From assembly GCA_002162095.1 (NCBI GenBank), contig CP021424.1, positions 248,001-312,000 on the forward strand: DNA of 64,000 bases, given 5' to 3'. The translations under genes were made by a program, and so were the position numbers. Every line of letters starts with the position of its first letter. Position 1 is the first letter of the stretch. This DNA comes from Armatimonadetes bacterium Uphvl-Ar2. GTDB taxonomy: Bacteria > Armatimonadota > Fimbriimonadia > Fimbriimonadales > Fimbriimonadaceae. The notes under the pieces are model-generated. The model was not told the origin of the DNA. It did no database searches and saw only the letters and a program-made list of their open reading frames with translations. Shown in pieces: positions 1 through 64,000 of the stretch.

Positions 1-37
1 AGATGCGTCAGCGCTTCCGCCGCGCGGCGTGAGCTAA
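1..37 (+). CDS. possible 3' end of an upstream gene
   Basis: A GC-rich open stretch enters at the left edge and stops at a TAA ending at 37; read in that frame it gives a tail like DASALPPRGVS. Base composition drops sharply just after the stop. The following pseudopilin-like proteins also end with a short V/I-D-x-x tail, so this could be another member, but eleven residues are too few to tell. Confidence 0.3.
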   Translation, partial: DASALPPRGVS

Positions 38-112
38 GTTGCGAATAAGTCTTTAGACCTATATTTTGCCCCCCCCTTGACATGTGAAGGCTAGGTTTCG
101 CGATTCTTCTGT

Positions 113-118
113 TACAAT
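113..118 (+). promoter_or_regulatory. -10 box TACAAT, leaderless-type
   Basis: TACAAT is followed by exactly 6 nt and then the ATG at 125. No Shine-Dalgarno fits in between, so transcription probably starts at or next to the start codon. A TTGACA at 77-82 is too far upstream (30 nt gap) to be its -35. Confidence 0.55.
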
Positions 119-124
119 GTAGTC

Positions 125-484
125 ATGCGAAGCACGATTGCAAAGTTCGCCCTTTCCACCGTCTTTGGCGTGACACTCGGTCTGGGACTCGGTAGCGTGA
201 CCCCAGCCCCAACAACGCCAACGCCGGCGCAAGAGCTGTTTGACCGGCCGCTTCCAAACAACTGTCACACTTACGATTGTTGTGGGGATGGAACGCCTTT
301 GTGCGTAAACAAGAGCTTTCGATACGGTGCTGGTGTTCCATGGTGGAATTCGAACGCAGGGGGCCCATCATATGCACTCAATTGTGCGGTGGCGCATTTT
401 GAGTTGTCTGGATGCAACGGCGCAATCCTAAGAGTCGATTACCTCAATCGCCTTTGTTGCAGAATGCCGTCGGCCGGAGAGTAG
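125..484 (+). CDS. small secreted cysteine-rich protein, unknown function
   Basis: The 119-residue product starts with a typical signal peptide (MRST, then a hydrophobic stretch to about residue 25, followed by a Pro/Thr-rich linker). The mature part holds eight cysteines, including two CC pairs (near residues 52 and 112), which suggests a small disulfide-stabilised extracytoplasmic domain. I do not recognise the family. It lies 8 nt ahead of the first pseudopilin-like gene and shares its low GC content, so the two are probably co-transcribed. The start is supported by a leaderless-type -10 box 6 nt upstream. Confidence 0.6.
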   Translation: MRSTIAKFALSTVFGVTLGLGLGSVTPAPTTPTPAQELFDRPLPNNCHTYDCCGDGTPLCVNKSFRYGAGVPWWNSNAGGPSYALNCAVAHFELSGCNGAILRVDYLNRLCCRMPSAGE

Positions 485-492
485 TGCTAGAC

Positions 493-1188
493 ATGCGAAG
501 AAGAAATTTGGATTCCAAGAGATATGGACTCACACTTACTGAGGTTGTCGTTTCGATTGCAATTATTGCGGTTGTGAGCCTCATTACCTTCGGCGTAATG
601 ATGAAAGCAAAGGACTCTTCTAAAGATGCAGTTGTGTTCAGCAACTTGAAGCAAATCGGGACTAGTCACTTGTTATATTCTCAAGATTTTGACGACGGAA
701 TGCCAAATCATGTGCCAGTGAATGGAGGAAAGCCGGTGAACGCTGAGCCTGGCAAGCCGTTTGACCCCAAGAAGCCTGGCAATATTGTCAAGTATATTGA
801 AAACCCTACTGGTTGGAAATCTCTCCTACAGAACTACGGTGCTAGCTCCGACATGTTCTTCTCCCCGGCAGATCCCTTTGCAAGAACTGACAAAGTGCTC
901 TATGGAACTGTTGGCCCGTCCAATTCCAAGGACACTTCTATAACCTATCCAAGCGGGACAATAACTCCAATCGCAGTAGAAGATGGACGTGTCTACTGGA
1001 CTTTGACTCAGGCTGAGGAATCGAATCGCAATGAAAGTCGTCCACTGCTCATTACGAACATTTATCATCCTCAAAACTCGAAGAAGGCACTGACTGTTCA
1101 TCGATTGAGTAGAAGCGTTCCGTCATGGTATCTTGAGGGTAACGTCCGATCCGTTGATCTTAGGACCGCCAGTCCGATTCATGACTGA
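493..1188 (+). CDS. prepilin-type N-terminal methylation domain protein (pseudopilin-like 1)
   Basis: A type IV prepilin leader is visible: a short charged segment, then YGLTLTEVVVSIAIIAVVSL with the cleavage glycine and Glu+5 of the class III signal. The body carries the motif SNLKQIGTSHLLYSQDFDDG and ends with TVHRLSRSVPSWYLEGN. Such proteins are abundant in Armatimonadota and Planctomycetes and are usually filed under type II secretion or pilin-like proteins; their true role is mostly unknown. The ATG at 493 is preferred over the one at 412, because it places the leader right before the hydrophobic helix and has GGAGAG upstream. It is one of three paralogues here and is AT-richer than most of the window. 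Confidence 0.8.
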   Translation: MRRRNLDSKRYGLTLTEVVVSIAIIAVVSLITFGVMMKAKDSSKDAVVFSNLKQIGTSHLLYSQDFDDGMPNHVPVNGGKPVNAEPGKPFDPKKPGNIVKYIENPTGWKSLLQNYGASSDMFFSPADPFARTDKVLYGTVGPSNSKDTSITYPSGTITPIAVEDGRVYWTLTQAEESNRNESRPLLITNIYHPQNSKKALTVHRLSRSVPSWYLEGNVRSVDLRTASPIHD

Positions 1189-1251
1189 ATGTTTACAGTC
1201 GGCATTGATAATCGCCGTCTTACTGGAGTCCAACGGCCGGAGATTAAGTCT

Positions 1252-1944
1252 GTGAAAGCACCTCACCTGGGATGTAGAAGCAAGCAAGAAGGCTTCACGT
1301 TGACTGAGTTGGTCGTTTGCATTGCAATTGTTGCCATCGCAAGCTTGATTACTTTCGGAGTCATCATGCGGGTGAAAGACGGTGCCAAGGACACGACTGT
1401 CCTCTCGAATTTGAGGCAAATCGGAGTGAGTCACATCCTGTACGCGCAGGACTACGACGATGGCCTGCCCTCCATCGTACCCGTAAGTGGCGGCGTTCCT
1501 TCCTCATATAACCAGGGAGATCGAATTGAAGACATTCCGATGACAACCTTTAAAGGCGACGCGAAGGGGTGGAAAGGGCTGTTGATTCCATATGGGCCAG
1601 AAAGTGGGATGTTTTATTCTCCCGCTGACCCCTACGCGCGCTCGAATCATGCGCTCTTTGGCACTTCCGGACCATACGATTCTGCAGACTCGTCGGTCAC
1701 TTATTGCATGGGCGCCATGATACCTTCATCGGTTCATCAAGGATTTGTCTTCTGGAGGCTATCTCGGGCCGAGGAGTGGAATCGCGACGGCATTCGCCCA
1801 TTCTTGGTAACAAACATTTTTGAGCCAACAGGACAAATGAAGTCAATAACCGTCCACCGCCTTGGACGGAGGGTACCTGCTTGGTACCTGGAGGGTAACA
1901 GCAAGATGATTGATGTAAAGCAGGCAAACCCCGCTTATAACTGA
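1252..1944 (+). CDS. prepilin-type N-terminal methylation domain protein (pseudopilin-like 2)
   Basis: This is a close paralogue of the preceding gene, with the leader QEGFTLTELVVCIAIVAIAS and the same middle (SNLRQIGVSHILYAQDYDDG) and end (TVHRLGRRVPAWYLEGN). A GTG start at 1252 gives a normal short prepilin leader and has GGAG 9 nt upstream; an ATG at 1189, directly after the previous stop, would add 21 residues that look unlike a leader and has no ribosome site. Tandem duplication of the pair is the simplest explanation. GC content is low, as in its partner. The function is unknown beyond pilus or pseudopilus-type membrane export. Confidence 0.75.
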   Translation: MKAPHLGCRSKQEGFTLTELVVCIAIVAIASLITFGVIMRVKDGAKDTTVLSNLRQIGVSHILYAQDYDDGLPSIVPVSGGVPSSYNQGDRIEDIPMTTFKGDAKGWKGLLIPYGPESGMFYSPADPYARSNHALFGTSGPYDSADSSVTYCMGAMIPSSVHQGFVFWRLSRAEEWNRDGIRPFLVTNIFEPTGQMKSITVHRLGRRVPAWYLEGNSKMIDVKQANPAYN

Positions 1945-2037
1945 GCTCAAAGTCCAAATTGGCCAATTCCACGGGGCGTCAACCGGATGGTGCGAAGTGG
2001 AGTTGGCCCAGTTAATGAAGGCCAAAAAACAAAAAGT

Positions 2038-2111
2038 TGGCTGCCCGACAGGGACTCGAACCCCGACTGGCGGTACCAGAAACCGGTGTCCTACCATTAG
2101 ACGATCGGGCA
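2038..2111 (-). tRNA. tRNA-Gln (CTG)
   Basis: Read on the minus strand the gene folds as a tRNA: acceptor TGCCCGA/TCGGGCA, D stem GTC/GAC, anticodon loop TTCTGGT with CTG, T arm CGGGGTTCGAGTCCCTG, discriminator G and an encoded CCA (2038-2040). The first pair is U1-A72, which is the feature that bacterial GatCAB recognises in tRNA-Gln. The outermost anticodon-stem pair looks like a C-C mismatch. A T-rich stretch follows the 3' end. Confidence 0.9.
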
Positions 2112-2196
2112 GACCGTACTCCTCTATTATGGCCGTTCCGGCCTCGAACCTGACATCCCAGCGGGACCCCGCACCGACGAGGTAGAACCCTTCTCC

Positions 2197-2841
2197 ATGC
2201 GCCAACAGGGACTCACCTTCATCGAGATCCTGGTGGGCGTCACCATTGCCCTCGTCCTCATCGGCCTCATCACCACCTCCGCCCTCCGCGCCCGCGAGGC
2301 CGCCAAGGACACCGTCGCCCTCTCCAACATCAAGCTGGTGGGCTACGCGCACATCCTCTACGCGGCGGATAACGACGAGCACTTCCCCTATTGGGTGCCC
2401 CTGGCCCTCCCCGGCGGGGGTGCCGAGCAAGAGGGAGCCACCCTCATAGAAACCGAGGTCCAGCCCACGCGCTGGAAGCAGCTCCTGCTCCCCTACGTCG
2501 AAAACGGCAACCTCTTCTACTCCCCCGGCGACCCCTTCGCCAAAACCCGCACGCCCCTGGCCGGCACGCGCGGCCCCGCCAATTCCGAAGAAACCAGCTG
2601 GACCTACAGCGCCGCCGCCGACGGCCTGAAGGTGCTGCCCGATGGTGGCCAGCAGTGGACCGAAACCGAGGCCACCGAGGGTGTGCAGCGCACCGGCCTG
2701 CCGCTCCTCATCGCCAACCTGGTGCACAAACCGGAGGAGAAGCCCGCCCGCCTCGTCACCGTCCACCGCCTGGGCGAGCGCGTGCCCGGCTGGAACCCCG
2801 ACGGCAGCGTGCGCATGGTGGACCTCAGCCGCCTGCGCTAG
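2197..2841 (+). CDS. prepilin-type N-terminal methylation domain protein (pseudopilin-like 3)
   Basis: The leader MRQQGLTFIEILVGVTIALV carries the cleavage Gly at residue 5 and Glu+5. The middle matches the two paralogues upstream (SNIKLVGYAHILYAADNDEH, FYSPGDPFAKT, GTRGPANSEETSWTYS) and the end gives TVHRLGERVPGWNPDGS then RMVDLSRLR. At 214 residues it is slightly shorter. Unlike the first two copies it is strongly GC-rich, like the rest of the window, so the paralogues have different compositional histories. The product is probably inner-membrane-anchored or part of a pseudopilus. Confidence 0.82.
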   Translation: MRQQGLTFIEILVGVTIALVLIGLITTSALRAREAAKDTVALSNIKLVGYAHILYAADNDEHFPYWVPLALPGGGAEQEGATLIETEVQPTRWKQLLLPYVENGNLFYSPGDPFAKTRTPLAGTRGPANSEETSWTYSAAADGLKVLPDGGQQWTETEATEGVQRTGLPLLIANLVHKPEEKPARLVTVHRLGERVPGWNPDGSVRMVDLSRLR

Positions 2842-2853
2842 CCTCGCTCCAAG

Positions 2854-2859
2854 TAACAT
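2854..2859 (+). promoter_or_regulatory. -10 box TAACAT, leaderless-type
   Basis: TAACAT is followed by 6 nt and the ATG at 2866, with no Shine-Dalgarno sequence between. Confidence 0.45.
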
Positions 2860-2865
2860 GGGTGC

Positions 2866-3351
2866 ATGAGTTGCGACTTTGCCGCCAGCTACGCCCTGTG
2901 CCGAGGCCGATTTGACCAAGAACTGGCCGACCTGACCGACGCCCAAATGCAGTGGCGGATGTATCCGGGTTCGCTTTCTATCGGCGAGATGGCCCTCCAC
3001 CTGGCCGGGGTCGAAATCTGGTTCATCCACCAGATGAACGGGCAACCCATCCCCGCCGAATACCAACTCCTCGTTAGCTGCGCCACCGAGGGCGTGGTGA
3101 ACGACAACCCCTTCCCCATCCCCACCCCCGAGATTACGGCCGCCAAGGTCAAGGAAGCTCTGGCCACCGCGCGGGGCCTGGTGGATCCGGTGGTCAGCAA
3201 CCCCACCGATGCCCAACGCGCCGCCACGATCCAGAGCGCCCTCGGCCCCATCATTGATGGCACGGGCGCCTTGGCGCGCATTGCCTTCCACCCCGGCTAC
3301 CACCACGGGCAGGCGTACCAAATGCGCATGCACCCGGATTTCCCGGCCTAA
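2866..3351 (+). CDS. DinB-superfamily protein
   Basis: The 161-residue product has the pattern of a DinB four-helix-bundle metalloprotein: a first histidine in MALHLAGVEIW (H45) and an H-x3-H pair in HPGYHHGQAYQM (H142, H146), the usual three metal ligands. Length fits the family. Members include DNA-damage-induced proteins and thiol (bacillithiol, mycothiol) dependent transferases; which applies here cannot be read from sequence. It is a single gene between a pseudopilin and a convergent pair, with a probable leaderless start. Confidence 0.75.
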   Translation: MSCDFAASYALCRGRFDQELADLTDAQMQWRMYPGSLSIGEMALHLAGVEIWFIHQMNGQPIPAEYQLLVSCATEGVVNDNPFPIPTPEITAAKVKEALATARGLVDPVVSNPTDAQRAATIQSALGPIIDGTGALARIAFHPGYHHGQAYQMRMHPDFPA

Positions 3352-3377
3352 ACATCCCAACAAGACAAACAAGAAAA

Positions 3378-3408
3378 CCCCCACCCTCAAAGCTCCTGAG
3401 GGTGGGGG
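3378..3408 (-). terminator. rho-independent terminator for the left-going pair
   Basis: A perfect 12-bp stem (CCCCCACCCTCA pairing with 3397-3408) encloses a 7-nt loop. On the minus strand it is followed by a T-rich stretch (TTTTCTTGTTTGTC), so it ends the left-going genes; it may also slow transcription coming from the DinB gene. Confidence 0.75.
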
Positions 3409-3429
3409 CGAGTTGAGCCGTCGTTCAGG

Positions 3430-3702
3430 TTAAGCCGCTTGGGCCACCAGGACGGGGCGACTTTCTAGCACCAGCGGCATCACACTGTGCTGTTCGCACA
3501 AGTTCCGCACGTCGGTCCAGTCCATCTCATCGGTGATGTGGGCCTGACTCGCGTCGATTTGAACGCGTCGGATCCCATGGTCGAGCGAACTCAACCGGTG
3601 GCCCAATGCTTCCACGAGAAACTGAGCTTCCCGCGCATCGGATTCCCCAATCAACCAGCTCGCCATCACCGATTGACCCGGCGTGGTGTCCACAAGAATC
3701 AT
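3430..3702 (-). CDS. small protein of unknown function
   Basis: This 90-residue cytoplasmic-looking protein has no signal peptide or membrane helix. It begins MILVDTTPGQSVMASWLIGE and alternates short hydrophobic strands and helices, a pattern compatible with a small alpha/beta (STAS-like) fold, but there is no diagnostic motif. It lies 6 nt downstream of the next gene on the same strand and the two are clearly one transcript ending at the strong hairpin 3378-3408. I do not recognise it. Confidence 0.55.
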   Translation of the reverse strand: MILVDTTPGQSVMASWLIGESDAREAQFLVEALGHRLSSLDHGIRRVQIDASQAHITDEMDWTDVRNLCEQHSVMPLVLESRPVLVAQAA

Positions 3703-3708
3703 AGGGGC

Positions 3709-4053
3709 TTAGGCCGCCGAGTAGGCGACGTACTGCTCCTTGCCTTCCAGGACGGCCTGCAGGCGCTCGTCGATCAGCGAGTGGGCTTCGGCTTCCGTGC
3801 GGGCCACATAGGTCACGCAGGTCGCGCCGGCAAACAGGCTGGCTTCGCGGGCGGCGTCCAGTCGATCCTTCACGCCAGAGTCCATGCGCGGCACCATGGC
3901 GTAGTCAAGAGTCACCGAGAAATGAGCCGGTCCCAAGTCGATGAGCAACTCGCGAAACTCATCGAAGAACACGTCGGCCTCGGGGGCAGTCAGATAGCCA
4001 CCAAAGCTCGCTTCGATCACATTGCTGGTCGGATTCCAGTTCAGGATGTACAT
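3709..4053 (-). CDS. small protein, possibly STAS/SpoIIAA-like
   Basis: The preferred ATG at 4053 gives 114 residues starting MYILNWNPTSNVIEASFGGY; a longer frame from 4155 runs through the clpX terminator hairpin and is unlikely. The order strand-strand-helix (residues 1-40) followed by FSVTLDYAMVPRMDS and a long helix resembles proteins of the SpoIIAA-like/STAS fold, but this rests on pattern alone. It is the first gene of a two-gene unit with the 90-residue protein downstream. Confidence 0.6.
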   Translation of the reverse strand: MYILNWNPTSNVIEASFGGYLTAPEADVFFDEFRELLIDLGPAHFSVTLDYAMVPRMDSGVKDRLDAAREASLFAGATCVTYVARTEAEAHSLIDERLQAVLEGKEQYVAYSAA

Positions 4054-4130
4054 AGGCTCGTTTTCCGTGCAATACCGTTGAGAACTCTCTCCTCGGCTTA
4101 CATGATGCTTATTCAACACTTCTAAACGAA

Positions 4131-4163
4131 ATTCGCCCGCACCACTACGGGGCACGGGCGAAT
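4131..4163 (-). terminator. terminator behind clpX
   Basis: A 9-bp stem (ATTCGCCCG with CGGGCGAAT) has a 15-nt loop and is followed on the minus strand by TTTCGTTT. It lies about 30 nt beyond the clpX stop. Confidence 0.6.
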
Positions 4164-4191
4164 CTGGTTCCCTTACTGGCTCGTAACTTGA

Positions 4192-5520
4192 CTAACTAGC
4201 AATTCTTTCGCCGTTCTCGGTGACCAGCAGCGGGGCCTCGCCCGACTCCAGAACACCATCCGGGATGATGACCTTGCGGACCGCATCGTTGCTCGGCACT
4301 TCGTACATCACTTCTTGCATCAGATGCTCGAGGATGCCACGCAGGGCACGGGCGCCGGTGCGCCGCTTCAGCGCTTCCTTGGCGATTTCAATGAGAGCCC
4401 CGTCTTGGATCTCCAGCGTCACGCCGTCCAGTTCAAAGAACTTGGCGTACTGCTTGACAATCGCGTTGCGCGGCTCGGTGAGGATGCGCACCAGGGCGTC
4501 CTCGTCCAACTGGTCCAGGGCGGTCAGCACCGGCAGTCGGCCAATGAATTCGGGAATCAAACCGAACTTGAGCAGGTCCTCGGGGTTTACATCGCGCAGG
4601 ATGTCCTTCTTGCGTTCCGTCTTGCTCTGCGGATCACTGCGGAAGCCCATCACGTTCTCCTTCATGCGGCGCTGGATAATCTCTTCCAGGCCCTCGAAGG
4701 CGCCTCCACAGATGAACAACACGTTGCGCGTGTCAATCTGCAAGTACTCTTGTTGCGGATGCTTGCGCCCACCTTGCGGCGGCACATTGGCGACCGTCCC
4801 TTCCAGGATCTTGAGCAGGGCTTGTTGCACCCCTTCACCGCTCACGTCCCGAGTAATCGAGGGGTTGTCGCTCTTGCGCGAGATTTTGTCAATTTCGTCC
4901 ACGTAAATGATGCCGCGCTCACAAAGCTCCTTTGCGTTGCGGCTATCAATGGCGTCGGCGGCTTGGTAGAGCTTGAGAAGGATGTTCTCAACATCCTCGC
5001 CCACGTAGCCGGCTTCCGTCAGGGCCGTGGCATCGGCAATGGCAAACGGCACGTTCAGCATGCGAGCCAGCGTCTGCGCCAAAAGCGTCTTACCGCTTCC
5101 GGTCGGCCCCACCATCAGGATGTTGCTCTTTTGCAGCTCCACCCCTTCTTCGCTGTCCGTCACGCGCTTGTAGTGGTTGTAGACCGCTACGGCAAGCGCC
5201 CGCTTGGCATGGTTCTGGCCAATGACGTACTGATCCAAGAAGGAGACAATCTCCTTCGGCTTCGGTACCTTGGCCGGTTCGGCGATCGCGGCGGCCGAAG
5301 CCGTTGCGACGCGTCGTCCTGCGGTCGGAGAGCTGACTCCCGCCGCCGGAGCGTCATTGCGCCGGAGTGAGGTGCCCCCTTCCTGCATGAGAATGTCGTT
5401 GCACAGCTCCACGCAATCCGAGCATACGGCTCCGTAGAGTCCCACAATCAACTTGGGGACTGCGTCCTTCGCCTTGCCACAGAGGCAACATCGGTCCTTC
5501 CATTCGCCAGTTTTCGCCAT
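4192..5520 (-). CDS. clpX: ATP-dependent Clp protease ATP-binding subunit ClpX
   Basis: ClpX is the AAA+ unfoldase that feeds tagged or misfolded proteins to ClpP. The 442 residues contain the N-terminal C4 zinc domain (C11, C14, C33, C36), Walker A GPTGSGKT (138-145), Walker B IIYVDEID (204-211), the pore loop GYVGED (171-176) and the C-terminal small AAA domain with [12 protein letters not shown]. Length is normal. An AGGA sequence lies about 10 nt before the ATG. It is the last gene of tig-clpP-clpX, 22 nt behind clpP, and ends at the hairpin 4131-4163. Confidence 0.97.
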
Positions 5521-5542
5521 TACCGGTGATTCCTATCTAGGA

Positions 5543-6157
5543 TTATCGTGCACCTGGGCGCAGAACTTTATCCACCAGACCATATTCGTGCGCTTCGTCC
5601 GCACTCATGTAGTAGTCTCGGTCGCAATCCTTGGTCACTTGCTCGGCATCCTTGCCCGTCGCTTTCGCCAAAATCTTCATCAGGGCGTCCATACTGCGCC
5701 CCGCTTCCTGCACGGCGATCTTCATATCGGCCACCGTGCCCCGCGTGCCGCCGCTCACTTGGTGAATCATCACCCGCGAGTGGTCCAGCGCCGCGCGCTT
5801 GCCTTGGGTGCCCCCGGCCAGGAGTACGGCGCCCATGCTGGCCGCCATCCCCACGCACGTGGTCGCCACATCGCACTTGATCATCTGCATTGTGTCGTAG
5901 ATGGCCAAGCCCGCCGTGACGGAGCCGCCCGGGCTGTTGATGTAAAACTCGATGTCCTTGTCCGGGTCTTCCTTTTCCAGGAAGAGCAGCTGAGCCACCA
6001 GGAGGTTGGCCACGTAGTCATCCACGGGCGTCCCCAGGAACACAATGCGGTCCTTAAGGAGCCGGGACCAGATGTCGTAGCTTCGTTCGCCCCGTGCGGT
6101 TTGCTCAATGACAAAGGGGACGGACATGTTGACCATTGGCTCGTGCTCGTAGTTCAT
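5543..6157 (-). CDS. clpP: ATP-dependent Clp protease proteolytic subunit ClpP
   Basis: ClpP forms the tetradecameric serine protease chamber that works with ClpX. The catalytic triad is visible in its usual motifs: Ser107 in GMAASMGA, His132 in RVMIHQ and Asp181 in CDRDYYM. The [20 protein letters not shown] segment, which forms the oxyanion and substrate strand, is intact. The 204 residues match the family. It sits between tig and clpX on the same strand with AGAGAG just ahead of the ATG; this gene order is widely conserved. Confidence 0.97.
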
Positions 6158-6181
6158 GTTCTCTCTAGACGTCGGTAAATC

Positions 6182-6206
6182 GGCGGGGGATTCCTAGTCC
6201 CCCGCC
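6182..6206. other. strong intergenic hairpin between tig and clpP
   Basis: A 9-bp GC-rich perfect stem (GGCGGGGGA with TCCCCCGCC) has a 7-nt loop. No T tract follows on the minus strand, so it is more likely an attenuating, processing or mRNA-stabilising element within the operon than a full terminator. Confidence 0.5.
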
Positions 6207-6213
6207 CATAGAT

Positions 6214-7671
6214 TTACTTTTTGGCGTCCTTTTTGGCGGGAGCCTTCTTGGGCTTGGCTTCCGCGTCGTCGGCCTTCTCGGCCTTGGCCTTGGTGGCCTT
6301 GGGCTTTTCCGCCTTGGCTTCGGCGGCCGGCTCAGCCTTGGCCGCCTTCTTAGCAGCCTTGGGCTTGGCCTCGCCTTCGCCGATGTTCGCCTTGGCGCGG
6401 AGCTGCTCCATCACCAGGCTGTACATGGCACGGTAGATCACTTCGTCGCGAATGGCGTTGCCGTATTCGCGGGCAAAGGCTTCGATCTGATCTTCCGGCA
6501 CGCCATTCTCCATGGCGATCTGCAGGAAGTGCTTGGTGGCTTCCTGGTCCGTGATCTTCAGGTCTTCGGCCTTGAACACGCGCTCGATAATCACCGCGCG
6601 CTTCACGTGCATCTTGGCTTCTTCCTTCAGGCGCTCGACGAACTCTTCCACCGTCATGCCGTTGGCCTTGACGTACTCTTCGATGTTCGACTTGCGCGAC
6701 TGGAGCTCCTGCTGCACGTCCTGCAAGCGGCGGCTCAGCACCTGCTCCCAGGTGTTGTCTGCCACCTCGATCTTGCTCTCCTGCGTGAGGTGCAACAAGA
6801 TTTGCTCGTCTAATTCTTTGGTCGCCGAATCTTCATGCGCCCTTTCGAGCGCTTCACGCACCCGCGCCTTCAGGTCGTCCACGTTTTCCACGTTCATGGA
6901 CTTCGCAAAGGCGTCGTCCAGCTCGGGCACCCGCACGCTGCTCACGCTGCGCACCGTCACATCCACGTCCATCTTCTGGCCGGCCCACGCGCTGGTGGAG
7001 TAGTCATCGGGGAACGTGAGCTTCACCGACTTCATCTGCTCGGCTTCCATACCCACCAGGGCCTTGTCCAGGTCCTTGAAGGACTGACCCACTTGCACCA
7101 TCATCGTGCGGCCTTCGCCGGTGTCGGTCTTCGGCTTCAGGTTCACGACGACCATATCGCCTTCCTGAACCCCTCGGTCCGTCACCGCCTCGCGCTTGCC
7201 GGAACGGCCACGCAGCTCTTCCAGCTGGCGTTCCACGTCCTCATCGGTCACCACCTTCGTGCTCTTGGTGAGCGGGATGCCGTTGTAATCGGCCAGCTCC
7301 ACAATCGCGGGCAGCGGCACCTTGGCCTTAAACTTACATTCGTGCTTGTCCTCGTCAAAGGACTCCATTTCCACGGCGCCGTTGCCTTCGGGGGTCAGCT
7401 TTTCTTGCTCCAGGGCTTGCTGATAGGCGTCACGCACCACCACTTCGGCGGCGGCGTTCAGCAGTTGCTCACGCGGGATTGCGTTGCGAAGCAAGTGCTG
7501 GGGGGCGTGGCCCGGGCGGAAGCCAGGGATGCGCACGCGCTTCCCAAGGTCCTTGTAGGCGCGTTGGAAACCCGCACGAACAAGTTCCGGCGGGCACGAA
7601 ATCGTAAGGAGAACCGTGCAAGGGTTGAGGTCTTCGCGCTGGACCGTCAGCGCCGACGTCGAGGTGCTCAT
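6214..7671 (-). CDS. tig: trigger factor, ribosome-associated chaperone
   Basis: Trigger factor binds the ribosomal exit tunnel and folds nascent chains. The ribosome-docking signature GFRPGHAP lies near residue 50; an FKBP-like prolyl-isomerase domain spans roughly 165-255 and the long helical C-terminal chaperone domain follows. The last ~50 residues form an unusual Lys/Ala/Glu/Pro-rich low-complexity tail ending in KKAPAKKDAKK, making the protein 485 residues, somewhat longer than the usual 430-450. It heads the tig-clpP-clpX operon. Confidence 0.95.
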   Translation of the reverse strand: MSTSTSALTVQREDLNPCTVLLTISCPPELVRAGFQRAYKDLGKRVRIPGFRPGHAPQHLLRNAIPREQLLNAAAEVVVRDAYQQALEQEKLTPEGNGAVEMESFDEDKHECKFKAKVPLPAIVELADYNGIPLTKSTKVVTDEDVERQLEELRGRSGKREAVTDRGVQEGDMVVVNLKPKTDTGEGRTMMVQVGQSFKDLDKALVGMEAEQMKSVKLTFPDDYSTSAWAGQKMDVDVTVRSVSSVRVPELDDAFAKSMNVENVDDLKARVREALERAHEDSATKELDEQILLHLTQESKIEVADNTWEQVLSRRLQDVQQELQSRKSNIEEYVKANGMTVEEFVERLKEEAKMHVKRAVIIERVFKAEDLKITDQEATKHFLQIAMENGVPEDQIEAFAREYGNAIRDEVIYRAMYSLVMEQLRAKANIGEGEAKPKAAKKAAKAEPAAEAKAEKPKATKAKAEKADDAEAKPKKAPAKKDAKK

Positions 7672-7756
7672 GGCAGTGGTTCAGGTTACCTGGCTCGCCC
7701 CGCTTCCCTTCTGGTCCGTCCCTCTTGGGCGGCAAGAATGCCCGCAACCCCACGCA

Positions 7757-7790
7757 AAGAACCCCTGCACCATGCGGTACAGGGGTTCTT
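7757..7790 (-). terminator. terminator behind the TlpA-like gene
   Basis: An 11-bp perfect stem (AAGAACCCCTG with CAGGGGTTCTT) has a 12-nt loop and lies 22 nt past the stop of the left-going thioredoxin gene; only a short T run follows. Confidence 0.6.
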
Positions 7791-7811
7791 CGATCCAGGA
7801 GACGTGCAGGC

Positions 7812-8324
7812 TTAGAGGAGCGCCTTGATGGCGTTTTCCATGGTGCTCTGGCGCGAGTCGGCGTAGCCCACCCACACGTTGCGCACAATGCCTTGCTTGT
7901 CAATCAGCACGAACGTCGGGTAGCCACCCGTGCCGATCGTCTTGAAGTAAGCGTCGTTCTCCACCGTGAAGGTGTAGGTGTAGCCGTGGTCCGAAGCGTA
8001 CTTCTTGGCCGGCTCGGCGCCGCGCGTACGCTCACCCGCATTGGCACCGATCACTCGGAGGCCGCGATCGAAGTACCGCTTGTGCAGGTCTTGCATGAAC
8101 GGGCTGGCCGCCTTGCACGGGCCGCACCAGGTCGCCCAGAAGTCCAGGAGCACAACCTTGCCGCGCAGCGACTGGCTGGTAACCGTGGCCCCGGTCGTGG
8201 TCTTCATGCTGAAGGCCGGAACGGGCTTACCCACATGCTGCTGGCCGCGCTCTTGCGCCATGCCCATCGCAGAAAGGGTCAGAGCCGCCGCCGAAATCAT
8301 CGCCACTTTGGTAATCGTGCGCAT
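7812..8324 (-). CDS. TlpA-like periplasmic thioredoxin
   Basis: The 170-residue protein begins with a signal peptide (MRTITKVAMISAAALTLSAM, cleavage after about residue 23) and continues as a TlpA/AhpC-TSA thioredoxin domain with the redox motif WATWCGPC (C67, C70) and the cis-proline loop GGYPTFVLID. It probably reduces disulfides or supports cytochrome maturation outside the cytoplasm. The start at 8324 is favoured because it gives a clean signal peptide and lies 6 nt behind a TACAAT box; an upstream ATG would add 31 charged residues. It is a single-gene unit with its own terminator. Confidence 0.88.
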   Translation of the reverse strand: MRTITKVAMISAAALTLSAMGMAQERGQQHVGKPVPAFSMKTTTGATVTSQSLRGKVVLLDFWATWCGPCKAASPFMQDLHKRYFDRGLRVIGANAGERTRGAEPAKKYASDHGYTYTFTVENDAYFKTIGTGGYPTFVLIDKQGIVRNVWVGYADSRQSTMENAIKALL

Positions 8325-8330
8325 ACAGTG

Positions 8331-8336
8331 ATTGTA
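8331..8336 (-). promoter_or_regulatory. -10 box TACAAT, leaderless-type
   Basis: On the minus strand TACAAT is followed by CACTGT and then the ATG at 8324, a 6-nt gap with no ribosome-binding sequence. Confidence 0.6.
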
Positions 8337-8379
8337 ACGTTTCAACTCGTGAGAACGGTTCCGATTCACTGGGACCCCC

Positions 8380-9660
8380 TTAGGCGTGGGCCGCCACGGC
8401 CGCCAAGGCTCGCCCAACCCGCGCGATGATTTCGTCGATCGTCGCTTCGTCCGTCACGATGGGCGGCGTAAAGCGGAAGGTGCGCTTGCGTGTTTCCTTC
8501 GTCACGATTCGCTCATCCAACAGGGCCTTGGTGAGGGCGGCACTGTCTACGTGGCTGTGCACTTCCACGCCCACTAGCAGACCGCGATCCCGCACTTCCT
8601 TCACCAGCGGCGAGTTCAGCGCTCGGAATCCTTCGGCCAGGCGGCGCCCCAGTCGCTCGGAGCGACCCGCGTAGTCGTGCACTTCCATTTCGGCCAGGGC
8701 GGCAATGCCCACGGCCGCCGCCAGGGGGTTCCCCCCAAAGGTGGAACCGTGGTCGCCCGGCTCAAGAATTTCCATCACATGGCGCTTGCCCACCGCCGCG
8801 CTTACCGGCAGCACCCCGCCGCCCAGCGGCTTACCCACGGCCATCAGGTCGGGCTCGGCGTCTTCCCATTGCCAACCAAACTTGCGGCCGGTACGACCGA
8901 AGCCGGTCTGCACTTCGTCCCAGATCAGCAGCATGTTGTGCTTGTCGCAGAGTTGGCGCACACCCGCCAGGTAGCCGTCCGGCGGGATGATGATTCCACC
9001 CTCGGCCTGCAGGGGTTCCGCCAAGAAGGCGCAGGTGTTGGGGGTGATGGCCGCTTCGAGCGCCGCCAGGTCACCGTAGGGCACTTCTACGAAGCCCGGC
9101 CCGAAGGGACCAAACATCTCCTTGTACTTGGTCTCGCTGCTAAAGCCCACGATCGTGGTGGTGCGGCCATGGAAGTTGTCGGTGGTCACGATGATCTCAG
9201 CCTTGTCCTTCGGCACGCCCTTCACCGTATAGGCCCACTTGCGGGCCAGCTTGATGCAGGTTTCGTTGGCCTCGGCGCCACTGTTCATGGGGCAGCTCAT
9301 GTCCAGGCCGGTGTATTCGGCCAGCGCGTGCAGAAACAGACCCAGTTCGGGAGAGAAGAACGCGCGGCTCACCAGCGTCACGCGGGTCAACTGCTCTTGC
9401 AGCGCGCGCACCACCGCCGGGGAGAGGTGACCGTGCGCCACCGCACTGTAGGCCCCGATGCAGTCGATGTACTCCACCCCTTCGCTGTCCCAGACCCGAG
9501 CCCCTTCGCCTCGCACCACGTTCACCGGCAGCGGCTTGTAGTTGTGCGTGCCGTATTCATCGGCCAGCCGCATGGATTCTTCGGTGCTTAGGGTGTCCAG
9601 CACGGCACCGACCCCTTGGGTCGCGATTTGCTGCCAGGGAAACGTCGTTTGGGTGGGCAT
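8380..9660 (-). CDS. rocD: ornithine aminotransferase-like class III PLP enzyme
   Basis: Class III aminotransferase of 426 residues. MNSGAEANETCIKLARKWAY, the PLP-contacting WDEVQTGFGRTG (D248) and the Schiff-base lysine in DLMAVGKPLGGG (K277) are all present, with DNFHGRT and GDHGSTFGGNPLA as further family blocks. The overall pattern is closest to ornithine-oxoacid transaminase, which links ornithine to glutamate semialdehyde and proline; other omega-aminotransferases are possible. The ATG at 9660 is chosen because a CACAAT box lies 6 nt upstream, whereas a longer frame adds 42 unconserved residues. It is divergent from fliL. Confidence 0.85.
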   Translation of the reverse strand: MPTQTTFPWQQIATQGVGAVLDTLSTEESMRLADEYGTHNYKPLPVNVVRGEGARVWDSEGVEYIDCIGAYSAVAHGHLSPAVVRALQEQLTRVTLVSRAFFSPELGLFLHALAEYTGLDMSCPMNSGAEANETCIKLARKWAYTVKGVPKDKAEIIVTTDNFHGRTTTIVGFSSETKYKEMFGPFGPGFVEVPYGDLAALEAAITPNTCAFLAEPLQAEGGIIIPPDGYLAGVRQLCDKHNMLLIWDEVQTGFGRTGRKFGWQWEDAEPDLMAVGKPLGGGVLPVSAAVGKRHVMEILEPGDHGSTFGGNPLAAAVGIAALAEMEVHDYAGRSERLGRRLAEGFRALNSPLVKEVRDRGLLVGVEVHSHVDSAALTKALLDERIVTKETRKRTFRFTPPIVTDEATIDEIIARVGRALAAVAAHA

Positions 9661-9666
9661 CTTTTG

Positions 9667-9672
9667 ATTGTG
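9667..9672 (-). promoter_or_regulatory. -10 box CACAAT, leaderless-type
   Basis: CACAAT on the minus strand is followed by 6 nt (CAAAAG) and the ATG at 9660. Confidence 0.5.
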
Positions 9673-9773
9673 AGGAACCCAGACCGGGTTTGTGAACCCC
9701 CATCCCGGAAACCCCGCCCATAGGCGGCCCTCAAGAACCCGGCAATTTTGCCAATTATCGAAGGGAGAGAGCG

Positions 9774-10418
9774 ATGTCAGACGCACCTGCAGCCGAAGGC
9801 GGAAAGAAGAAAGGGGGCAAGATGCCCATCATCATTGGCCTCGTCGTTGTGATTGCGGCGGGGGGCTACTTTGGCCTTGCCAAGGGCAAGGGCGGAGAGA
9901 AAGAGAAGCCGAAAAAGGAGGCTCCCAAGCTCGGGGGCGTCACCGAACTCGGTGAATTCACCGTGAACGTAAAGAGCGGCGCGACCTTTATGCGCGCCAA
10001 AGTGGCGGTCCATTTCGACAAGTCGATTGACGCGACCCACGCCGAAGAGTACATTCCGCCCCTGCAGGACGTGGTGATTGACGTCCTCTCCGATCAAGAC
10101 GCCGACGATGTCTTGACGCTTGAGGGCAAGCAGATTCTGCGCCGCCGATTGGCCTACGAATTCAACCACCGTATGCACCTTGTCCACCCGCACGAAGGCG
10201 AAGAGAAGGAAGAGGAAAAGGAAGAAGAGAAGGACGACGAAGAAAAGGAAGGCGAAGAGAAATCCGAAAAGAAGGATGAACACGCCGACGACCACGGCGG
10301 TGGCCATGGCAAGGGGCATACCCCCTGGCTGGACGAAGCCGAATGGCCGGAATTCGACAGCGACAAGGGCCCGATTCTGAAGGTCTACATTACTGATCTC
10401 GCTTTGCAGCGCCAATAA
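9774..10418 (+). CDS. fliL: FliL-family membrane protein with an acidic insert
   Basis: The 214-residue product has one transmembrane helix (about 18-36), a Lys-rich linker, and a FliL-like domain: LGEFTVNVKSGATFMRAKVAVHF near 59-81 and the closing strand ILKVYITDLALQRQ. FliL associates with the flagellar motor, or with other surface machinery in non-flagellated lineages. A Glu/Lys-rich stretch (about 141-182), ending in a Gly/His-rich part, interrupts the domain and is not typical. GAAGGGAGAG precedes the ATG. No other flagellar gene lies in this window. Its 3' end overlaps the convergent membrane glycosyltransferase by 29 bp. Confidence 0.75.
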   Translation: MSDAPAAEGGKKKGGKMPIIIGLVVVIAAGGYFGLAKGKGGEKEKPKKEAPKLGGVTELGEFTVNVKSGATFMRAKVAVHFDKSIDATHAEEYIPPLQDVVIDVLSDQDADDVLTLEGKQILRRRLAYEFNHRMHLVHPHEGEEKEEEKEEEKDDEEKEGEEKSEKKDEHADDHGGGHGKGHTPWLDEAEWPEFDSDKGPILKVYITDLALQRQ

Positions 10419-11592
10419 GGCGATCAAGCGCCAACGCCGCAAAGTAGCTCAAAAAAGGAATAGCTGGGAACCCAAAGCGGGGATTCCCAAAGAAGACAAC
10501 GCTCAGCGCCGCAATCCACAAGATTTGGATGGCGGCGCTTTTCTTTTCGCCACGCCCCCACACGAGCCCCAGGGCCGCCAAGCCCAACAAGACGTAAGGC
10601 GCGACATCGCACACCTGGCGGTAAACTAAGAAACCCGAGCGATAGTCGGTGCGTCCGGGGTCACCGAGCTTCCCTTTCTCGAATTGAAACGCCCAGTACG
10701 GGGCATCCCGCCCGTTCAAGAAAGTCTCGTAAAGCTTGGCCGGAATCTTGGCCAGCCAGGCCCCGGGGTCGCGCTTGATGACCCCCACCGCCGTCTGCCG
10801 GGCGGAACGATCGCGCTTGGTTTCCGGCACTGCCGGTACTTGGGGCAACAACGGCTGCGGCGGGGTGTATCGCCCCGTGCCCATCGCCCCAATCAAGAGG
10901 TTATCGCCGCCATTGGTGCTCACGAACGCCGGGGAGCCCAGCACGGCAGCGTTGCGCACCGTCCACGCGGCGGCGGGCAGCAGCACCAAGGCCGCCAGCA
11001 ACCACACCGGCCGCACGGCGCGATCCCGCTCCGTCAGCCACGCCCACACCGGCACCAGCAGTGCCTGCGGGCGCACGAGCACCGCCAAACCCAGCAGTGC
11101 CCCCGCCCGCGGCGTGCCCCAGGCCGCCAACCCCGCCAAGGTCAGGGCTACGTAGAGAGGCTCGCTAGCCAGGATGCCGCTGTAGCCAATCCACGCCGGA
11201 TGAATGGCCAGCAACCCTGCCACCAAGTACGCCACTCGCTCCCGTCCACTCCACCGGAAAGCCAGCTGCCCGGCCGAAAAAATGGCCACCGCCACCAGCG
11301 CCACATTCACCACCCGGGCCACGGTCACCGTAGCGGGCAGCAGCCAAAAGAGCAGGGCCAAGAAAGCGGGATATCCCACGGGCCAGTACGCCGTCGGCAC
11401 GCCCTCCACCGCGTATTGCCCGGTGGTGCGCCACTCCCACGCTCGCTCGAAGTACCAATCGAAGTCGGTCACCGGCTGGGTCGGCACGAAAATCAGCCAC
11501 AGCACGCGAACCACAACCGCCACGGCCACGATGCCCAGCAAGGTCCGCGTGAAGGTGGCGGCGGGGATCGTGGAGGGTTGGGACTCGGGCAT
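10390..11592 (-). CDS. GT-C type membrane glycosyltransferase (ArnT/PMT-like)
   Basis: This 400-residue polytopic membrane protein has about ten hydrophobic helices. The first extracytoplasmic loop carries an acidic motif (TDFDWYFERAWEWRTTGQY) followed by YWPVGYPAFLALLFWL, typical of family 39/ArnT-like glycosyltransferases that move sugars from polyprenyl-phosphate donors outside the inner membrane. The acceptor cannot be inferred. The ATG at 11592 has GAGGAA about 10 nt upstream; a longer frame overlaps the divergent epimerase gene and is rejected. Confidence 0.75.
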   Translation of the reverse strand: MPESQPSTIPAATFTRTLLGIVAVAVVVRVLWLIFVPTQPVTDFDWYFERAWEWRTTGQYAVEGVPTAYWPVGYPAFLALLFWLLPATVTVARVVNVALVAVAIFSAGQLAFRWSGRERVAYLVAGLLAIHPAWIGYSGILASEPLYVALTLAGLAAWGTPRAGALLGLAVLVRPQALLVPVWAWLTERDRAVRPVWLLAALVLLPAAAWTVRNAAVLGSPAFVSTNGGDNLLIGAMGTGRYTPPQPLLPQVPAVPETKRDRSARQTAVGVIKRDPGAWLAKIPAKLYETFLNGRDAPYWAFQFEKGKLGDPGRTDYRSGFLVYRQVCDVAPYVLLGLAALGLVWGRGEKKSAAIQILWIAALSVVFFGNPRFGFPAIPFLSYFAALALDRLIGAAKRDQ

Positions 11593-11653
11593 TCGGCGCG
11601 TTTCCTCGCGTAGAGTACCAAGGAGAGGCCGCGCGGAGGCCAAGGAGATAGGA

Positions 11654-12562
11654 ATGGGACACATCGTCATTGCCGGGGGCACCGGGTTCATCGGCAAGCA
11701 CATCACCGAACAAGCCCGACGCCAAGGCCACGAGGTCGTCATCCTTTCGCGCAGCAACCGCGCGGCGAGTGAGGGCATTCGCTACGCCCAGTGGGATGGC
11801 GAAACCCTTGGCGACTGGGCACAACACCTTGAAGGCGCCCACGGCGTCATCAATCTCTCCGGGGCCAGCATCGCCAGTCCCTGGCGCGGCAACTACGTGC
11901 AAAAGCTCTACGACTCCCGCGTCAAACCCACCACCGCGATCGCCCGGGCCATTTCCGCCGCCAAGAATCCGCCCCGTGCCTGGGCCAACTCCAGCGGCAT
12001 CGGCATCTACGGCGAAGGTGGCAACGCCACGCTCAGCGAGGCCTCACCCATCGGCACCGGCCCGATTGCGGACTTAGCCACCGCTTGGGAAGAAGCCACC
12101 CGCGCGGCCGGTGAACTTCCCTGCTCCGTAGCCCTGATACGCACCAGCATGGTGCTCGGCCCGGATGGCGGTGCTTTCCCGCCCATGGCCCGCGCGGCCA
12201 AGTTTGGCGCGGGGGGAGCCTTCGGGGACGGCCAGTTCTGGCAGGCGTGGATCCATGTAGAAGACCTGGCCCGCATGTATCTCTTCGCGCTCGATCATCA
12301 ACTCGACGGCCCGGTCGTCGCCTCCGCCCCAACTGCCGACCGCAACGCCGATTTCATGGCCGCTCTCCGGGCCGCCGTCAATGCCCCCTTCGGCCTCCCG
12401 GCCCCGGCGTTTGCCCTTCGGGCCATGTGCAATCTCATGCATTGGCCGGAGGATTTCCTCACGCAATCCCAACGGGCGGTGCCTGAAATCGCCAAGGCCC
12501 GCGGGTTCGTGTGGGCGTATCCGCAAATCCGCGCCGCCATGCGCGCTTGTGCGTCCGGCTAA
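11654..12562 (+). CDS. TIGR01777-type NAD-dependent epimerase/dehydratase family protein
   Basis: Extended-SDR Rossmann protein of 302 residues with the nucleotide motif IVIAGGTGFIGKHI at the N-terminus, INLSGASIASPWRG near 65, SSGIGIYGEGG near 115 and a C-terminal DUF1731-like part (PAPAFALRAMCNLMHWPEDF, then SQRAVPEIAKARGFVWAYP). This is the SulA/YfcH-like subfamily, whose substrate is not established. AAGGAG sits 9 nt before the ATG. It is divergent from the membrane glycosyltransferase. Confidence 0.87.
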   Translation: MGHIVIAGGTGFIGKHITEQARRQGHEVVILSRSNRAASEGIRYAQWDGETLGDWAQHLEGAHGVINLSGASIASPWRGNYVQKLYDSRVKPTTAIARAISAAKNPPRAWANSSGIGIYGEGGNATLSEASPIGTGPIADLATAWEEATRAAGELPCSVALIRTSMVLGPDGGAFPPMARAAKFGAGGAFGDGQFWQAWIHVEDLARMYLFALDHQLDGPVVASAPTADRNADFMAALRAAVNAPFGLPAPAFALRAMCNLMHWPEDFLTQSQRAVPEIAKARGFVWAYPQIRAAMRACASG

Positions 12563-12598
12563 CTTCATCCGGCTGAGGCCCCAAAATTCACTGGTATG

Positions 12599-12616
12599 GT
12601 CCCGAAATTTCGGGAC
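12599..12616 (+). terminator. perfect inverted repeat behind the epimerase gene
   Basis: GTCCCGAAA and TTTCGGGAC form an uninterrupted 18-nt palindrome, followed by TTTG. It may end the epimerase transcript or, as a symmetric site ahead of terC, act as an operator. I see no yybP-ykoY (manganese) riboswitch pattern here. Confidence 0.4.
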
Positions 12617-12669
12617 TTTGCAAACAATCCCTGAATCTATACGAGAAGATACAGATTGAGGAACCTTCG

Positions 12670-13671
12670 TTGCAAGAACTTTCCGGCATACCCCTGTGGA
12701 TCTGGGGCTCGTTTTTCGGGCTCATTCTCGGCTTTCTCGCCCTCGACCTGGGCGTCTTTCACCGTCACGCACATGAAGTGAAAATGAAAGAAGCACTCAC
12801 CTGGAGTGCAATCTGGATTGGCATCGCGTGTGCATTCGGTGCGGCTCTGTACTTCTACTGGCCCACCATTCAACCGAATAGCGCCTACACGGCCACCCAG
12901 GCCACGCAAGCGTACTTCGCCGGCTACCTGATTGAAAAAGCGCTCAGTGTCGACAACATCTTTGTCTTCCTGCTGCTCTTCACCTACTTCAAGGTCCCGG
13001 CGATGTACCAGCACCGTGTCCTCTTCTGGGGGATTATCGGCGCCTTGGTCTTCCGTACGATCTTCATCGCGGCAGGCGCGGCCCTACTCGAGAAGTTCTT
13101 CTGGACGATGATCATCTTCGGTCTGTTCCTGATCTTCACCGGGATCAAGATGGTGGTGATGAAGGACAAGGAGATGGACCCGGGCAAGAACCCGGCGGTC
13201 CGCCTCATCCGGCGCTTTATGCCGGTGACCGACGACTACCATGGTCAAAAGTTCTTCGTCAAGATCGACGGAAAGAAGTGGGCCACGCCCCTCTTCGTCT
13301 GTCTCATGGCGGTGGAATTCACCGACATCATCTTCGCTGTGGACTCCATCCCGGCCATTTTCGCCATCACGGCGGATCCGTTCATCGTGCTCACCAGTAA
13401 CGTGTTCGCGATCCTCGGTCTGCGTGCCCTCTTCTTCGCCCTGGCGGGCCTCATGCAACTGTTCCACTACCTCAGCTATGGCCTGGCGGCCATCCTGGTG
13501 TTTGTGGGTGGCAAGATGCTCTACAACTACACGGAGAAGGTCATCTACCCCGAATGGTCGAAGTTTGACGTCGGCCTGTCGCTCGGGATCATTGGCTCCA
13601 TCCTGCTGATCAGCATCGTGGCTTCGATCCTGAAGCCGCCCGTCAACAAGGACCACGGAGCGGCCGCGTGA
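12670..13671 (+). CDS. TerC/Alx-family membrane protein
   Basis: Integral membrane protein of 333 residues. The TerC hallmarks are clear: the conserved acidic FLALDLGVFHR at the start, LIEKALSVDNIFVFLLLF, AVEFTDIIFAVDSIPAIFAI and a C-terminal helical block. Family members handle manganese or other metal ions, in part to metallate exported enzymes, and give tellurite resistance in some species. The start is TTG, with GAGGAA 7 nt upstream. It overlaps the following zinc-ribbon gene by 4 bp, indicating translational coupling. Confidence 0.93.
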   Translation: MQELSGIPLWIWGSFFGLILGFLALDLGVFHRHAHEVKMKEALTWSAIWIGIACAFGAALYFYWPTIQPNSAYTATQATQAYFAGYLIEKALSVDNIFVFLLLFTYFKVPAMYQHRVLFWGIIGALVFRTIFIAAGAALLEKFFWTMIIFGLFLIFTGIKMVVMKDKEMDPGKNPAVRLIRRFMPVTDDYHGQKFFVKIDGKKWATPLFVCLMAVEFTDIIFAVDSIPAIFAITADPFIVLTSNVFAILGLRALFFALAGLMQLFHYLSYGLAAILVFVGGKMLYNYTEKVIYPEWSKFDVGLSLGIIGSILLISIVASILKPPVNKDHGAAA

Positions 13672-14087
13672 CCTGCCCCCGAGGATGTGGCATCCATCTC
13701 GCCATTACGGAGCGGATGGGGATTGAGATCGACTACTGCCCGCAGTGCCGTGGCATCTGGCTCGATCGCGGTGAAATGGAGAAGCTGATTGCCAAAATCC
13801 GCGAGGAAGAATCGCTGATCGAACAGGCTTCGCAGGCCAATCCCGTGCCGATGGCCGAGCCGCGCCCCCAACCAGGGGTGCCGCCGGTGCCGCCCGCCGG
13901 GGACCCGCGCTACAACCAGCCGTACGACCAACGCGGTCGCTACGACGACCGGGACCGCTACGAAGACCGAGACAAGTACGACAAGAAGTACCGCAAGGAC
14001 TACGACGACGACGTCTACTACCGGGATAAGCACGGCAACCTGCGCAAGCGGTCGCTGTTCGAGCGGATCATCGACGCCATCGACTAA
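13668..14087 (+). CDS. zf-TFIIB zinc-ribbon protein
   Basis: The 139-residue protein opens with a compact zinc ribbon of the zf-TFIIB type (CPRGCG, then CPQCRGIWLDRGEMEKL), in which the WLDRGE segment is diagnostic. The rest is a Pro-rich linker and a strongly charged Asp/Tyr/Arg/Lys segment (repeats of DRYED and DKYDKK), ending RKRSLFERIIDAID. The GTG start overlaps the terC stop (GTGA). A well-formed terminator follows. The function is unknown; coupling to terC suggests a metal-linked role, which is inference. Confidence 0.8.
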   Translation: MTCPRGCGIHLAITERMGIEIDYCPQCRGIWLDRGEMEKLIAKIREEESLIEQASQANPVPMAEPRPQPGVPPVPPAGDPRYNQPYDQRGRYDDRDRYEDRDKYDKKYRKDYDDDVYYRDKHGNLRKRSLFERIIDAID

Positions 14088-14110
14088 CTCGCGAGGTCAG
14101 TCCAAAGAAC

Positions 14111-14145
14111 AAACCCCCGGAAGCTAAAAGGCCCCGGGGGTTTTT
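14111..14145 (+). terminator. rho-independent terminator of terC operon
   Basis: A 10-bp stem (AAACCCCCGG with CCGGGGGTTT) has a 13-nt loop and continues into TTTTTCATTT. It lies 23 nt past the stop. Confidence 0.85.
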
Positions 14146-14153
14146 CATTTGCC

Positions 14154-15050
14154 TCAGCCTTCTTCGCGGTGGGGGTTCGGCACGAATACCCCGCCCCGGC
14201 ACGCCTTGAGATAGTTCAGCGAGTGCACCTGGCCGGTCATCTCCAGGTCATCCCGATAAACCGGGTCATGCCACCCCTCGATGTCAATGCTGCCCCGCCA
14301 ACCGTGCTTGCGCAGGATGGAGATCACATCTGTCCAGTTTGTGTCGCCAAAGCCCGGCGTGCGGTGGATAACAATGTACTCGCCGCACCGGATGCCATCC
14401 CGCTTAATCTTGTTCCAGTCAATCTGGGCGTCCTTGCCGTGCAGGTGGAAGATCTTGCCCACCCACTCATTCAGCTGTGGCAGCGGATCCACCAGCGAGA
14501 CCATCTGGTGGCACGGCTCCCACTCCAGCCCCATCGCCTCGCTCGGCACCGCGTCGAACATCATCCGCCAGGCCCGAGGCGCGTGGGCGATGTTCCACTT
14601 CGGGTGCATCCACGTGCCGCCCATGTCGCAGTTTTCAAAGGCAATGCGCACCCCTTCCCCTTCCGCAATGCGGGTCAGTTCGCCCCACACTTCGCGGAAG
14701 CGGTCCATGTTCTCATCCACCGGCCGGTCTTCCAGCGCGCCGGTGAAGCCGCACACCAACTCCGCCCCGTATTTGCGAGCGTTCCGAAGCAGGGTGGCAA
14801 AGGCTTCCCGCGTGGTGTCGTTGGTCAGCGGATTCCCGAACATCCCCAGGCTACTAATCACGGCCTGGTCGCCGATGATGTCCCGGACCTGCGCCGCGTG
14901 TTCATCAAAGTTCGTAAACGGCAACTCGGCCCAGCTGTTGAGCTGATACGACTCGAACCCGTGGCCGTGAATCTGCGGGATGTACGAGACGGACTCCTTC
15001 AGCGGCACCAGCGTGCCAATGCGGATATCCGAATGATGCGTGCGGTCCAT
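14154..15050 (-). CDS. sugar phosphate isomerase/epimerase (xylose isomerase-like TIM barrel)
   Basis: A 298-residue TIM-barrel protein with metal-site patterns of the AP-endonuclease-2/xylose isomerase-like fold: Glu in RIAFENCDMG, Glu and His in GLEWEPCH, His in KIFHLHGKD and Glu in GSIDIEGWHDP. Such enzymes isomerise or epimerise sugars or ketoacids. It is transcribed away from an MFS carrier 32 nt away, so sugar uptake and processing may be linked. The substrate cannot be read from sequence. Confidence 0.83.
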   Translation of the reverse strand: MDRTHHSDIRIGTLVPLKESVSYIPQIHGHGFESYQLNSWAELPFTNFDEHAAQVRDIIGDQAVISSLGMFGNPLTNDTTREAFATLLRNARKYGAELVCGFTGALEDRPVDENMDRFREVWGELTRIAEGEGVRIAFENCDMGGTWMHPKWNIAHAPRAWRMMFDAVPSEAMGLEWEPCHQMVSLVDPLPQLNEWVGKIFHLHGKDAQIDWNKIKRDGIRCGEYIVIHRTPGFGDTNWTDVISILRKHGWRGSIDIEGWHDPVYRDDLEMTGQVHSLNYLKACRGGVFVPNPHREEG

Positions 15051-15070
15051 GCGTTGGGCAAGTTACCCGG

Positions 15071-15076
15071 CATACT
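15071..15076 (+). promoter_or_regulatory. -10 box CATACT, leaderless-type
   Basis: CATACT is followed by AACGCC (6 nt) and the ATG at 15083; no Shine-Dalgarno sequence is present. Confidence 0.45.
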
Positions 15077-15082
15077 AACGCC

Positions 15083-16345
15083 ATGTCCCGCCCGGGGGTG
15101 TATCGCGACAGTTGGTTTTGGAATGCGGGGCTGGCTTCCTATTGGTTCGCCTCCACTTTCAAGTGGTCCATCCTGCTGGCCTCTATCATCCCGGGGCAGG
15201 TCAAGGCCATTGTCCCGGCGGGCACGGAGAACAGCTCCTGGGGGCAGGTTTTTGCCATCGGGGCGCTGTGGGCCATCATCGGCCCCGCGCTCTTCGGCCA
15301 CTTAAGCGACCGACTCGGTCGCCGCAAGCCGTTTATCGCCGCCGGCAGCGCCCTCACCGTAATGGGGCTGGCCGTGATGGCCGACGCCTCCACTTTGGGC
15401 ATGCTCATCGTGGGGTACCTGCTCCTCCAGATCAGCGACGACGTGGGCACCGGCCCCTACGGCGGGGTCATCCCGGCCGTGGTGCCCGAAGACCGACGTG
15501 GATTTGCCAGCTCGGTCATGTCGCAGTTGCAGCTCTCCGCGCAGATCCTTTCCGCCGTCACCGGCCTCATTCTCAAGGACCCCCGCTTTGTCTATCTCGC
15601 GGTCGGATTGGTGAATGTGACCTGCGCCGTTATCACGCTGACCGTGATGCGCCCCATCCAAGAGAGCAAGCCGGAGACCAAGCCCGACCAACCCCGCGAA
15701 ACCTTTGCCGAAGGCTGGGTGAAGCCCTGGAAATCCCCGGATTTTCGCTGGGTATGGATCACCCGATTTCTGGCAGTTGCGGGCCTCACCCTCATCTTAA
15801 ACTACCTTCGCTTCTACTTTGAAGCCACCTACAATCAAGACGCCCAGGGCCGTTTGTTTATGTTTGGTCAACCGAAGTTTACGGGCAATGAATCTGTGAT
15901 GGTTGTCATCCTATTCATAGCTGTTTTCGGGGCCATCGGCGCGGTGCTTTCCTCTCGCCGGATCGATAAATGGGGCCGCAAGCGGGTGGTGCGGGGGGCG
16001 GCGCTCATCGTGATTGGATGTCTGGCGGCCTTTGCCGTGGTGCGCGATATCGGCCACGCGCTCCTCTTTGCGCCCATTTTCGGCATCGGTTACGGCAGCT
16101 ACTTGGCGGCCGAATGGGCGATGGCGATCGACGTCGCCCCCGACCCCGAAACCCTGGGCAAAGACATGGGCCTGTGGAGCAGCAGCCAGCCCACGGCGCA
16201 GTTTTTGGTCGGCAATGTGGGGTGGGTGATCGACGCCGCCAACCGCGCCCGCCCCGATTCCGGCTACATGGCCATGATCGCCATTGCCATCGTCTGCTTC
16301 CTCATCGGCCGGCACTGCGTCGGTCAAATCCAGGGCTCCTGCTAG
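15083..16345 (+). CDS. MFS transporter
   Basis: A 420-residue, roughly 12-helix carrier. The MFS loop 2-3 signature GHLSDRLGRRKPFIAAGS is clear and its weaker repeat RIDKWGRKRVV occurs in the second half. The helix 4-5 region (LLQISDDVGTGPYGGVIPAV) resembles sugar or glycoside carriers. It is divergent from the TIM-barrel sugar isomerase, so a carbohydrate substrate is a reasonable guess but no more. Confidence 0.87.
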   Translation: MSRPGVYRDSWFWNAGLASYWFASTFKWSILLASIIPGQVKAIVPAGTENSSWGQVFAIGALWAIIGPALFGHLSDRLGRRKPFIAAGSALTVMGLAVMADASTLGMLIVGYLLLQISDDVGTGPYGGVIPAVVPEDRRGFASSVMSQLQLSAQILSAVTGLILKDPRFVYLAVGLVNVTCAVITLTVMRPIQESKPETKPDQPRETFAEGWVKPWKSPDFRWVWITRFLAVAGLTLILNYLRFYFEATYNQDAQGRLFMFGQPKFTGNESVMVVILFIAVFGAIGAVLSSRRIDKWGRKRVVRGAALIVIGCLAAFAVVRDIGHALLFAPIFGIGYGSYLAAEWAMAIDVAPDPETLGKDMGLWSSSQPTAQFLVGNVGWVIDAANRARPDSGYMAMIAIAIVCFLIGRHCVGQIQGSC

Positions 16346-16397
16346 TTATCCACACCCGCCTCCGTTTCCTGCCGCTATCATGAGGGGGAGGTTCAAC

Positions 16398-16832
16398 ATG
16401 ATCGAAGACATTCTCAAGCAAGTCGGCGGCGCTTCCGGGCTAGGCGACAAAGCGGCTCCGCTGGTGCAGATGCTGATGCAGCACTTAGGCAAATCCGGCG
16501 CAGACCCCCAAGCGCTGATCGCCCAGCTCGGGCAAGCCGGATTGGGTGATCAACTCCAATCCTGGATCGGCACCGGTGCCAACCAACCCATCAACGGTGA
16601 CCAGGCCGAGCAAGCCCTCGGTAGCGACTTTATCCAGAACGCCGCCAGCCAACTCGGCCTCAGCCCCGATCAGGTGAAGCAAGCCTCCGCCGAAGCTCTT
16701 CCGGCGGTAGTGGACAAGGCCACTCCCAACGGCCAGGCGGATGACATGATCTCCGGCCTGATGGGCGCCCTCGGCGGCGGTGGTGACCTCGGCGCCATGG
16801 CCAAGGGTCTGCTGGGCAATCTCGGCGGCTAA
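16398..16832 (+). CDS. YidB family protein (DUF937)
   Basis: The 144-residue protein contains the YidB/DUF937 core: LGDQLQSWIGTGANQPI, then EQALGSDFIQNAASQLGLSP and ALPAVVDKATPNGQ, with a Gly-rich C-terminus. The function of this widespread family is not established. The ATG at 16398 is chosen over an upstream one because GGGGGAGG lies 8 nt ahead and the upstream part overlaps the MFS gene end. Confidence 0.82.
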   Translation: MIEDILKQVGGASGLGDKAAPLVQMLMQHLGKSGADPQALIAQLGQAGLGDQLQSWIGTGANQPINGDQAEQALGSDFIQNAASQLGLSPDQVKQASAEALPAVVDKATPNGQADDMISGLMGALGGGGDLGAMAKGLLGNLGG

Positions 16833-16848
16833 GCCTCGCGGGGGCGGA

Positions 16849-16854
16849 TATTAT
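16849..16854 (+). promoter_or_regulatory. -10 box TATTAT, leaderless-type
   Basis: TATTAT is followed by 7 nt (AGGAGGC) and a GTG start. The AGGAGG lies only 1 nt from the start codon, too close to act as a normal Shine-Dalgarno, so a leaderless transcript is the better reading. Confidence 0.5.
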
Positions 16855-16861
16855 AGGAGGC

Positions 16862-18226
16862 GTGAAGCGGTGGGCTCCCTGGTTGGTCGCCCCGGCTCTC
16901 GTCTCCTGGTTCATCTGGATGCAGCGGGCGTCGGGGGCGGGGCTCCTCAAGGATACGGACACCATGGTCCTGCTCCGCCGCATCCGCGAGGTGCGCGACC
17001 CGCTCTACTGGTTCTCGCACGATTGGCCGCTGGAAAACCACTTCTACCGGCCCATCTCCACGCTCACTTTTGAGCTCGATAATCATTGGTACGGCAACAA
17101 CGCGGCGGGCTACGGGGCCACCAATGCCCTGCTGGTCATCGCCACCGTGTTTGCCCTCTTCTGGCTGATTCGTGAACTCAGCAACCGCCCCTGGATGGCG
17201 GCCCTGGGCTCGTTCACCTTCGGTCTTTGGCACCTCTTCAATGCCGCCGATGTCCTCCGCGCGCCATTGTTTGCTTTGGCCGTCATCGGGGTCATCATCG
17301 GCATCGCCACCCGCCGGGCGGGCGGATTTGCGCTGGCCTGCGTCGCCACCCTGGCCACCCAATGGGCCGGCCCCGCCTTCCCGCTCTACGGTGCGATGGT
17401 CGCCTGGCTCCCCGGGCGCACCGCCAGCACCATGGCCATCTTTGCGCTGGTGTCGCTGGCCGCCTACGCTCGCTACGAACGCCTCACTGCCCCGCGCATC
17501 CCGCGCCCGCCCAGCCCGCTCAGCCTCACCGTCACTCGCGGCACCGCCGGAGAAGTCATCCATCCCCGTCGCCGTCAAGTCGGTTGGCTGCTGCTCGCCT
17601 ATGCGGGCCTCGCCCTTGCCTTGGGCAGCTACGAGCAAGCCATCATGGTGCCGGCTCTCCTTCTGGGCCTCGCCATCTGGTTCAACATAGGCGACGCCCG
17701 CCGCCCGCACTGGGGCATCCACGCCGGGTTCTGGGTGATGCTGGGTGGCTACTACGCCCTGCGCCTCGCGGTCTTGCCCACCACCGTCAGCCGGTATCAA
17801 GATCAGCAGTTCCGCAGCGGGCCTGGCGTCACCCTCAGCATCCTGGATTACGCCGCCCCGTTCTACGCTCCGTTCAATGGCCTGTGGGCGTCGCTGCAGT
17901 CCGGCATCGAAATCCTCGTCATGCCCGAACCCTGGCGCGCCCTCCTCATGGGGCTGGGTTTACTGGGGTGCGTCTGGGCGCTGCGCACCTCGCGCGACCG
18001 CTGGCTCATCGCATTTGCGTGGCTGGCCGCGATGTTCGCGTTCCTCCCCATGGCGTGGCTCAAGCATTTCGCGCACTACCACCACTTCCCTGCCGCCTTG
18101 CAAGCGCTGGCCTTTGCGGCCGTGGCCGGGGGGCTGGGCTCGGCGATTATGAACGCAATTGGGCCCCAAGGCCTTCAAGCGCCGCCACGACCCGATCCCG
18201 CACCTGGTTCGCTTCCTCGTCCGTAA
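16862..18226 (+). CDS. polytopic membrane protein, GT-C glycosyltransferase-like
   Basis: 454 residues with about ten membrane helices. The first loop has acidic and aromatic residues (KDTDTMVLLRRIREVRDPLY, then ENHFYRPISTLTFELD) in the place where GT-C glycosyltransferases keep their catalytic acid, and the helix layout resembles PMT-like enzymes. No clear subfamily motif is visible, so the function is tentative. The last 80 bp overlap the 3' end of the convergent pheT; the final residues (QAPPRPDPAPGSLPRP) are low-complexity and may be an accidental extension. Confidence 0.68.
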   Translation: MKRWAPWLVAPALVSWFIWMQRASGAGLLKDTDTMVLLRRIREVRDPLYWFSHDWPLENHFYRPISTLTFELDNHWYGNNAAGYGATNALLVIATVFALFWLIRELSNRPWMAALGSFTFGLWHLFNAADVLRAPLFALAVIGVIIGIATRRAGGFALACVATLATQWAGPAFPLYGAMVAWLPGRTASTMAIFALVSLAAYARYERLTAPRIPRPPSPLSLTVTRGTAGEVIHPRRRQVGWLLLAYAGLALALGSYEQAIMVPALLLGLAIWFNIGDARRPHWGIHAGFWVMLGGYYALRLAVLPTTVSRYQDQQFRSGPGVTLSILDYAAPFYAPFNGLWASLQSGIEILVMPEPWRALLMGLGLLGCVWALRTSRDRWLIAFAWLAAMFAFLPMAWLKHFAHYHHFPAALQALAFAAVAGGLGSAIMNAIGPQGLQAPPRPDPAPGSLPRP

Positions 18227-20171
18227 AGTTGCCGCCCTTGCGCAGTTGCAGGGCAATGGCCAGACTTCGCGTTCCCGCCGGCAGTCGGTCGCCCTCGTAG
18301 ACGTCGAACAGCCACATCGTCTCCAGCCATTCGCCCGCTGCCGCCCGTGCCGCCGCCTCAATCTGGGCGTAAGGCAGGTCCTGGCTCACCAGCACGCTGA
18401 TGTCGCGCCGGGTCGCCGGGTGGCGGTGGATGGTGGTGTAGGGCGCCTCGGGCAAGGCCGTGCCGTACCAAGCTTCCAGATCAATTTCGGCCAAGAACGT
18501 CTGCGCGGGCAACCCCGTGGCCGTCGCCCATTGCGGGTGGATCTGCCCCATCACGCCCCCCGACCAGCGCGCCGATCGCGTGGGGTGGAAGCGCCCATCC
18601 GCCCCGTCCAGGGGCTCCAAGTCCAGCGGCCGGGCCGCGTGGCGGGCCACCGCTTCCAGCACGCCCTTGAGGTCGAAAAAGTCCGCCGCCGGGGCTCCGT
18701 CCTTGCGCCAGTCCGGTCCGCGCCCCTGGCCCGTCATGAGGATGGCTAGTTGCGCCCGCTCGGTCGCATCGGTGAACACGCGCCCCATCTCAAACAGGCG
18801 CAGGTCTTGCCCGCCATTGCGCAGGGCGGCTTCGGCCAGACCCGGCAGCAAGGAGTTGCGCAGCACGGCGTGCTCCGGCGAGTGCGGGTTCAGCAGCGGC
18901 ACCAAATCGCTGGCCGCATCCAGTTCGTGCGCCTTGCGCAGGGTGTGGCTCAGGCACTGGTCCAGCCCCGCCCGCAGGGCGGCCTCGCGCACGCGGTCCT
19001 GCCAGCCTTCGTAGCCGTGCGCCCCGCCAATCCCGTTGCTCCCGGCCACCGGCCACTCGGGGATGCGCTCGTAGCCGTAAATCCGCCCGACTTCCTCAAT
19101 CAGGTCCTCCTCCCGGGCGATGTCAAACCGCCACGAAGGCGCACCCACCCACAGGCAGTCCTCTTCGGGCCGGGCCGTCACGCTGAATCCCAAGCCCATC
19201 AAGGCGTCCGCCGCCTCCGAAATCGTCACCGGCACCCCCAGCAGCGCCCGGCATCGGGGCAGACTCAAGTCCAGTTCGGCGGGCTGGTAGGTGAAGTTCA
19301 CCACCTGCGCCGCGCCCCCTACCGGCTTGGCCCCCGTGATCTCTTCCAGCAAGTCGGCAAAGCGGTCTAGCGCGCGCACCACGCCCTCGGGGTCCACACT
19401 GCGCTCAAATCGGTAGCTCGCCTCGGTTTGCAGGCCCAGACGTTTGCGGGTGCGGCGCACACACTGGTTATCAAAGTGCGCGGATTCCAGCAAGCACGAG
19501 GTCGTCGTTTCGCTCACCTCGGTGGTCGAGCCCCCCATCACGCCCGCCACCGCCACCGGGCCTTCGCCGTCGCAAATCAGCAGCATGCCGGGTTCCAGTT
19601 CGCGCTCAATCTCATCGAGGGTGGTCATGCGTTCGCCCGCTTCGGCCTCGCGCACCACTATGCGCTGACCCCGCACCAAGGCGGCATCGAAAGCGTGGAG
19701 CGGCTGCCCGAGCTCGAACATCACGTAGTTCGTCAGGTCCACCAGCAACGAAACCGGCCGCTGGCCCAGCAGTTCCAGCCGCTGTTGCAGCCACTCCGGC
19801 GAGGGGCCATTCGTAACTTCGGGGAACAAGCGCAACGCGTACTGCGAACACGCTTGGCTCTCAATCTTGATGTTGGTTTGGCTCCAGATGTCGCGGTTGT
19901 CGCGGTCGCGGCGCGGGGTGTCGGCCATCAGGCGACTCAGCAGTTCGGTCGGCTCCGCCGCCGGATCCTTGGCTAAAATCTCGCGCGCCAAGCCCAGAAT
20001 GCTGGCCCCATCGCCCCGGTTGGCCATGATGTTCACGTCCAGTACCGGCTCGCCGTTGATCTCGAGGATCTCTTCTAGCTCAAAGCCCGTCATCGTCAGC
20101 AGATCGCCCAGCGCCTCGGCGCTCAAGTCAGTCTTGACGTAGTCCTTAAGGACAGAGACAGGCAGCTTCAC
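18147..20171 (-). CDS. pheT: phenylalanine-tRNA ligase beta subunit, lacking the OB-fold domain
   Basis: PheT pairs with PheS to charge tRNA-Phe. The product is 674 residues, against about 790-800 in most bacteria. The N-terminal piece (MTGFELEEI) runs straight into VLDVNIMANRGDGASILGLA, so the roughly 110-residue EMAP/OB-type tRNA-binding insert is absent. The B3/4 editing region, B5, the catalytic-like core (WRFDIAREEDLIEEVGRIYGYERIPE) and the C-terminal ferredoxin-like anticodon domain (HRHPATRRDISVLV, KGGNFTDEEAN) are present. The start is GTG, 7 nt behind TACACT. pheS is separated from it by an inverted gene. Confidence 0.92.
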   Translation of the reverse strand: MKLPVSVLKDYVKTDLSAEALGDLLTMTGFELEEILEINGEPVLDVNIMANRGDGASILGLAREILAKDPAAEPTELLSRLMADTPRRDRDNRDIWSQTNIKIESQACSQYALRLFPEVTNGPSPEWLQQRLELLGQRPVSLLVDLTNYVMFELGQPLHAFDAALVRGQRIVVREAEAGERMTTLDEIERELEPGMLLICDGEGPVAVAGVMGGSTTEVSETTTSCLLESAHFDNQCVRRTRKRLGLQTEASYRFERSVDPEGVVRALDRFADLLEEITGAKPVGGAAQVVNFTYQPAELDLSLPRCRALLGVPVTISEAADALMGLGFSVTARPEEDCLWVGAPSWRFDIAREEDLIEEVGRIYGYERIPEWPVAGSNGIGGAHGYEGWQDRVREAALRAGLDQCLSHTLRKAHELDAASDLVPLLNPHSPEHAVLRNSLLPGLAEAALRNGGQDLRLFEMGRVFTDATERAQLAILMTGQGRGPDWRKDGAPAADFFDLKGVLEAVARHAARPLDLEPLDGADGRFHPTRSARWSGGVMGQIHPQWATATGLPAQTFLAEIDLEAWYGTALPEAPYTTIHRHPATRRDISVLVSQDLPYAQIEAAARAAAGEWLETMWLFDVYEGDRLPAGTRSLAIALQLRKGGNFTDEEANQVRDRVVAALEGLGAQLRS

Positions 20172-20178
20172 GGCCGGG

Positions 20179-20184
20179 AGTGTA
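20179..20184 (-). promoter_or_regulatory. -10 box TACACT, leaderless-type, for pheT
   Basis: On the minus strand TACACT is followed by 7 nt (CCCGGCC) and the GTG of pheT. This gives pheT its own promoter, needed because the gene between pheS and pheT points the other way. Confidence 0.5.
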
Positions 20185-20241
20185 CCGGGCGAGGCTGGCG
20201 GCCCCGGCCCTCCTTCCCGAGCCCTCCCACCCCGGGCGGGG

Positions 20242-20247
20242 TACCTT
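20242..20247 (+). promoter_or_regulatory. candidate -10 box TACCTT
   Basis: TACCTT is followed by 7 nt and the GTG start at 20255. It resembles the other leaderless-type starts here but is a weaker match. Confidence 0.35.
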
Positions 20248-20254
20248 CCCCCTC

Positions 20255-20836
20255 GTGAGTCGTCTCCCCTCTTGTCTGGCCATTGCGGCGGCCTCCCTGG
20301 CGCTCACCTCGTCCGCATCGGGGCAAGCCACCCCCCAGAACGACACCTTCTTCACCGCCGGTGCGGGCACCGTCACCACCCAAAAGTGGCTGGGCAGCTC
20401 GGACATCCGCCGGGGCGGCCAGTACTTCGTCACCTACTCCCGCCCGGAACCCCGCTTCGCTTTCCAAAACCACCCCGCCCAGTGGGTGTGGCACGCTTAC
20501 TACCTCCCCACGCGCGGCGGCGCCCACTTCCAGGCTCCGTTCCGCACCAGCCACGGGTATGGGCTCATGGCCTCCGCCCGCTACTGGAATCGAGCCCCCC
20601 AAAACCTCCCCACCTTCATCGAGGCGGGCTGGGGCGTGCATCTGCAGGATAAATGGACCGACGACGTGGACCTGCCGCTCTCCAGCAGTCCGTTCATCGG
20701 CATGGGCGTGCTGGTGGACATCGGCGGGCAGGAGGCCATCTTTGCCACCCGCCTGATTCACATCAGCAACGCGGGCATCGGCGCGCGCAACCGGGGCCTC
20801 AACGCCCTGGTGTTCTCCCTCGAATTCAAGTTCTAA
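20255..20836 (+). CDS. acyloxyacyl hydrolase / lipid A deacylase PagL-like outer-membrane protein
   Basis: A signal peptide (to about residue 23, ASGQA) is followed by an amphipathic-strand protein of about 170 residues ending in an aromatic strand (VFSLEFKF), as outer-membrane barrels do. The segment LIHISNAGIGARNRGLN matches the PagL active-site block, with His169 and Ser171 in place; the third catalytic residue, Glu in PagL, appears as Asn183. PagL removes the 3-O acyl chain of lipid A; activity here is uncertain. It lies in opposite orientation between pheS and pheT. The GTG at 20255 is chosen for the signal peptide. Confidence 0.7.
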   Translation: MSRLPSCLAIAAASLALTSSASGQATPQNDTFFTAGAGTVTTQKWLGSSDIRRGGQYFVTYSRPEPRFAFQNHPAQWVWHAYYLPTRGGAHFQAPFRTSHGYGLMASARYWNRAPQNLPTFIEAGWGVHLQDKWTDDVDLPLSSSPFIGMGVLVDIGGQEAIFATRLIHISNAGIGARNRGLNALVFSLEFKF

Positions 20837-20844
20837 TTCGAGCC

Positions 20845-21849
20845 TTAGCGGGCCGAGGCGTACCGCCGCAAGAAGCGGAGGTCGTTCTCAAAGAAGTACC
20901 GCAGGTCGTCAATGCCGTACCGCATCATCGGGATGCGCTCCACGCCCAGGCCAAAGGCAAAGCCGCTGTAGCGCGAGGAGTCAATCCCGTATCGCTCCAG
21001 GATGTTGGGGTGAATCAGACCCGCACCCCCCAGCTCCACCCACTTGCCGTTGAACAGCTTCGGCGTGCTGATGGCGTAGTCCACGCCGGGCTCAACAAAC
21101 GGGAAGAAGTCGGGGCGGAACCGCACCTTTACTTCCGGCCCGAACATCGCCCGCGCAAACGTGCCGAGCGTGCCTTTGAGGTGCGCCATGCTCACCCCTT
21201 CGTCAATCATAAAGGCGTCCACCTGGTGGAACGTGTGGTTGTGCGTGCGGTCCACGGCTTCGTTGCGGAAGGTGCGCCCCACCGTGAACACGCGCAGCGG
21301 CGGCTTGGTGGATTCAAAAACGCGCCCCTGCAAGGCCGTGCACTGGGTGCGCAGGAGCACATCGTCGCTCAGATAAAACGTATCCTGCGCGTCCATCGCC
21401 GGGTGGTCCGGCGGGTAGTTCAGGGCATCAAAGTTGTAGCGGAACTCTTCCCGCTCCGGGCTCTCTTGGTAGACGAACCCCATGCCACCCAGCACCCGCT
21501 TGATCTCGTTGGTGGTCTGCTGCAGCACGTGTTCGATGCCCACGCGCGGCTCGTGGCCGGGCAAGGTCACATCAATACGCTCAGCGGCAAACTGCGCCGC
21601 CCATTCCCCTTCGCGCAAGGCTTCACGGCGGGCTTCGAGTTCCGATTCGATCAGGGCGCGGGCTTCATTCACCTTGGCCCCGAACGCCGGTCGCTCTTCC
21701 GCTGAAAGCTGGCCAATGCCGCGCATCAGGCCGCTCACACTGCCTTGCTTGCCCAGGTACTGAATCTCAATCTCACGGAGCGCCGCCGTGCTGGTGGCTG
21801 CGTGGATGACCGCGCGGGCCTCTTCAATCAGGGGAGTAATGGCGTCCAT
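20845..21849 (-). CDS. pheS: phenylalanine-tRNA ligase alpha subunit
   Basis: PheS carries the aminoacylation site. The 334 residues show the coiled-coil N-terminus (to about 80), then the class II core: HPRVGIEHVLQQ-like entry, the motif 2 region RTHNHTFHQVDAFMIDEG and motif 3 GLGVERIPMMRYGIDDLRYF, with substrate-site stretches FRPDFFPFVEPG and WVELGGAGLIHPN. Length is normal. It lies 7 nt behind a small membrane protein gene that is coupled to gyrA, so gyrA, the small gene and pheS probably form one transcript. Confidence 0.95.
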   Translation of the reverse strand: MDAITPLIEEARAVIHAATSTAALREIEIQYLGKQGSVSGLMRGIGQLSAEERPAFGAKVNEARALIESELEARREALREGEWAAQFAAERIDVTLPGHEPRVGIEHVLQQTTNEIKRVLGGMGFVYQESPEREEFRYNFDALNYPPDHPAMDAQDTFYLSDDVLLRTQCTALQGRVFESTKPPLRVFTVGRTFRNEAVDRTHNHTFHQVDAFMIDEGVSMAHLKGTLGTFARAMFGPEVKVRFRPDFFPFVEPGVDYAISTPKLFNGKWVELGGAGLIHPNILERYGIDSSRYSGFAFGLGVERIPMMRYGIDDLRYFFENDLRFLRRYASAR

Positions 21850-21856
21850 GACGGTG

Positions 21857-22087
21857 TTATTTTGAACGTGCGGGCTCCTTCTTCACCCGGGACCAGACAA
21901 TGACCGCCAGGATCACCGCCGCCACGAACCCCATCCACTGCCCGCGCAGGGCAAACCACCCTAACGGCACTAAGGGGAGCCACGTAAGGGCTCCCCAAAG
22001 GAGGGACCGGCGCGTGCCGGCCAGGCTCACCGCCGCCCATGCCATCGGCAGAAGCACGATCAGCATGGCCGACTTCAGCGGGTTCAC
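21857..22087 (-). CDS. small membrane protein of unknown function
   Basis: A 76-residue protein with two or three hydrophobic helices (about 6-23, 28-46 and 50-66) and a basic C-terminus (SRVKKEPARSK). Its ATG overlaps the gyrA stop by 4 bp, so it is translationally coupled to gyrA, and pheS starts 7 nt after it. I recognise no family. Confidence 0.65.
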   Translation of the reverse strand: MNPLKSAMLIVLLPMAWAAVSLAGTRRSLLWGALTWLPLVPLGWFALRGQWMGFVAAVILAVIVWSRVKKEPARSK

Positions 22088-24570
22088 GATTCGTCCGTGG
22101 TCTCGACAACCTCAGAGGCTTCGCCCTCGCCCACCACGTCGCCTTCATCCGGGTCTTGGATGATGCGCGCGATGCTGGAGATGGAGTCCCCGTCCTGCAT
22201 GTTGATCAGCTTCACGCCCTGGGCTACGCGGCCCACCAGGCGGATGTCCTTGACCTTCACGCGGATGCCCTTGCCCTTGGCCGTCAGCACCAGCAAGCGG
22301 TCGTCTTCGTCCACCACTTCGGCGCTCACGATCACCCCGGTCTTGTCGGTGACGTTCATCGTGAGGATTCCCTTGCCGCCGCGACCTTGGGTGCGGTAGT
22401 CGTCCAGATTGGTGCGCTTGCCAAAGCCGTTTGTGCCCACCACCAGAAGCGTCGAGCCCTCGCGGACAATGTCGGCCCCCACCAGGATGTCGTCATCGCC
22501 CAGGCGCATGGCTCGGACCCCACCCGCCGTGCGGCCTCGGTCGCGCGCCAAGGTTTCGTTGAAGCGGATCGAGAGGCCAAGCTGCGCCACCAGGATGATG
22601 TCGTCCTCGCCGCGCGTCACCAGCACCCAGCCCAGTTCGTCGCCATCTTCGATGTCGAACGCCTTGAGGCCGTTGCTGCGGATGTTGGAGAACTTCTCCA
22701 TGGCCGTGCGCTTGATCTCACCCTTGCGGGTGATCATCGTCAAGTAGCCGTCGGCCTTGATGTTCTTCACGCTCACCGCCGCCGTCACGCGCTCGCCCCC
22801 ATCCATCGCGATGTAGTTGATGAGCGGCATGCCCCGGCTGTAGCGGGTGCTTTCCGGCAGGTCGTAGGCGCGCAGCTTAAACACGCGGCCCCGATCCGTG
22901 AAGAACAGGACGAAGTGGTGCGTGTTCACTTGGAACAGGTGCGCCGGCTCGTCATCTTCCTTGGTCACCGTCTTCAGGCCCTTGCCGCCGCGCTTCTGCT
23001 GGCGGTAGGCATCGAGGCTAATGCGCTTGATATAGCCATCGCGGCTGATGCTGATGATGGCCTCCTCTTCCGGAATCAGGTCTTCTTCGCTAAAGTCGCC
23101 GGCTTCACGCTCGATGATGCGCGTGCGTCGCTCGTCGCCGTGCTTGTCGCGCATCTTGGCGATGTCTTCGCTGATGACCGCCGTCATGCGGGCTTCGTTG
23201 GCCAGGATGTCCATCAGGTCTTGCGCGGTGCGCAGGGCTTCCTTGTACTTGGCTTCCAGTTCCGACTGTTCAAGCTGCGTCAGGCGGCGCAGGGGCATCG
23301 CCAGGATGGCGTTGGCCTGCAGGGCCGACATATCAAATTCGCGGATGAGTCGCACGCGGGCTTCAGCGGGGTCCACCGATTCGCGGATTGTGCGAATGAT
23401 GCGGTCCAGGTTGCGCCGGGCAATCTGGTAGCCCTCGTTGAGGTGAACATCTTCCAGCGCGCGGTACAGGTCGTACCGAACTCGGCGCTCGGTCACGATG
23501 CGACGGTGCTTGATGTATTCATCAATCAGCGTCAGCAGCGGGCTCACACGCGGAGCGCCGTCCACGAGCGACAGCATGATGCAGCCGAACGTGGTGCGCA
23601 GCTGCGTGTGCTTCAGCAAGTAGTTCAGCGCCTTGTTCGGGTTCACGTCGCGGCGCAGGTCCACTTGGATGCGCATCCCGCGCTTGTCCGAGTAGTCCTC
23701 GACGGCAGTGATCCCGTCAAACTTCTTCTGCTTGGCCAGGGTGGCAATCGCCGCCACCAAGTTGGACTTGTTGACTTGATACGGGATCTCCGTGATGATG
23801 ATCGCGGTCTTGCCGTTGTCTAGCGGTTCGATCATCGTCTTGGCCTGCATCACCACCGAGCCGCGCCCGGTTTCGTAGGCATCTTTGATCCCCTTCACGC
23901 CCATGATGAGGCCGTGGGTCGGGAAGTCCGGACCCGGCAGGTGCTCCATCACTTCCGGCAGCGTGGACTGCGGGTTGGCGATGCGGAACAAAATCGCGTT
24001 GCACACCTCGGTGAGGTTGTGCGGCGGCATGCTGGTGGCCATCCCCACCGCAATGCCCTGAGAACCGTTACAAAGCAGGTTCGGGAACTTGGCCGGGAAC
24101 ACCGTCGGTTCCATCGTGGACTGCAGGTAGTTGTCCGTCCATTCGATGGTCTCGCGCTCCAGGTCCTCCATCAGCTCCATGGCCAACGGGGTCAGGCGGC
24201 ATTCCGTATAACGCATGGCGGCCGGCGGGTCGCCGTCAATGCTGCCAAAGTTTCCTTGGCCTTCCACCAGCGGGTAACGCATGGAGAAGGGCTGCGCCAT
24301 GCGCACCAAGGTGGGATAAACGACTTCGTTGCCGTGCGGGTGGTAGTTGGCCGTGGTTTCGCCGGTCACCTTCGCGCACTTCGTGGTCGGGTTGCTGGGG
24401 GCCAGGTTGAGTTCCCGCATCGAGTACAAGATGCGGCGCTGCACCGGCTTGAGACCATCCCGCACATCGGGGAGGGCCCGCGCCACGATGACGCTCATCG
24501 CGTAGTTCACATAGGAACGCGATAACTCGTCTTCAATCTCTACGGTACGAACAATCGGATCTTCGGGCAC
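22084..24570 (-). CDS. gyrA: DNA gyrase subunit A
   Basis: GyrA is the DNA-breaking subunit of gyrase. The catalytic Tyr lies in AAMRYTE (residue 121 from the chosen start), and the C-terminal domain carries the GyrA box variant QKRGGKG, which marks it as GyrA rather than ParC. At the quinolone-determining positions the usual Ser83 and Asp87 (E. coli numbering) read Glu and Pro in YHPHGNEVVYPTLVRMAQ. The GTG at 24570 with GGAAG 8 nt upstream is preferred to a TTG 24 nt earlier, which falls inside a leader hairpin. Length is about 828 residues, normal. Confidence 0.95.
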   Translation of the reverse strand: MPEDPIVRTVEIEDELSRSYVNYAMSVIVARALPDVRDGLKPVQRRILYSMRELNLAPSNPTTKCAKVTGETTANYHPHGNEVVYPTLVRMAQPFSMRYPLVEGQGNFGSIDGDPPAAMRYTECRLTPLAMELMEDLERETIEWTDNYLQSTMEPTVFPAKFPNLLCNGSQGIAVGMATSMPPHNLTEVCNAILFRIANPQSTLPEVMEHLPGPDFPTHGLIMGVKGIKDAYETGRGSVVMQAKTMIEPLDNGKTAIIITEIPYQVNKSNLVAAIATLAKQKKFDGITAVEDYSDKRGMRIQVDLRRDVNPNKALNYLLKHTQLRTTFGCIMLSLVDGAPRVSPLLTLIDEYIKHRRIVTERRVRYDLYRALEDVHLNEGYQIARRNLDRIIRTIRESVDPAEARVRLIREFDMSALQANAILAMPLRRLTQLEQSELEAKYKEALRTAQDLMDILANEARMTAVISEDIAKMRDKHGDERRTRIIEREAGDFSEEDLIPEEEAIISISRDGYIKRISLDAYRQQKRGGKGLKTVTKEDDEPAHLFQVNTHHFVLFFTDRGRVFKLRAYDLPESTRYSRGMPLINYIAMDGGERVTAAVSVKNIKADGYLTMITRKGEIKRTAMEKFSNIRSNGLKAFDIEDGDELGWVLVTRGEDDIILVAQLGLSIRFNETLARDRGRTAGGVRAMRLGDDDILVGADIVREGSTLLVVGTNGFGKRTNLDDYRTQGRGGKGILTMNVTDKTGVIVSAEVVDEDDRLLVLTAKGKGIRVKVKDIRLVGRVAQGVKLINMQDGDSISSIARIIQDPDEGDVVGEGEASEVVETTDES

Positions 24571-24593
24571 GGTAACAACTTCCAGACGGAGCA

Positions 24594-24645
24594 AGCCCCG
24601 TTGAAGGTGTCAGAGTACCTCTGATCGAGACCTTCAGACGGGGCT
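24594..24645 (-). promoter_or_regulatory. long hairpin between aspS and gyrA
   Basis: AGCCCCGTTGAAGGT pairs with ACCTTCAGACGGGGCT (one bulge), and an inner CAGAG-TAC-CTCTG stem fills the loop. The structure lies just upstream of the gyrA start and about 30 nt after the aspS stop in the left-going transcription path if aspS and gyrA were co-transcribed in that order. With no T tract it could be an attenuator, a processing site or a leader control of gyrA. Confidence 0.5.
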
Positions 24646-24674
24646 CACTAGGTTCCTTTCAGGCAGAAAGGAGG

Positions 24675-26494
24675 TTATTCGGGGCGCTTCGGCGGGGTTA
24701 ACCCCAGGTCCGCCCATTGGGTCGCATCGATCGGGCTCGGAGCGTCCATCATCGGGTCGTATCCTTGGCCCAGCTTGGGGAACGCGATGACCTCGCGAAT
24801 GTTCTCGTCGTCCGTCAGGAACATCACCATGCGGTCAATGCCCGGGGCAATCCCGCCGTGCGGCGGCGCCCCCATGCTGAAGGCGTCCAGCATGTGCCCA
24901 AAGCGACTGCGCTGCGTCTCCTCATCCACCCCAATCAGGCTGAAGATGCGTGACTGAATGTCCGGCTTGTTGATACGGATCGAACCGCTCGCCCATTCCG
25001 TGCCGTTCACCACCACGTCGTAGCAGTCGGCGCGCACGCGGGCGGGGTCGCTTTCCAAGAACTCCATGTCGGCGGCCTTGGGCGAAGTGAACGGGTGGTG
25101 GCTGGGGTCCCAACGCTGCTCGTCCGCGTTCCATTCCACCAGCGGGAAGTCCAGCACCCAACCGAACGCCAGCTTGCGCTTGTCGCGCAGGCCCAGTTGC
25201 TCGGCCACCATCAGGCGCAGGCGGTTCAGCGGCTCGCACGAGGCCCGGTAGTCATCGGCAATGAAGGTCAGCAGGTCACCGGCTTCGGCGCCCGTGGCCT
25301 GGACCAACGCCAGCACTTCTTCGTCGCCCAGGAACTTACCAATCCCCCGCGCACGTGCAGGCCGCCCGGCAGTTCGCGGCTGGCCTCGCTGGCAGCGGCA
25401 TCCAGCGCAAACCAGGCGAGGCCCTTCGCGCCGAACTCCTTCACGTGGTCCTCCAGCGCCGTCACTTCCTTGCGGCTCAGCTTGGCCCCGCCGGGATAGC
25501 GGAAGCAGCGCACCGCGCCACCATCGGCCACCGCGTTCTTGAACACGGCAAACTCGCTGTTCTTCACCAGGTCGCTCACGGTCAGCAAGGGCAGATCGAA
25601 GCGGAGGTCCGGCTTGTCGCTGCCGTACTTCTCCATCGCCTCGTCATAGGTAAGGCGCACAAACTCGGTCACCGGCTCCTTGTCCAGGTCGAACTCTTCG
25701 ATCAACCCGTTGATCACCTCGCGCGTCAGGGCCTCGATCAAGTTCACGATGTCCTCTTGCTCGATGAACGACATCTCAAGGTCAAGCTGGGTGAATTCCG
25801 GCTGGCGGTCGGCGCGCTGGCTTTCATCCCGGAAGCACTTCGCAATTTGGTAGTACCGCTCCACCCCGGCCACCATCAGCAACTGCTTATACTGCTGCGG
25901 CGACTGCGGCAAGGCGTAAAATTGCCCCGGCTCCAGGCGATAGGGCACCAGGTAGTCGCGGGCGCCTTCCGGCGTGCTCTTGGTGATGATCGGCGTCTCG
26001 ATTTCAAGGAAGCCGCGGGCATCCAGGAACTGCCGCATCCGGCGGATGGCCGACGCACGTATGGCCAAGCGTCGGTACATCGAAGGGCGGCGCAAGTCCA
26101 GGTAGCGGTACTTCACGCGTAGCTCTTCGTTCACGCGCTCCATCTGCGCTTCGTCCGAAACCGGGAACGGCAACGTCCCCGCCGGGCCAAGCACATCGTA
26201 AGCCGTCAGCTCAATCTCAATGTCCCCGGTGGGGATCTTCGGGTTCCGGTTCTTCTCGTCCCGGGCGCGCACCACGCCGGTGATGGCCACGCAGGCCTCG
26301 TGGCGCAGGTCCAGCTGCGGCCACTTCTCGGGGTCGGCACTCACTTGCACCATGCCGCCGCGATCGCGGATATCGGCGAACCATACGCCCCCGAGGTCGC
26401 GAATGCGGTGAACCCAACCATTGAGGGTCACGGTTTGGCCGAGATGTTCCAGGCGGAGATCACCCGCCGAATGAGTGCGCCGAGGGTAGCTCAT
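24675..26494 (-). CDS. aspS: aspartate-tRNA ligase, split by a one-base frameshift
   Basis: A complete AspRS of about 606 residues is encoded if one base is added at the C run 25344-25348. The N-terminal part (26494 down to the run) has the OB-fold anticodon domain ([20 protein letters not shown]) and motif 2 ([20 protein letters not shown]); the C-terminal part (to 24675) has [19 protein letters not shown] and motif 3 [13 protein letters not shown]. The break falls in GGLHVRG, before [14 protein letters not shown]. Both halves are fully conserved, so an indel error in the sequence is more likely than loss of an essential enzyme. Confidence 0.88.
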
Positions 26495-26619
26495 GCGAAG
26501 GTTCGAGTCTACCGAGGCACGGGGGCCACTCCCGGCCTGTCGGCAGACGCCTCGGCGCTGCCTCCGTTGAAGCCAAACATTGCTTTCCCCCCTGTAACGC
26601 AAGCTAACATCGAAGCACT

Positions 26620-27378
26620 ATGGCTTTGCCCCCGCAGCAAAACCCCTATCCGCGGCCCGTGCAGCGGGAGCTCAAGTTCGATGTGATCGGCGAGGCCTTC
26701 ACGGCACTTGTAGCCCATTGGAAGGTGATTGGCGTAGCTGGGGCTATCGTATGCGCTCCGATCCTGCTCATGATCGTTGCGCTCCTGGGCTTCGTCTTCC
26801 TGGTAATGTTCCCTGCAGCGAACAGCGGTGGTGAACTTCCCATGTTCATGATGGTTTCGTTCCAGATTGTCGTCCTGTTCGGCATCTTGTTCGTCTATGC
26901 GGCCGCTGGTCCAGGCCATATTGGCTGTGCGCGATTAGCCCTCGCCATCCGCCGTCGAGAGCCGTTGACCGTGGAGATGGCCAAGGCCGGGCTTCCTCGA
27001 TTCGTGCCGGGCTCCATCGCTGGTCTCATCAACTATGCCGGGGTCCTTATCGGAAGCTATTGCTGCTACGTGCCGGGTCTACTTTGGGGCGGATTGACAA
27101 CTGGGGCTTTCATGGCCATGGCAATCGACGAGAACCTCTCTGCGGGAGATGCCATCAAGGAATCGCTTGAGGTCATGAAGCCGCAAATGTGGATGGCGGC
27201 GCTTCTCTATCTCCTCGTCTCTATGATTTCGAGTATCGGATGCATTGCCCTCATCGTTGGACTCGTTTTCACCATGCCACTCCTTTCCATCATCATGGGC
27301 CTCGCCTACCTGGACATGAAGTTCGGCATTGGCCAGAGCGACCGCGCCCTTGAGGTCGTGCCCCCCGTCTCTCAATAA
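26620..27378 (+). CDS. multi-pass membrane protein, paralogue A
   Basis: A 252-residue protein with about six hydrophobic helices after a short cytoplasmic N-terminus (QQNPYPRPVQRELKFDVIGEAF). The motif LSAGDAIKESLEVMKPQMWM between helices recurs in the next gene, showing that the two are paralogues. The pattern resembles the DUF4013 / glycerophosphodiesterase-membrane-domain type of integral proteins, which have no known activity of their own. The start follows the aspS divergent gap; no Shine-Dalgarno is obvious. Confidence 0.68.
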   Translation: MALPPQQNPYPRPVQRELKFDVIGEAFTALVAHWKVIGVAGAIVCAPILLMIVALLGFVFLVMFPAANSGGELPMFMMVSFQIVVLFGILFVYAAAGPGHIGCARLALAIRRREPLTVEMAKAGLPRFVPGSIAGLINYAGVLIGSYCCYVPGLLWGGLTTGAFMAMAIDENLSAGDAIKESLEVMKPQMWMAALLYLLVSMISSIGCIALIVGLVFTMPLLSIIMGLAYLDMKFGIGQSDRALEVVPPVSQ

Positions 27379-27398
27379 GGACTCTTTAGGCAAACCCC

Positions 27399-28080
27399 AT
27401 GGAACCGCAAAACCCCTATCCCCGCCCGGCCCCCAGCAACCCGCTGGATTTCAGCGTTATCGGAGAAGCCTTCAACTATGTGAAGAGCAATCCGGGGCCG
27501 TTCATCGTGGCCACCCTGCTGGCCATCATCCCGACGGGGGCGGGCGCAAGGTCTCGTCCGAGCGATGCAGCCCACCGATCCGAATCAGCAGTTGGCATTC
27601 CTCCCAATCAACTTCGGATTGGGTTTTGCCGGGGCTTTCTTAGCCGGACCGGGCAACCTCAGCTTGGCGCGGTGCTTCGTCAAGGCGCGGCGCGGCGAAG
27701 CCGTCACCACCAACGATGCCACCTTTGGGTTCAGCAAGTTCTTGGCCGCCGGCCTGATGTCGCTCATCATTCAGGTGGCGTCTCAGCTCGGCATCCTGGC
27801 CTGCTGCGTGGGAATCTTAATCGTGGGCGCTCTGCTCATGGGTTCCTATGCCGCCATGGCGCATGACGAATCCGCCGGGCTGGGAGATGCCCTGATGAAC
27901 TCCATCGGCGCGTTCAAGGATCACGTTTGGAAAGCCACCTGGTTCTACTTTGTGTGCATCCTGGTCATCCTCGCCGGCATCCTGGCGTGCGGCGTGGGCT
28001 TGCTGGTCTCGGTTCCGGTCGGTTTCGGGGCGATGACCCTCGCCTACCTCAATATGACCGAGCGACCGCGCGTCGCTTAA
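27399..28080 (+). CDS. multi-pass membrane protein, paralogue B, frameshifted
   Basis: The first 45 codons (MEPQNPYPRPAPSNPLDFSVIGEAFNYVKS...) and the frame from 27565 (QPTDPNQQLAFLP...) together give a protein of about 226 residues parallel to paralogue A, including AGLGDALMNSIGAFKDHVWKAT. The frame changes near the G run 27536-27540, where one base is extra relative to an intact gene. The similar size and helices on both sides support a single gene with an indel. It starts 20 nt after paralogue A, so both are one unit. Confidence 0.68.
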
Positions 28081-28201
28081 TGAGCCTGCGGGTCGGGGCG
28101 TTTCCCGCCTCGGCCCGCAAAACCCGTAGCCTTGCCGTGCCCCTGGTGGCCCGCTGCGCCAACCATCCAGACTGTGAGAGCCGCGAGGTCTTGGATCCTG
28201 A

Positions 28202-29132
28202 GTGCGCAACCCGTACCCGATCCCTGCCCGCCGCACATCCACCGCCGCTCCATCCAGCAGTTGCAAGAGCTGATCGCGAACGCCGGCGGCGACTCCCGCG
28301 TCACCCGCGCCGAAATCGGCGAATGGTGGCTCCTCATCGCCGAGCACAACTATCTCATCGCGGCTTACGAATTCGTTCCCATCGCGATTGAGCGCGCCTT
28401 GGAGTACGCCCTGCGCGAATGGAGCCCGGCCCAGCGCGGCCGCTGCTACAACCTCGCCGGCATGGCGCACTTCCGCATGGAAGCCTGCGCCGAAGCCGCC
28501 CGCTACTTCGCGTGGAGCGTCCGAGAAGCCCCCAGGATGCCGCCGTGTGGCACAACCTCGGCCTCTGCCGACTCCACTTAGCCCAGTACGAGGAAGCTCA
28601 AGGTGCCTTCGCCCGGGCCGTCCAGTTGGACCCCAACGACGCGTCCACCTACCACCACTGGGGCGTGGTTCTCTTCCGCCTGGGTGATTCCGAAGGAGCC
28701 CTGCGCCGATTCCAGCAAGCCATCACCGTGGACCGAGACTACGCGCCCTCGTATCTCAATCGCGGCCTCCTCCTCCTCGAAAACGGCGAGATCAACCCCG
28801 GGTATCGCGACATCTGCCGTGCCGCCGCCCTGGAACCCAAGCGCGCCAAATACTGGAACTACCGAGGCCTGGCCCACATGGAGATTTGCGAATTCCGCAC
28901 CGCCCTGCTGGACTACAACCGGGCGATTGAGCTTGACCCGATGTACGCCCCGGCCTACTTAAATCGGGCGCTCCTCTTTGAGGCCATCGGCGACCCCGAA
29001 GCCGCCCGGGATTCCCTCATCAAGTTCTTGCGGCTCGAACCGAAAAACGATTACGCCCAGCGTTTGCTCGCGCGGATTGAAGCCGTGCTTAACCGCCCAG
29101 ACGCTCCTTCGTCCGATCCCGCTGCAGCTTAA
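28202..29132 (+). CDS. TPR-repeat protein, frameshifted
   Basis: At least five tetratricopeptide repeats are visible, e.g. AVWHNLGLCRLHLAQYEEAQ, STYHHWGVVLFRLGDSEGAL, SYLNRGLLLLENGEINPGY and AYLNRALLFEAIGDPEAARD. The frame breaks at the C run 28529-28533 (one C missing); restoring it joins YFAWSVREAP to QDAAVWHNLG. The N-terminus is unsure: a GTG at 28202 would give MRNPYPIP, echoing the two preceding proteins, but needs a second one-base correction near 28222; a TTG at 28132 lies in the uncorrected frame. It is likely a cytoplasmic scaffold protein. Confidence 0.7.
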
Positions 29133-29655
29133 GCGCGGCATCTTCGGGATGCGCGGCCACCGCCGCTTCCCACACCCGCAGGGCATCGCGCCACATGCCC
29201 ATGCGCACGTAGCTGTGGCCCAGGTTTCGATAGCAATTGGCGTGCATGCGCGCCCCAAACTTTAGGCGCGGCTCGATGTAGAGCGGGATAGAGGCGTACT
29301 GCTTCTTGTCAAACAGGTACTGCGAGAGCATCATCGCCGCATCCGGATATTCCGGATTGTCGTTGAGGTAGCGCACATAAACCGACCACTCCTCGCCGGG
29401 TTGCTCGGTGCTCTTCAGCATCCATCCCAGGCTGGAAGCGGTTTCGTAGTTCGTGGGGTCCACTTCCAGCATCAGCCTCAGGTTCTGCTTGATGCGCGGA
29501 AAGTCGCCGCCTCGAAACCACACGTCGTTCTGCGCTTCTTGCCGCGAGGTTGCCGCCTGGATGACTTGCGCCACCTGGGCATCCCGTTCACTCGTCGCTT
29601 GGGCCGAAGCCAGCCCCAAGCCCAGGGCAAAAACCGAAGTCAGCACGAATTTCAT
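29089..29655 (-). CDS. secreted TPR-like protein
   Basis: A 188-residue protein with a signal peptide ([20 protein letters not shown]) and helical-hairpin repeats typical of TPR modules ([60 protein letters not shown]). It overlaps gatB by 4 bp and is probably translated from the same mRNA. Its end overlaps the convergent TPR gene by 44 bp. The function is unknown; an exported scaffold role is inferred. Confidence 0.75.
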
Positions 29656-31130
29656 GAGGTCTCATCCAATTGTCGGCGCATTTCTTCTTGCACCATCGGC
29701 GGATTCGCGCGGCCCTGGGTGCGGCGCATCACTTGGCCCACCAGGAAGCCCAGCACGCCCCCCTTCCCGCTGCGGTACGTGGCCACCGGGTCCGGGTGCT
29801 CCGCAATCACATCGGCCACCGCCTGCCGGATGAAGTCGGTGTCGCTAATCTGCGTCTGGCCTTCCACCATGCTCGCCGGGTCATCGCCCGTCATGTACGC
29901 CTTCTCGAAGACCTCCTTCGCCTTCTTGCCCGTGATGGTTCCGTCGGCCACCAGCTTGGCCACCTTCACCAAAATCTCCGGCGACATGCGCGCGGGCTCA
30001 CGGCCCTCGGTGTCGCTTTCCACCCCCGGAATCACGGCCGCCTGGCCCGTTTCCTTCAGCAGGCGGGCGAAGTCGCCATTCATCCAGTTGCACACGGCCT
30101 TCGGGTCACCCCCGGCTACCACCGCCGCCTCAAACCATTCCGCCCACGGGCGTTCGGCCGTCAGCAGTTGCGCGTCCTGCGGACTGAGATTGAATTCGTC
30201 TTGGTAGCGTTGCAGCTTGGCCAGCGGCAGTTCCGGCAGGGCGGCGCGGGCCGCTTCCACATCGGCTCGGTCAAAGTGCAGAGGCACCAGGTCGGGGCAC
30301 GGGAAGTAGCGGTACTCCTGCTCCGATTCCTTCGTGCGCATCAGGTAGCTGCTTTCGGTCGCTTCGTTCCAGCCGCGCGTTTCTTGCGCCACCGTGCCGC
30401 CGGTTTCCAGCACCGCAATCTGGCGTCGCCGCTCGTATTCCGTACCCAAAAACACGTTGCGGAATGAGCTGAGGTTCTTCAGCTCGGTCTTGGTACCGAG
30501 GGTTTCGCTATCCGCGCGGCGCACCGAGATGTTCGGCTCGCACCGCAGGCTTCCCTCTTCCATCTTCCCGTCGCAGACGCCCAGATAAACTAAAAGCTGG
30601 CGCAGTTGAGCGACGTACTCACGGGCTTCTTCCGCCGATTCGATGTCGGGCGGGAAGTCCGTCACGATCTCCATCAGCGGCACCCCCGCGCGGTTGTAGT
30701 CCACGCCGCTACCGCCGCCGGGCAGGTGCAGAATCTTGCCGGTGTCTTCTTCCAGGTGCACCCGCTTGATGCCGATCCGCTTCGGCCCTTTGCTCGTGTG
30801 GATCATCAGGTGCCCGTGGTAGCCAATCGGGTTGGTTTCCTCGTACTGGCTGACCTGAAACCCCTTGGGAAGGTCGGGATAGAAATAGTTCTTGCGGTGG
30901 AACACCGAATCCACCGGCACCTGGCAGTTCAGGGCCAGCGCGGTGCGCAGCACCATCTGAATCGCTTCGCGGTTCGGCACCGGCAGCGCCCCCGGCAAGC
31001 CCAGACACACTGGGCACACGCGGGTGTTCGGTTCCCCGCCAAAGGCCACCTGGCACCGGCAAAACATTTTGCTTTGGGTGCGAAGCTCGGCATGGACTTC
31101 CATGCCCACGCTCAGGCGGTATTCAGACAT
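29652..31130 (-). CDS. gatB: Asp/Glu-tRNA(Asn/Gln) amidotransferase subunit B
   Basis: GatB is the tRNA-binding kinase subunit of GatCAB, which converts Glu-tRNA-Gln or Asp-tRNA-Asn. The 492 residues include the entry [18 protein letters not shown], the zinc cysteines (CRC, then [12 protein letters not shown]), [21 protein letters not shown], and a C-terminal YqeY-like tail ([23 protein letters not shown]). The four-Cys zinc site is complete. Start ATG lies 7 nt behind TACACT, with GGGAGG abutting the start codon too closely for a normal ribosome site. gatA and gatC are not in the window. Confidence 0.95.
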
Positions 31131-31137
31131 CCTCCCG

Positions 31138-31143
31138 AGTGTA
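31138..31143 (-). promoter_or_regulatory. -10 box TACACT, leaderless-type, for gatB
   Basis: TACACT on the minus strand is followed by 7 nt (CGGGAGG) and the gatB ATG, the same hexamer and gap as for pheT. Confidence 0.55.
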
Positions 31144-31291
31144 TCTCAGGTACGCCCGCGAACTCAAAAGCCATGTACGAATGGGACTTCTCCCCGCCCG
31201 CAATATTTAACTGAACAAAGGCAAAGAACCCTCGTCAATGCCTTCACGAGCACCACTGCAAACCGCAGTGTTCCCTCGGGAGACCAAAACC

Positions 31292-31963
31292 GTGAAACGC
31301 AAACAAGCTGGAATGGCCACCTCCGCGATTCTCTTCACCGCCCTCGGTGCCGGAATCGTCGGCGCCGCCGCGACCCCCGCGACCTTTGCCGCCTTGGGCA
31401 AGGAGCAGCGAGGGGCGAAGATGCAAGCCCTGAACCTGACCGAAGCTCAACGGGCTCAGTTCGAAGCCCTGCGCAACGAAGCCAAAGCGCTCCGCGCCAA
31501 GGCCAAGGACAGCCAGGACCGCAGTGCCCTCCGCGAAGATTTCAAGAGCCTGAAGGAACGCGCCCAATCCATCCTCACGCCGGAGCAGAAGGCGAAGCTG
31601 GAAGCGATGCGCGCCGAAGCCCGCACCAAGCGACTCGACCGCATGGACGAGAAGCTCGGTCTCTCGGATGCCCAACGCGCCCAAATGGAACGGCTGATGG
31701 AAACCAAGCGCGCCCAGTTCGAAGCTCTGCGCAAGAACGAAGCGATCTCGGACGAAGACCGCCGCGCCGAGTTCAAGGCCATGGCCGAGCGCTACCGCAG
31801 CGAATTCCAGAACCTGCTGACCGAAGCCCAGCGCAAGCAAATGGAAGAGGCCCGCAGCAAGCTGCGCGACCGCATCCGCGAACGTATGGGCCAACGGCGC
31901 GGTGAAGGCCGTGGGGAACGCCAAAGCACCCCGCCGGCCCGCCCGACCAGCCTGCACATCTAA
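31292..31963 (+). CDS. Spy/CpxP-like periplasmic helical protein
   Basis: After a signal peptide (residues 1 to about 30, GAAATPATFA) comes an almost wholly helical, Lys/Arg/Glu/Ala-rich region with repeated LTEAQRAQFEALR, LTPEQKAKLEAMR, LSDAQRAQMERLM and LTEAQRKQMEEAR units. The LT-x-x-Q pattern is typical of Spy/CpxP chaperone-type proteins of the envelope. The GTG at 31292 with GGGAGA 7 nt upstream gives 223 residues and a normal signal peptide. A strong terminator follows. Confidence 0.72.
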   Translation: MKRKQAGMATSAILFTALGAGIVGAAATPATFAALGKEQRGAKMQALNLTEAQRAQFEALRNEAKALRAKAKDSQDRSALREDFKSLKERAQSILTPEQKAKLEAMRAEARTKRLDRMDEKLGLSDAQRAQMERLMETKRAQFEALRKNEAISDEDRRAEFKAMAERYRSEFQNLLTEAQRKQMEEARSKLRDRIRERMGQRRGEGRGERQSTPPARPTSLHI

Positions 31964-31996
31964 ACAACGACTTGACAGACCAAGAGATACACGTTG

Positions 31997-32026
31997 GGGC
32001 CGCTTCGCAAGAGGCGGCCCATTTTT
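31997..32026 (+). terminator. rho-independent terminator behind the Spy-like gene
   Basis: A 9-bp stem (GGGCCGCTT with AGGCGGCCC) has a 6-nt loop and is followed by ATTTTTTCTTTC. Confidence 0.88.
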
Positions 32027-32064
32027 TCTTTCTCACCCCGCGCCGAACTCGCGCCCCAGGCGCG

Positions 32065-32070
32065 TAAAAT
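32065..32070 (+). promoter_or_regulatory. -10 box TAAAAT, leaderless-type
   Basis: TAAAAT is followed by 7 nt (GCGGGGC) and the ATG at 32078. Confidence 0.6.
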
Positions 32071-32077
32071 GCGGGGC

Positions 32078-32506
32078 ATGACATCCCCTCGCGTCATCGT
32101 GGGCTGGCGCGAGCGCATCAGCCTCCCGGAATGGGGCATCCACGACCTCGTGGCCAAGCTTGACACCGGGGCGCGCACCAGCAGCCTCCACGCAGAGGAG
32201 CTCCAGCATCTCCCGGATGGCCAAATCCGCTTCAAGGTCGTCCTCAGCCGAAAGACAGGTCGCAGCCAATGGGTGACCTGTACGCCCCTGCGCACCGCCA
32301 CCGTCAAGTCCAGCAACGGGCAACCCTCCGAACGCGATGTGGTGCAAACCCTTATCACCCTGGGCGGGCACACCTTCCCGATTGATATCAATCTTAGTTT
32401 TCGCGGACGCATGACGCACCGCATGCTCATCGGGCGGGCCGCGCTCGATTCTCGCTTCCTTGTGGACCCCAACCACACCTTCCTGCACAGCCCCCTCGCT
32501 CTCTAA
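32078..32506 (+). CDS. rimB: RimK-associated ATP-dependent zinc protease family protein (RimB-like)
   Basis: A 142-residue protein of the retropepsin-like PF05618 family: VIVGWRERISLPEWGI, the catalytic-type AKLDTGARTSSLHAE and MTHRMLIGRAALDSRFLVDP are all typical. In Pseudomonas, RimB works with RimK on glutamylated ribosomal protein S6. It lies 4 nt upstream of rimK and is clearly co-transcribed. The ATG at 32078 is set by the start of homology and the TAAAAT box 7 nt upstream; a longer frame enters the terminator. Confidence 0.88.
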   Translation: MTSPRVIVGWRERISLPEWGIHDLVAKLDTGARTSSLHAEELQHLPDGQIRFKVVLSRKTGRSQWVTCTPLRTATVKSSNGQPSERDVVQTLITLGGHTFPIDINLSFRGRMTHRMLIGRAALDSRFLVDPNHTFLHSPLAL

Positions 32507-32510
32507 CCCC

Positions 32511-33671
32511 ATGCGCGTTGTCATCCTGTCTCGCTCCCCCCGCTGCTACAGCACCCGCCGCCTGCGCGAAGCCGCCCGTGTGCGCGGCCACCAGGTTCAG
32601 GTTCTCGATACCCTCCAGTTCGCCATCAGCATGGAGCAGGAGAACCCCGGGCTTCTCTACCGTCGCCGTCGCCTGGGCGAAGTGGACGCGGTGGTACCGC
32701 GCATCGGGGCCAGCGTGACCACGTTCGGTACCGCCGTAGTGCGCCAGTTCCAGCAGATGGGGGTGTTCGTGGCCAACACCGCCAACTCCATCGGCAACAG
32801 CCGCGACAAGCTGCGCGCACTGCAGATTCTCTCCAAACACGATATCGGCATTGCGCCCACCATGTTTGTCCGCAATCAAGCGGACATTCTCATGGCGATT
32901 GACCGGGTGGGCGGCGCCCCCGTCATCATCAAGATGATGCAGGGCACCCAGGGCGTCGGGGTGATCCTCGCCGAATCCAACAAGATCGCCGAGGCCATTG
33001 TCGAAGCCATGCAGGGCGCCAAGCAAAGCGTTCTGATCCAAAAATTTGTGGCCGAAAGCAAGGGCCGCGACGTCCGCGCTTTTGTGGTGGGCGACAAGGT
33101 CGTCGGAGCGATGCGACGGGTGGCGCAGGGGCAAGAGTTCCGCAGCAACCTGCACCGGGGCGGCAAAGCCGAGGCCATCGAGCTCGATCCGGCCTACGCC
33201 GAAGCCGCCATCCGCGCCGCCCACATCTTGGGTCTGCGCATTGCCGGGGTGGACATGCTGGAGGGCACCGATGGCCCGCAGATCATTGAAGTCAACTCCA
33301 GCCCCGGCCTCGAAGGCATCGAGAAAGCCACCGGCAAAGACATCGCCGGCATCATCGTGGATTACATCAACGAGCAGGTCGCCTTCCCCGAGCTCGACCT
33401 GCGCGAACGCATGACCGTCGCCCACGGGCACGGGGTGGTCGAGATTCAACTCGGCCCCCACAACCCGCTTACGGGTCAGCGCATCGGCAGTAGCGGCTTA
33501 GGTGAGCGCGACATTCTCGTGCTGACCGTGGAACGGAATGGTGAGACCATGGCGGTGCCCGATGCCAACTTCGAACTTCTCTCCGGCGACCGGCTGCTGT
33601 GCTTCGGCGACTTGGCGGAGCTCCGCACCTTGGTTCCGCCCAAGGTGAAGAAGCGCCGCCGCCGCATCTGA
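32511..33671 (+). CDS. rimK: RimK-type ATP-grasp glutamate ligase with a C-terminal TrkA-C-like domain
   Basis: RimK adds glutamates to the C-terminus of ribosomal protein S6 or related acceptors. Residues 1-290 match RimK throughout: SRSPRCYSTRRLREAA, VVPRIGASVTTFGTAVVRQF, the ATP-grasp KMMQGTQGVGVILAES, and the metal-binding IIEVNSSPGLEGIE. Residues ~305-375 are extra: VVEIQLGPHNPLTGQRIGSS, ILVLTVERNGETMAVPDA and LLSGDRLLCFGDLAELRTL have the layout of a TrkA-C (RCK_C) ligand-binding domain; a basic tail KKRRRRI follows. At 386 residues it is longer than E. coli RimK (300). Confidence 0.9.
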   Translation: MRVVILSRSPRCYSTRRLREAARVRGHQVQVLDTLQFAISMEQENPGLLYRRRRLGEVDAVVPRIGASVTTFGTAVVRQFQQMGVFVANTANSIGNSRDKLRALQILSKHDIGIAPTMFVRNQADILMAIDRVGGAPVIIKMMQGTQGVGVILAESNKIAEAIVEAMQGAKQSVLIQKFVAESKGRDVRAFVVGDKVVGAMRRVAQGQEFRSNLHRGGKAEAIELDPAYAEAAIRAAHILGLRIAGVDMLEGTDGPQIIEVNSSPGLEGIEKATGKDIAGIIVDYINEQVAFPELDLRERMTVAHGHGVVEIQLGPHNPLTGQRIGSSGLGERDILVLTVERNGETMAVPDANFELLSGDRLLCFGDLAELRTLVPPKVKKRRRRI

Positions 33672-33674
33672 GCG

Positions 33675-35056
33675 CTAGGCGCTGGGTTCCTTCCGCAGCG
33701 GCTCATTTGCCACGGCGGTCAGGATTTCGTCCAGCATCGCGATCAGCCGTTCTACATCCTCGGAAGTGACATTCAGGTTCGGGCGCAGGCGGATGCTACG
33801 CTCCCCGGCCCCAAGCAGGAGCAGCCCGTGCTCGCGAAGTGCCGTGCGTACCACCGCCGCCTTGCGCTCCGAACTATCCAGGCTAAACCCTTGGTAAAGC
33901 CCCATTCCCCGCACGTTCAGCACGATGCCTTGGTGGCGGAGTTGCAAAGCGCGCAGAGCCCGGTTGATCTCATGGCCCATCTGGGCGGCGTGCTCAATCA
34001 GCCCATCTCGCTCGATGATCTCCATCTCGCGCACCACCCGCACCATGTCGGCCAGGGTGCCGCCCCAGGTGCTATCCAGCACGCCGACCTCTTCCAGCGG
34101 CTCCTTCATGTAGATCACGCCGGCCCCAAACTTCTTGCCCGTGGCCACCGCCAGTGGTGAGTAAGGCAGGTCGAAGTGGTCGATCGCAAACATGCGGCCC
34201 GTCGCGCCCAGTCCGGTCTGCACTTCATCAAATGCCAAGGCCACGCCGTGCTTGTGGGAAAGCTCGCTCAGGCCTCGGAAGAACGAAGGCAGCGCCATAC
34301 GCTGGCCGCCCGCCCCTTGGATCGGCTCCACAATAATGCCGACCACTTCGCTGGCCATCTGCTGCAGCACCATATCCAGCATGTCCAGAGCGTTTTGACT
34401 GGCGCGCAGGTTCTCCGATTCCGTTTTGTCGGTATCCAGCGCCGGGAACGGCAGCTTGATATTGCCCCCACTGATGAGCCCGTGGAAGTCTTGCGTCGCC
34501 ACCGGGTCCATCGTTTGCGTTACGCCCAAGGCGTACACCGTGCGGCCGTGGAACGCGCGATCGAAGTACACAAAGCGCCGGGCGGTGGGGGTGGTGCCGG
34601 CGGCGCGGTGCTTGCAGTTAAAGCGTGACACCAAGTACTTCATCATGTTCTCCACCGCTTCGGCCCCGCTGTTCACCGCGTAGACCTCCAGGTGGTCGTT
34701 GCGCATGCTCTCGGGGCCACCCGGTGCAACATGCGGTAGTACGCCAAGCATTCCGGCGTCAAGAAATCGGGGTTCGCCACCTTGTGCGTGGCCACCATGC
34801 CGAGCCGCTGCAGGAACTCGGGCTCCACCATATCCGGGTGGTTGTGCGCCAGCAAGCGCGAGCCGTAATAGCCCACCCAGTCGAACAACCGCTGGCCATC
34901 TATGGTCTCCAATTCCATGCCCTTCCCTTTCGCCAAATCGAGCACAAACGGGTACGGATCGTAAATCACGTAATTGCGCATTTCGTCCAGCATCGCCGCT
35001 GAAACGGGGCCGGGAAATGCGGTGCCTTGCGTGGATGAAACCGGGGCCGTGGTCAT
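33675..35056 (-). CDS. lat: L-lysine 6-transaminase-like class III aminotransferase, frameshifted
   Basis: Joining the N-terminal frame (from ATG 35056, YDPYPFVLDLAKGKGMELET, AHNHPDM) with the downstream frame (VYAVNSGAEAVENMMKYLV, FDEVQTGLGATGRMFA, the PLP lysine in AVATGKKFGAG) gives about 460 residues, close to lysine epsilon-aminotransferase. The break is at the four-G run 34713-34716 (plus strand), where one base is missing. Lat enzymes make 2-aminoadipate semialdehyde from lysine. The start is supported by CACAAT 7 nt upstream. Confidence 0.78.
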
Positions 35057-35063
35057 AGTTACA

Positions 35064-35069
35064 ATTGTG
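35064..35069 (-). promoter_or_regulatory. -10 box CACAAT, leaderless-type
   Basis: CACAAT on the minus strand is followed by 7 nt (TGTAACT) and the ATG at 35056. Confidence 0.45.
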
Positions 35070-35118
35070 AGACGCCGAGTTCGCCCCCCACCGGGTAGTG
35101 CGTGACGTTTGGATTAGG

Positions 35119-35124
35119 TACAAC
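35119..35124 (+). promoter_or_regulatory. -10 box TACAAC, leaderless-type
   Basis: TACAAC is followed by 6 nt (CAGCCT) and the ATG at 35131. It forms a 74-nt divergent promoter region with the aminotransferase promoter. Confidence 0.5.
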
Positions 35125-35130
35125 CAGCCT

Positions 35131-36155
35131 ATGCGGCGCGCGCTCGGCTCGTGGTGGTGGGTGGCCTTTTTGCTCCTGATTTGGGGATGTGCGGGGGCCA
35201 CATCAGTCTCGACGACCCCTCCTCAATCCCTGCGGATTTCTCCTTCCACGGCTTCGGTTCGCATCGGCGAAAGCCTGGACTTCACGGCCTTTGCCGTGGG
35301 CGGCGAAGGTGTGGCCATCGAATGGAGCGCCAGCGCGGGCACGATCACCAGTGGTGGTCGTTACACCGCCCCACCACGCCGGGCAACTACACGGTGCGCG
35401 CGCAGTTCGCGGGGGCTCCGGGCATTAACGCCACCGCCAACGTTGCCGTGACCGATGGCGTGACGGTGCGCATCACCCCCGGAGCCGGGCCGGTCATGGC
35501 CCCGCAAAGCCGCTTTACGTTCTCTGCTGACGTGCAAAACACCAGCAACCGCCGCCTGAGCTGGGAGGCCACCGGTGGCACCATTGACCAGGACGGCCTC
35601 TTCCGCCCCGCCGGCGTGGGTGCCTACACTGTTACGGCGCGCAGCGAAGCCGATAACAGCAAGCTCGCCACCGTCAACGGCGTGATCGTCGCGAACCCCC
35701 GGGTGCGTATGAACTTCGGCACGCGCGGCGAGATCGTGATGAGCCTAGACACCTCCGCCGCTCCCAACACCGTAGCCAACTTTGTCGACTTGGTGAATCA
35801 GCAGTTCTACAACGGCATCATCTTGCACCGCTACGAAGTCGGCTTCGTGATTCAGGGCGGCGACCCGCTCACTAAGACGCTTCCCCTCACCGATCCTCGC
35901 ATCGGCACCGGCGGCCCGGGCTACACCATCCCGTTTGAAGCCAGCCCCTTGCGCCATAACCAGTACGCCGTGGCCATGGCCCTCAACTCCGTGCGCAGCG
36001 ACACGGCGGGCTCGCAGTTCTATATCACGCTAGAGCCGGAACCCGGCCTGGATGATGACTACTGCGTGTTCGGCAACGTCACCAGCGGCCAGGCAGTAGT
36101 GGACGCCCTGCGCCGGGGTGACACCATCGTTTCCGCTGTTACCGAGGCCCCGTAA
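35131..36155 (+). CDS. lipoprotein cyclophilin-type peptidyl-prolyl isomerase with Ig-like repeats, frameshifted
   Basis: The N-terminus is a lipoprotein signal (FLLLIWGC, lipid Cys20). Two Ig-like/Big2-type segments follow (LRISPSTASVRIGESLDFTA..., then VRITPGAGPVMAPQSRFTFS...), and from about residue 200 a cyclophilin domain (MNFGTRGEIVMSLDTSAAPN, NFVDLVNQQFYNGIILHR, FVIQGGDP, SAGSQFYI-like AGSQFYITLEPEP). One C is missing at the run 35369-35372; restored length is about 341. It overlaps the FHA gene by 1 bp. It likely folds proteins at the outer face of a membrane. Confidence 0.82.
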
Positions 36156-37032
36156 TGAACATGGACCCGAACCGAACCGTAATGGGCGGTGGCCCGCCGG
36201 TGGACCTGAACCGCACGCTGATGGGCGGCGGGCCGTCGCTCCAGGTCACCCAGACCATCGTGCCGGTGCAGTGCCCGGTGTGCAAGAGCTTCAATCCGCC
36301 CGGATTGATGGCGTGCAACGAGTGCGGCCTCATCTTTGCGATGGCGCTGGATGGCGATGCCTTCGGGGCGCCCAGCGTCCGCCTGCCCGTGCTGGTGGAT
36401 GAATCCGGCCGCGAGCACCCCATCCGCCCCGGGGCCAACCTGGTGGGCCGCAAGGGCGATATTGCCATTGATGACAACCGCATTAGCCGCCAGCACGCCC
36501 GCCTCACGACCACCGATGATGGCTTTACGATCGAAGACCTTGGCAGTACCAACGGCACCAAGGTGGATGGCCAGCCGCTGGCCGTAGGCCAAGTTCAGAG
36601 CGTGGCACCTGGGCAAAGTATTGAGTTCGGGGGGCACGTGGTACGCATCCAAGAGCCCGGCCAGGCCGCCCGCACCCTGATGCCGAGCGGTGGCCGCACC
36701 ATGGCCATGGCCGCCGCCCCCATGACCCCCGGCGAAGACACCGTGCGTGCCTGGCTGGTGACCCCAACGGCGAGATCCCCCTGCGCGAAGGTGTCCAGAC
36801 GTTTGGTCGTCGCGACGGCAATGACGTGGTGGTGGCCGACCCGTACGTGAGCGGTTCGCACGGCACGATTGACCTCACCCCGGATGCCGTCTACTTCACC
36901 GACACCGGCAGCAGCAATGGCACTAGCGTGAACGGCGCCAAGCTCGCCACGGGGCAACGCACCCGCATCCAAGACGGCGACGAGATTCAGATCGGGCAAC
37001 TCACCTTGCGAATCCGCTACCGAGGCGCATGA
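36155..37032 (+). CDS. zinc-ribbon double-FHA protein, frameshifted
   Basis: Order of parts: an N-terminal repeat (NRTVMGGGPPVDLNRTLMGG), a C4 zinc ribbon (CPVCKSFNPPGLMACNECG), FHA domain 1 (NLVGRKGDIAIDDNRISRQH, DLGSTNGTKVDG), a Thr-rich linker (ARTLMPSGGRTMAMA) and FHA domain 2 (SGSHGTIDL, SSNGTSVNGAKL). FHA domains bind phosphothreonine. A base is missing at the C run 36762-36765; restored length is about 292. The start overlaps the cyclophilin stop (TAATG), and the end overlaps the PP2C gene by 4 bp. Confidence 0.83.
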
Positions 37033-37856
37033 TGGAAGATATCACCGCCGATTACGCCGTCGAGACGATTGCGCCCGCCGCTGAGCTGAGGGTGCGCATG
37101 CAAGTCCAAGTCGCGCAGAAGACCGACATGGGCCGGGTGCGCGAGAACAACGAGGACAAGGCCGAGTTCTATCTCCCCGACACCGATGCCGATGCCGCGC
37201 GCCGGGGCTCCGTGTTCATCATGTGCGACGGCATGGGCGGCCACGAAGCTGGACAGATCGCCAGCGAAGTCGCCTGCAAGACCTGGCTGGACGTGTATTA
37301 CGCTCACCCCAGCGAATCCGTGCAAACCGCGGCCCTGCAAGCCACGCTGGCCGCCAACCGCTTTGTGCTGGACCGCGCCCGTGCCAACCCGCAGTGGAAA
37401 GGCATGGGCACCACACTCAGCGCCCTGGCCCTGGTGCAAGACCAAGCCGTGATTGCGCACGTGGGGGATAGCCGTATCTACCGCCTACGTGGCGGCGAGA
37501 TTGAGATGCTGACCCGCGACCACACCTGGGTGGAGGAAACGGTTTCGCAGGGCATCATGTCGCGCGAGGAAGCCGAGCGCCACCCCTACAAGCACGTGAT
37601 CCTGCGCGCCATCGGCACCCAAGATGCCCTCGAAGTGGATGTTCTGTCCGATTTTGTATTGCCCGGTGATATTTATATGCTGTGCAGCGATGGCGTGACA
37701 AATCACGTGAATGCCGAGCAAATCCGGGAAGTGCTGAGTCAGCGCGGACCTTCCCCGGCGGCAGGCGAGCTTGTGCGTATGGCTTTAGCCGATGGCGGCA
37801 GCGACAACGCCACCGTGCTGGTGGTGCACGTGCAGGGCCTGGAGCCCTTAGTTTGA
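37029..37856 (+). CDS. PP2C-family serine/threonine phosphatase
   Basis: A 275-residue PPM/PP2C phosphatase, soluble, with the metal-site motifs in order: RENNEDK (about 38-44), CDGMGGHEAG (66-75), IAHVGDSRIYR, LCSDGVTNHV and GGSDNATVLVV. It would remove phosphate from Ser/Thr, a natural partner for the FHA protein with which it is coupled (ATGA overlap). No Ser/Thr kinase is found in this window. The end overlaps the convergent histidine kinase by 9 bp. Confidence 0.92.
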   Translation: MMEDITADYAVETIAPAAELRVRMQVQVAQKTDMGRVRENNEDKAEFYLPDTDADAARRGSVFIMCDGMGGHEAGQIASEVACKTWLDVYYAHPSESVQTAALQATLAANRFVLDRARANPQWKGMGTTLSALALVQDQAVIAHVGDSRIYRLRGGEIEMLTRDHTWVEETVSQGIMSREEAERHPYKHVILRAIGTQDALEVDVLSDFVLPGDIYMLCSDGVTNHVNAEQIREVLSQRGPSPAAGELVRMALADGGSDNATVLVVHVQGLEPLV

Positions 37857-39185
37857 CTTTTGGGGGCTAGCGGCCCCAACAGCCCCGGGCATGTCCATCG
37901 CGACGTGCGGGAAGTCCAACCGGAACGTGGTGCCCTCACCCAGGCGGCTATCAATTTGCAAGCGGGCATCATGGGTGGCGGCGAGGTCCAGCACCACCTT
38001 GGTGCCGAGGCCACTGCCCGCGCTATTCACCCAAGAAGTCCGGGCCGAACCCTCTAGGATTTCACGCACGGTTTGCGGCGACATCCCCGGGCCACTATCG
38101 CTGATTTCGAGCACGTGGTAGTTCTGGTCGAACCGGTAATTCACGCGGATCACGCCGTAGGTTTCAAGCTTGTCCGGGTGCGCGGCTTTCCAATCTTTGG
38201 GCACCGATTCGGCCACCGCCTTGATCGCATTGCCCACCAGGTTTTCGACAATCCGCATAACGAAAAGATCATCAAAGAAGTGCTCGGGAGCGTCGTGGGC
38301 GAGGTCGTACTGAATATGCGCGCGAGCCTCGCGGGCCTGCGGCTCCATAAATTCGGCGGCTTCACGCACGATGGCGGCAAAGTCTTGGCGCTTCTTCTTC
38401 GGTTCCAGCGGGCGACCGGCCGCGAGGTTATTCACCAGCCGTGCGTAGCGGTAGACGCGGTCCGAATACGGCTCAAACACGTCCTCAAACGTGCCCTCAA
38501 GCAACTGCAGGTAAAGCCAGGCATCGCCGGTAATCCCTCCCTCTTTCAGGGCCTGCTCAAGCCCCGCGAGGTTGCGGCGGAACTCCGGCAAGAACGTCAC
38601 CAGCACCCCGGCTTTGTTGGCCAGGTCGTGCGCGGCGCGCCCCATCCCTTCCAGGGCCGCCACTTGGCGGCGGCGCTCCATCAGGCGACTGTTGCTCACC
38701 GCCAGCGCGCAAATATCACTGATGATATCCAGCATCTGGAGGTCGGCTTCGTCAAAGTTGCCCTCGATTTTATTGACAATTTGAATGACACCCAGCGGCT
38801 CCGCGCCCGTAATCATCAGCGGCATCGTCAACATCGATCGCACCGTCACCCCGGCCTTGCGCTCAAAGTCGGTGCGGGTCTGCACGCTGGCATTGGGGAA
38901 CTCGTTGATTCGCGCCGTGCGCGCTTGGAACACTTCCCCGGCCACCCCAAAGTTGTCCGGAATATCTAAGCGCTCGAGCTTTGATCCAATATCCGAGGGC
39001 AGAACGTGCTTGAACTTGAGCCGCCTTGTCGAAGGCTCGTGCAGATAAATCGTGCCCCCCATCGCCCCCGCCGCCTCGACGCAGATAGCCAGGACGTCGC
39101 GGAGAACACTCTCCACGTCGTCAACGCTGGCAAGCTTATTTGCGGCTTGGTTCACAAGCCGGAGGAGGCGCATTTCGGTGGCCAT
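37848..39185 (-). CDS. GAF-domain sensor histidine kinase
   Basis: A soluble 445-residue kinase: N-terminal GAF domain (about 20-165, DVESVLRDVLAICVEAAG to MLDIISDICALAVSN), an H-box-like RAAHDLANKAGVL with His186, and a HATPase_c domain with N box MRIVENLVGNAIKA (N315, N319), G1 ISDSGPGMS and G2 GSGLGTKVVLDL. No membrane helix or receiver domain is present and no response regulator lies adjacent. It is convergent to the PP2C gene; a shared signalling role is inference. Confidence 0.88.
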   Translation of the reverse strand: MATEMRLLRLVNQAANKLASVDDVESVLRDVLAICVEAAGAMGGTIYLHEPSTRRLKFKHVLPSDIGSKLERLDIPDNFGVAGEVFQARTARINEFPNASVQTRTDFERKAGVTVRSMLTMPLMITGAEPLGVIQIVNKIEGNFDEADLQMLDIISDICALAVSNSRLMERRRQVAALEGMGRAAHDLANKAGVLVTFLPEFRRNLAGLEQALKEGGITGDAWLYLQLLEGTFEDVFEPYSDRVYRYARLVNNLAAGRPLEPKKKRQDFAAIVREAAEFMEPQAREARAHIQYDLAHDAPEHFFDDLFVMRIVENLVGNAIKAVAESVPKDWKAAHPDKLETYGVIRVNYRFDQNYHVLEISDSGPGMSPQTVREILEGSARTSWVNSAGSGLGTKVVLDLAATHDARLQIDSRLGEGTTFRLDFPHVAMDMPGAVGAASPQKSN

Positions 39186-39341
39186 TCGCGCGGGACTTTA
39201 GTCTGACATATTCAACGCGCGACCATCGCCTCGCGTTCCGGTCATCCTTGCGGATTCCGACGCATTTTAACCAGTCCCCTTCAGTTGATTCCGTGTTTCC
39301 CGGGATTTCCGCAGCGAATGGAGTAGAAAGAACAGAACACC

Positions 39342-39935
39342 ATGAGTGCCGCTGTTTACGAAGCCCTGCGCAAAACCCTGGCCGAAAGTTACGTTCTGCT
39401 CATCAAAACCCACAACTATCACTGGAATGTGAAGGGTCCGCAGTTTGTGGCTCTCCACAATCTTTTCGAATTGCAATACAACGAGCTTTTCCTAGCGGTG
39501 GATGAATTGGCCGAGCGGCTCCGCGCCCTGGGTCAGCACGCCCCCGGAACCATGGCGGAATTCGCGGCCATCAGCCAAATCAAAGATGGCCAGGCCACCA
39601 AGGCTAGCGACATGGTGGCCGACCTCCGCGCCAGCCATACCCTTGTCGCGCAAACCGCTCGCAAGGGTGTCAAGGCCGCCGAAGGTGTTGACGATGTGGG
39701 CACCGCCGACCTCCTGACGGCTCGTAGCCAAAGCCACGAGAAGGCCGCTTGGATGCTGGCCAGCATTCTAGAAGAAGAGGCGGCCCCCGCCGCCAAGGCT
39801 CCCAGCGTGAGCCCGGCGGCTCCCGCCAAGAAGGCGGCTAAGCCCGCACCCAAGGCCGAGGCTGTAAAGTCAACAGCCCCGAAAGTAGCCACTCCCAAGC
39901 CCGCGGCTGCCAAGCGACGCCGCGTCGCGGGCTAA
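39342..39935 (+). CDS. dps: Dps-family ferritin-like DNA-protection protein with a basic tail
   Basis: Residues 1-150 are Dps: LIKTHNYHWNVKGPQFVALH (ferroxidase His), LFLAVDELAERLRALG and GTADLLTARSQSHEKAAWML. Dps shells oxidise iron and protect DNA. The last ~45 residues form a Lys/Ala/Pro-rich tail (PAKKAAKPAPKAEA, ending KRRRVAG), which would bind DNA as in mycobacterial-type Dps. No clear Shine-Dalgarno is seen near the ATG. Confidence 0.9.
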   Translation: MSAAVYEALRKTLAESYVLLIKTHNYHWNVKGPQFVALHNLFELQYNELFLAVDELAERLRALGQHAPGTMAEFAAISQIKDGQATKASDMVADLRASHTLVAQTARKGVKAAEGVDDVGTADLLTARSQSHEKAAWMLASILEEEAAPAAKAPSVSPAAPAKKAAKPAPKAEAVKSTAPKVATPKPAAAKRRRVAG

Positions 39936-39942
39936 GGCGGCG

Positions 39943-40494
39943 CTAATCCCGCTCCACGGGTGGGAACTGCGAGGTGGCCACGCGCACGGTTAGCGCGTCG
40001 CCATCCAGTTCCCACTCGGCTTGCGGCACCAAGGTGTCGATCAGGTGGAACATCGCGGTGTTCGATTTGAACATCTCGCCGGTAAGGAACTCCACGCCCC
40101 GCTCCCGGGCCGCTTCGGCCATCCGAACCATCATCGCCCTGCCTAGCCCCTTGCGCTGGAACGGGTCCACCACCACGATCGCGAAATCGGCGGTATCGGG
40201 TGCCGAGAGAAAGCGCACAAACCGCGCTGCCGCGTAGCCGCACCCGCCCTGGTTCTGCTCGTCCCCTGCCACCAAAGCGAAGTGATGAAAATGATCCACT
40301 TCGGTGAGGTATCGCAGCTCGCTTTCGGTGAATTCCTGCTTAAGTGTCAAGAAACGGCGGTAGGACGTACCCGGGCTCATGGCCGCCAATCCGCGCCGGA
40401 ACGCTTCCTTATCGGTGGCGCGCACCAGCCGCAGATCCACCTCTTCCCCGTTCCGCAGCCGAAGGCGCTCGTAGTAGTTGGAATCGTAAATCAT
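39943..40494 (-). CDS. GNAT-family N-acetyltransferase
   Basis: A 183-residue GNAT protein with the acetyl-CoA loop motif VVVDPFQRKGLGRAMMVRMA (motif A, Q-x-x-G-x-G) and preceding beta strand ADFAIVV. The substrate is unknown. It is convergent to dps, ending 7 nt apart. Confidence 0.83.
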   Translation of the reverse strand: MIYDSNYYERLRLRNGEEVDLRLVRATDKEAFRRGLAAMSPGTSYRRFLTLKQEFTESELRYLTEVDHFHHFALVAGDEQNQGGCGYAAARFVRFLSAPDTADFAIVVVDPFQRKGLGRAMMVRMAEAARERGVEFLTGEMFKSNTAMFHLIDTLVPQAEWELDGDALTVRVATSQFPPVERD

Positions 40495-40559
40495 CGGGGC
40501 CCTAGATATCCTAACGCACCGCCGCGCCCGAAGTGCGCGAAGTGTGCGAAACTGGGTGA

Positions 40560-42005
40560 ATGTTCCGAACTTTGCGTGCCGGTCACTCCCCCACGGCGGA
40601 CGTATTGGTCATGGGTGTGTTCAGCGACCGCAGCCTGCCCGCCACCGCCGCTTCCGAAGTCCTGATGGCCTCCAAGCGCAAGGAGTTCTCCGGCAAGGAA
40701 GGCCAGTGGACCGAAGCCTTCCCCGCCAACATGCCGCGCATCTTGCTGGTCGGCCTCGGCGAGTTTGCCGCCTTCAATGAGAGCAAGGCCCGCGAGGCCG
40801 GTGCCGTGGCGGGTCGCCGCCTGGCGCAGGTGCAGGCCCGCACCGCGCAGTTCGAGATGGACCGCTGGGAAGACCCCATGTGGGGGCGCGCCCTCGGTGA
40901 AGCCCTTGGCTTGCTGGCCTGGAACCCCATGCTGTACCCCGGTGCGGCCGCCAAGCCCGATACCCGCCCTGATCTCACCGTCTTTTCGTCCAACGAAACC
41001 CTGGACCACGGCCTGGCCGACGGCATTGCCCTGGCCGAAGCCGCCAATTTTGCCCGCACCCTGGCCCAAACCCCGCCCAACATCGCCAACCCCGCCTACA
41101 TGGCTGAGGCCGCCCGCGAAATGGCCGCCGAGCGCAACCTGAAGGTGGATGTGCTGAGCGACGAGTATCTACTGGCGGCGGGCTATGTGGGCATCGCGAC
41201 CGTGGGCCGCGCCTCTGCCAATGCAGGGTGCCTCATCCGCATCGAATACTGCCCCGAAGGCATGGAAGACACCGCCCCCGTGGTGCTGGTCGGCAAGACC
41301 ATCACCTACGACACCGGTGGCCTCAGCCTTAAGATCAGCGGGGCCATGGCCGGCATGAAGGTGGATAAGGCCGGCGGCTGCGCCGTGCTCGGCGCCATGC
41401 GCGCCATCGCCGATGTGGTGAAGCCCAACGTGCGCGTGGTGGGCTTGCTCACCGCCGCCGAAAACAGCGTGAGCGATGACGCCTACCGACCCGACGACGT
41501 GCTGACCTACAGCAACGGCGTGACGGTGGAAGTGACCAATACCGATGCCGAAGGCCGCCTGGTGCTGGCCGACGGCCTGATTTGGGCCTGCGACCGCGAA
41601 AAGGCCAAGTGCATCGTGGACCTCGCCACCCTCACCGGCGGCGTGGTCGTGGCGCTCGGCAGCACGTTCGCCGGCATTTTCAGCACCGATGACAGCCTTT
41701 GCCAAGACCTGACCGACGCTGGCCAAGCCACCGGCGAGCGTGTGTGGCGCTTGCCGCTGGACCAGGGCTACCGCGACATGATGAAGAGCAACGTAGCGGA
41801 CCTGGTGAACTCGGTGCCCAACCGCAAGGCGCACCCGGTGCAGGGGGCCACGTTCCTTTCGTTCTTTGTCAACGAAGGCACGCCCTGGGCGCACATTGAC
41901 ATCGCCGGAACGGCCGGCAACGACAGCGACAAGGGCATGTTTGTGAATGGCCCGACCGGATTCGGTGTGCGCCTGCTGGCTCGCTACCTCGAAAACCATG
42001 GATGA
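40560..42005 (+). CDS. pepA: M17 leucyl aminopeptidase
   Basis: A 481-residue cytosol aminopeptidase. The two-metal site and catalytic residues are visible: VGKTITYDTGG (K246, D251), MKVDKAGG (D269) and NTDAEGRLVLADGL (N327 to L334, with R333). The M17 N-terminal macro-like domain precedes. It releases N-terminal residues from peptides and usually forms a hexamer. The next gene overlaps its end by 8 bp. Confidence 0.93.
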   Translation: MFRTLRAGHSPTADVLVMGVFSDRSLPATAASEVLMASKRKEFSGKEGQWTEAFPANMPRILLVGLGEFAAFNESKAREAGAVAGRRLAQVQARTAQFEMDRWEDPMWGRALGEALGLLAWNPMLYPGAAAKPDTRPDLTVFSSNETLDHGLADGIALAEAANFARTLAQTPPNIANPAYMAEAAREMAAERNLKVDVLSDEYLLAAGYVGIATVGRASANAGCLIRIEYCPEGMEDTAPVVLVGKTITYDTGGLSLKISGAMAGMKVDKAGGCAVLGAMRAIADVVKPNVRVVGLLTAAENSVSDDAYRPDDVLTYSNGVTVEVTNTDAEGRLVLADGLIWACDREKAKCIVDLATLTGGVVVALGSTFAGIFSTDDSLCQDLTDAGQATGERVWRLPLDQGYRDMMKSNVADLVNSVPNRKAHPVQGATFLSFFVNEGTPWAHIDIAGTAGNDSDKGMFVNGPTGFGVRLLARYLENHG

Positions 42006-42597
42006 GGCCGCATTCGCCCGGTTCTCGTCCTGCGAGTATCTCGGGCCGGTGGTGGCGCGCTTCGGTCCGCTGGAGATGGGCCAGCCCGAGGAGCCGCTCA
42101 CCTGCCTGGTGTCGTCGCTGGTTTCGCAGCAGCTGAGTGTCAAGGCCGCCGCGACCATCTGGGGGCGCTTGGTCGAGCGCATCGGCGGCGAGCCCGTGGA
42201 CCCGGAACGCCTCCTCGATGTCTCGCCGGACGAGCTACGAACCCTCGGCCTCAGCCGCCAGAAAGCGCGCTACGTCCACGCCGTGGCGCAGGCCTGGCTG
42301 GACCACAACTGGCGGGCGGATGACTGGTTTTCGATGCCCGATGACGAGGTGCGCGCGCGCTTGCTCCCCATCCCTGGGGTCGGCCCATGGACGGTGGATA
42401 TGTTCCTCATCTTCGGCCTGCACCACCCCGATGTGTGGCCGCTGGGCGACCTCGGCATCCAAAACGGCCTCAAGCGCCTGGTGCGCTCGGATTTGACGGC
42501 GGGGGACATGGCGGAGCTGGGCGAACGGTGGCAACCCCACCGCTCACTGGCTGCCCGATATATCTGGAAGAGCCTGGACAACACCCCGGTTTCGTAG
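41998..42597 (+). CDS. DNA-3-methyladenine glycosylase, AlkA-like HhH-GPD
   Basis: A 199-residue HhH-GPD protein. The helix-hairpin-helix LPIPGVGPWTVDMFLIF (123-139) and the catalytic Asp in WPLGDLG (D151) are typical of AlkA/MagI-type enzymes, which excise alkylated purines. The AlkA N-terminal beta domain is lacking, as in the shorter bacterial members. The ATG at 41998 sits inside the pepA 3' end. Confidence 0.85.
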   Translation: MDEAAFARFSSCEYLGPVVARFGPLEMGQPEEPLTCLVSSLVSQQLSVKAAATIWGRLVERIGGEPVDPERLLDVSPDELRTLGLSRQKARYVHAVAQAWLDHNWRADDWFSMPDDEVRARLLPIPGVGPWTVDMFLIFGLHHPDVWPLGDLGIQNGLKRLVRSDLTAGDMAELGERWQPHRSLAARYIWKSLDNTPVS

Positions 42598-42601
42598 CCC
42601 C

Positions 42602-44502
42602 ATGCCGCGCCCCCTTGTCCTCAGCAACGGCCGCTTGTACCTGGCCTACGACGCGCACTACCAACTGCGGGACCTCACCTGGCCGCACGTGGGCTACCCC
42701 AACCATGTTAACGGGGAGCGCGCGCGCTTCGGGGTGTGGTGCGAGGGGCAATTGGCTTGGACCGACGCCCCCGAGTGGACGGTGGCCATGGCGTACGAGC
42801 CTGGCTGCTTAGTAGGGGTGACGACGCTCACCCACCACGGCTGGCAGATTCGGCTGACAATCACCGAAGCCGTGGACCCCGACCAGCCCGTGCACGTGCG
42901 GCGCATCGTGGCGGAGGATCTGGCCGGACGGGGCCGCACCATTCGGGTGTTTTTGCACGCCTACCTGGAGATCGGACAGAGTGACGTGGGCAACACTGCG
43001 TTCTACTGGGCGGCCCACGACGCCATCGTCAACTACCGGGGCGAGCACGCCTTTTTGTTCGGGGGCCGAACTGAATCCGGAGGTATCTCGCAGTATTCAA
43101 TGGGCATTGCCAAGTTCCAAGGGCTGGAAGGCACCTGGCGCGACGCGGACGACGGCGAACTGGGCATGAACCCCATCGCGCAGGGTTCAGTGGACTTCAC
43201 CGCGCGCTACGATCTGGACCTCGCCCACGGCCCCGCCACGCTGTGGACCTGGATGCACGCGGCGCACCACATTGACGATTTGCTGCCCGCCCCGCCGGCG
43301 AGCGAGATGGGGGTGGTCATCGAACGAGCCCGTTCCTCTGGCCACCAGTGCTTAGCTACTTCGGAACCCAAAGGATTCGCCTCCCTACCCGAATCCTGGC
43401 GCAATCTCTACCAGCGTTCACTCCTGATCATGCAGGCCAATTGCGACCACGGGGGCGCTATCCTGGCTGCCAACGACAGCGACATCATGGCCAGCAACCG
43501 CGCGCACTACTCTTACTGCTGGCCCCGCGATGGTGCGCGCATCGCCGAGGTGATGGACCAAAGTGGCCGCCCCGAAACCGCCCGTGCCTTCCTCCTCTTT
43601 GCCCGGCACCTGGTGCGCCCGCACCGCCAGTTCTTCCTGCAAAAATATCGGCCGGATGGGTGCGTGGGGGCAAGTTGGCACCCGTGGGTGCACCTGGGCC
43701 AGCCGGTGGTGCCGTTCCAAGAAGACGAAACCGCGCTCACTTTGTCTCTGCTGCGCTCCCACTTCGACCACACCCGGGATCAGCTCATGCTCGAAGACGT
43801 GTGGCAACACTTCGGGCGCGGGGCGGCCCAGGCCATGTTGGCGCACCGGGATGGGCGCGGCATGCCCCTGCCCAGTTGGGATCTGTGGGAAGAGCGCTAC
43901 GACGTCCATGCCTTCACCACCGCCTCCGTCATCCGGGCGCTCGAGGACGCCGCCCACCTCGCCGCGCACCTCGGCGATGACTTCGCCCCCGCCCTCACGG
44001 AAGCCGCCCACACCATGCGGGTCGGGTTCGATGCCACCTTCCTCGATGCCGAGCGGGGCGTTTATCTTCGCCGCCCCGGCGACACCACCGTGGATGCCAG
44101 CGTGCTCGCCGCCCTCTTGCATTTGGAGACCGATCTCACCCAAACCGCCGCCCACGCCACTTACCAGATGGTGGTGGAGCGCCTCTCCATCCCCACGGCC
44201 ATCGGTGGCCTAGCGAGGTACGAAAACGACTACTACCACCGGGCTTCGGAGTGGTACACGGGCAACCCCTGGGTCATCAGCACGCTCTGGGCGGCGCAGA
44301 CCGAAATCCGCCTTGGTCACCTCGACCAAGCCCAGCAAAGGCTGGATTGGTGTGTCCACCGCACCACCTCCACCCACCTTCTGGCCGAGCAATTCCACCC
44401 CGAGACCGGCGCCCCCTCAGCGTCTCGCCGCTCACCTGGTCGCACGCGGAGTTTGTAGGAACAATTCATGACTTCCTGCACGCCACGGCGGTACCCTCCT
44501 GA
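42602..44502 (+). CDS. GH15 glucoamylase-like glycosidase, frameshifted near the 3' end
   Basis: A glycoside hydrolase family 15 protein of about 633 residues: N-terminal beta domain, then an (alpha/alpha)6 barrel with ANDSDIMASNRAHYSYCWPR, the catalytic Glu in SWDLWEERYDVHAFT and a second in SPLTWSHAEFV. The last motif is in a different frame because one C is missing from the run 44412-44416, so the uncorrected frame stops at 44458 and the true end is 44502. Substrates are alpha-glucans or trehalose. It lies between alkA and GH127 on one strand. Confidence 0.85.
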
Positions 44503-44506
44503 GCCT

Positions 44507-46345
44507 ATGCGTCCCGTCGTCTTGGGAGAGGGTTTCTGGAAGGAGCGCCAGCGCGCCCTGCTGGATCGTGGCCTGGCCCACCAGTGGCAGCAATGCGAAG
44601 AAACCCCGCGACTGGAGAACTTCCGCCGCGCCGCCCGGGGCGAAACCAGTGGCCACGAAGGTCGCAACTACGACGACAGCGACCTGTATAAGCTCAGCGA
44701 AGCCACCGTCTACGCCCTTGCGCTGGACCCCAGCCACCCTGTGCGCAAGCCGTACGAAGAGTTCGTCCGCACGCTCGGCCAGGCGCAGCAGGCCGATGGC
44801 TACGTGCACACTTTCCACCAGCTCGGGCGGCACGCGCCCCGCTATTCGCTGACGGCCGCCTACCACGAGCAGTACTGCCTCGGCCACCTGATCGAAGCGG
44901 GTGTCGCGGAGGCCGAATCCCTCGGTGAAGGCCAGCTGTACGCCGTAGCGAAGAAGGCCGCCGACCACCTGACGGAAACCTTCGGCCCCGGCCGCATGGA
45001 CAAACTCCCCGGCCACCCGGAGCCCGAGCTTGCCCTGGCCCGCCTCAGCCAATGGACCGGCGACGCTAAGTACCGCGAGCTGGCCAAGTGGCAAGTCCTG
45101 CGGCGCGGCCAGCGCCCCAGCCCCTTTCAGGCGGAACTCTCCCAGGCCGATGTGCACCCGGCGTACCACGCCCTCTTCGCCCCGCGGGGCACTTACGAGG
45201 GCCACTACGCCCAGGATGATCGCCCGCTTATTGACGCCGAAACCCCCGTAGGCCACGCGGTGCGCGCGGTCTACCTTTACTGCGGGGCGGTGGACGCCGC
45301 GCCCGAGGAAACCATGCCCACCCTTCACCGGCTGTGGGATTCCCTGACCCGGCACCGCATGTACATCACCGGCGGGATCGGCTCGGCGGGCTACAACGAA
45401 GGCTTCACCGAAGATTTCGACCTCCCCAACCGCGATGCTTACGCCGAAACCTGCGCCGCCATCGGCCTCGTTTTCTGGGCGCAGCGTATGGGCCGCGCCA
45501 CCGGCCAATCCAAGTTCGCCGACGTGATGGAACGCGCACTTTACAACGCCGTTCTGAGCGGCATGGATCTCACCGGCACCGGCTACTTCTACGACAATCC
45601 GCTGGAATCCCGAGGCGAAAAGGTGCGCAAGCCGTGGTTCGATTGCGCGTGTTGCCCGCCCAACATCGCCCGCCTGATTCTCAGCATCGAGCGGTACCTG
45701 GCCCGAGTAGAAGGCCAAACCGTTACCATCGAAATCCCCGATGCGATGAAGATCACGGTGGCAGGCGGCCCACAGTTCCGGGTGGAAACCGAATACCCCC
45801 ACGCCAGCGAGGTCCACGTGGCCACCGAACAGCCAGGCCACGCCACCTTGCGGCTGCGCATCCCCAACTGGTGCCGCGACGCCCGCGCCTCGCTCAACGG
45901 CGAGATGGTGAACGAGATTCTGGACGGCTACCTCACCGTCACCCGCGAGTGGCAAACCGGTGATACGCTGCGACTCGACCTCGCCATGCCCGCCGAGTGG
46001 ATGGTGGCCGACAGCCGCATCCCCGACGCCGCCGACCTGCTGGCCCTGCGCCGAGGCCCGGTGATTTACGCCTGGGAAGAGACTGACGCCGAAGCCCCGC
46101 TTCATCTCTATCGTTTGGACCCCTCGCGCCACCCTGAAATCAACGGCCACGAACCCCACGGCCGGAGCCTGGTGGCCGCCGCCCGGCTGGAAAGCGACCA
46201 CTGGACGCGCGACACCGCCTATGTGCCCTACCCCGGCCCGCAAGAAGCGCCCCGACCTGCCCGCGCGGTGGCCGTCCCCTACTGGACCTGGGGCAACCGA
46301 GGCACCGGCGCGATGCGCGTGTGGATGCGCCGCGTCTCCAGCTAA
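44507..46345 (+). CDS. GH127-family beta-L-arabinofuranosidase-like protein
   Basis: A 612-residue GH127 (DUF1680) protein. The zinc and nucleophile residues fit HypBA1: Glu314 and Cys316 in AYAETCA, Cys382 and Cys383 in DCACCPPNIARL, with GGIGSAGYNEGFTEDFDLPN upstream. No signal peptide is present, so it would act on imported oligosaccharides. The ATG at 44507 follows the corrected GH15 stop by 4 nt; an earlier start at 44468 overlaps that gene. Confidence 0.88.
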   Translation: MRPVVLGEGFWKERQRALLDRGLAHQWQQCEETPRLENFRRAARGETSGHEGRNYDDSDLYKLSEATVYALALDPSHPVRKPYEEFVRTLGQAQQADGYVHTFHQLGRHAPRYSLTAAYHEQYCLGHLIEAGVAEAESLGEGQLYAVAKKAADHLTETFGPGRMDKLPGHPEPELALARLSQWTGDAKYRELAKWQVLRRGQRPSPFQAELSQADVHPAYHALFAPRGTYEGHYAQDDRPLIDAETPVGHAVRAVYLYCGAVDAAPEETMPTLHRLWDSLTRHRMYITGGIGSAGYNEGFTEDFDLPNRDAYAETCAAIGLVFWAQRMGRATGQSKFADVMERALYNAVLSGMDLTGTGYFYDNPLESRGEKVRKPWFDCACCPPNIARLILSIERYLARVEGQTVTIEIPDAMKITVAGGPQFRVETEYPHASEVHVATEQPGHATLRLRIPNWCRDARASLNGEMVNEILDGYLTVTREWQTGDTLRLDLAMPAEWMVADSRIPDAADLLALRRGPVIYAWEETDAEAPLHLYRLDPSRHPEINGHEPHGRSLVAAARLESDHWTRDTAYVPYPGPQEAPRPARAVAVPYWTWGNRGTGAMRVWMRRVSS

Positions 46346-47220
46346 CTCAGCAAGGCAATCCGCGCGCCCTGCCCCGCAAACCACTCGTAGCGGGGCACGG
46401 TTTCGCTCACCCGCACCGGCCGCCCCGTGCGCAGGGCCGCCAGCGCAATGTGCTCCATGTTGCCATTCGGGGCGATAAAGGCAAAGTCAAGCCGGTTAGA
46501 GAGCCCTGCCACCAAACGGTCGCGCACCCGGTTGGCGTTGCGGTGGAACGACCGCAAAGGATTCACGGCCGAGAGCGCGAGGTCCGTCTTCGGGTCGAAC
46601 TTATAGCGCCAAAGCCGCGCCGCCCGGAATGGCTCGTCACTCAAGTCTTCGCCCAGCCCTTCGAACAGGCCGGTATCCAGCACCATGATGCGCGGCGCGC
46701 CCCACCGCAGCGGCACCACCGCCGCCCGCTGGTAAGCCGGGGTGTTGTGCCCCGCCACCAGCACCTCACCGCGAATCACCCCATCCTCCGTCAGGCGTTC
46801 AATCTGCCGGGTGCTCTCATCTGTTCCCCCCCGGCTGGCCAGCACCGTAAAGGTCGGTTGGTGCAGCAGTTTTTGGTTGCCGTACAGGAAAAGCACCCCC
46901 GGCGGGTCGGGTTCCAGGTGCTCCACATGGTGCGGGTAGTGCGGGTCTGCCGCCGTCACCACGCCCACATTCATCCGGTCCAGCCGCTCCAGCAGTTCTT
47001 GAGCTTCGCCGCGCAGCGTCCCTCGCTCTTCCGTCCAGCGCACGGCCGCCGCCGCCCGCCAGCGATACTCCTCAATCAGCACCTCGGGCGCAAGCGTCCA
47101 CACGTCTTCATCGGTGCGGCCCAGCAGTTCGTGGCGCACCCAGAACCGGGTGATTGTCTTGCCACCCACCCCCGGAGCAAGGGCCATGGCCAAGGTCAGC
47201 AGGCGCCGGTCGCGGGTCAT
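46342..47220 (-). CDS. DprA/Smf-like Rossmann protein, divergent
   Basis: A 292-residue protein with a DprA-like layout: an N-terminal helical part (LLTLAMALAPGVGGKTITRF), then a Rossmann-like region beginning PPGVLFLYGNQKLL, TFTVLASRGGTDESTRQIERL, VLVAGHNTPAYQRAAV and ending FIAPNGNMEHIALAALRTGRP. The classic DprA motifs GSR-x2-S and the G-x-x-x-G nucleotide loop are not clear, so it is likely a diverged SMF-fold protein rather than the standard transformation factor. Its start overlaps the phosphorylase stop by 4 bp. Confidence 0.55.
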   Translation of the reverse strand: MTRDRRLLTLAMALAPGVGGKTITRFWVRHELLGRTDEDVWTLAPEVLIEEYRWRAAAAVRWTEERGTLRGEAQELLERLDRMNVGVVTAADPHYPHHVEHLEPDPPGVLFLYGNQKLLHQPTFTVLASRGGTDESTRQIERLTEDGVIRGEVLVAGHNTPAYQRAAVVPLRWGAPRIMVLDTGLFEGLGEDLSDEPFRAARLWRYKFDPKTDLALSAVNPLRSFHRNANRVRDRLVAGLSNRLDFAFIAPNGNMEHIALAALRTGRPVRVSETVPRYEWFAGQGARIALLS

Positions 47221-47954
47221 GCGTTCGCGAGCATGGCGGGGCTCACCGCCAGTTCCAGGGCGCGCACCACGTCCGCACCGCGCTCCTTCATCACGTCCGT
47301 CACCGCGCCGTGGTCAATGCCCTCAGGGTCCAAGCCGCAGCCGAGGTTCGTGACTACCGAGATCAATCCGTATTCCACGCCCGCCTCGGCCATGGCAATG
47401 GCTTCGCTGGTGGCGGTCATCCCCACCACGTCGCCACCCAGCATCTGCAGCATTCTTATCTCGGCGGCGGTCTCGTAGCGCGGCCCGTCCATCCCCACGT
47501 AGACCGAACGATCCGCGTGCGGCAAACCCAGCTCCTTCAGCGCTGCCCCAATGGCCGCACTGCCGGCAAAGCACTGCGACATATCCACGTGGTTCACGGT
47601 GCGGTTGAACCCCGTCACCTGCCGTCCGGTGGCGTCAATAAAGTCCGTCACCACCGCCAGGGTGCCCGGCGCCCAGTCCACCCGCAGCGAACCCACCGCC
47701 GCCGTGGCCAAGCAACGGCGCACACCCATCAGGCGCAGGCCCTCGGCCATCGCACGGTAGCCAATGCCGTGCGGGGGCGTCTTATGCCCGGCCGCGTGCC
47801 GTGCCACCACCACCACCCGTTGCCCTTGGCGATCTTGCAGCCAGCCTCGCATGGGGCCGAACGGGGTCGGCACCATCACCGCGCGCCCGGGATGCGCCCG
47901 CAGAATCTCGCCAATTCCCGTCCCGCCAATGAGGGCGGCATCCGCCATTACCAT
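47217..47954 (-). CDS. MTAP/PNP-family purine nucleoside phosphorylase
   Basis: A 245-residue PNP/UDP family 2 phosphorylase: ALIGGTGIGEIL at the start, VARHAAGHKTPPHGIGYRA (phosphate and substrate loop), VGMDGPRYETAAEIRML and VGMTATSEAIAMAEAG. These enzymes split methylthioadenosine, inosine or guanosine with phosphate. The ATG at 47954 lies 7 nt behind TATCCT; the longer open frame upstream overlaps the nuclease gene and is a shadow. Confidence 0.87.
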   Translation of the reverse strand: MVMADAALIGGTGIGEILRAHPGRAVMVPTPFGPMRGWLQDRQGQRVVVVARHAAGHKTPPHGIGYRAMAEGLRLMGVRRCLATAAVGSLRVDWAPGTLAVVTDFIDATGRQVTGFNRTVNHVDMSQCFAGSAAIGAALKELGLPHADRSVYVGMDGPRYETAAEIRMLQMLGGDVVGMTATSEAIAMAEAGVEYGLISVVTNLGCGLDPEGIDHGAVTDVMKERGADVVRALELAVSPAMLANA

Positions 47955-47961
47955 GCGCGCA

Positions 47962-47967
47962 AGGATA
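47962..47967 (-). promoter_or_regulatory. -10 box TATCCT, leaderless-type
   Basis: On the minus strand TATCCT is followed by 7 nt (TGCGCGC) and the ATG of the phosphorylase gene. Confidence 0.4.
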
Positions 47968-47990
47968 CCGGTGGTGGATACTGAAAGCGC

Positions 47991-49376
47991 ATGGCTCCTT
48001 CCATTCAATTCAATGGTGCCGCCGAAACGGTCACCGGCTCGCAACACGTGATTACGGTCAACGGCAAGCGCATCATGGTGGATTGCGGCCTCTTCCAAGG
48101 TCCGCGTGAGATCCGCGAGCGCAACTGGGAGCCTTTCGCCTTCGAGCCCCACGAAATTGACGCCGTGGTGCTGACCCACGCCCATACCGACCACATCGGC
48201 CTGCTGCCGCGCCTCATCGCAAAGGGCTACCGAGGACCGGTCTACGCCACCCCCGGCACCATTGGCCTGTGCAAAATCAGCCTGCCCGATGGCGGTCGCC
48301 TGCAGGAAGAAGAAGCCAGCTACCACAACCGCCACCAAACCAGCCGCCACAATCCGGCCGCGCCGCTTTACACCGAAGCCGACGCCTATGCCGCCATCAA
48401 ACATTTGGTGCCGGTCCACTTCTTCCAGCTCCATGATCTCCCCGGGGGTGCGCAGTTCCGGTTCTTGCCCGCCGGGCACATTCTGGGTTCCGGGTTCGCG
48501 GAGATCTACTTTGAGAATGGCGAGCGCATCCTGATGGGGGGCGACCTCGGTCGCTACGACACCCCGCTTCTCAAGGACCCCCACAATTGCACCCACGCCG
48601 AATACCTGGTGATTGAGAGCACCTACGGCGACCGCTTCCATGCCGATGAGAACCCCCAAGACGTGCTCCGCGAGGTCATCCAGTACATCCACGAACGCCA
48701 ATCTTGCGCGGTGGTGCCCAGCTTCGCCATTGGCCGCACGCAGGAGTTGCTATGGCACATCCATGAACTCGAGCAGCGCGGCGAGATTCCGCACGTTCCC
48801 ATCTTTGTGGACAGCCCGATGGCCAGCGCCACCACCCTGCTCTACAACGCGCCCAGCGACGACATGGACCCCGACCTGAAGCTGGATATCCAGGAGAACA
48901 ATTCCCCATTCCGGGCCGATATGGTGCGCTTCATCCGCGACCGCAACGCCAGCAAAGCCCTGAACACCAACGACGGCCCGCTCATGATCATCAGCGGCAG
49001 CGGCATGGCCAATGGGGGCCGCGTGGTGCACCACCTGCGCCAGCGCCTGCCGCACAAGGAGAACGTGGTGCTCTTCACCGGCTACCAGGCCGCCGAAACG
49101 CGCGGGCGCCGCATCCTAGAGGGGGCCGACACCATCTCCATCTTCGGCGATGAGATCCCCGTGCGGTGCCGGGTGGCCAAGCTCAATTCCCTCTCCGCCC
49201 ACGCCGACCAAAACGAGATCATGCGTTGGCTGGGGGGCTTCCAAGAGGCGCCTCGAAAGACGTTTATTGTCCACGGCGAACCTACGGCACAAGCGGTGCT
49301 CGCGGAACGAATCCAACGCGAACTGGGCTGGGATTATGTGATTCCGCACCACCAGCAGTCGTTCAGCTTAGGTTAA
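47991..49376 (+). CDS. metallo-beta-lactamase/beta-CASP RNase-like protein
   Basis: A 461-residue MBL-fold nuclease with the zinc motif LTHAHTDHIG (63-68 HxHxDH), FLPAGHILGSG and GDLGRYD in the lactamase part, the beta-CASP insert with SFAIGRTQELLWHIHEL and ISGSGMANGGRVVHHL, and the C-terminal SLSAHADQNEIMRWL. Relatives are archaeal-type CPSF/RNase J-like proteins of bacteria and act on RNA. It is divergent from the phosphorylase gene. Confidence 0.9.
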   Translation: MAPSIQFNGAAETVTGSQHVITVNGKRIMVDCGLFQGPREIRERNWEPFAFEPHEIDAVVLTHAHTDHIGLLPRLIAKGYRGPVYATPGTIGLCKISLPDGGRLQEEEASYHNRHQTSRHNPAAPLYTEADAYAAIKHLVPVHFFQLHDLPGGAQFRFLPAGHILGSGFAEIYFENGERILMGGDLGRYDTPLLKDPHNCTHAEYLVIESTYGDRFHADENPQDVLREVIQYIHERQSCAVVPSFAIGRTQELLWHIHELEQRGEIPHVPIFVDSPMASATTLLYNAPSDDMDPDLKLDIQENNSPFRADMVRFIRDRNASKALNTNDGPLMIISGSGMANGGRVVHHLRQRLPHKENVVLFTGYQAAETRGRRILEGADTISIFGDEIPVRCRVAKLNSLSAHADQNEIMRWLGGFQEAPRKTFIVHGEPTAQAVLAERIQRELGWDYVIPHHQQSFSLG

Positions 49377-50038
49377 AAGAGCGTGCCCGGCACCTCGATC
49401 GGCACCACGGCGCTGGGGTCCTGAAAGCGCGGGTTCCCCATCGCCCGGGTGACGGGCCAGCACTCCGTGAGTTCATCCGGAGCGGGAGCCAGCAGGGCGG
49501 GGTTGGCCTCGCCGGGGCCGAGCCACGCCCCAAAATCGCGCTCGAAAATCCACACCGGCATCCGGTCGTGCAGTTGCCCCACCACCCCATTGGCGGCGGT
49601 GGTGAGGATGGAGAAGGTTTCGAGATAGCCCTCGGCGCGCTCCCATATCTCCCAAATGCCGGCGAAGGCCGCGTACTTTCGACTGCGGATGAACCAGGGC
49701 TGCTTGTCGCCTTTCTCCCCCGTCCACTCGAAGAAGCCGTCGGTCGGGACGAGGCACCGGCGGCGTTTGTAGGCGGTGCGGAACGAGGGCTTCTCCGCCA
49801 CCGTCTCGCTGCGGGCATTGATCATCCGCACGCCCGTGGTGTGGTCGTCTTGCCACGGCGGCACCAGCCCCCAGCGCATCAGACGCAGGTGGCGGCCCTG
49901 CTCGGCGGTGCGCACCACCACCGGCACCGCCGCGTTGGGGGCGATGTTATAGAGCGGAGTGAGGTCCGGCAGGGGTGCGGTGAGCCCGAAGTTCTCCTGG
50001 ATTTGGCGAATCCCAAATTGGGTGAATCGGGCACACAT
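49373..50038 (-). CDS. SRAP (HMCES/YedK) DNA-abasic-site shield protein
   Basis: A 221-residue SRAP protein. Catalytic Cys2 (MCARF), Asn74 in MINARSETV, Glu104 in TDGFFEWTG and His157 in LHDRMPV are all present. YedK/HMCES form a thiazolidine link to abasic sites in single-stranded DNA and protect them. It lies 13 nt behind the secreted 713-residue protein gene and overlaps the nuclease end by 4 bp. Confidence 0.93.
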   Translation of the reverse strand: MCARFTQFGIRQIQENFGLTAPLPDLTPLYNIAPNAAVPVVVRTAEQGRHLRLMRWGLVPPWQDDHTTGVRMINARSETVAEKPSFRTAYKRRRCLVPTDGFFEWTGEKGDKQPWFIRSRKYAAFAGIWEIWERAEGYLETFSILTTAANGVVGQLHDRMPVWIFERDFGAWLGPGEANPALLAPAPDELTECWPVTRAMGNPRFQDPSAVVPIEVPGTLF

Positions 50039-50051
50039 AGCTTAGGGGCGA

Positions 50052-52193
50052 TTATGGCCGCGCTTCGCCGCCGCCCCCGAAGGCGCCCTCGGCTCCCATC
50101 ATCTGGAAGAACCGCGCCAACCCTGAATCCTTCAACTGCGCGTCGGCCTTCGAGATCTGATCCTTCAACGCCTGCGGGAAGTTCGCGCGTGTGTAGATCT
50201 CACCCTTCGGGTCCACCTTCATCAGCGTCAGCGAGCCCGGAAGCTGGCACTCCGGCGACAGCATCACATGGAAATCCACCAACTGCCGCGTGCCCAGGCG
50301 GAACTGATTCAGCTGCGGCATGCCGCTCCCCCCGGAGGCAAAGCCCGGCGTCTGCGTAATCATGTCGAACAACGCCAGTTCATCGCTGCCCAGCGCGCGG
50401 ATCATCTGCATGGATTCGCCCTGCGGCGTCACCGGCGCCACCAGCAGGTCCGAGGTGACGAACGGACGGATGAATCCGTTGTTCGGCAGGCCGGTGGCAA
50501 ACATCTCCGTGGGTTCCAGGGACGCGTTGCGCTTCATCCCAAAGGCTCCGCTCATCCCGAACGTCATCATCGCAAAGAAGCGGTTCGGTCCCGTTACCGG
50601 CGGGCGCACGGGCTGCAAGGAGTCCGGTTCGTTATAAACGTAGTGCGTCAGCAACTCCGTGGCGGATTGCCCGAGGTTGCGGATCGGGAGATCCTGTCCT
50701 TGCAGGATGCTGGCCCGGTGGTTCGCCGAGAGGCGATTCCACAGCCGCATGCTGAACTCGTGCCCCGGCATCTGGCTGGCAATCAGGCCATCCGTGCCCG
50801 CCCACTGCTCATAGAACATCGGCATGCCCTGCGGCTCGGCCCCAATGGGGTTGGAATCGATATAAGCCGCCCAGGAATTCAAATCCGGCACGCCGCCATT
50901 GGCATTCGAGCTATTGATGAACCCCTGGATGGCCGCCCGGTTCATCCGGTTGAGCCGGGTTTCGGTGGGGTTCTTGGGCGCGGCGAGGGTCACTCCGCCT
51001 TCTTCCGCCATCGTGTAGTTCTCGTCCAGAGTGGCCTGGAACTGGTTCATCGTGCGCGGAGCCGCTTCAAAGAAGGTCGGCATCCAGGCTTGGTTGTCGT
51101 CCAGGTAGGCCACCACATTCTTGTTGTGGTGCTTGGCCCAGGCATCCCAGGCGTCCGACGCCATAAAGCTCAGCGGCTCGTAGGTGTAGGGGTTGTAAGC
51201 CCACTGCTTCAGCTCTTCGGGGATCACCCGATTCGTGGAGAACGAAGCCGCCGAGAAGTCCACTTGCAGGGTGAGAATCTTTTTGCTTTCCTCGCGGTAT
51301 TCAATCACCGGGCTGTTGTCTTCGGGCGGCGGCGGGGTCGAAGTATCACCTCCGGCGGCCCCTTCCTCAATCTCTTCCATCGGCACCGGAATGCCTTCGT
51401 CGCCCCGGCGCATATCCATGCTGGCTGTCGCAATTTGCGCCCCGTTCTCATCAAACAGCCGTGCTTCAATCGAATTGCGGAAGAACGCCCAACTGCCGAC
51501 GCTTGGGCTCATGACAATCAGCAGTTTGGCCGGGCGCGTGCGCACCGGCTGCGGCATCAAATCTTCCTTCTTGATCCCTAGGGCATCCATGGCCGAGCCC
51601 AAGAAGCCCATCATCATGTCCATTTCGCCTTGGCCCTCTTGGCTGGCTTCGGCCATCATGTTCTGCTGCTTCACCATGGCGTCCACCAGGCCGGCGGCCT
51701 GTCCGCGCAGGGCGTATTGCGCCCGGGTGGGGTTGCTACTGAACACCAGGCGGTTCGGATAGTTCTGCCCAAAGGCCGACTTGGGGAGCGCGCGCAGGAG
51801 CTTGAGCAGCTCCATCGTCGTTTCGTCTTCGATGTCCTGCTTCAGACTTTCCTCAACAGCTTCAATATGCTCGCGGCGGTCGGCTTCCAGTTGTTCGTTG
51901 GCCAGTCGTTTGCGGCGGGCCGAGTCCGGCTCCAGCGTCATCGTCTCGCCGGAGAGCCGCCACTTGGCATCCGCCGACTTGGCGATCTGCTCCATCAGCG
52001 CCTCGGCCTCTACGCCCTTCACGTTCACATAGAGAACGTCATTCTCGAGCTCGGGGCTCACGCGCAGCTGCTTGCCCGTCTCCTCCTCCAGCTTTTGAAC
52101 TAAGGCCGGAAGGCGCGCGCCTCGGCTGTAAAAATCGAGCGCATAACCGGGAGCCACAACCCCCAAAGCCAAGACCGCGAGCAAGCACCGCAT
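50052..52193 (-). CDS. large secreted protein of unknown function with an STN-like start
   Basis: A 713-residue exported protein (signal peptide MRCLLAVLALGVVAPGYA). Residues ~20-95 resemble the STN/secretin-short domain (LPALVQKLEEETGKQLRVSP, VYVNVKG-like repeat, WRLSGETMTLEP), after which long helical and mixed regions follow, with no catalytic motif I can name. It lies 21 nt behind the deacetylase gene, and SRAP follows, so the three are likely one unit. It may be an envelope structural protein. Confidence 0.7.
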   Translation of the reverse strand: MRCLLAVLALGVVAPGYALDFYSRGARLPALVQKLEEETGKQLRVSPELENDVLYVNVKGVEAEALMEQIAKSADAKWRLSGETMTLEPDSARRKRLANEQLEADRREHIEAVEESLKQDIEDETTMELLKLLRALPKSAFGQNYPNRLVFSSNPTRAQYALRGQAAGLVDAMVKQQNMMAEASQEGQGEMDMMMGFLGSAMDALGIKKEDLMPQPVRTRPAKLLIVMSPSVGSWAFFRNSIEARLFDENGAQIATASMDMRRGDEGIPVPMEEIEEGAAGGDTSTPPPPEDNSPVIEYREESKKILTLQVDFSAASFSTNRVIPEELKQWAYNPYTYEPLSFMASDAWDAWAKHHNKNVVAYLDDNQAWMPTFFEAAPRTMNQFQATLDENYTMAEEGGVTLAAPKNPTETRLNRMNRAAIQGFINSSNANGGVPDLNSWAAYIDSNPIGAEPQGMPMFYEQWAGTDGLIASQMPGHEFSMRLWNRLSANHRASILQGQDLPIRNLGQSATELLTHYVYNEPDSLQPVRPPVTGPNRFFAMMTFGMSGAFGMKRNASLEPTEMFATGLPNNGFIRPFVTSDLLVAPVTPQGESMQMIRALGSDELALFDMITQTPGFASGGSGMPQLNQFRLGTRQLVDFHVMLSPECQLPGSLTLMKVDPKGEIYTRANFPQALKDQISKADAQLKDSGLARFFQMMGAEGAFGGGGEARP

Positions 52194-52214
52194 ACTTATG
52201 TATTGACGATTGGC

Positions 52215-53063
52215 TTAGCGCGCAGGTTGCGACCCTTGCTGCGTGGCGATCTCGTCCCACCGCCGGAAGTAATCATCCAGCGTGATGGACTGCCATCCGC
52301 CCGCCGCCAACTCGTCCGTGATGCGCCCGATGGCCTGAGCGGTATCCGGTTGAATATCGTGCAAAAGCACCACGTCGCCGGGGCGCGGGGTGAACACCAC
52401 GTTTCTGTAGACCTTGTACGAATCCTTCACCGCCGTGTCCCCGCTCGACATCGTCCAGATCACGCTGGGCATCAGGCGGTGGCGGGCCAGCTTAGCCGTC
52501 CAACTCTCGTGAATCCCGTAGGGCGGGCGGAATATTGTGGGGTACTTACCGCAGGCTCTCTTGATCGCCTCTTGGGTCTTCAGGATCTCGTTCAGCCCCG
52601 CCGCTTCCGAGGGTTTGGCCGGATGGTTGTACGTGTGATTGGCCACCGTGTGACCCTCATCAAAAATGCGCTTGACCAGTGCCGGGTAACGCGTGGCCCG
52701 CCAGCCCAGCACAAAGAAAGTGGCCTTCATGTTGTGCTTCTTCAGGGCATCCAACACTATCGGCGTTCGATGAGGGTCCGGGCCATCGTCAAAGGTCAAG
52801 GCAATGACCTTGTCCGTGAAGGGGGCTCGCTTCGAGATGGTTTTGCCCTGGAACCGCTTCGGAATCTCCCAGTCCACCAGCTTCGGGTCTCGCTCACCCT
52901 CGCCGTAAACCTTGGGAGCGGTTCTCGTCGTGGCAGGGGGCTCGGCGGGAGCGGCCTTGAACTTCGGCCCGACCTCCCATGCCCATACTAACGCCGAGAG
53001 CGGCATGGCCTGCGCCACCCCCACTCCTAGGCCCAAAACGATCGCCATCCCTGCGCGCTTCAT
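52215..53063 (-). CDS. polysaccharide deacetylase (NodB domain), exported
   Basis: A 282-residue protein with a signal peptide (to about residue 19), a Pro/Thr-rich spacer, and a NodB domain from 85: ALTFDDGPDPH (D92, D93), NHTYNH (H143, H147), RPPYG (180-184) and VVLLHD (H235). The full metal triad and catalytic Asp and His are kept. It removes N-acetyl groups from peptidoglycan or a polysaccharide. It leads the unit with the 713-residue protein. Confidence 0.92.
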   Translation of the reverse strand: MKRAGMAIVLGLGVGVAQAMPLSALVWAWEVGPKFKAAPAEPPATTRTAPKVYGEGERDPKLVDWEIPKRFQGKTISKRAPFTDKVIALTFDDGPDPHRTPIVLDALKKHNMKATFFVLGWRATRYPALVKRIFDEGHTVANHTYNHPAKPSEAAGLNEILKTQEAIKRACGKYPTIFRPPYGIHESWTAKLARHRLMPSVIWTMSSGDTAVKDSYKVYRNVVFTPRPGDVVLLHDIQPDTAQAIGRITDELAAGGWQSITLDDYFRRWDEIATQQGSQPAR

Positions 53064-53114
53064 CTCTCCTTAACAAAGGCCAAGCGGGCAAAAAGTGCGT
53101 CGCGATCGGTCTTC

Positions 53115-54446
53115 TTAATTTCCGACGACCGGGGGGGCTGGAGCGTGTCGCAAATGATGCTCCAAATCGAAAATTTCTTCAATCTGTTCCGAGCTTAAAC
53201 GGGCCTTAACATCGGGGTCCTCCGCTACGCTGGTGCGGAAGTCGTGGCCATCCCACGCCCGGGCCGCGTTGCGCTGCGCCACCTTGTAGGCGGCCTCGCG
53301 GCTCATGCCCGATTGAATCAGCGCCACCATCACGTGCTCGCTAAAGACGAGATCGCCCATCTGGCGCAGGTTGCGCAGCATGTTCTCCGGCATCACCACC
53401 AGCCCGGCCAGGATGCGGTTGAGGCGGTGGACCATGAAGTCCGTGAGTTGGAACGTATCCGGGAACACAATGCGCTCCAGGCTGCTGTTGGTCAGGTCGC
53501 GCTCGTGCCACGTCATCACGCTCTCTTGCATCGCGTGGGCGTTGGCGCGCACCAGGCGGGCCAGGCCGCACACAGTTTCGCTGTTCCAGGGGTTGCGCTT
53601 GTGGGGCATGGCACTGCTGCCGGTTTGCCCCTTGGCAAAGGCTTCTTGCACTTCCAGGATCTCGGTGCGTTGCAGGTTGCGCAGTTCAGTGGCGATGCGC
53701 TCCAGTGATCCCGCCAGGGTGGCCAGCACGTTTAGCACGTGAGCGTGGCGGTCGCGGGCGATGATCTGGGTCGAACTCGGGTCAGCACTCAAACCCAGGC
53801 TCTCGCAGATCGAAGCCTCGAGTTCCGGCGTGACGTGCGCGCGGATGCCCACCGCCCCGCTCACCTTGCCCACCGCAATCTCCTCGCGGGCCTGGGCGAT
53901 GCGCTTCAGGCTCCGCTCCAGTTCGTTGCGCCAGCCTTCGCACTTGTGGCCAAAGGTGATGGGCTCGGCGTGGATGCCGTGCGTGCGCCCAATGCACGGG
54001 TGGTGGCCATGCTCTTTGTGCAGCGCGCTGATCGTGCCGCACAACGTCTCAACTGAACTGCGTAGGACGTCCAGGCTATCCCGCATCATCATGCCGAGGG
54101 CGGTGTCGATCACGTCGTAGCTGGTGACGCCAAAGTGAATCCACCGCGCCGGGTTGGACGTGCCGTCGCCCTCGCTGCCCTCGCCAATAGCGGGCACGCC
54201 ACTTACGTTCTCGCTCACGTTGCGCACAAACGCCATCAGGTCATGCCGGGTGACTTCTTCGATCTCATCACACCGATCAAGATCGAACTTCGAACGCTCC
54301 TGGATCGCCTTCAGGTCCTCCGCCGGGATCACCCCCTCGCGGTGCCACCCTTCGCAAATGGCAATCTCCACGTCCAGCCAGCGTTGGGTCTTGGCTTGGC
54401 GACTCCAAATGGCTGTCATGCCGGGCGTGCAGTAGCGTTCAATCAC
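53115..54446 (-). CDS. purB: adenylosuccinate lyase
   Basis: PurB cleaves SAICAR and adenylosuccinate in purine synthesis. The 443 residues carry TSYDVIDTALGMMMRD, GRTHGIHAEPITFGHKC (active His) and the flexible signature loop GSSAMPHKRNPWNSE. A GTG start at 54446 is supported by TAGCCT 6 nt upstream. It lies 18 nt after purD, so the two purine genes are adjacent and probably co-transcribed. Confidence 0.96.
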   Translation of the reverse strand: MIERYCTPGMTAIWSRQAKTQRWLDVEIAICEGWHREGVIPAEDLKAIQERSKFDLDRCDEIEEVTRHDLMAFVRNVSENVSGVPAIGEGSEGDGTSNPARWIHFGVTSYDVIDTALGMMMRDSLDVLRSSVETLCGTISALHKEHGHHPCIGRTHGIHAEPITFGHKCEGWRNELERSLKRIAQAREEIAVGKVSGAVGIRAHVTPELEASICESLGLSADPSSTQIIARDRHAHVLNVLATLAGSLERIATELRNLQRTEILEVQEAFAKGQTGSSAMPHKRNPWNSETVCGLARLVRANAHAMQESVMTWHERDLTNSSLERIVFPDTFQLTDFMVHRLNRILAGLVVMPENMLRNLRQMGDLVFSEHVMVALIQSGMSREAAYKVAQRNAARAWDGHDFRTSVAEDPDVKARLSSEQIEEIFDLEHHLRHAPAPPVVGN

Positions 54447-54452
54447 GCCGGG

Positions 54453-54458
54453 AGGCTA
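54453..54458 (-). promoter_or_regulatory. candidate -10 box TAGCCT, leaderless-type
   Basis: TAGCCT on the minus strand is followed by 6 nt and the GTG of purB. It lies in the 18-nt gap after purD and could give purB an additional start. Confidence 0.3.
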
Positions 54459-54464
54459 CCCGCC

Positions 54465-55688
54465 TCAATGACCGATATCGGAGCGGAAGTGCTTACCCGC
54501 AAAGGCCACCTGGTCCATGCCGGCGTAGGCGCGGGCGCGGGCTTGCTCCAGGTCATCGGCCACCGCACTCACCGCCAATACGCGGCCCCCATTGGTCACC
54601 AGTTGCCCGTCTTGCATCTCCGTGCCGGCGTGGAAGACCACCACGCCTTCGGGCATCTCGCCCAGCGTGATGGGCATGCCCTTCTGGCTGGTGGCCGGGT
54701 AACCCGCGCTGGCTGCCACCACGGTCACGGCGGCGGGCTCCGTGATTCGGACCGGAGGCAGGGCCTCCCCTTGCGCAGCGGCCCATAGCAGGTCGCCCAC
54801 GCCCTCCACCCGGCGCATCACGCTCTGGGTTTCGGGGTCACCAAATCGCACGTTGTATTCCAGACAGTAAGGCGAGCCGTCCACTACCATCACTCCGCTG
54901 AACAGCACGCCCGAGTACGGCACGCCTTTGGCCCGGAGGTGGTCCACGATGGGGCGCACAATACGCGCTTCGGTCTCTTCCACCATTGCCGTCGTCACCC
55001 ACGGCACCGGCGAATAGGTGCCCATGCCGCCCGTGTTTTCGCCCGTGTCGCCATCGCCCACCCGCTTGTAATCCTGCGCCACGGGCAAGCTCAAGAGACC
55101 TTGTTCGCTCACCACCGTGAGGATCGAGAACTCGCGGCCTTCCAGAAAGTCTTCGACCACCACCAAGCGTCCGGCATCGCCGAACTCCTCATCCAACAGC
55201 ATCCGGCTCAGGGCGTGGCGCGCGTGCAGTTCGTCCCCGCACAAAATCACCCCTTTGCCCAAGGCCGCCCCGCTGGCTTTGATGGCCACGTGCCGCCCGC
55301 TCGCAAACCGCTTGGCGACTTCCTCGCACGCTTCTTGGTAATCGGTGTGGATGGTGGCGGCGGCGGTGGGCACCCCGGCTTCCTCCATCATCTTCTTGCT
55401 CCAGGCCTTGCTAGCCTCCAGGCGGGCCCCCATGCCCCCGGGGCCAAAGGTGGGAATCCCCCGCTGCCGGAGCTCATCCGCCATCCCGCCAATGAGCGGA
55501 TCTTCCGGGCCAATCACCACCAGTTCGGGTTCAAAACCCCGCAGGGCTTCGCTCACGTTGTCAAACAGCGGCCCCAGTTGGCCAACTCCAGGGTTCCCCG
55601 GCGCGCCGGCAATCTCGTGGCCCTCTTGCGTCAGTCGCCAGGCCAGCGCGTGCTCGCGCCCGCCTCCGCCGACAATTAAAATTCTCAT
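54465..55688 (-). CDS. purD: phosphoribosylamine-glycine ligase
   Basis: PurD is the ATP-grasp enzyme of the second purine step. Its 407 residues show ILIVGGGGREHALAWRL, VVIGPEDPLIGGMADEL, FGPGGMGARLEASKAWSK, the ATP-grasp KASGAALGKGVI and LEYNVRFGDPETQ. The start overlaps the recR stop by 4 bp. Confidence 0.97.
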   Translation of the reverse strand: MRILIVGGGGREHALAWRLTQEGHEIAGAPGNPGVGQLGPLFDNVSEALRGFEPELVVIGPEDPLIGGMADELRQRGIPTFGPGGMGARLEASKAWSKKMMEEAGVPTAAATIHTDYQEACEEVAKRFASGRHVAIKASGAALGKGVILCGDELHARHALSRMLLDEEFGDAGRLVVVEDFLEGREFSILTVVSEQGLLSLPVAQDYKRVGDGDTGENTGGMGTYSPVPWVTTAMVEETEARIVRPIVDHLRAKGVPYSGVLFSGVMVVDGSPYCLEYNVRFGDPETQSVMRRVEGVGDLLWAAAQGEALPPVRITEPAAVTVVAASAGYPATSQKGMPITLGEMPEGVVVFHAGTEMQDGQLVTNGGRVLAVSAVADDLEQARARAYAGMDQVAFAGKHFRSDIGH

Positions 55689-56278
55689 AGTTCCCTCCGG
55701 TACTCCAGGGCACTGAGCAGGGTTGCGGTATCGGCGTAGTCCAACTCGCCCCCGATGGGCATCCCGTGGGCCAGCCGCGTCACGCGGATATCTAACGGCT
55801 TGATGAGCTTGGCCAAGTAGAGCGCGGTCGCATCGCCTTCCACCGTCGGGTTGGTGGCCAGGATCACTTCCTGCACGCCACCGCTCATGCGCGCCAGTAG
55901 TTCTCGGATGCGTAGCTGCTCCGGCCCCACGCCGTTCAGGGGATTGAGCAGACCATGGAGCACGTGGTAAACGCCCTTGTACTCGGCAATCCGCTCCATC
56001 GCCATGATGTCGCGGGCCTCACTCACCACGCAGATGAGGTGCGGATCACGCCGACCATCGCGGCAAATCTCGCACGTTTCGCCTTCGGCAATGTTCTGGC
56101 AAATGCTGCACACGCCTAGCGACTCGCGCGCCACCGTGAGGGCATGGCTGAAGCGGCGCACATCCTCCAACGGCATGCGCAAGACATGAAAAGCCAGCCG
56201 TTGCGCTGACTTCGGCCCGACCCCTGGCAAACGCTCAAATTGCGCAATCAGTTCCGCCAGGGGGCGAGCGAATCCCAT
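55685..56278 (-). CDS. recR: recombination mediator protein RecR
   Basis: RecR works with RecO and RecF to load RecA on gapped DNA. The 197 residues contain HhH LPGVGPKSAQRLAF (17-30), a C4 zinc finger (C57, C60, C69, C72), a Toprim domain (CVVSEARDIMAMER) and the C-terminal Walker-like region. It follows ebfC by 9 nt and overlaps purD. Confidence 0.96.
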   Translation of the reverse strand: MGFARPLAELIAQFERLPGVGPKSAQRLAFHVLRMPLEDVRRFSHALTVARESLGVCSICQNIAEGETCEICRDGRRDPHLICVVSEARDIMAMERIAEYKGVYHVLHGLLNPLNGVGPEQLRIRELLARMSGGVQEVILATNPTVEGDATALYLAKLIKPLDIRVTRLAHGMPIGGELDYADTATLLSALEYRREL

Positions 56279-56287
56279 CCGGTCCGC

Positions 56288-56623
56288 TTAGAGGCCGAGG
56301 CCCGGAATGTTGGGCACGTTGCCCATGATGTCCTTCACGCGGGCATCGCGCACTTCCACGGCCTTTTCAAAGCCCATGCGCATGGTGGCGGTGATGGCGG
56401 CACACAGGCCTTCCACGTCGTCCGGGTCCACCAAAGCCTTGTCGATCTTGAGGTCCACGAGTTCGCCGCGACCGTCAAACACGGCCTCCACGCCACTGTT
56501 GCGGATGTCAATCCGCTCGTTGCCCAGTTCGTCTTCAAGCGTCTGCGCACGTTCCATGGCCCCGCGCATGTTCGCCATCATGTCGCCCATGCCTTGGCCA
56601 CCAAATCCCTTGGGAAGTTTCAT
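56288..56623 (-). CDS. ebfC: YbaB/EbfC nucleoid-associated protein
   Basis: A 111-residue YbaB/EbfC protein with an extended N-terminal Gly/Met region (GFGGQGMGDMMANMRGAMER) and core DIRNSGVEAVFDGRGELVDL followed by the usual DPDDVEGLCAAI. These small dimers bind DNA. The gene lies between dnaX and recR, the conserved dnaX-ebfC-recR order, and overlaps dnaX by 4 bp. Confidence 0.93.
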   Translation of the reverse strand: MKLPKGFGGQGMGDMMANMRGAMERAQTLEDELGNERIDIRNSGVEAVFDGRGELVDLKIDKALVDPDDVEGLCAAITATMRMGFEKAVEVRDARVKDIMGNVPNIPGLGL

Positions 56624-58350
56624 GATTCTGATCTGCCGAATTCCCGCTGAATCTCTTCGACCAGCTGGTCACCTTCGAACACCGATTCTACCGCTCTTGT
56701 CGGCACGATGGGAGCGACGTCGGCTTCCGGTCCCCCGTCCGCTCGGGATTCGTATTGGAACATGATCACGCTCTTGGCCCATTCCCGCGCGGTCTCTTCC
56801 ACGGCGGCCACGGCCTTCGGCTTCTCTTGGTAGCGCTGCAGCGTGATGCGCAGCGGGAACTCCACCGTCCACTCGTTGCCGTCCACTCGTACCAGTTCGG
56901 TGCCAGCCAGCCAGGCCTTGGCCTTGTCGTTCTTCTCGCTCCAGTGGGCCACCACACGCCGCCAGATCTCCTGGGCTTGCTCCAGCGTGCGCCCACTCGG
57001 GGTTGGGGTGGCTTCCGGCTCGGTTTCGGGCTCCGGTGAGGGCACGGGTGCGGCTTCCGGCTTCGGGGTGAGCGGCTTGGTCTCCGGTTCTTGGGCGGGT
57101 ACCTCTCTGGGGGTCACCACGGCGGCTTTGACCACGGGCTCCTTTACCTCGGGCTCCACAGTGCGAACAGGCTTAGATTCTTGGCGTAACGCCGCCGGGC
57201 GTTCCCGCCGGGGCTCCGCTTCCGGTTCCGCCGGGTGGCGGGGAGTCGTTGCACTCGGCACCGGGCTCATGGCCAGCCGCACCATTTCCGATTCAATCCA
57301 GTGCCGAGGCAACGTCACGTGCCCCACCGTCGCCAAAAACTGGGCCATCGCGGCCCGGTAGAACAGGATGCGGTCCATCCCCAGGCGCCGCGCCATGGCG
57401 TCCGCAGCGGCCTCTTGGGTCACATCTTTGCCGCCCTTGCTTTCCACGCCAAAGAGGGTCCGCGTGAGATCCGCCAGCCGGTAAGTCAGGCTCTCCACAA
57501 TGGCTTCGGCATCGCGCCCACGCCGGAAAACTTCATCCAACTTGGCGTGAATCTCGGCGATGTCCTTGGCCATCAGGGCTTCCAGCAGTCGGTCCACTTC
57601 GTCCGCCGCAATCAAGCCGAGTTGCTCGTAAACCTGGTTCAGCGTGATCGGCCCCTCGGCTGTCAAGATCGCTTGTTCCAGCAGGGTCAGCGCGTCGCGG
57701 TACCCACCGTCCGCCATCCGAGCCAGCGCCGTCAAGGCGGCCGGTTCAATCTCCATGCCCTCGGATTCGGCCACGAACTGCAGCCGCCCCACGAGGTTCT
57801 CAAGCGAGCCCCGGTGGAACTCATACCGCTGGCACCGCGACCGGATGGTCGGCGGCACCTTCTGCAGTTCCGTGGTGGCGAGGATGAAGACCACGTGCGG
57901 AGGCGGTTCCTCAATCGTCTTCAGCAAGGCATCAAACGCGCTGGCCGAGAGGTCGTGGACTTCGTCGATGATGAAAATTTTGTAGCGGCAATAAGCGGGC
58001 TGATAGCTACTGGCATCCACCACCGCGCGCCGGATATTGTCCACGCCGCTCTCGCTCGCGGCGTCGAGCTCGATCACGTCCATGCAACTCCCCTGCGCAA
58101 TCTCGATGCAAATCGGGTCGTCTTCGGGCGGGTTGCTCATCGGCCCGTCGGTGCAGTTCAGCGCCTTGGCCAGCAGGCGGGCGGTGCTGGTTTTGCCCGT
58201 CCCTCGGGGGCCGGTAAAGAGATAGGCGTGACTGATTTTGCCCTGGTCCACGGCCTGCCGCAGAGTGCGGATGATGTGCTCTTGCCCCACCAGATCATCA
58301 AAGGTCTGGCTGCGATACTTGCGGTAAAGGGCGGTGTAGGACACGGGCAA
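56620..58350 (-). CDS. dnaX: DNA polymerase III subunit gamma/tau
   Basis: DnaX is the clamp-loader ATPase. Residues 1-360 are the AAA+ core with Walker A GPRGTGKT (47-54), FIIDEVHDLSASAFDALLKT and SRCQRYEF. In the zinc module only Cys66 and Cys81 of the usual four remain; the positions of the other two hold Pro and Asp. A Pro/Glu-rich linker (about 365-455) leads to a C-terminal tau-like domain. The start is TTG at 58350 (a GTG two codons on is possible). The 576 residues are normal. The SRP RNA gene lies just upstream. Confidence 0.94.
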   Translation of the reverse strand: MPVSYTALYRKYRSQTFDDLVGQEHIIRTLRQAVDQGKISHAYLFTGPRGTGKTSTARLLAKALNCTDGPMSNPPEDDPICIEIAQGSCMDVIELDAASESGVDNIRRAVVDASSYQPAYCRYKIFIIDEVHDLSASAFDALLKTIEEPPPHVVFILATTELQKVPPTIRSRCQRYEFHRGSLENLVGRLQFVAESEGMEIEPAALTALARMADGGYRDALTLLEQAILTAEGPITLNQVYEQLGLIAADEVDRLLEALMAKDIAEIHAKLDEVFRRGRDAEAIVESLTYRLADLTRTLFGVESKGGKDVTQEAAADAMARRLGMDRILFYRAAMAQFLATVGHVTLPRHWIESEMVRLAMSPVPSATTPRHPAEPEAEPRRERPAALRQESKPVRTVEPEVKEPVVKAAVVTPREVPAQEPETKPLTPKPEAAPVPSPEPETEPEATPTPSGRTLEQAQEIWRRVVAHWSEKNDKAKAWLAGTELVRVDGNEWTVEFPLRITLQRYQEKPKAVAAVEETAREWAKSVIMFQYESRADGGPEADVAPIVPTRAVESVFEGDQLVEEIQREFGRSES

Positions 58351-58368
58351 TGAAAATGGCGAAGAGAC

Positions 58369-58462
58369 GCCGGGAAGGGTGCGTCACCCGATGGTTCGTC
58401 TTACCGTTGCTGCCTTCCGGCCCTGGCGGAGTTCGTCGTCCGTTCGTCGCGCAGTTCCCGGC
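58369..58462 (-). ncRNA. ffs: bacterial small SRP RNA
   Basis: Minus-strand CCAGGGCCGGAAGGCAGCAA is the conserved symmetric and tetraloop region of SRP RNA. The 5' end GCCGGGAA pairs with the 3' TTCCCGGC, closing the hairpin of about 94 nt. SRP RNA binds Ffh for co-translational targeting. Placement directly upstream of dnaX is seen in many bacteria. The exact ends are estimated from the terminal stem. Confidence 0.9.
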
Positions 58463-58538
58463 CATCAACCCAGGGGCTGACGGCCGGAATTCGGGCGTCT
58501 CTTCGCTCTTTGTTTTACTCGGTTTGGGCCAACCGGGG

Positions 58539-59924
58539 TTAGCCTTCCACCCGTCGGGTGCCCGGGCTTACCAGGTCATCCTCTGGGTTGCGGACGCGCG
58601 GCGCCACGTAGTTCGGCGTCTTGAACACCGGGATGGTGCCTTCCATGCCGTACTCGCCACGTCGCAGGATCTGGTCCCGCGTCACTTCGGTCTTCCAGTA
58701 GATCACGCGCTGCCCTTCTCGGATCTCCGTATTGAGGAAGTTCGAGTCGGTCATCCCTTCACCGTTGTAGCCAAACTTGTCCTTGATGTGTTCCGGTGCC
58801 ACGCGCGGCGTGTAGTAGAACTCAAGGATGTACTTGTCCTTCACGAACGGGTAGATCGTGGGGTCGCGGCTCAGGTCGATCGCCTTGCGGAATCGACGGT
58901 TACGAACAAAGAGCTCGTCCTGCACGTAGGTCAGGCCCGCCGGAGCGGTGAAGTTGTTGGCATCGCCACCTTCCCAGTCCAGACCCGCCGCCTTCGCATT
59001 CGGGTAGTCGGCATCGCGAAGGATCATGCGAACGCGCGTCCCCACCGGGAACACGTTCCATGTCCCCTCCACCAGCATCACGCGGCTTTCGGTCACCGTC
59101 ACGCTGGCGCTGAACCGTACGTCAAACGGCGGCTTGGTGTCGTAGTTGCCCTGGTCGTACCAGCCGTTCTCGCGGGCAAAGTAGCCGCGCTGAGTCAAGC
59201 GGATCAGGAGGTTGTCCAGGTTGCCTTCCACCGTGTCGCGCTGCGCGTAGTTGCTACGCTGGCTCTTGTTGCGCTCCATCTCCTTTTCGGCGGCTTCCAA
59301 GAGTTCGTACCACGTCTTCAGCGCGCCCTTGTAGTCGCCGGCGCGGAGCTTGGCGTGGGAGAGCAAGTTGTGGCGCGCGGGCAGGATGTCCTTGCGCTCG
59401 GCGGCTTGCTCAAACCAGGTCACGGCCATCGGGAAGTTGTCTTGGATGCGGTGGTACCACAGCCAGCCCGTTTCGTAAAACAGCTCGTAGGTGTAGTCGT
59501 TGTTGCGGGCGCCTTCTTCACCAAACGCCACGGCGATGGGGATATTCCGGCGGTCGGCGCGGTTTTCCTGGTCCGTGAAGTTATAGGCGATGTGCCACAT
59601 CCCGGTGGCGTACACGTCAATCTGCTTGGGGTCCAAGTAGGTGACGAGGCGGATGATGGGCAGGATCGAGTCGTAGTCGCCGTTGTCAAAGAACGAGTCG
59701 GCGCGCACCCACAGAATCCCAGCGATCATCTCGCGGAATCCGGCAAACGCGAACAGCAGTTGCTCACCCGTCAGCTGACCGAGGTCCGTCACCTTGGGCA
59801 TGTAGTTCTTGCGCCAGAACGGGTACGTCTGGTTCATCTGAACAAAGCTGCCTACCAGCAGCAGCACCAGCATCAGCCCGTAGATCGGGGCCTTAACCAG
59901 TTTGCCTTGACGAGTCCACTTCAT
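58539..59924 (-). CDS. membrane-anchored protein of unknown function, TPR-like
   Basis: A 461-residue protein with one N-terminal transmembrane helix (about 12-30, KAPIYGLMLVLLLVGSFVQM) and a long extracytoplasmic part. Its middle has helical-repeat pieces (YELFYETGWLWYHRIQDN, NLLSHAKLRAGDYKGALKTW); the C-terminal third looks beta-rich (VRFSASVTVTESRVMLVEGT). It starts 3 nt after the ABC permease, so it is a candidate third component of that system. I recognise no family. Confidence 0.75.
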   Translation of the reverse strand: MKWTRQGKLVKAPIYGLMLVLLLVGSFVQMNQTYPFWRKNYMPKVTDLGQLTGEQLLFAFAGFREMIAGILWVRADSFFDNGDYDSILPIIRLVTYLDPKQIDVYATGMWHIAYNFTDQENRADRRNIPIAVAFGEEGARNNDYTYELFYETGWLWYHRIQDNFPMAVTWFEQAAERKDILPARHNLLSHAKLRAGDYKGALKTWYELLEAAEKEMERNKSQRSNYAQRDTVEGNLDNLLIRLTQRGYFARENGWYDQGNYDTKPPFDVRFSASVTVTESRVMLVEGTWNVFPVGTRVRMILRDADYPNAKAAGLDWEGGDANNFTAPAGLTYVQDELFVRNRRFRKAIDLSRDPTIYPFVKDKYILEFYYTPRVAPEHIKDKFGYNGEGMTDSNFLNTEIREGQRVIYWKTEVTRDQILRRGEYGMEGTIPVFKTPNYVAPRVRNPEDDLVSPGTRRVEG

Positions 59925-59927
59925 GCG

Positions 59928-60716
59928 TTAAACCTCTCGGCGGTCGAAGATCAGCATCGCACCCAGCAGCAGAATCGAGATGTAAACAATCCCGTACACC
60001 GCCAGGTTGGTGTAGTAAATCCCTTCACCCACGATCTGGGCGCCCGAGTTGATGACCGAGTTCTGCACGTTGTATTGGCCGAAGTTCGGCACGATCAACA
60101 TGACCAACTGCGCGGCCAACCGCACCAATTGCGGCAACTGCTGGCTTTCGGCTATGGTCGCGAAGAGCGAACCAAACACGGTCCCCACCAAGTACACGCC
60201 GCCGCTGAGGAAGAAGTTGACCACCGGCTGCACAAAGGTGGAGAAGAAGATGGCCACGGCCGCCAGCAAACACATCTGGACGAAGTACATCATCGCCACC
60301 CGGGCGAGGCTAGCCAGTGTCTCCACGTTCGGACCTTGGAACGCAGCAAACACCGCGATCATCGTGCCCGTCATCAGCATGATCATCAGGCCGAGGGCCG
60401 AGACCGCACCGAGGTACTTGCCGAGCAGGAACTGCCAGCGGAGAACCGGCTTACTTAAGATGGTGTAGATGGTGCGGCGCTCCACCTCGTTCGGGATCAT
60501 GTAGACCGTGAGAACGATGGCGATGACCGCGCTGGAGAGCTGAAGAACCCCCAGGATGAGCGAGAGCAACACCGTCTGCGACTGGCGCGCGGTGAGGCCG
60601 TTCATCCCCGGCGCAATGACCAGCAGGAGGAGCGCAATCAGCAGGATAACGAGCAGAACGCGGCGGCGAATGGCTTCACCGAGCGTGGTTCGAGCAATGG
60701 AAAGAACTGCGTTCAC
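59928..60716 (-). CDS. ABC transporter permease (ABC-2 type)
   Basis: A 262-residue permease with six membrane helices. Features of the ABC-2/NosY-like export type are the N-terminal IARTTLGEAIRRRVLLVILL, and VERRTIYTILSKPVLRWQFLLGKYLG, which is the conserved cytoplasmic loop of this family. It overlaps the ATPase gene by 4 bp. Confidence 0.87.
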   Translation of the reverse strand: MNAVLSIARTTLGEAIRRRVLLVILLIALLLLVIAPGMNGLTARQSQTVLLSLILGVLQLSSAVIAIVLTVYMIPNEVERRTIYTILSKPVLRWQFLLGKYLGAVSALGLMIMLMTGTMIAVFAAFQGPNVETLASLARVAMMYFVQMCLLAAVAIFFSTFVQPVVNFFLSGGVYLVGTVFGSLFATIAESQQLPQLVRLAAQLVMLIVPNFGQYNVQNSVINSGAQIVGEGIYYTNLAVYGIVYISILLLGAMLIFDRREV

Positions 60717-61726
60717 GAGGGGTCACCTTCTCCGGTCTTCACTTCTTCAACTTCGGCCGACTTGGTGCCATCCGAGTTTCCGTCGGTCATGCGGCCGCGC
60801 TGGCGACCCTTGGCGGTGTCGTCTTCGGCCACGGCTTCGATAAAGAGGTCTTCCAGGCGCTTGCGGCGCGGGATCACGCTCACCACTTGGGCGCCGCCGT
60901 TGCGGAGTGCGTCGATCATGCCGTTCAGGTCGTCCGAGTCCGGCGCGTCCAGAATCAGGCGGCCGTCCTTAAAGCTCACGATGCGGTTCTCGTGGCGGAG
61001 GCTATCGCTCACGGCATCGCTCACGCCTTCGGCGGTCACTTCCACCCGGCCCCCGGCCAGGAGGTCGGTGAGGCGGCCTTGCGCCACCAACTGACCCTTG
61101 TTGATAATGGCCACGCGGTCGCAAATGCGCTCGACGTCGCTCAACTCGTGCGAGGAGATGAACACCGTCTTCCCTTCTTCGCGGAACTGCAAAATGAGGT
61201 CGCGAATTTCAATGTGGGCGATGGGGTCCAGACCACCCGTCGGTTCGTCCAAGAACAGCAACTCGGGGTTGTTGATCAGGCTCTGCGCCAGACCGACACG
61301 CTGCTGCATCCCCTTGGAGTAGGTACTGAGCGGGCGGTTCATGTCGTTGGCCAGGTTCACGCGGCGGAGGAGTTCCTTGCAGCGGTCGTTGTCCCGAATC
61401 CCGAAGAGCGAGGCGTAGAAAATCACCAGCTCGAGGCCGCTCATGTACTCGTAGTAATATGGCTTCTCGGGCAGGTAGCTGATGCGCTTGTGGATTTCGA
61501 TGTCACCCGCTTCGCGCCCCAGCACGTTGGCCACCCCGGAGGTCTGACCGATGATGCCGAGCAGCATCTTGATCGTCGTGGTCTTCCCGGCGCCGTTGGG
61601 GCCCAAGAAGCCAAAAATCTCGCCCGATTCGACCTGAAGGTTCAGGTTATCCACCACGGTGTTGGATGCACCGCCCCGGTGTTTGTAGGTCTTTACAAGA
61701 TCAATCGTTTCGATCGCTAAGCTCAA
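60713..61726 (-). CDS. ABC transporter ATP-binding protein
   Basis: A 337-residue ATPase: Walker A FLGPNGAGKTTTIKMLLG, signature TYSKGMQQRVGLAQSLI, Walker B LLFLDEPTGGLDP and H loop FISSHELSDVERICD, followed by a regulatory C-terminal part (about 225-300) and an acidic tail. It belongs to the ABC-2 export class. The start is TTG, and a consensus TATAAT lies about 35 nt upstream with GGAGG between. Confidence 0.93.
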   Translation of the reverse strand: MSLAIETIDLVKTYKHRGGASNTVVDNLNLQVESGEIFGFLGPNGAGKTTTIKMLLGIIGQTSGVANVLGREAGDIEIHKRISYLPEKPYYYEYMSGLELVIFYASLFGIRDNDRCKELLRRVNLANDMNRPLSTYSKGMQQRVGLAQSLINNPELLFLDEPTGGLDPIAHIEIRDLILQFREEGKTVFISSHELSDVERICDRVAIINKGQLVAQGRLTDLLAGGRVEVTAEGVSDAVSDSLRHENRIVSFKDGRLILDAPDSDDLNGMIDALRNGGAQVVSVIPRRKRLEDLFIEAVAEDDTAKGRQRGRMTDGNSDGTKSAEVEEVKTGEGDPS

Positions 61727-61761
61727 AAGAGAATCATGCCTCCGCTAAGGGTCCGGGCGGG

Positions 61762-61767
61762 ATTATA
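61762..61767 (-). promoter_or_regulatory. consensus -10 box TATAAT for the ABC operon
   Basis: A perfect TATAAT on the minus strand lies about 35 nt ahead of the ATPase TTG; GGAGG lies between, so this is a leadered transcript, unlike the leaderless-type starts elsewhere. Confidence 0.55.
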
Positions 61768-61823
61768 GCCGAGTCTGCACCGGGTGCGTTCGGCCCTTCC
61801 CACCGGGGGACGTACCAATGACC

Positions 61824-62441
61824 TCAACAATGTTCGTCTTCGTTTCGTGCCCGGTCGGCGGCCCGCACGGCGTCCAAAAACGCCTGCATTTTTGCGGGGT
61901 CCTTCTTTCCGGGTTCAAACTCGATGCCACTGGCGAGGTCGACCATCACCGGACGCAAGATTCGCACCACATCGTAAACGTTCTCCGGATTGAGTCCTCC
62001 GGCCAAGATGCAGGGCACCGGAGACTGGGCCCGCACGGCCAAAAATTCTTCGGGGTCCACCCGGTGGCCCGTGCCACCGTAGGCACCCGGGGCCAGGGCG
62101 TCCACCAGCACCCGCTGAACCTGGGCGGCCTGACCTTCCCACTCTTCAAGGAGCGTGCTGGGCCTCACCGTCCACCATCGTTCAGCTGCCAAGGTGTGAT
62201 TCGGGATATCCACCGCTTGCACCACATCACAATCGGCCATGCGCTCCGGCGCGAAGTGGCCGAAGACCAAAACCCGCTGGGCTGTTGCCGCCCGAAACAC
62301 CGACCAGATATCGGAATCCGGACCTTGGAAACGAGGGCTTGAGGGCTCCACCACCACGCCGACGGCGTCCACGCCATGCGCCAGCGCCCACTCCATATCG
62401 GCGGGCCGGGTGAACCCGCAGAACTTTACGAGCGTGGCCAA
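61824..62441 (-). CDS. trpF: phosphoribosylanthranilate isomerase
   Basis: TrpF performs the third step of tryptophan synthesis. LVKFCGFTRPADMEWALAHG carries the catalytic Cys, VLVDALAPGAYGGTG the catalytic Asp, and LAGGLNPENV the phosphate site. The TTG at 62441 has GAGGT about 7 nt upstream and overlaps trpC by 16 bp, so translation is coupled; a longer frame is not supported. Length is 205 residues. Confidence 0.9.
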   Translation of the reverse strand: MATLVKFCGFTRPADMEWALAHGVDAVGVVVEPSSPRFQGPDSDIWSVFRAATAQRVLVFGHFAPERMADCDVVQAVDIPNHTLAAERWWTVRPSTLLEEWEGQAAQVQRVLVDALAPGAYGGTGHRVDPEEFLAVRAQSPVPCILAGGLNPENVYDVVRILRPVMVDLASGIEFEPGKKDPAKMQAFLDAVRAADRARNEDEHC

Positions 62442-63217
62442 CCCATGACCTCGCGCACGCGGGCTTCGATGTCGGGGCTTTCGCAAAAGGCTGTACCAAT
62501 CAGTACGGACCGTGCGCCCGCCGCCGCGACTCGATTTACATCCGCTTGGTTCGTCAGCGCGCTTTCGCTGACCAGCGTCGCTTTGCCCAGCAACCCCGGC
62601 AGCACCGCCAGGCCGACTTCAACCGAAGTCTGGAAGGATTCCAAATCTCGGTTGTTCACCCCGATGAGCTTGGCTCCCGAGGCCACCGCTCGCTCCGCCT
62701 CGGCGGGGCTGTGAACCTCGACCAGCGCATCCATCCCCAAAGACTCCGCGAGTTCCCGATACTCCCGGAGTGCGCCATCGCTCAATCCATTCACGATCAG
62801 GAGCACGGCATCGGCCCCCATGGCCCGGGCTTCTTCGACGTCGTAGGCATCCACCACGAAGTCCTTTCTCAATACCGGCAGCGACACGGCCGCTCGGGCC
62901 GCCCGCAGGTTGGCCTCACTTCCCCCAAAGTGTTTAACGTCGGTCAGCACGCTTAGGCAGTGCGCGCCCGCTTGCTCATAGGCTTGGGCCACGGCCACGG
63001 GGTCGAGGTTCGGCCGAATCACAGCCCGGGTCGGGCTCCCCGGTTTCACCTCGGCTATCAGCGAGACCGGCGCGGTGGCCTCCACCAAGGCCCGGTGGAA
63101 CCCGCGCGGCGCATCGGCACCGCGGATCATCGCCCGGATCTCATTGAGGGGCCGAGCCGCCATGCGCTCGGCCAGGCTCTCGCGCTTCTCGGCCAGGATC
63201 CGATCCAACAAGTTCAT
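62426..63217 (-). CDS. trpC: indole-3-glycerol-phosphate synthase
   Basis: A 263-residue IGPS: LIAEVKPGSPTRAVIR (phosphate and catalytic Lys), VLRKDFVVDAYDVEEARAMG, LVEVHSPAEAERAV, IGVNNRDLESFQTSVE and VSESALTNQADVNRVAAAG. It overlaps trpD by 4 bp and trpF by 16 bp within one operon. Confidence 0.96.
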   Translation of the reverse strand: MNLLDRILAEKRESLAERMAARPLNEIRAMIRGADAPRGFHRALVEATAPVSLIAEVKPGSPTRAVIRPNLDPVAVAQAYEQAGAHCLSVLTDVKHFGGSEANLRAARAAVSLPVLRKDFVVDAYDVEEARAMGADAVLLIVNGLSDGALREYRELAESLGMDALVEVHSPAEAERAVASGAKLIGVNNRDLESFQTSVEVGLAVLPGLLGKATLVSESALTNQADVNRVAAAGARSVLIGTAFCESPDIEARVREVMGWPRS

Positions 63218-64000
63218 TCGGTGGCCACCAATGCCTCAAGAGTGGCAAGAGCGGTGCCATCACTCAGCGCCTCGCGCGCCATCTCCGCCCCTTCCGCAAT
63301 ATCCCGAGCCACTCCGGCCAGCACCAGGGTCACGGCGGCGTTCGGCACCAGGGCGGCCCCAGCCACGGCACCACCTAAAGCGTCTCGCAGGCGCTGGCTG
63401 GCTTCGGCCACCGAATCCGCCGGACCATAAAGCGACCGCTCCAAAGGCGACATCCCAAAGTCCGCCGGTGTCCATTGCCCGCTCTGCACGGTGCCGCCTT
63501 CCACCCACATGTACGCCGTCGCACTCGTGGGCGAAACCTCATCCATCCCGTCCGCCGCATGCACCACCGCCGCGCGCTCCACCCCCAAGTGAATGAGCGC
63601 CTGCGCCATCGGCTCCAGATAAGCCTCATCGTAAACCCCCACCAGCCGGTAGGGTGCCCCCGCCGGGTTGCTCAGCGGCCCCATGAGGTTAAAGATCGTG
63701 CGGAATCCCAGTTCCTTGCGCACCGGCCCCACCGCCTTAAACGCCGGATGATGGTGCGGGGCAAAAAGAAACGTCACGCCCGCCGCCTCCATTTGGCGGC
63801 GCATCAGGCCCTCGTTGGCATCCAGCCGCACGCCCCAGGCTTCCAGCACGTCCGCGCTCCCACAAGTGCTGCTCACGCTCCGGTTGCCGTGCTTGGCCAC
63901 CTTGGCGCCCGCCGCCGCCGCCACCAGGGCCGCCCCGGTGCTCAGGTTCAGGCCGGCCGGGCCACCGCCCGTGCCGCAGGTGTCTACTAGGTTCGGCGTA
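63214..64000 (-). CDS. trpD: anthranilate phosphoribosyltransferase, 5' end cut by the window
   Basis: The visible part contains NLVDTCGTGGGPAGLNLSTG, KHGNRSVSSTCGSADVLEAW, APHHHPAFKAVGPVRKELGF and NLMGPLSNPAGAPYRLVGVY, all TrpD hallmarks. The open frame runs off the right edge, so the N-terminal domain lies beyond. It is first of trpD-trpC-trpF here. Confidence 0.95.
   Translation of the reverse strand, partial: TPNLVDTCGTGGGPAGLNLSTGAALVAAAAGAKVAKHGNRSVSSTCGSADVLEAWGVRLDANEGLMRRQMEAAGVTFLFAPHHHPAFKAVGPVRKELGFRTIFNLMGPLSNPAGAPYRLVGVYDEAYLEPMAQALIHLGVERAAVVHAADGMDEVSPTSATAYMWVEGGTVQSGQWTPADFGMSPLERSLYGPADSVAEASQRLRDALGGAVAGAALVPNAAVTLVLAGVARDIAEGAEMAREALSDGTALATLEALVATE

Follow-up and report, generated by a model that had tools for sequence, protein, structure and literature searches.

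In other bacteria, the B1 domain of PheT, the beta subunit of the aminoacyl-tRNA synthetase PheRS, carries an inserted EMAP-II-like OB-fold, the B2 domain. A 2006 title by Roy and Ibba reportedly called B2 dispensable and a contributor to editing, and a 2003 title by Lin and Huang is said to contain the words 'domain losing'. For the Thermus enzyme, passages of Klipcan et al. (PMC3275996) assign anticodon binding to B8, call B2 EMAP II-like, and place Thr249, Asn250, His261 and Glu334 in the editing site. PheRS beta subunits without B2 have already been published from the candidate phyla radiation (CPR), where B2 is missing and B8 is kept according to passages of Mukai et al. 2017 (PMC5370408), and the PheT of Mycoplasma pneumoniae, as described in part of PMC12494982, still supports growth when divided into B1-B2-B1 and B3-B8.

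Here we describe a PheT from Armatimonadetes bacterium Uphvl-Ar2 that very probably belongs to a functional bacterial (alpha-beta)2 PheRS whose beta subunit has no B2 OB-fold insert in B1. The protein resembles canonical PheT (T. thermophilus 1pys_B and E. coli 3pco_B) in the order and fold of B1, B3/4, B5, B6/7 and B8, and canonical bacterial PheRS in its editing residues and its pheST gene pair, but it is without the B2 OB-fold in B1 and measures 674 residues as against 785-795. With the CPR form of Mukai et al., as far as the passages cited go, it shares the missing B2, the retained B8 and a similar hairpin length. Archaeal and eukaryotic PheRS beta subunits (TIGR00471) likewise have no B2 and a short B1 hairpin; however, they also lack B8, which the protein described here keeps, and its TIGR00471 score of about 86 bits lies below the cut-off of 282.65, so that it falls outside the archaeal type.

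The window, meaning the whole 64,000-nucleotide stretch that was analysed, lies in a genome of 2.63 Mb assembled as a single contig. The original prediction placed pheT correctly, at 18147-20171 on the minus strand, where an uninterrupted open reading frame of 674 residues runs from a GTG start at 20171 to a stop at 18147-18149. The features of the locus are as follows.

18147..20171, minus strand: pheT, bacterial-type PheRS beta subunit without B2 (674 aa; TIGR00472, 487.5 bits)
20028..20084, minus strand: beta-hairpin closing B1 at the usual B2 site, residues 30-48, strands 30-38 and 41-48 (AlphaFold2 model and alignment)
20046..20066, minus strand: LEINGEP, residues 36-42, the join that replaces about 114 B2 residues (sequence and alignment)
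19332..19853, minus strand: B3/B4 editing domain, residues 107-280 (PF03483, 222 bits)
19071..19271, minus strand: B5 domain, residues 301-367 (PF03484, 71.7 bits)
18477..19043, minus strand: B6/B7 catalytic-like module, residues 377-565 (PF17759, 117.8 bits)
18153..18425, minus strand: B8 ferredoxin-fold anticodon-binding domain, residues 583-673 (PF03147, 71.2 bits)
20845..21849, minus strand: pheS, PheRS alpha subunit, upstream of pheT (334 aa; TIGR00468, 295.8 bits, cut-off 237.45, and Pfam)

The bacterial family model TIGR00472 (pheT_bact) scores this PheT at 487.5/490.5 bits, above its cut-off of 402.65, in a match that starts at profile position 152 and continues to the end, and the models for B3_4, B5, CLM and FDX-ACB (B8) all score above their Pfam cut-offs. 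The B1 model PF18262 covers residues 6-65 in one piece, though weakly, at 14.1 bits against a cut-off of 26.8; we count B1 as present because the AlphaFold2 model is confident there and its alignment to PheRS chains begins at residue 1. PF01588 (tRNA_bind, the B2 model) has no Pfam match in the protein up to E = 1. In the AlphaFold2 model, built with 38 sequences (mean pLDDT 89.2, pTM 0.58), the turn of the hairpin falls at residues 39-40. A VIA alignment of this model with T. thermophilus 1pys_B gave a Z of 45.1 over 642 residues with an rmsd of 12.3, a value indicating that the single-chain model arranges the domains differently. Pfam, the spacing of residues around the B2 site, the model and the structure alignment all agree with the original prediction that the other PheT domains are present and B2 is cleanly absent.

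To measure that spacing, we used an anchor distance, the number of residues between F30 (in MTGFELEE) and R52 (in NRGDG), which flank the B2 site. It is 22 here and 136 in E. coli, which puts the missing stretch at 114 residues, where about 110 had first been proposed; the chain does not pass directly from MTGFELEEI to VLDVN as had been stated, since LEINGEP (residues 36-42) intervenes. Long forms have distances of 132-152 in CPR (36 rows) and 112-167 in other bacteria (17 rows), and the short forms, at 18-38 in Armatimonadota and 18-30 in selected CPR (n=25), show no overlap with the long class. The PheT of Babelota (L076, L077, L079 and L082) has 112-113 residues between the anchors and is missed by our B2 HMM, built on up to 30 CPR long forms and E. 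coli; the Babelota insert is either a strongly diverged B2 or another domain at the B2 place. Because the HMM misses this insert, the B2 state was decided by the anchor distance and not by a negative HMM result alone.

A free-standing tRNA-binding OB protein had been proposed as something to look for, and one does exist in the window's genome, where PF01588 has two matches, in the C-terminal domain of MetRS and in a CsaA-like protein. The latter speaks for a B2 moved to a separate protein acting in trans, but it matches a CsaA family (TIGR02222, 121.8 bits, cut-off 119.65), the other match is MetRS, and each of 14 genomes sampled from other families of the same order, whose PheT is also without B2, has a single PF01588 match. 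The CsaA-like protein belongs to an ordinary family, and a second PF01588 match is absent from these B2-less genomes of the order, so the protein does not indicate that B2 was relocated; with PF01588 confined to MetRS and the CsaA-like protein in the organism's own genome, we rejected relocation, which we regard as very unlikely. Nor is B2 encoded nearby or inserted elsewhere in the protein, the two outcomes that the original prediction had named as telling against it: the genome has no second pheT and the protein no insert at another place.

Within Armatimonadota, the anchor distance was 18-38 in 109 of the 110 genomes whose PheT was fetched and aligned, and exactly 22 in 71 of them; in the remaining genome (L121, family code f31) the N terminus of PheT is cut by a contig end. 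This count leaves out L033-L048, the fragments L127, L128, L133-L136 and L140, and the archaeal-type L137-L139 (f6). L033-L048 are 16 rows that largely repeat counted genomes, 15 with a distance of 22 and one, a broken gene, with 4. In the alignment with CPR and E. coli, Armatimonadota likewise read 18-38, except in two rows cut in the B2 region. B2-less genomes cover 42 of 45 Armatimonadota family codes, the absent ones being f20 (no match), f31 (cut) and f6 (archaeal-type PheRS). TIGR00472 matched in 241 of the 251 genomes of the phylum sample, and among the matches listed all begin at profile position 153 at least; where the N-terminal piece also appears, as in G126, a few codons lie between the part matching profile 1-41 and the part from 158 onward. 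A search of relatives found PheT in 60 of 61 genomes, and the full-length PheT of these relatives, whose alignment to the window protein starts at residue 1-6, lie in open frames of 656-756 aa; the one exception is G055, whose frame of 911 aa has its surplus length upstream of the start.

A sequence 99% identical at PheT comes from a named MAG (L033) labelled Chthonomonas sp. UBA2785, and most of the next relatives carry the label Fimbriimonadaceae or Armatimonadetes. That B2 is hidden by an artefact of assembly or gene calling, in favour of which we found no supporting point, can be given practically no weight: the pheT frame is uninterrupted, and the same state in the gene of L033 and in 109 of 110 genomes of the phylum, as independent assemblies, refutes it. 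The absence of B2 is a natural trimming of PheRS, found almost throughout the phylum and again in other bacteria, and not a one-off.

Two departures were seen among the Armatimonadota. The f6 genomes G061, G075 and G088 (L137:604-2298, L138 and L139:640-2331) carry an archaeal-type PheT adjoining the PheS end, with TIGR00471 scores of 477 and 458 bits (cut-off 283) in the two that were scanned, and no match to a bacterial-type PheT was found in these three genomes. In G164 (f17; L135/L148), pheT is split among several frames on a single contig, through either sequencing error or decay.

We also looked at other phyla, each comparison sample taking the phylum name of the named locus from which it was drawn. 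TIGR00472 matched in 188 of 192 Patescibacteria/CPR genomes, with both B2 states among the matches listed. The 20 short CPR forms that were fetched (L233-L252) are all without B2; they give no frequency for the 192 genomes searched, because they were chosen for looking short. The Bacillota sample (59 of 61 genomes matching) held six PheT whose match begins at profile 152-159, and on alignment these six of 59 lack B2, with 22-23 residues between the anchors. One of these genomes belongs to a small class (n=4), of which three genomes give full-length matches starting at 154-158 and one gives a match in two pieces starting at 159. No B2-less bacterial PheT was seen in the samples of Actinomycetota (60 of 60 matching) or Pseudomonadota (59 of 60), where matches start at profile 1-16 except for fragments and one archaeal-looking case; this assessment excludes G531 (a fragment) and G602 (the archaeal-looking case). 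In G602, sampled as Pseudomonadota, a PheT-like frame of about 670 aa (L270:961-2976) lies beside a PheS-like one, matches TIGR00472 only at 370-694 and has a CxxC-rich stretch near its N terminus; the protein looks archaeal-type from its sequence.

The statement that nearly all bacterial PheT have B2, and the rarity that it implied, were therefore too strong, since the B2-less form is general in Armatimonadota, common in part of CPR and also found in some Bacillota. The literature searched, with most subscription journals outside its scope, held no report of B2-less PheT in Armatimonadota or Bacillota. As a kind, B2-less PheT is already known; the useful part is the pattern, fixed through Armatimonadota and scattered in CPR and Bacillota.

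How the pattern arose was addressed with PheT trees built without the B2 columns, all of them, like the AU tests, resting on quick trees with long branches and uneven letter make-up. The long-branch CPR rows L068, L073 and L087 are in the 105-row tree and were left out of the 49-, 63- and 66-row trees. Armatimonadota stand on one side of a branch in four of four trees (SH-aLRT 99 with 105 rows, 98 with 49, 81 with 63 and 94 with 66), and the B2 state has to change 7 times in the 105-row tree, 5 times in the 49-row tree and 11 times in the 63-row tree. AU tests, each modest and single, went against one clade of B2-less Armatimonadota and CPR (p 0.029) and one clade of Armatimonadota and Bacillota short forms (p 0.014). 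These results suggest that the B2-less state may have arisen separately in Armatimonadota, CPR and Bacillota; an apparently separate origin, together with being phylum-wide, sets the Armatimonadota form apart from that of CPR.

Most likely, B2 would have disappeared a single time at the base of Armatimonadota or earlier, with further, repeated losses probably in CPR and in Bacillota. We prefer loss to ancestral absence because the rows without B2 lie dispersed among those that carry it. Of the 'clean domain loss' originally described, the clean absence stands and loss is the likeliest reading, with its direction inferred, as the trees cannot place the root. It is unlikely that bacterial PheT originally had no B2, that Armatimonadota retained this form, and that a later insertion of B2 was passed on by descent or exchange. 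Archaeal-type PheT is also without B2, with 19 residues between the anchors in each of three sequences, and in the 66-row tree rooted on three archaeal-type PheT, where the basal fork is open and the root is not placed, Armatimonadota (support 94) leave that fork. However, B2-bearing actinobacterial rows leave from the same fork, the branch to the outgroup is very long, with 2.87 on either side of the root as drawn, and B2-less rows sit among B2-bearing ones, as with Bm_L254 beside Bp_L262 (support 95 and 98). An equally improbable elaboration would make the bare-hairpin B1 original in bacteria and archaea, and B2 a labile cassette, gained once at the tip of the hairpin and afterwards often removed or exchanged, nearly always back to a loop of about 22 residues.

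Whatever its history, the trimmed enzyme keeps its editing-site residues. In the alignment, T147, N148, H159 and E229 correspond to E. coli T253, N254, H265 and E334, and their correspondence to the Thermus residues is inferred from motifs and from the alignment to E. coli. N148, H159 and E229 are invariant in 127 of 127 Armatimonadota rows, and T147 is conserved in 124 of them and replaced by S in 3. With the editing site intact, charging and proofreading would be expected to persist; the trimmed PheRS would most likely bind tRNA through its remaining contacts, and the contribution of B2 should be modest. By analogy, the split PheT of Mycoplasma pneumoniae suggests that the B1-B2 region may be tolerant of change. 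Armatimonadota are a phylum in which an essential enzyme is naturally without B2, so that native enzymes, in place of engineered truncations, can be used to address the role of B2 in tRNA binding and in Tyr-tRNA-Phe editing. The pattern also shows that even a domain standard in a bacterial aminoacyl-tRNA synthetase can be labile in evolution, and the B2 state could serve as a marker of the phylum.

Around pheST, no Rfam family matched in 16000-24600, and no tRNA-Phe was found in the window. Between pheS and pheT, on the opposite strand, lies a PagL-like lipid A 3-O-deacylase frame (20180-20836, plus strand; PF09411, 44.6 bits), which among 16 related loci is present at pheST only in the 99% identical L033.
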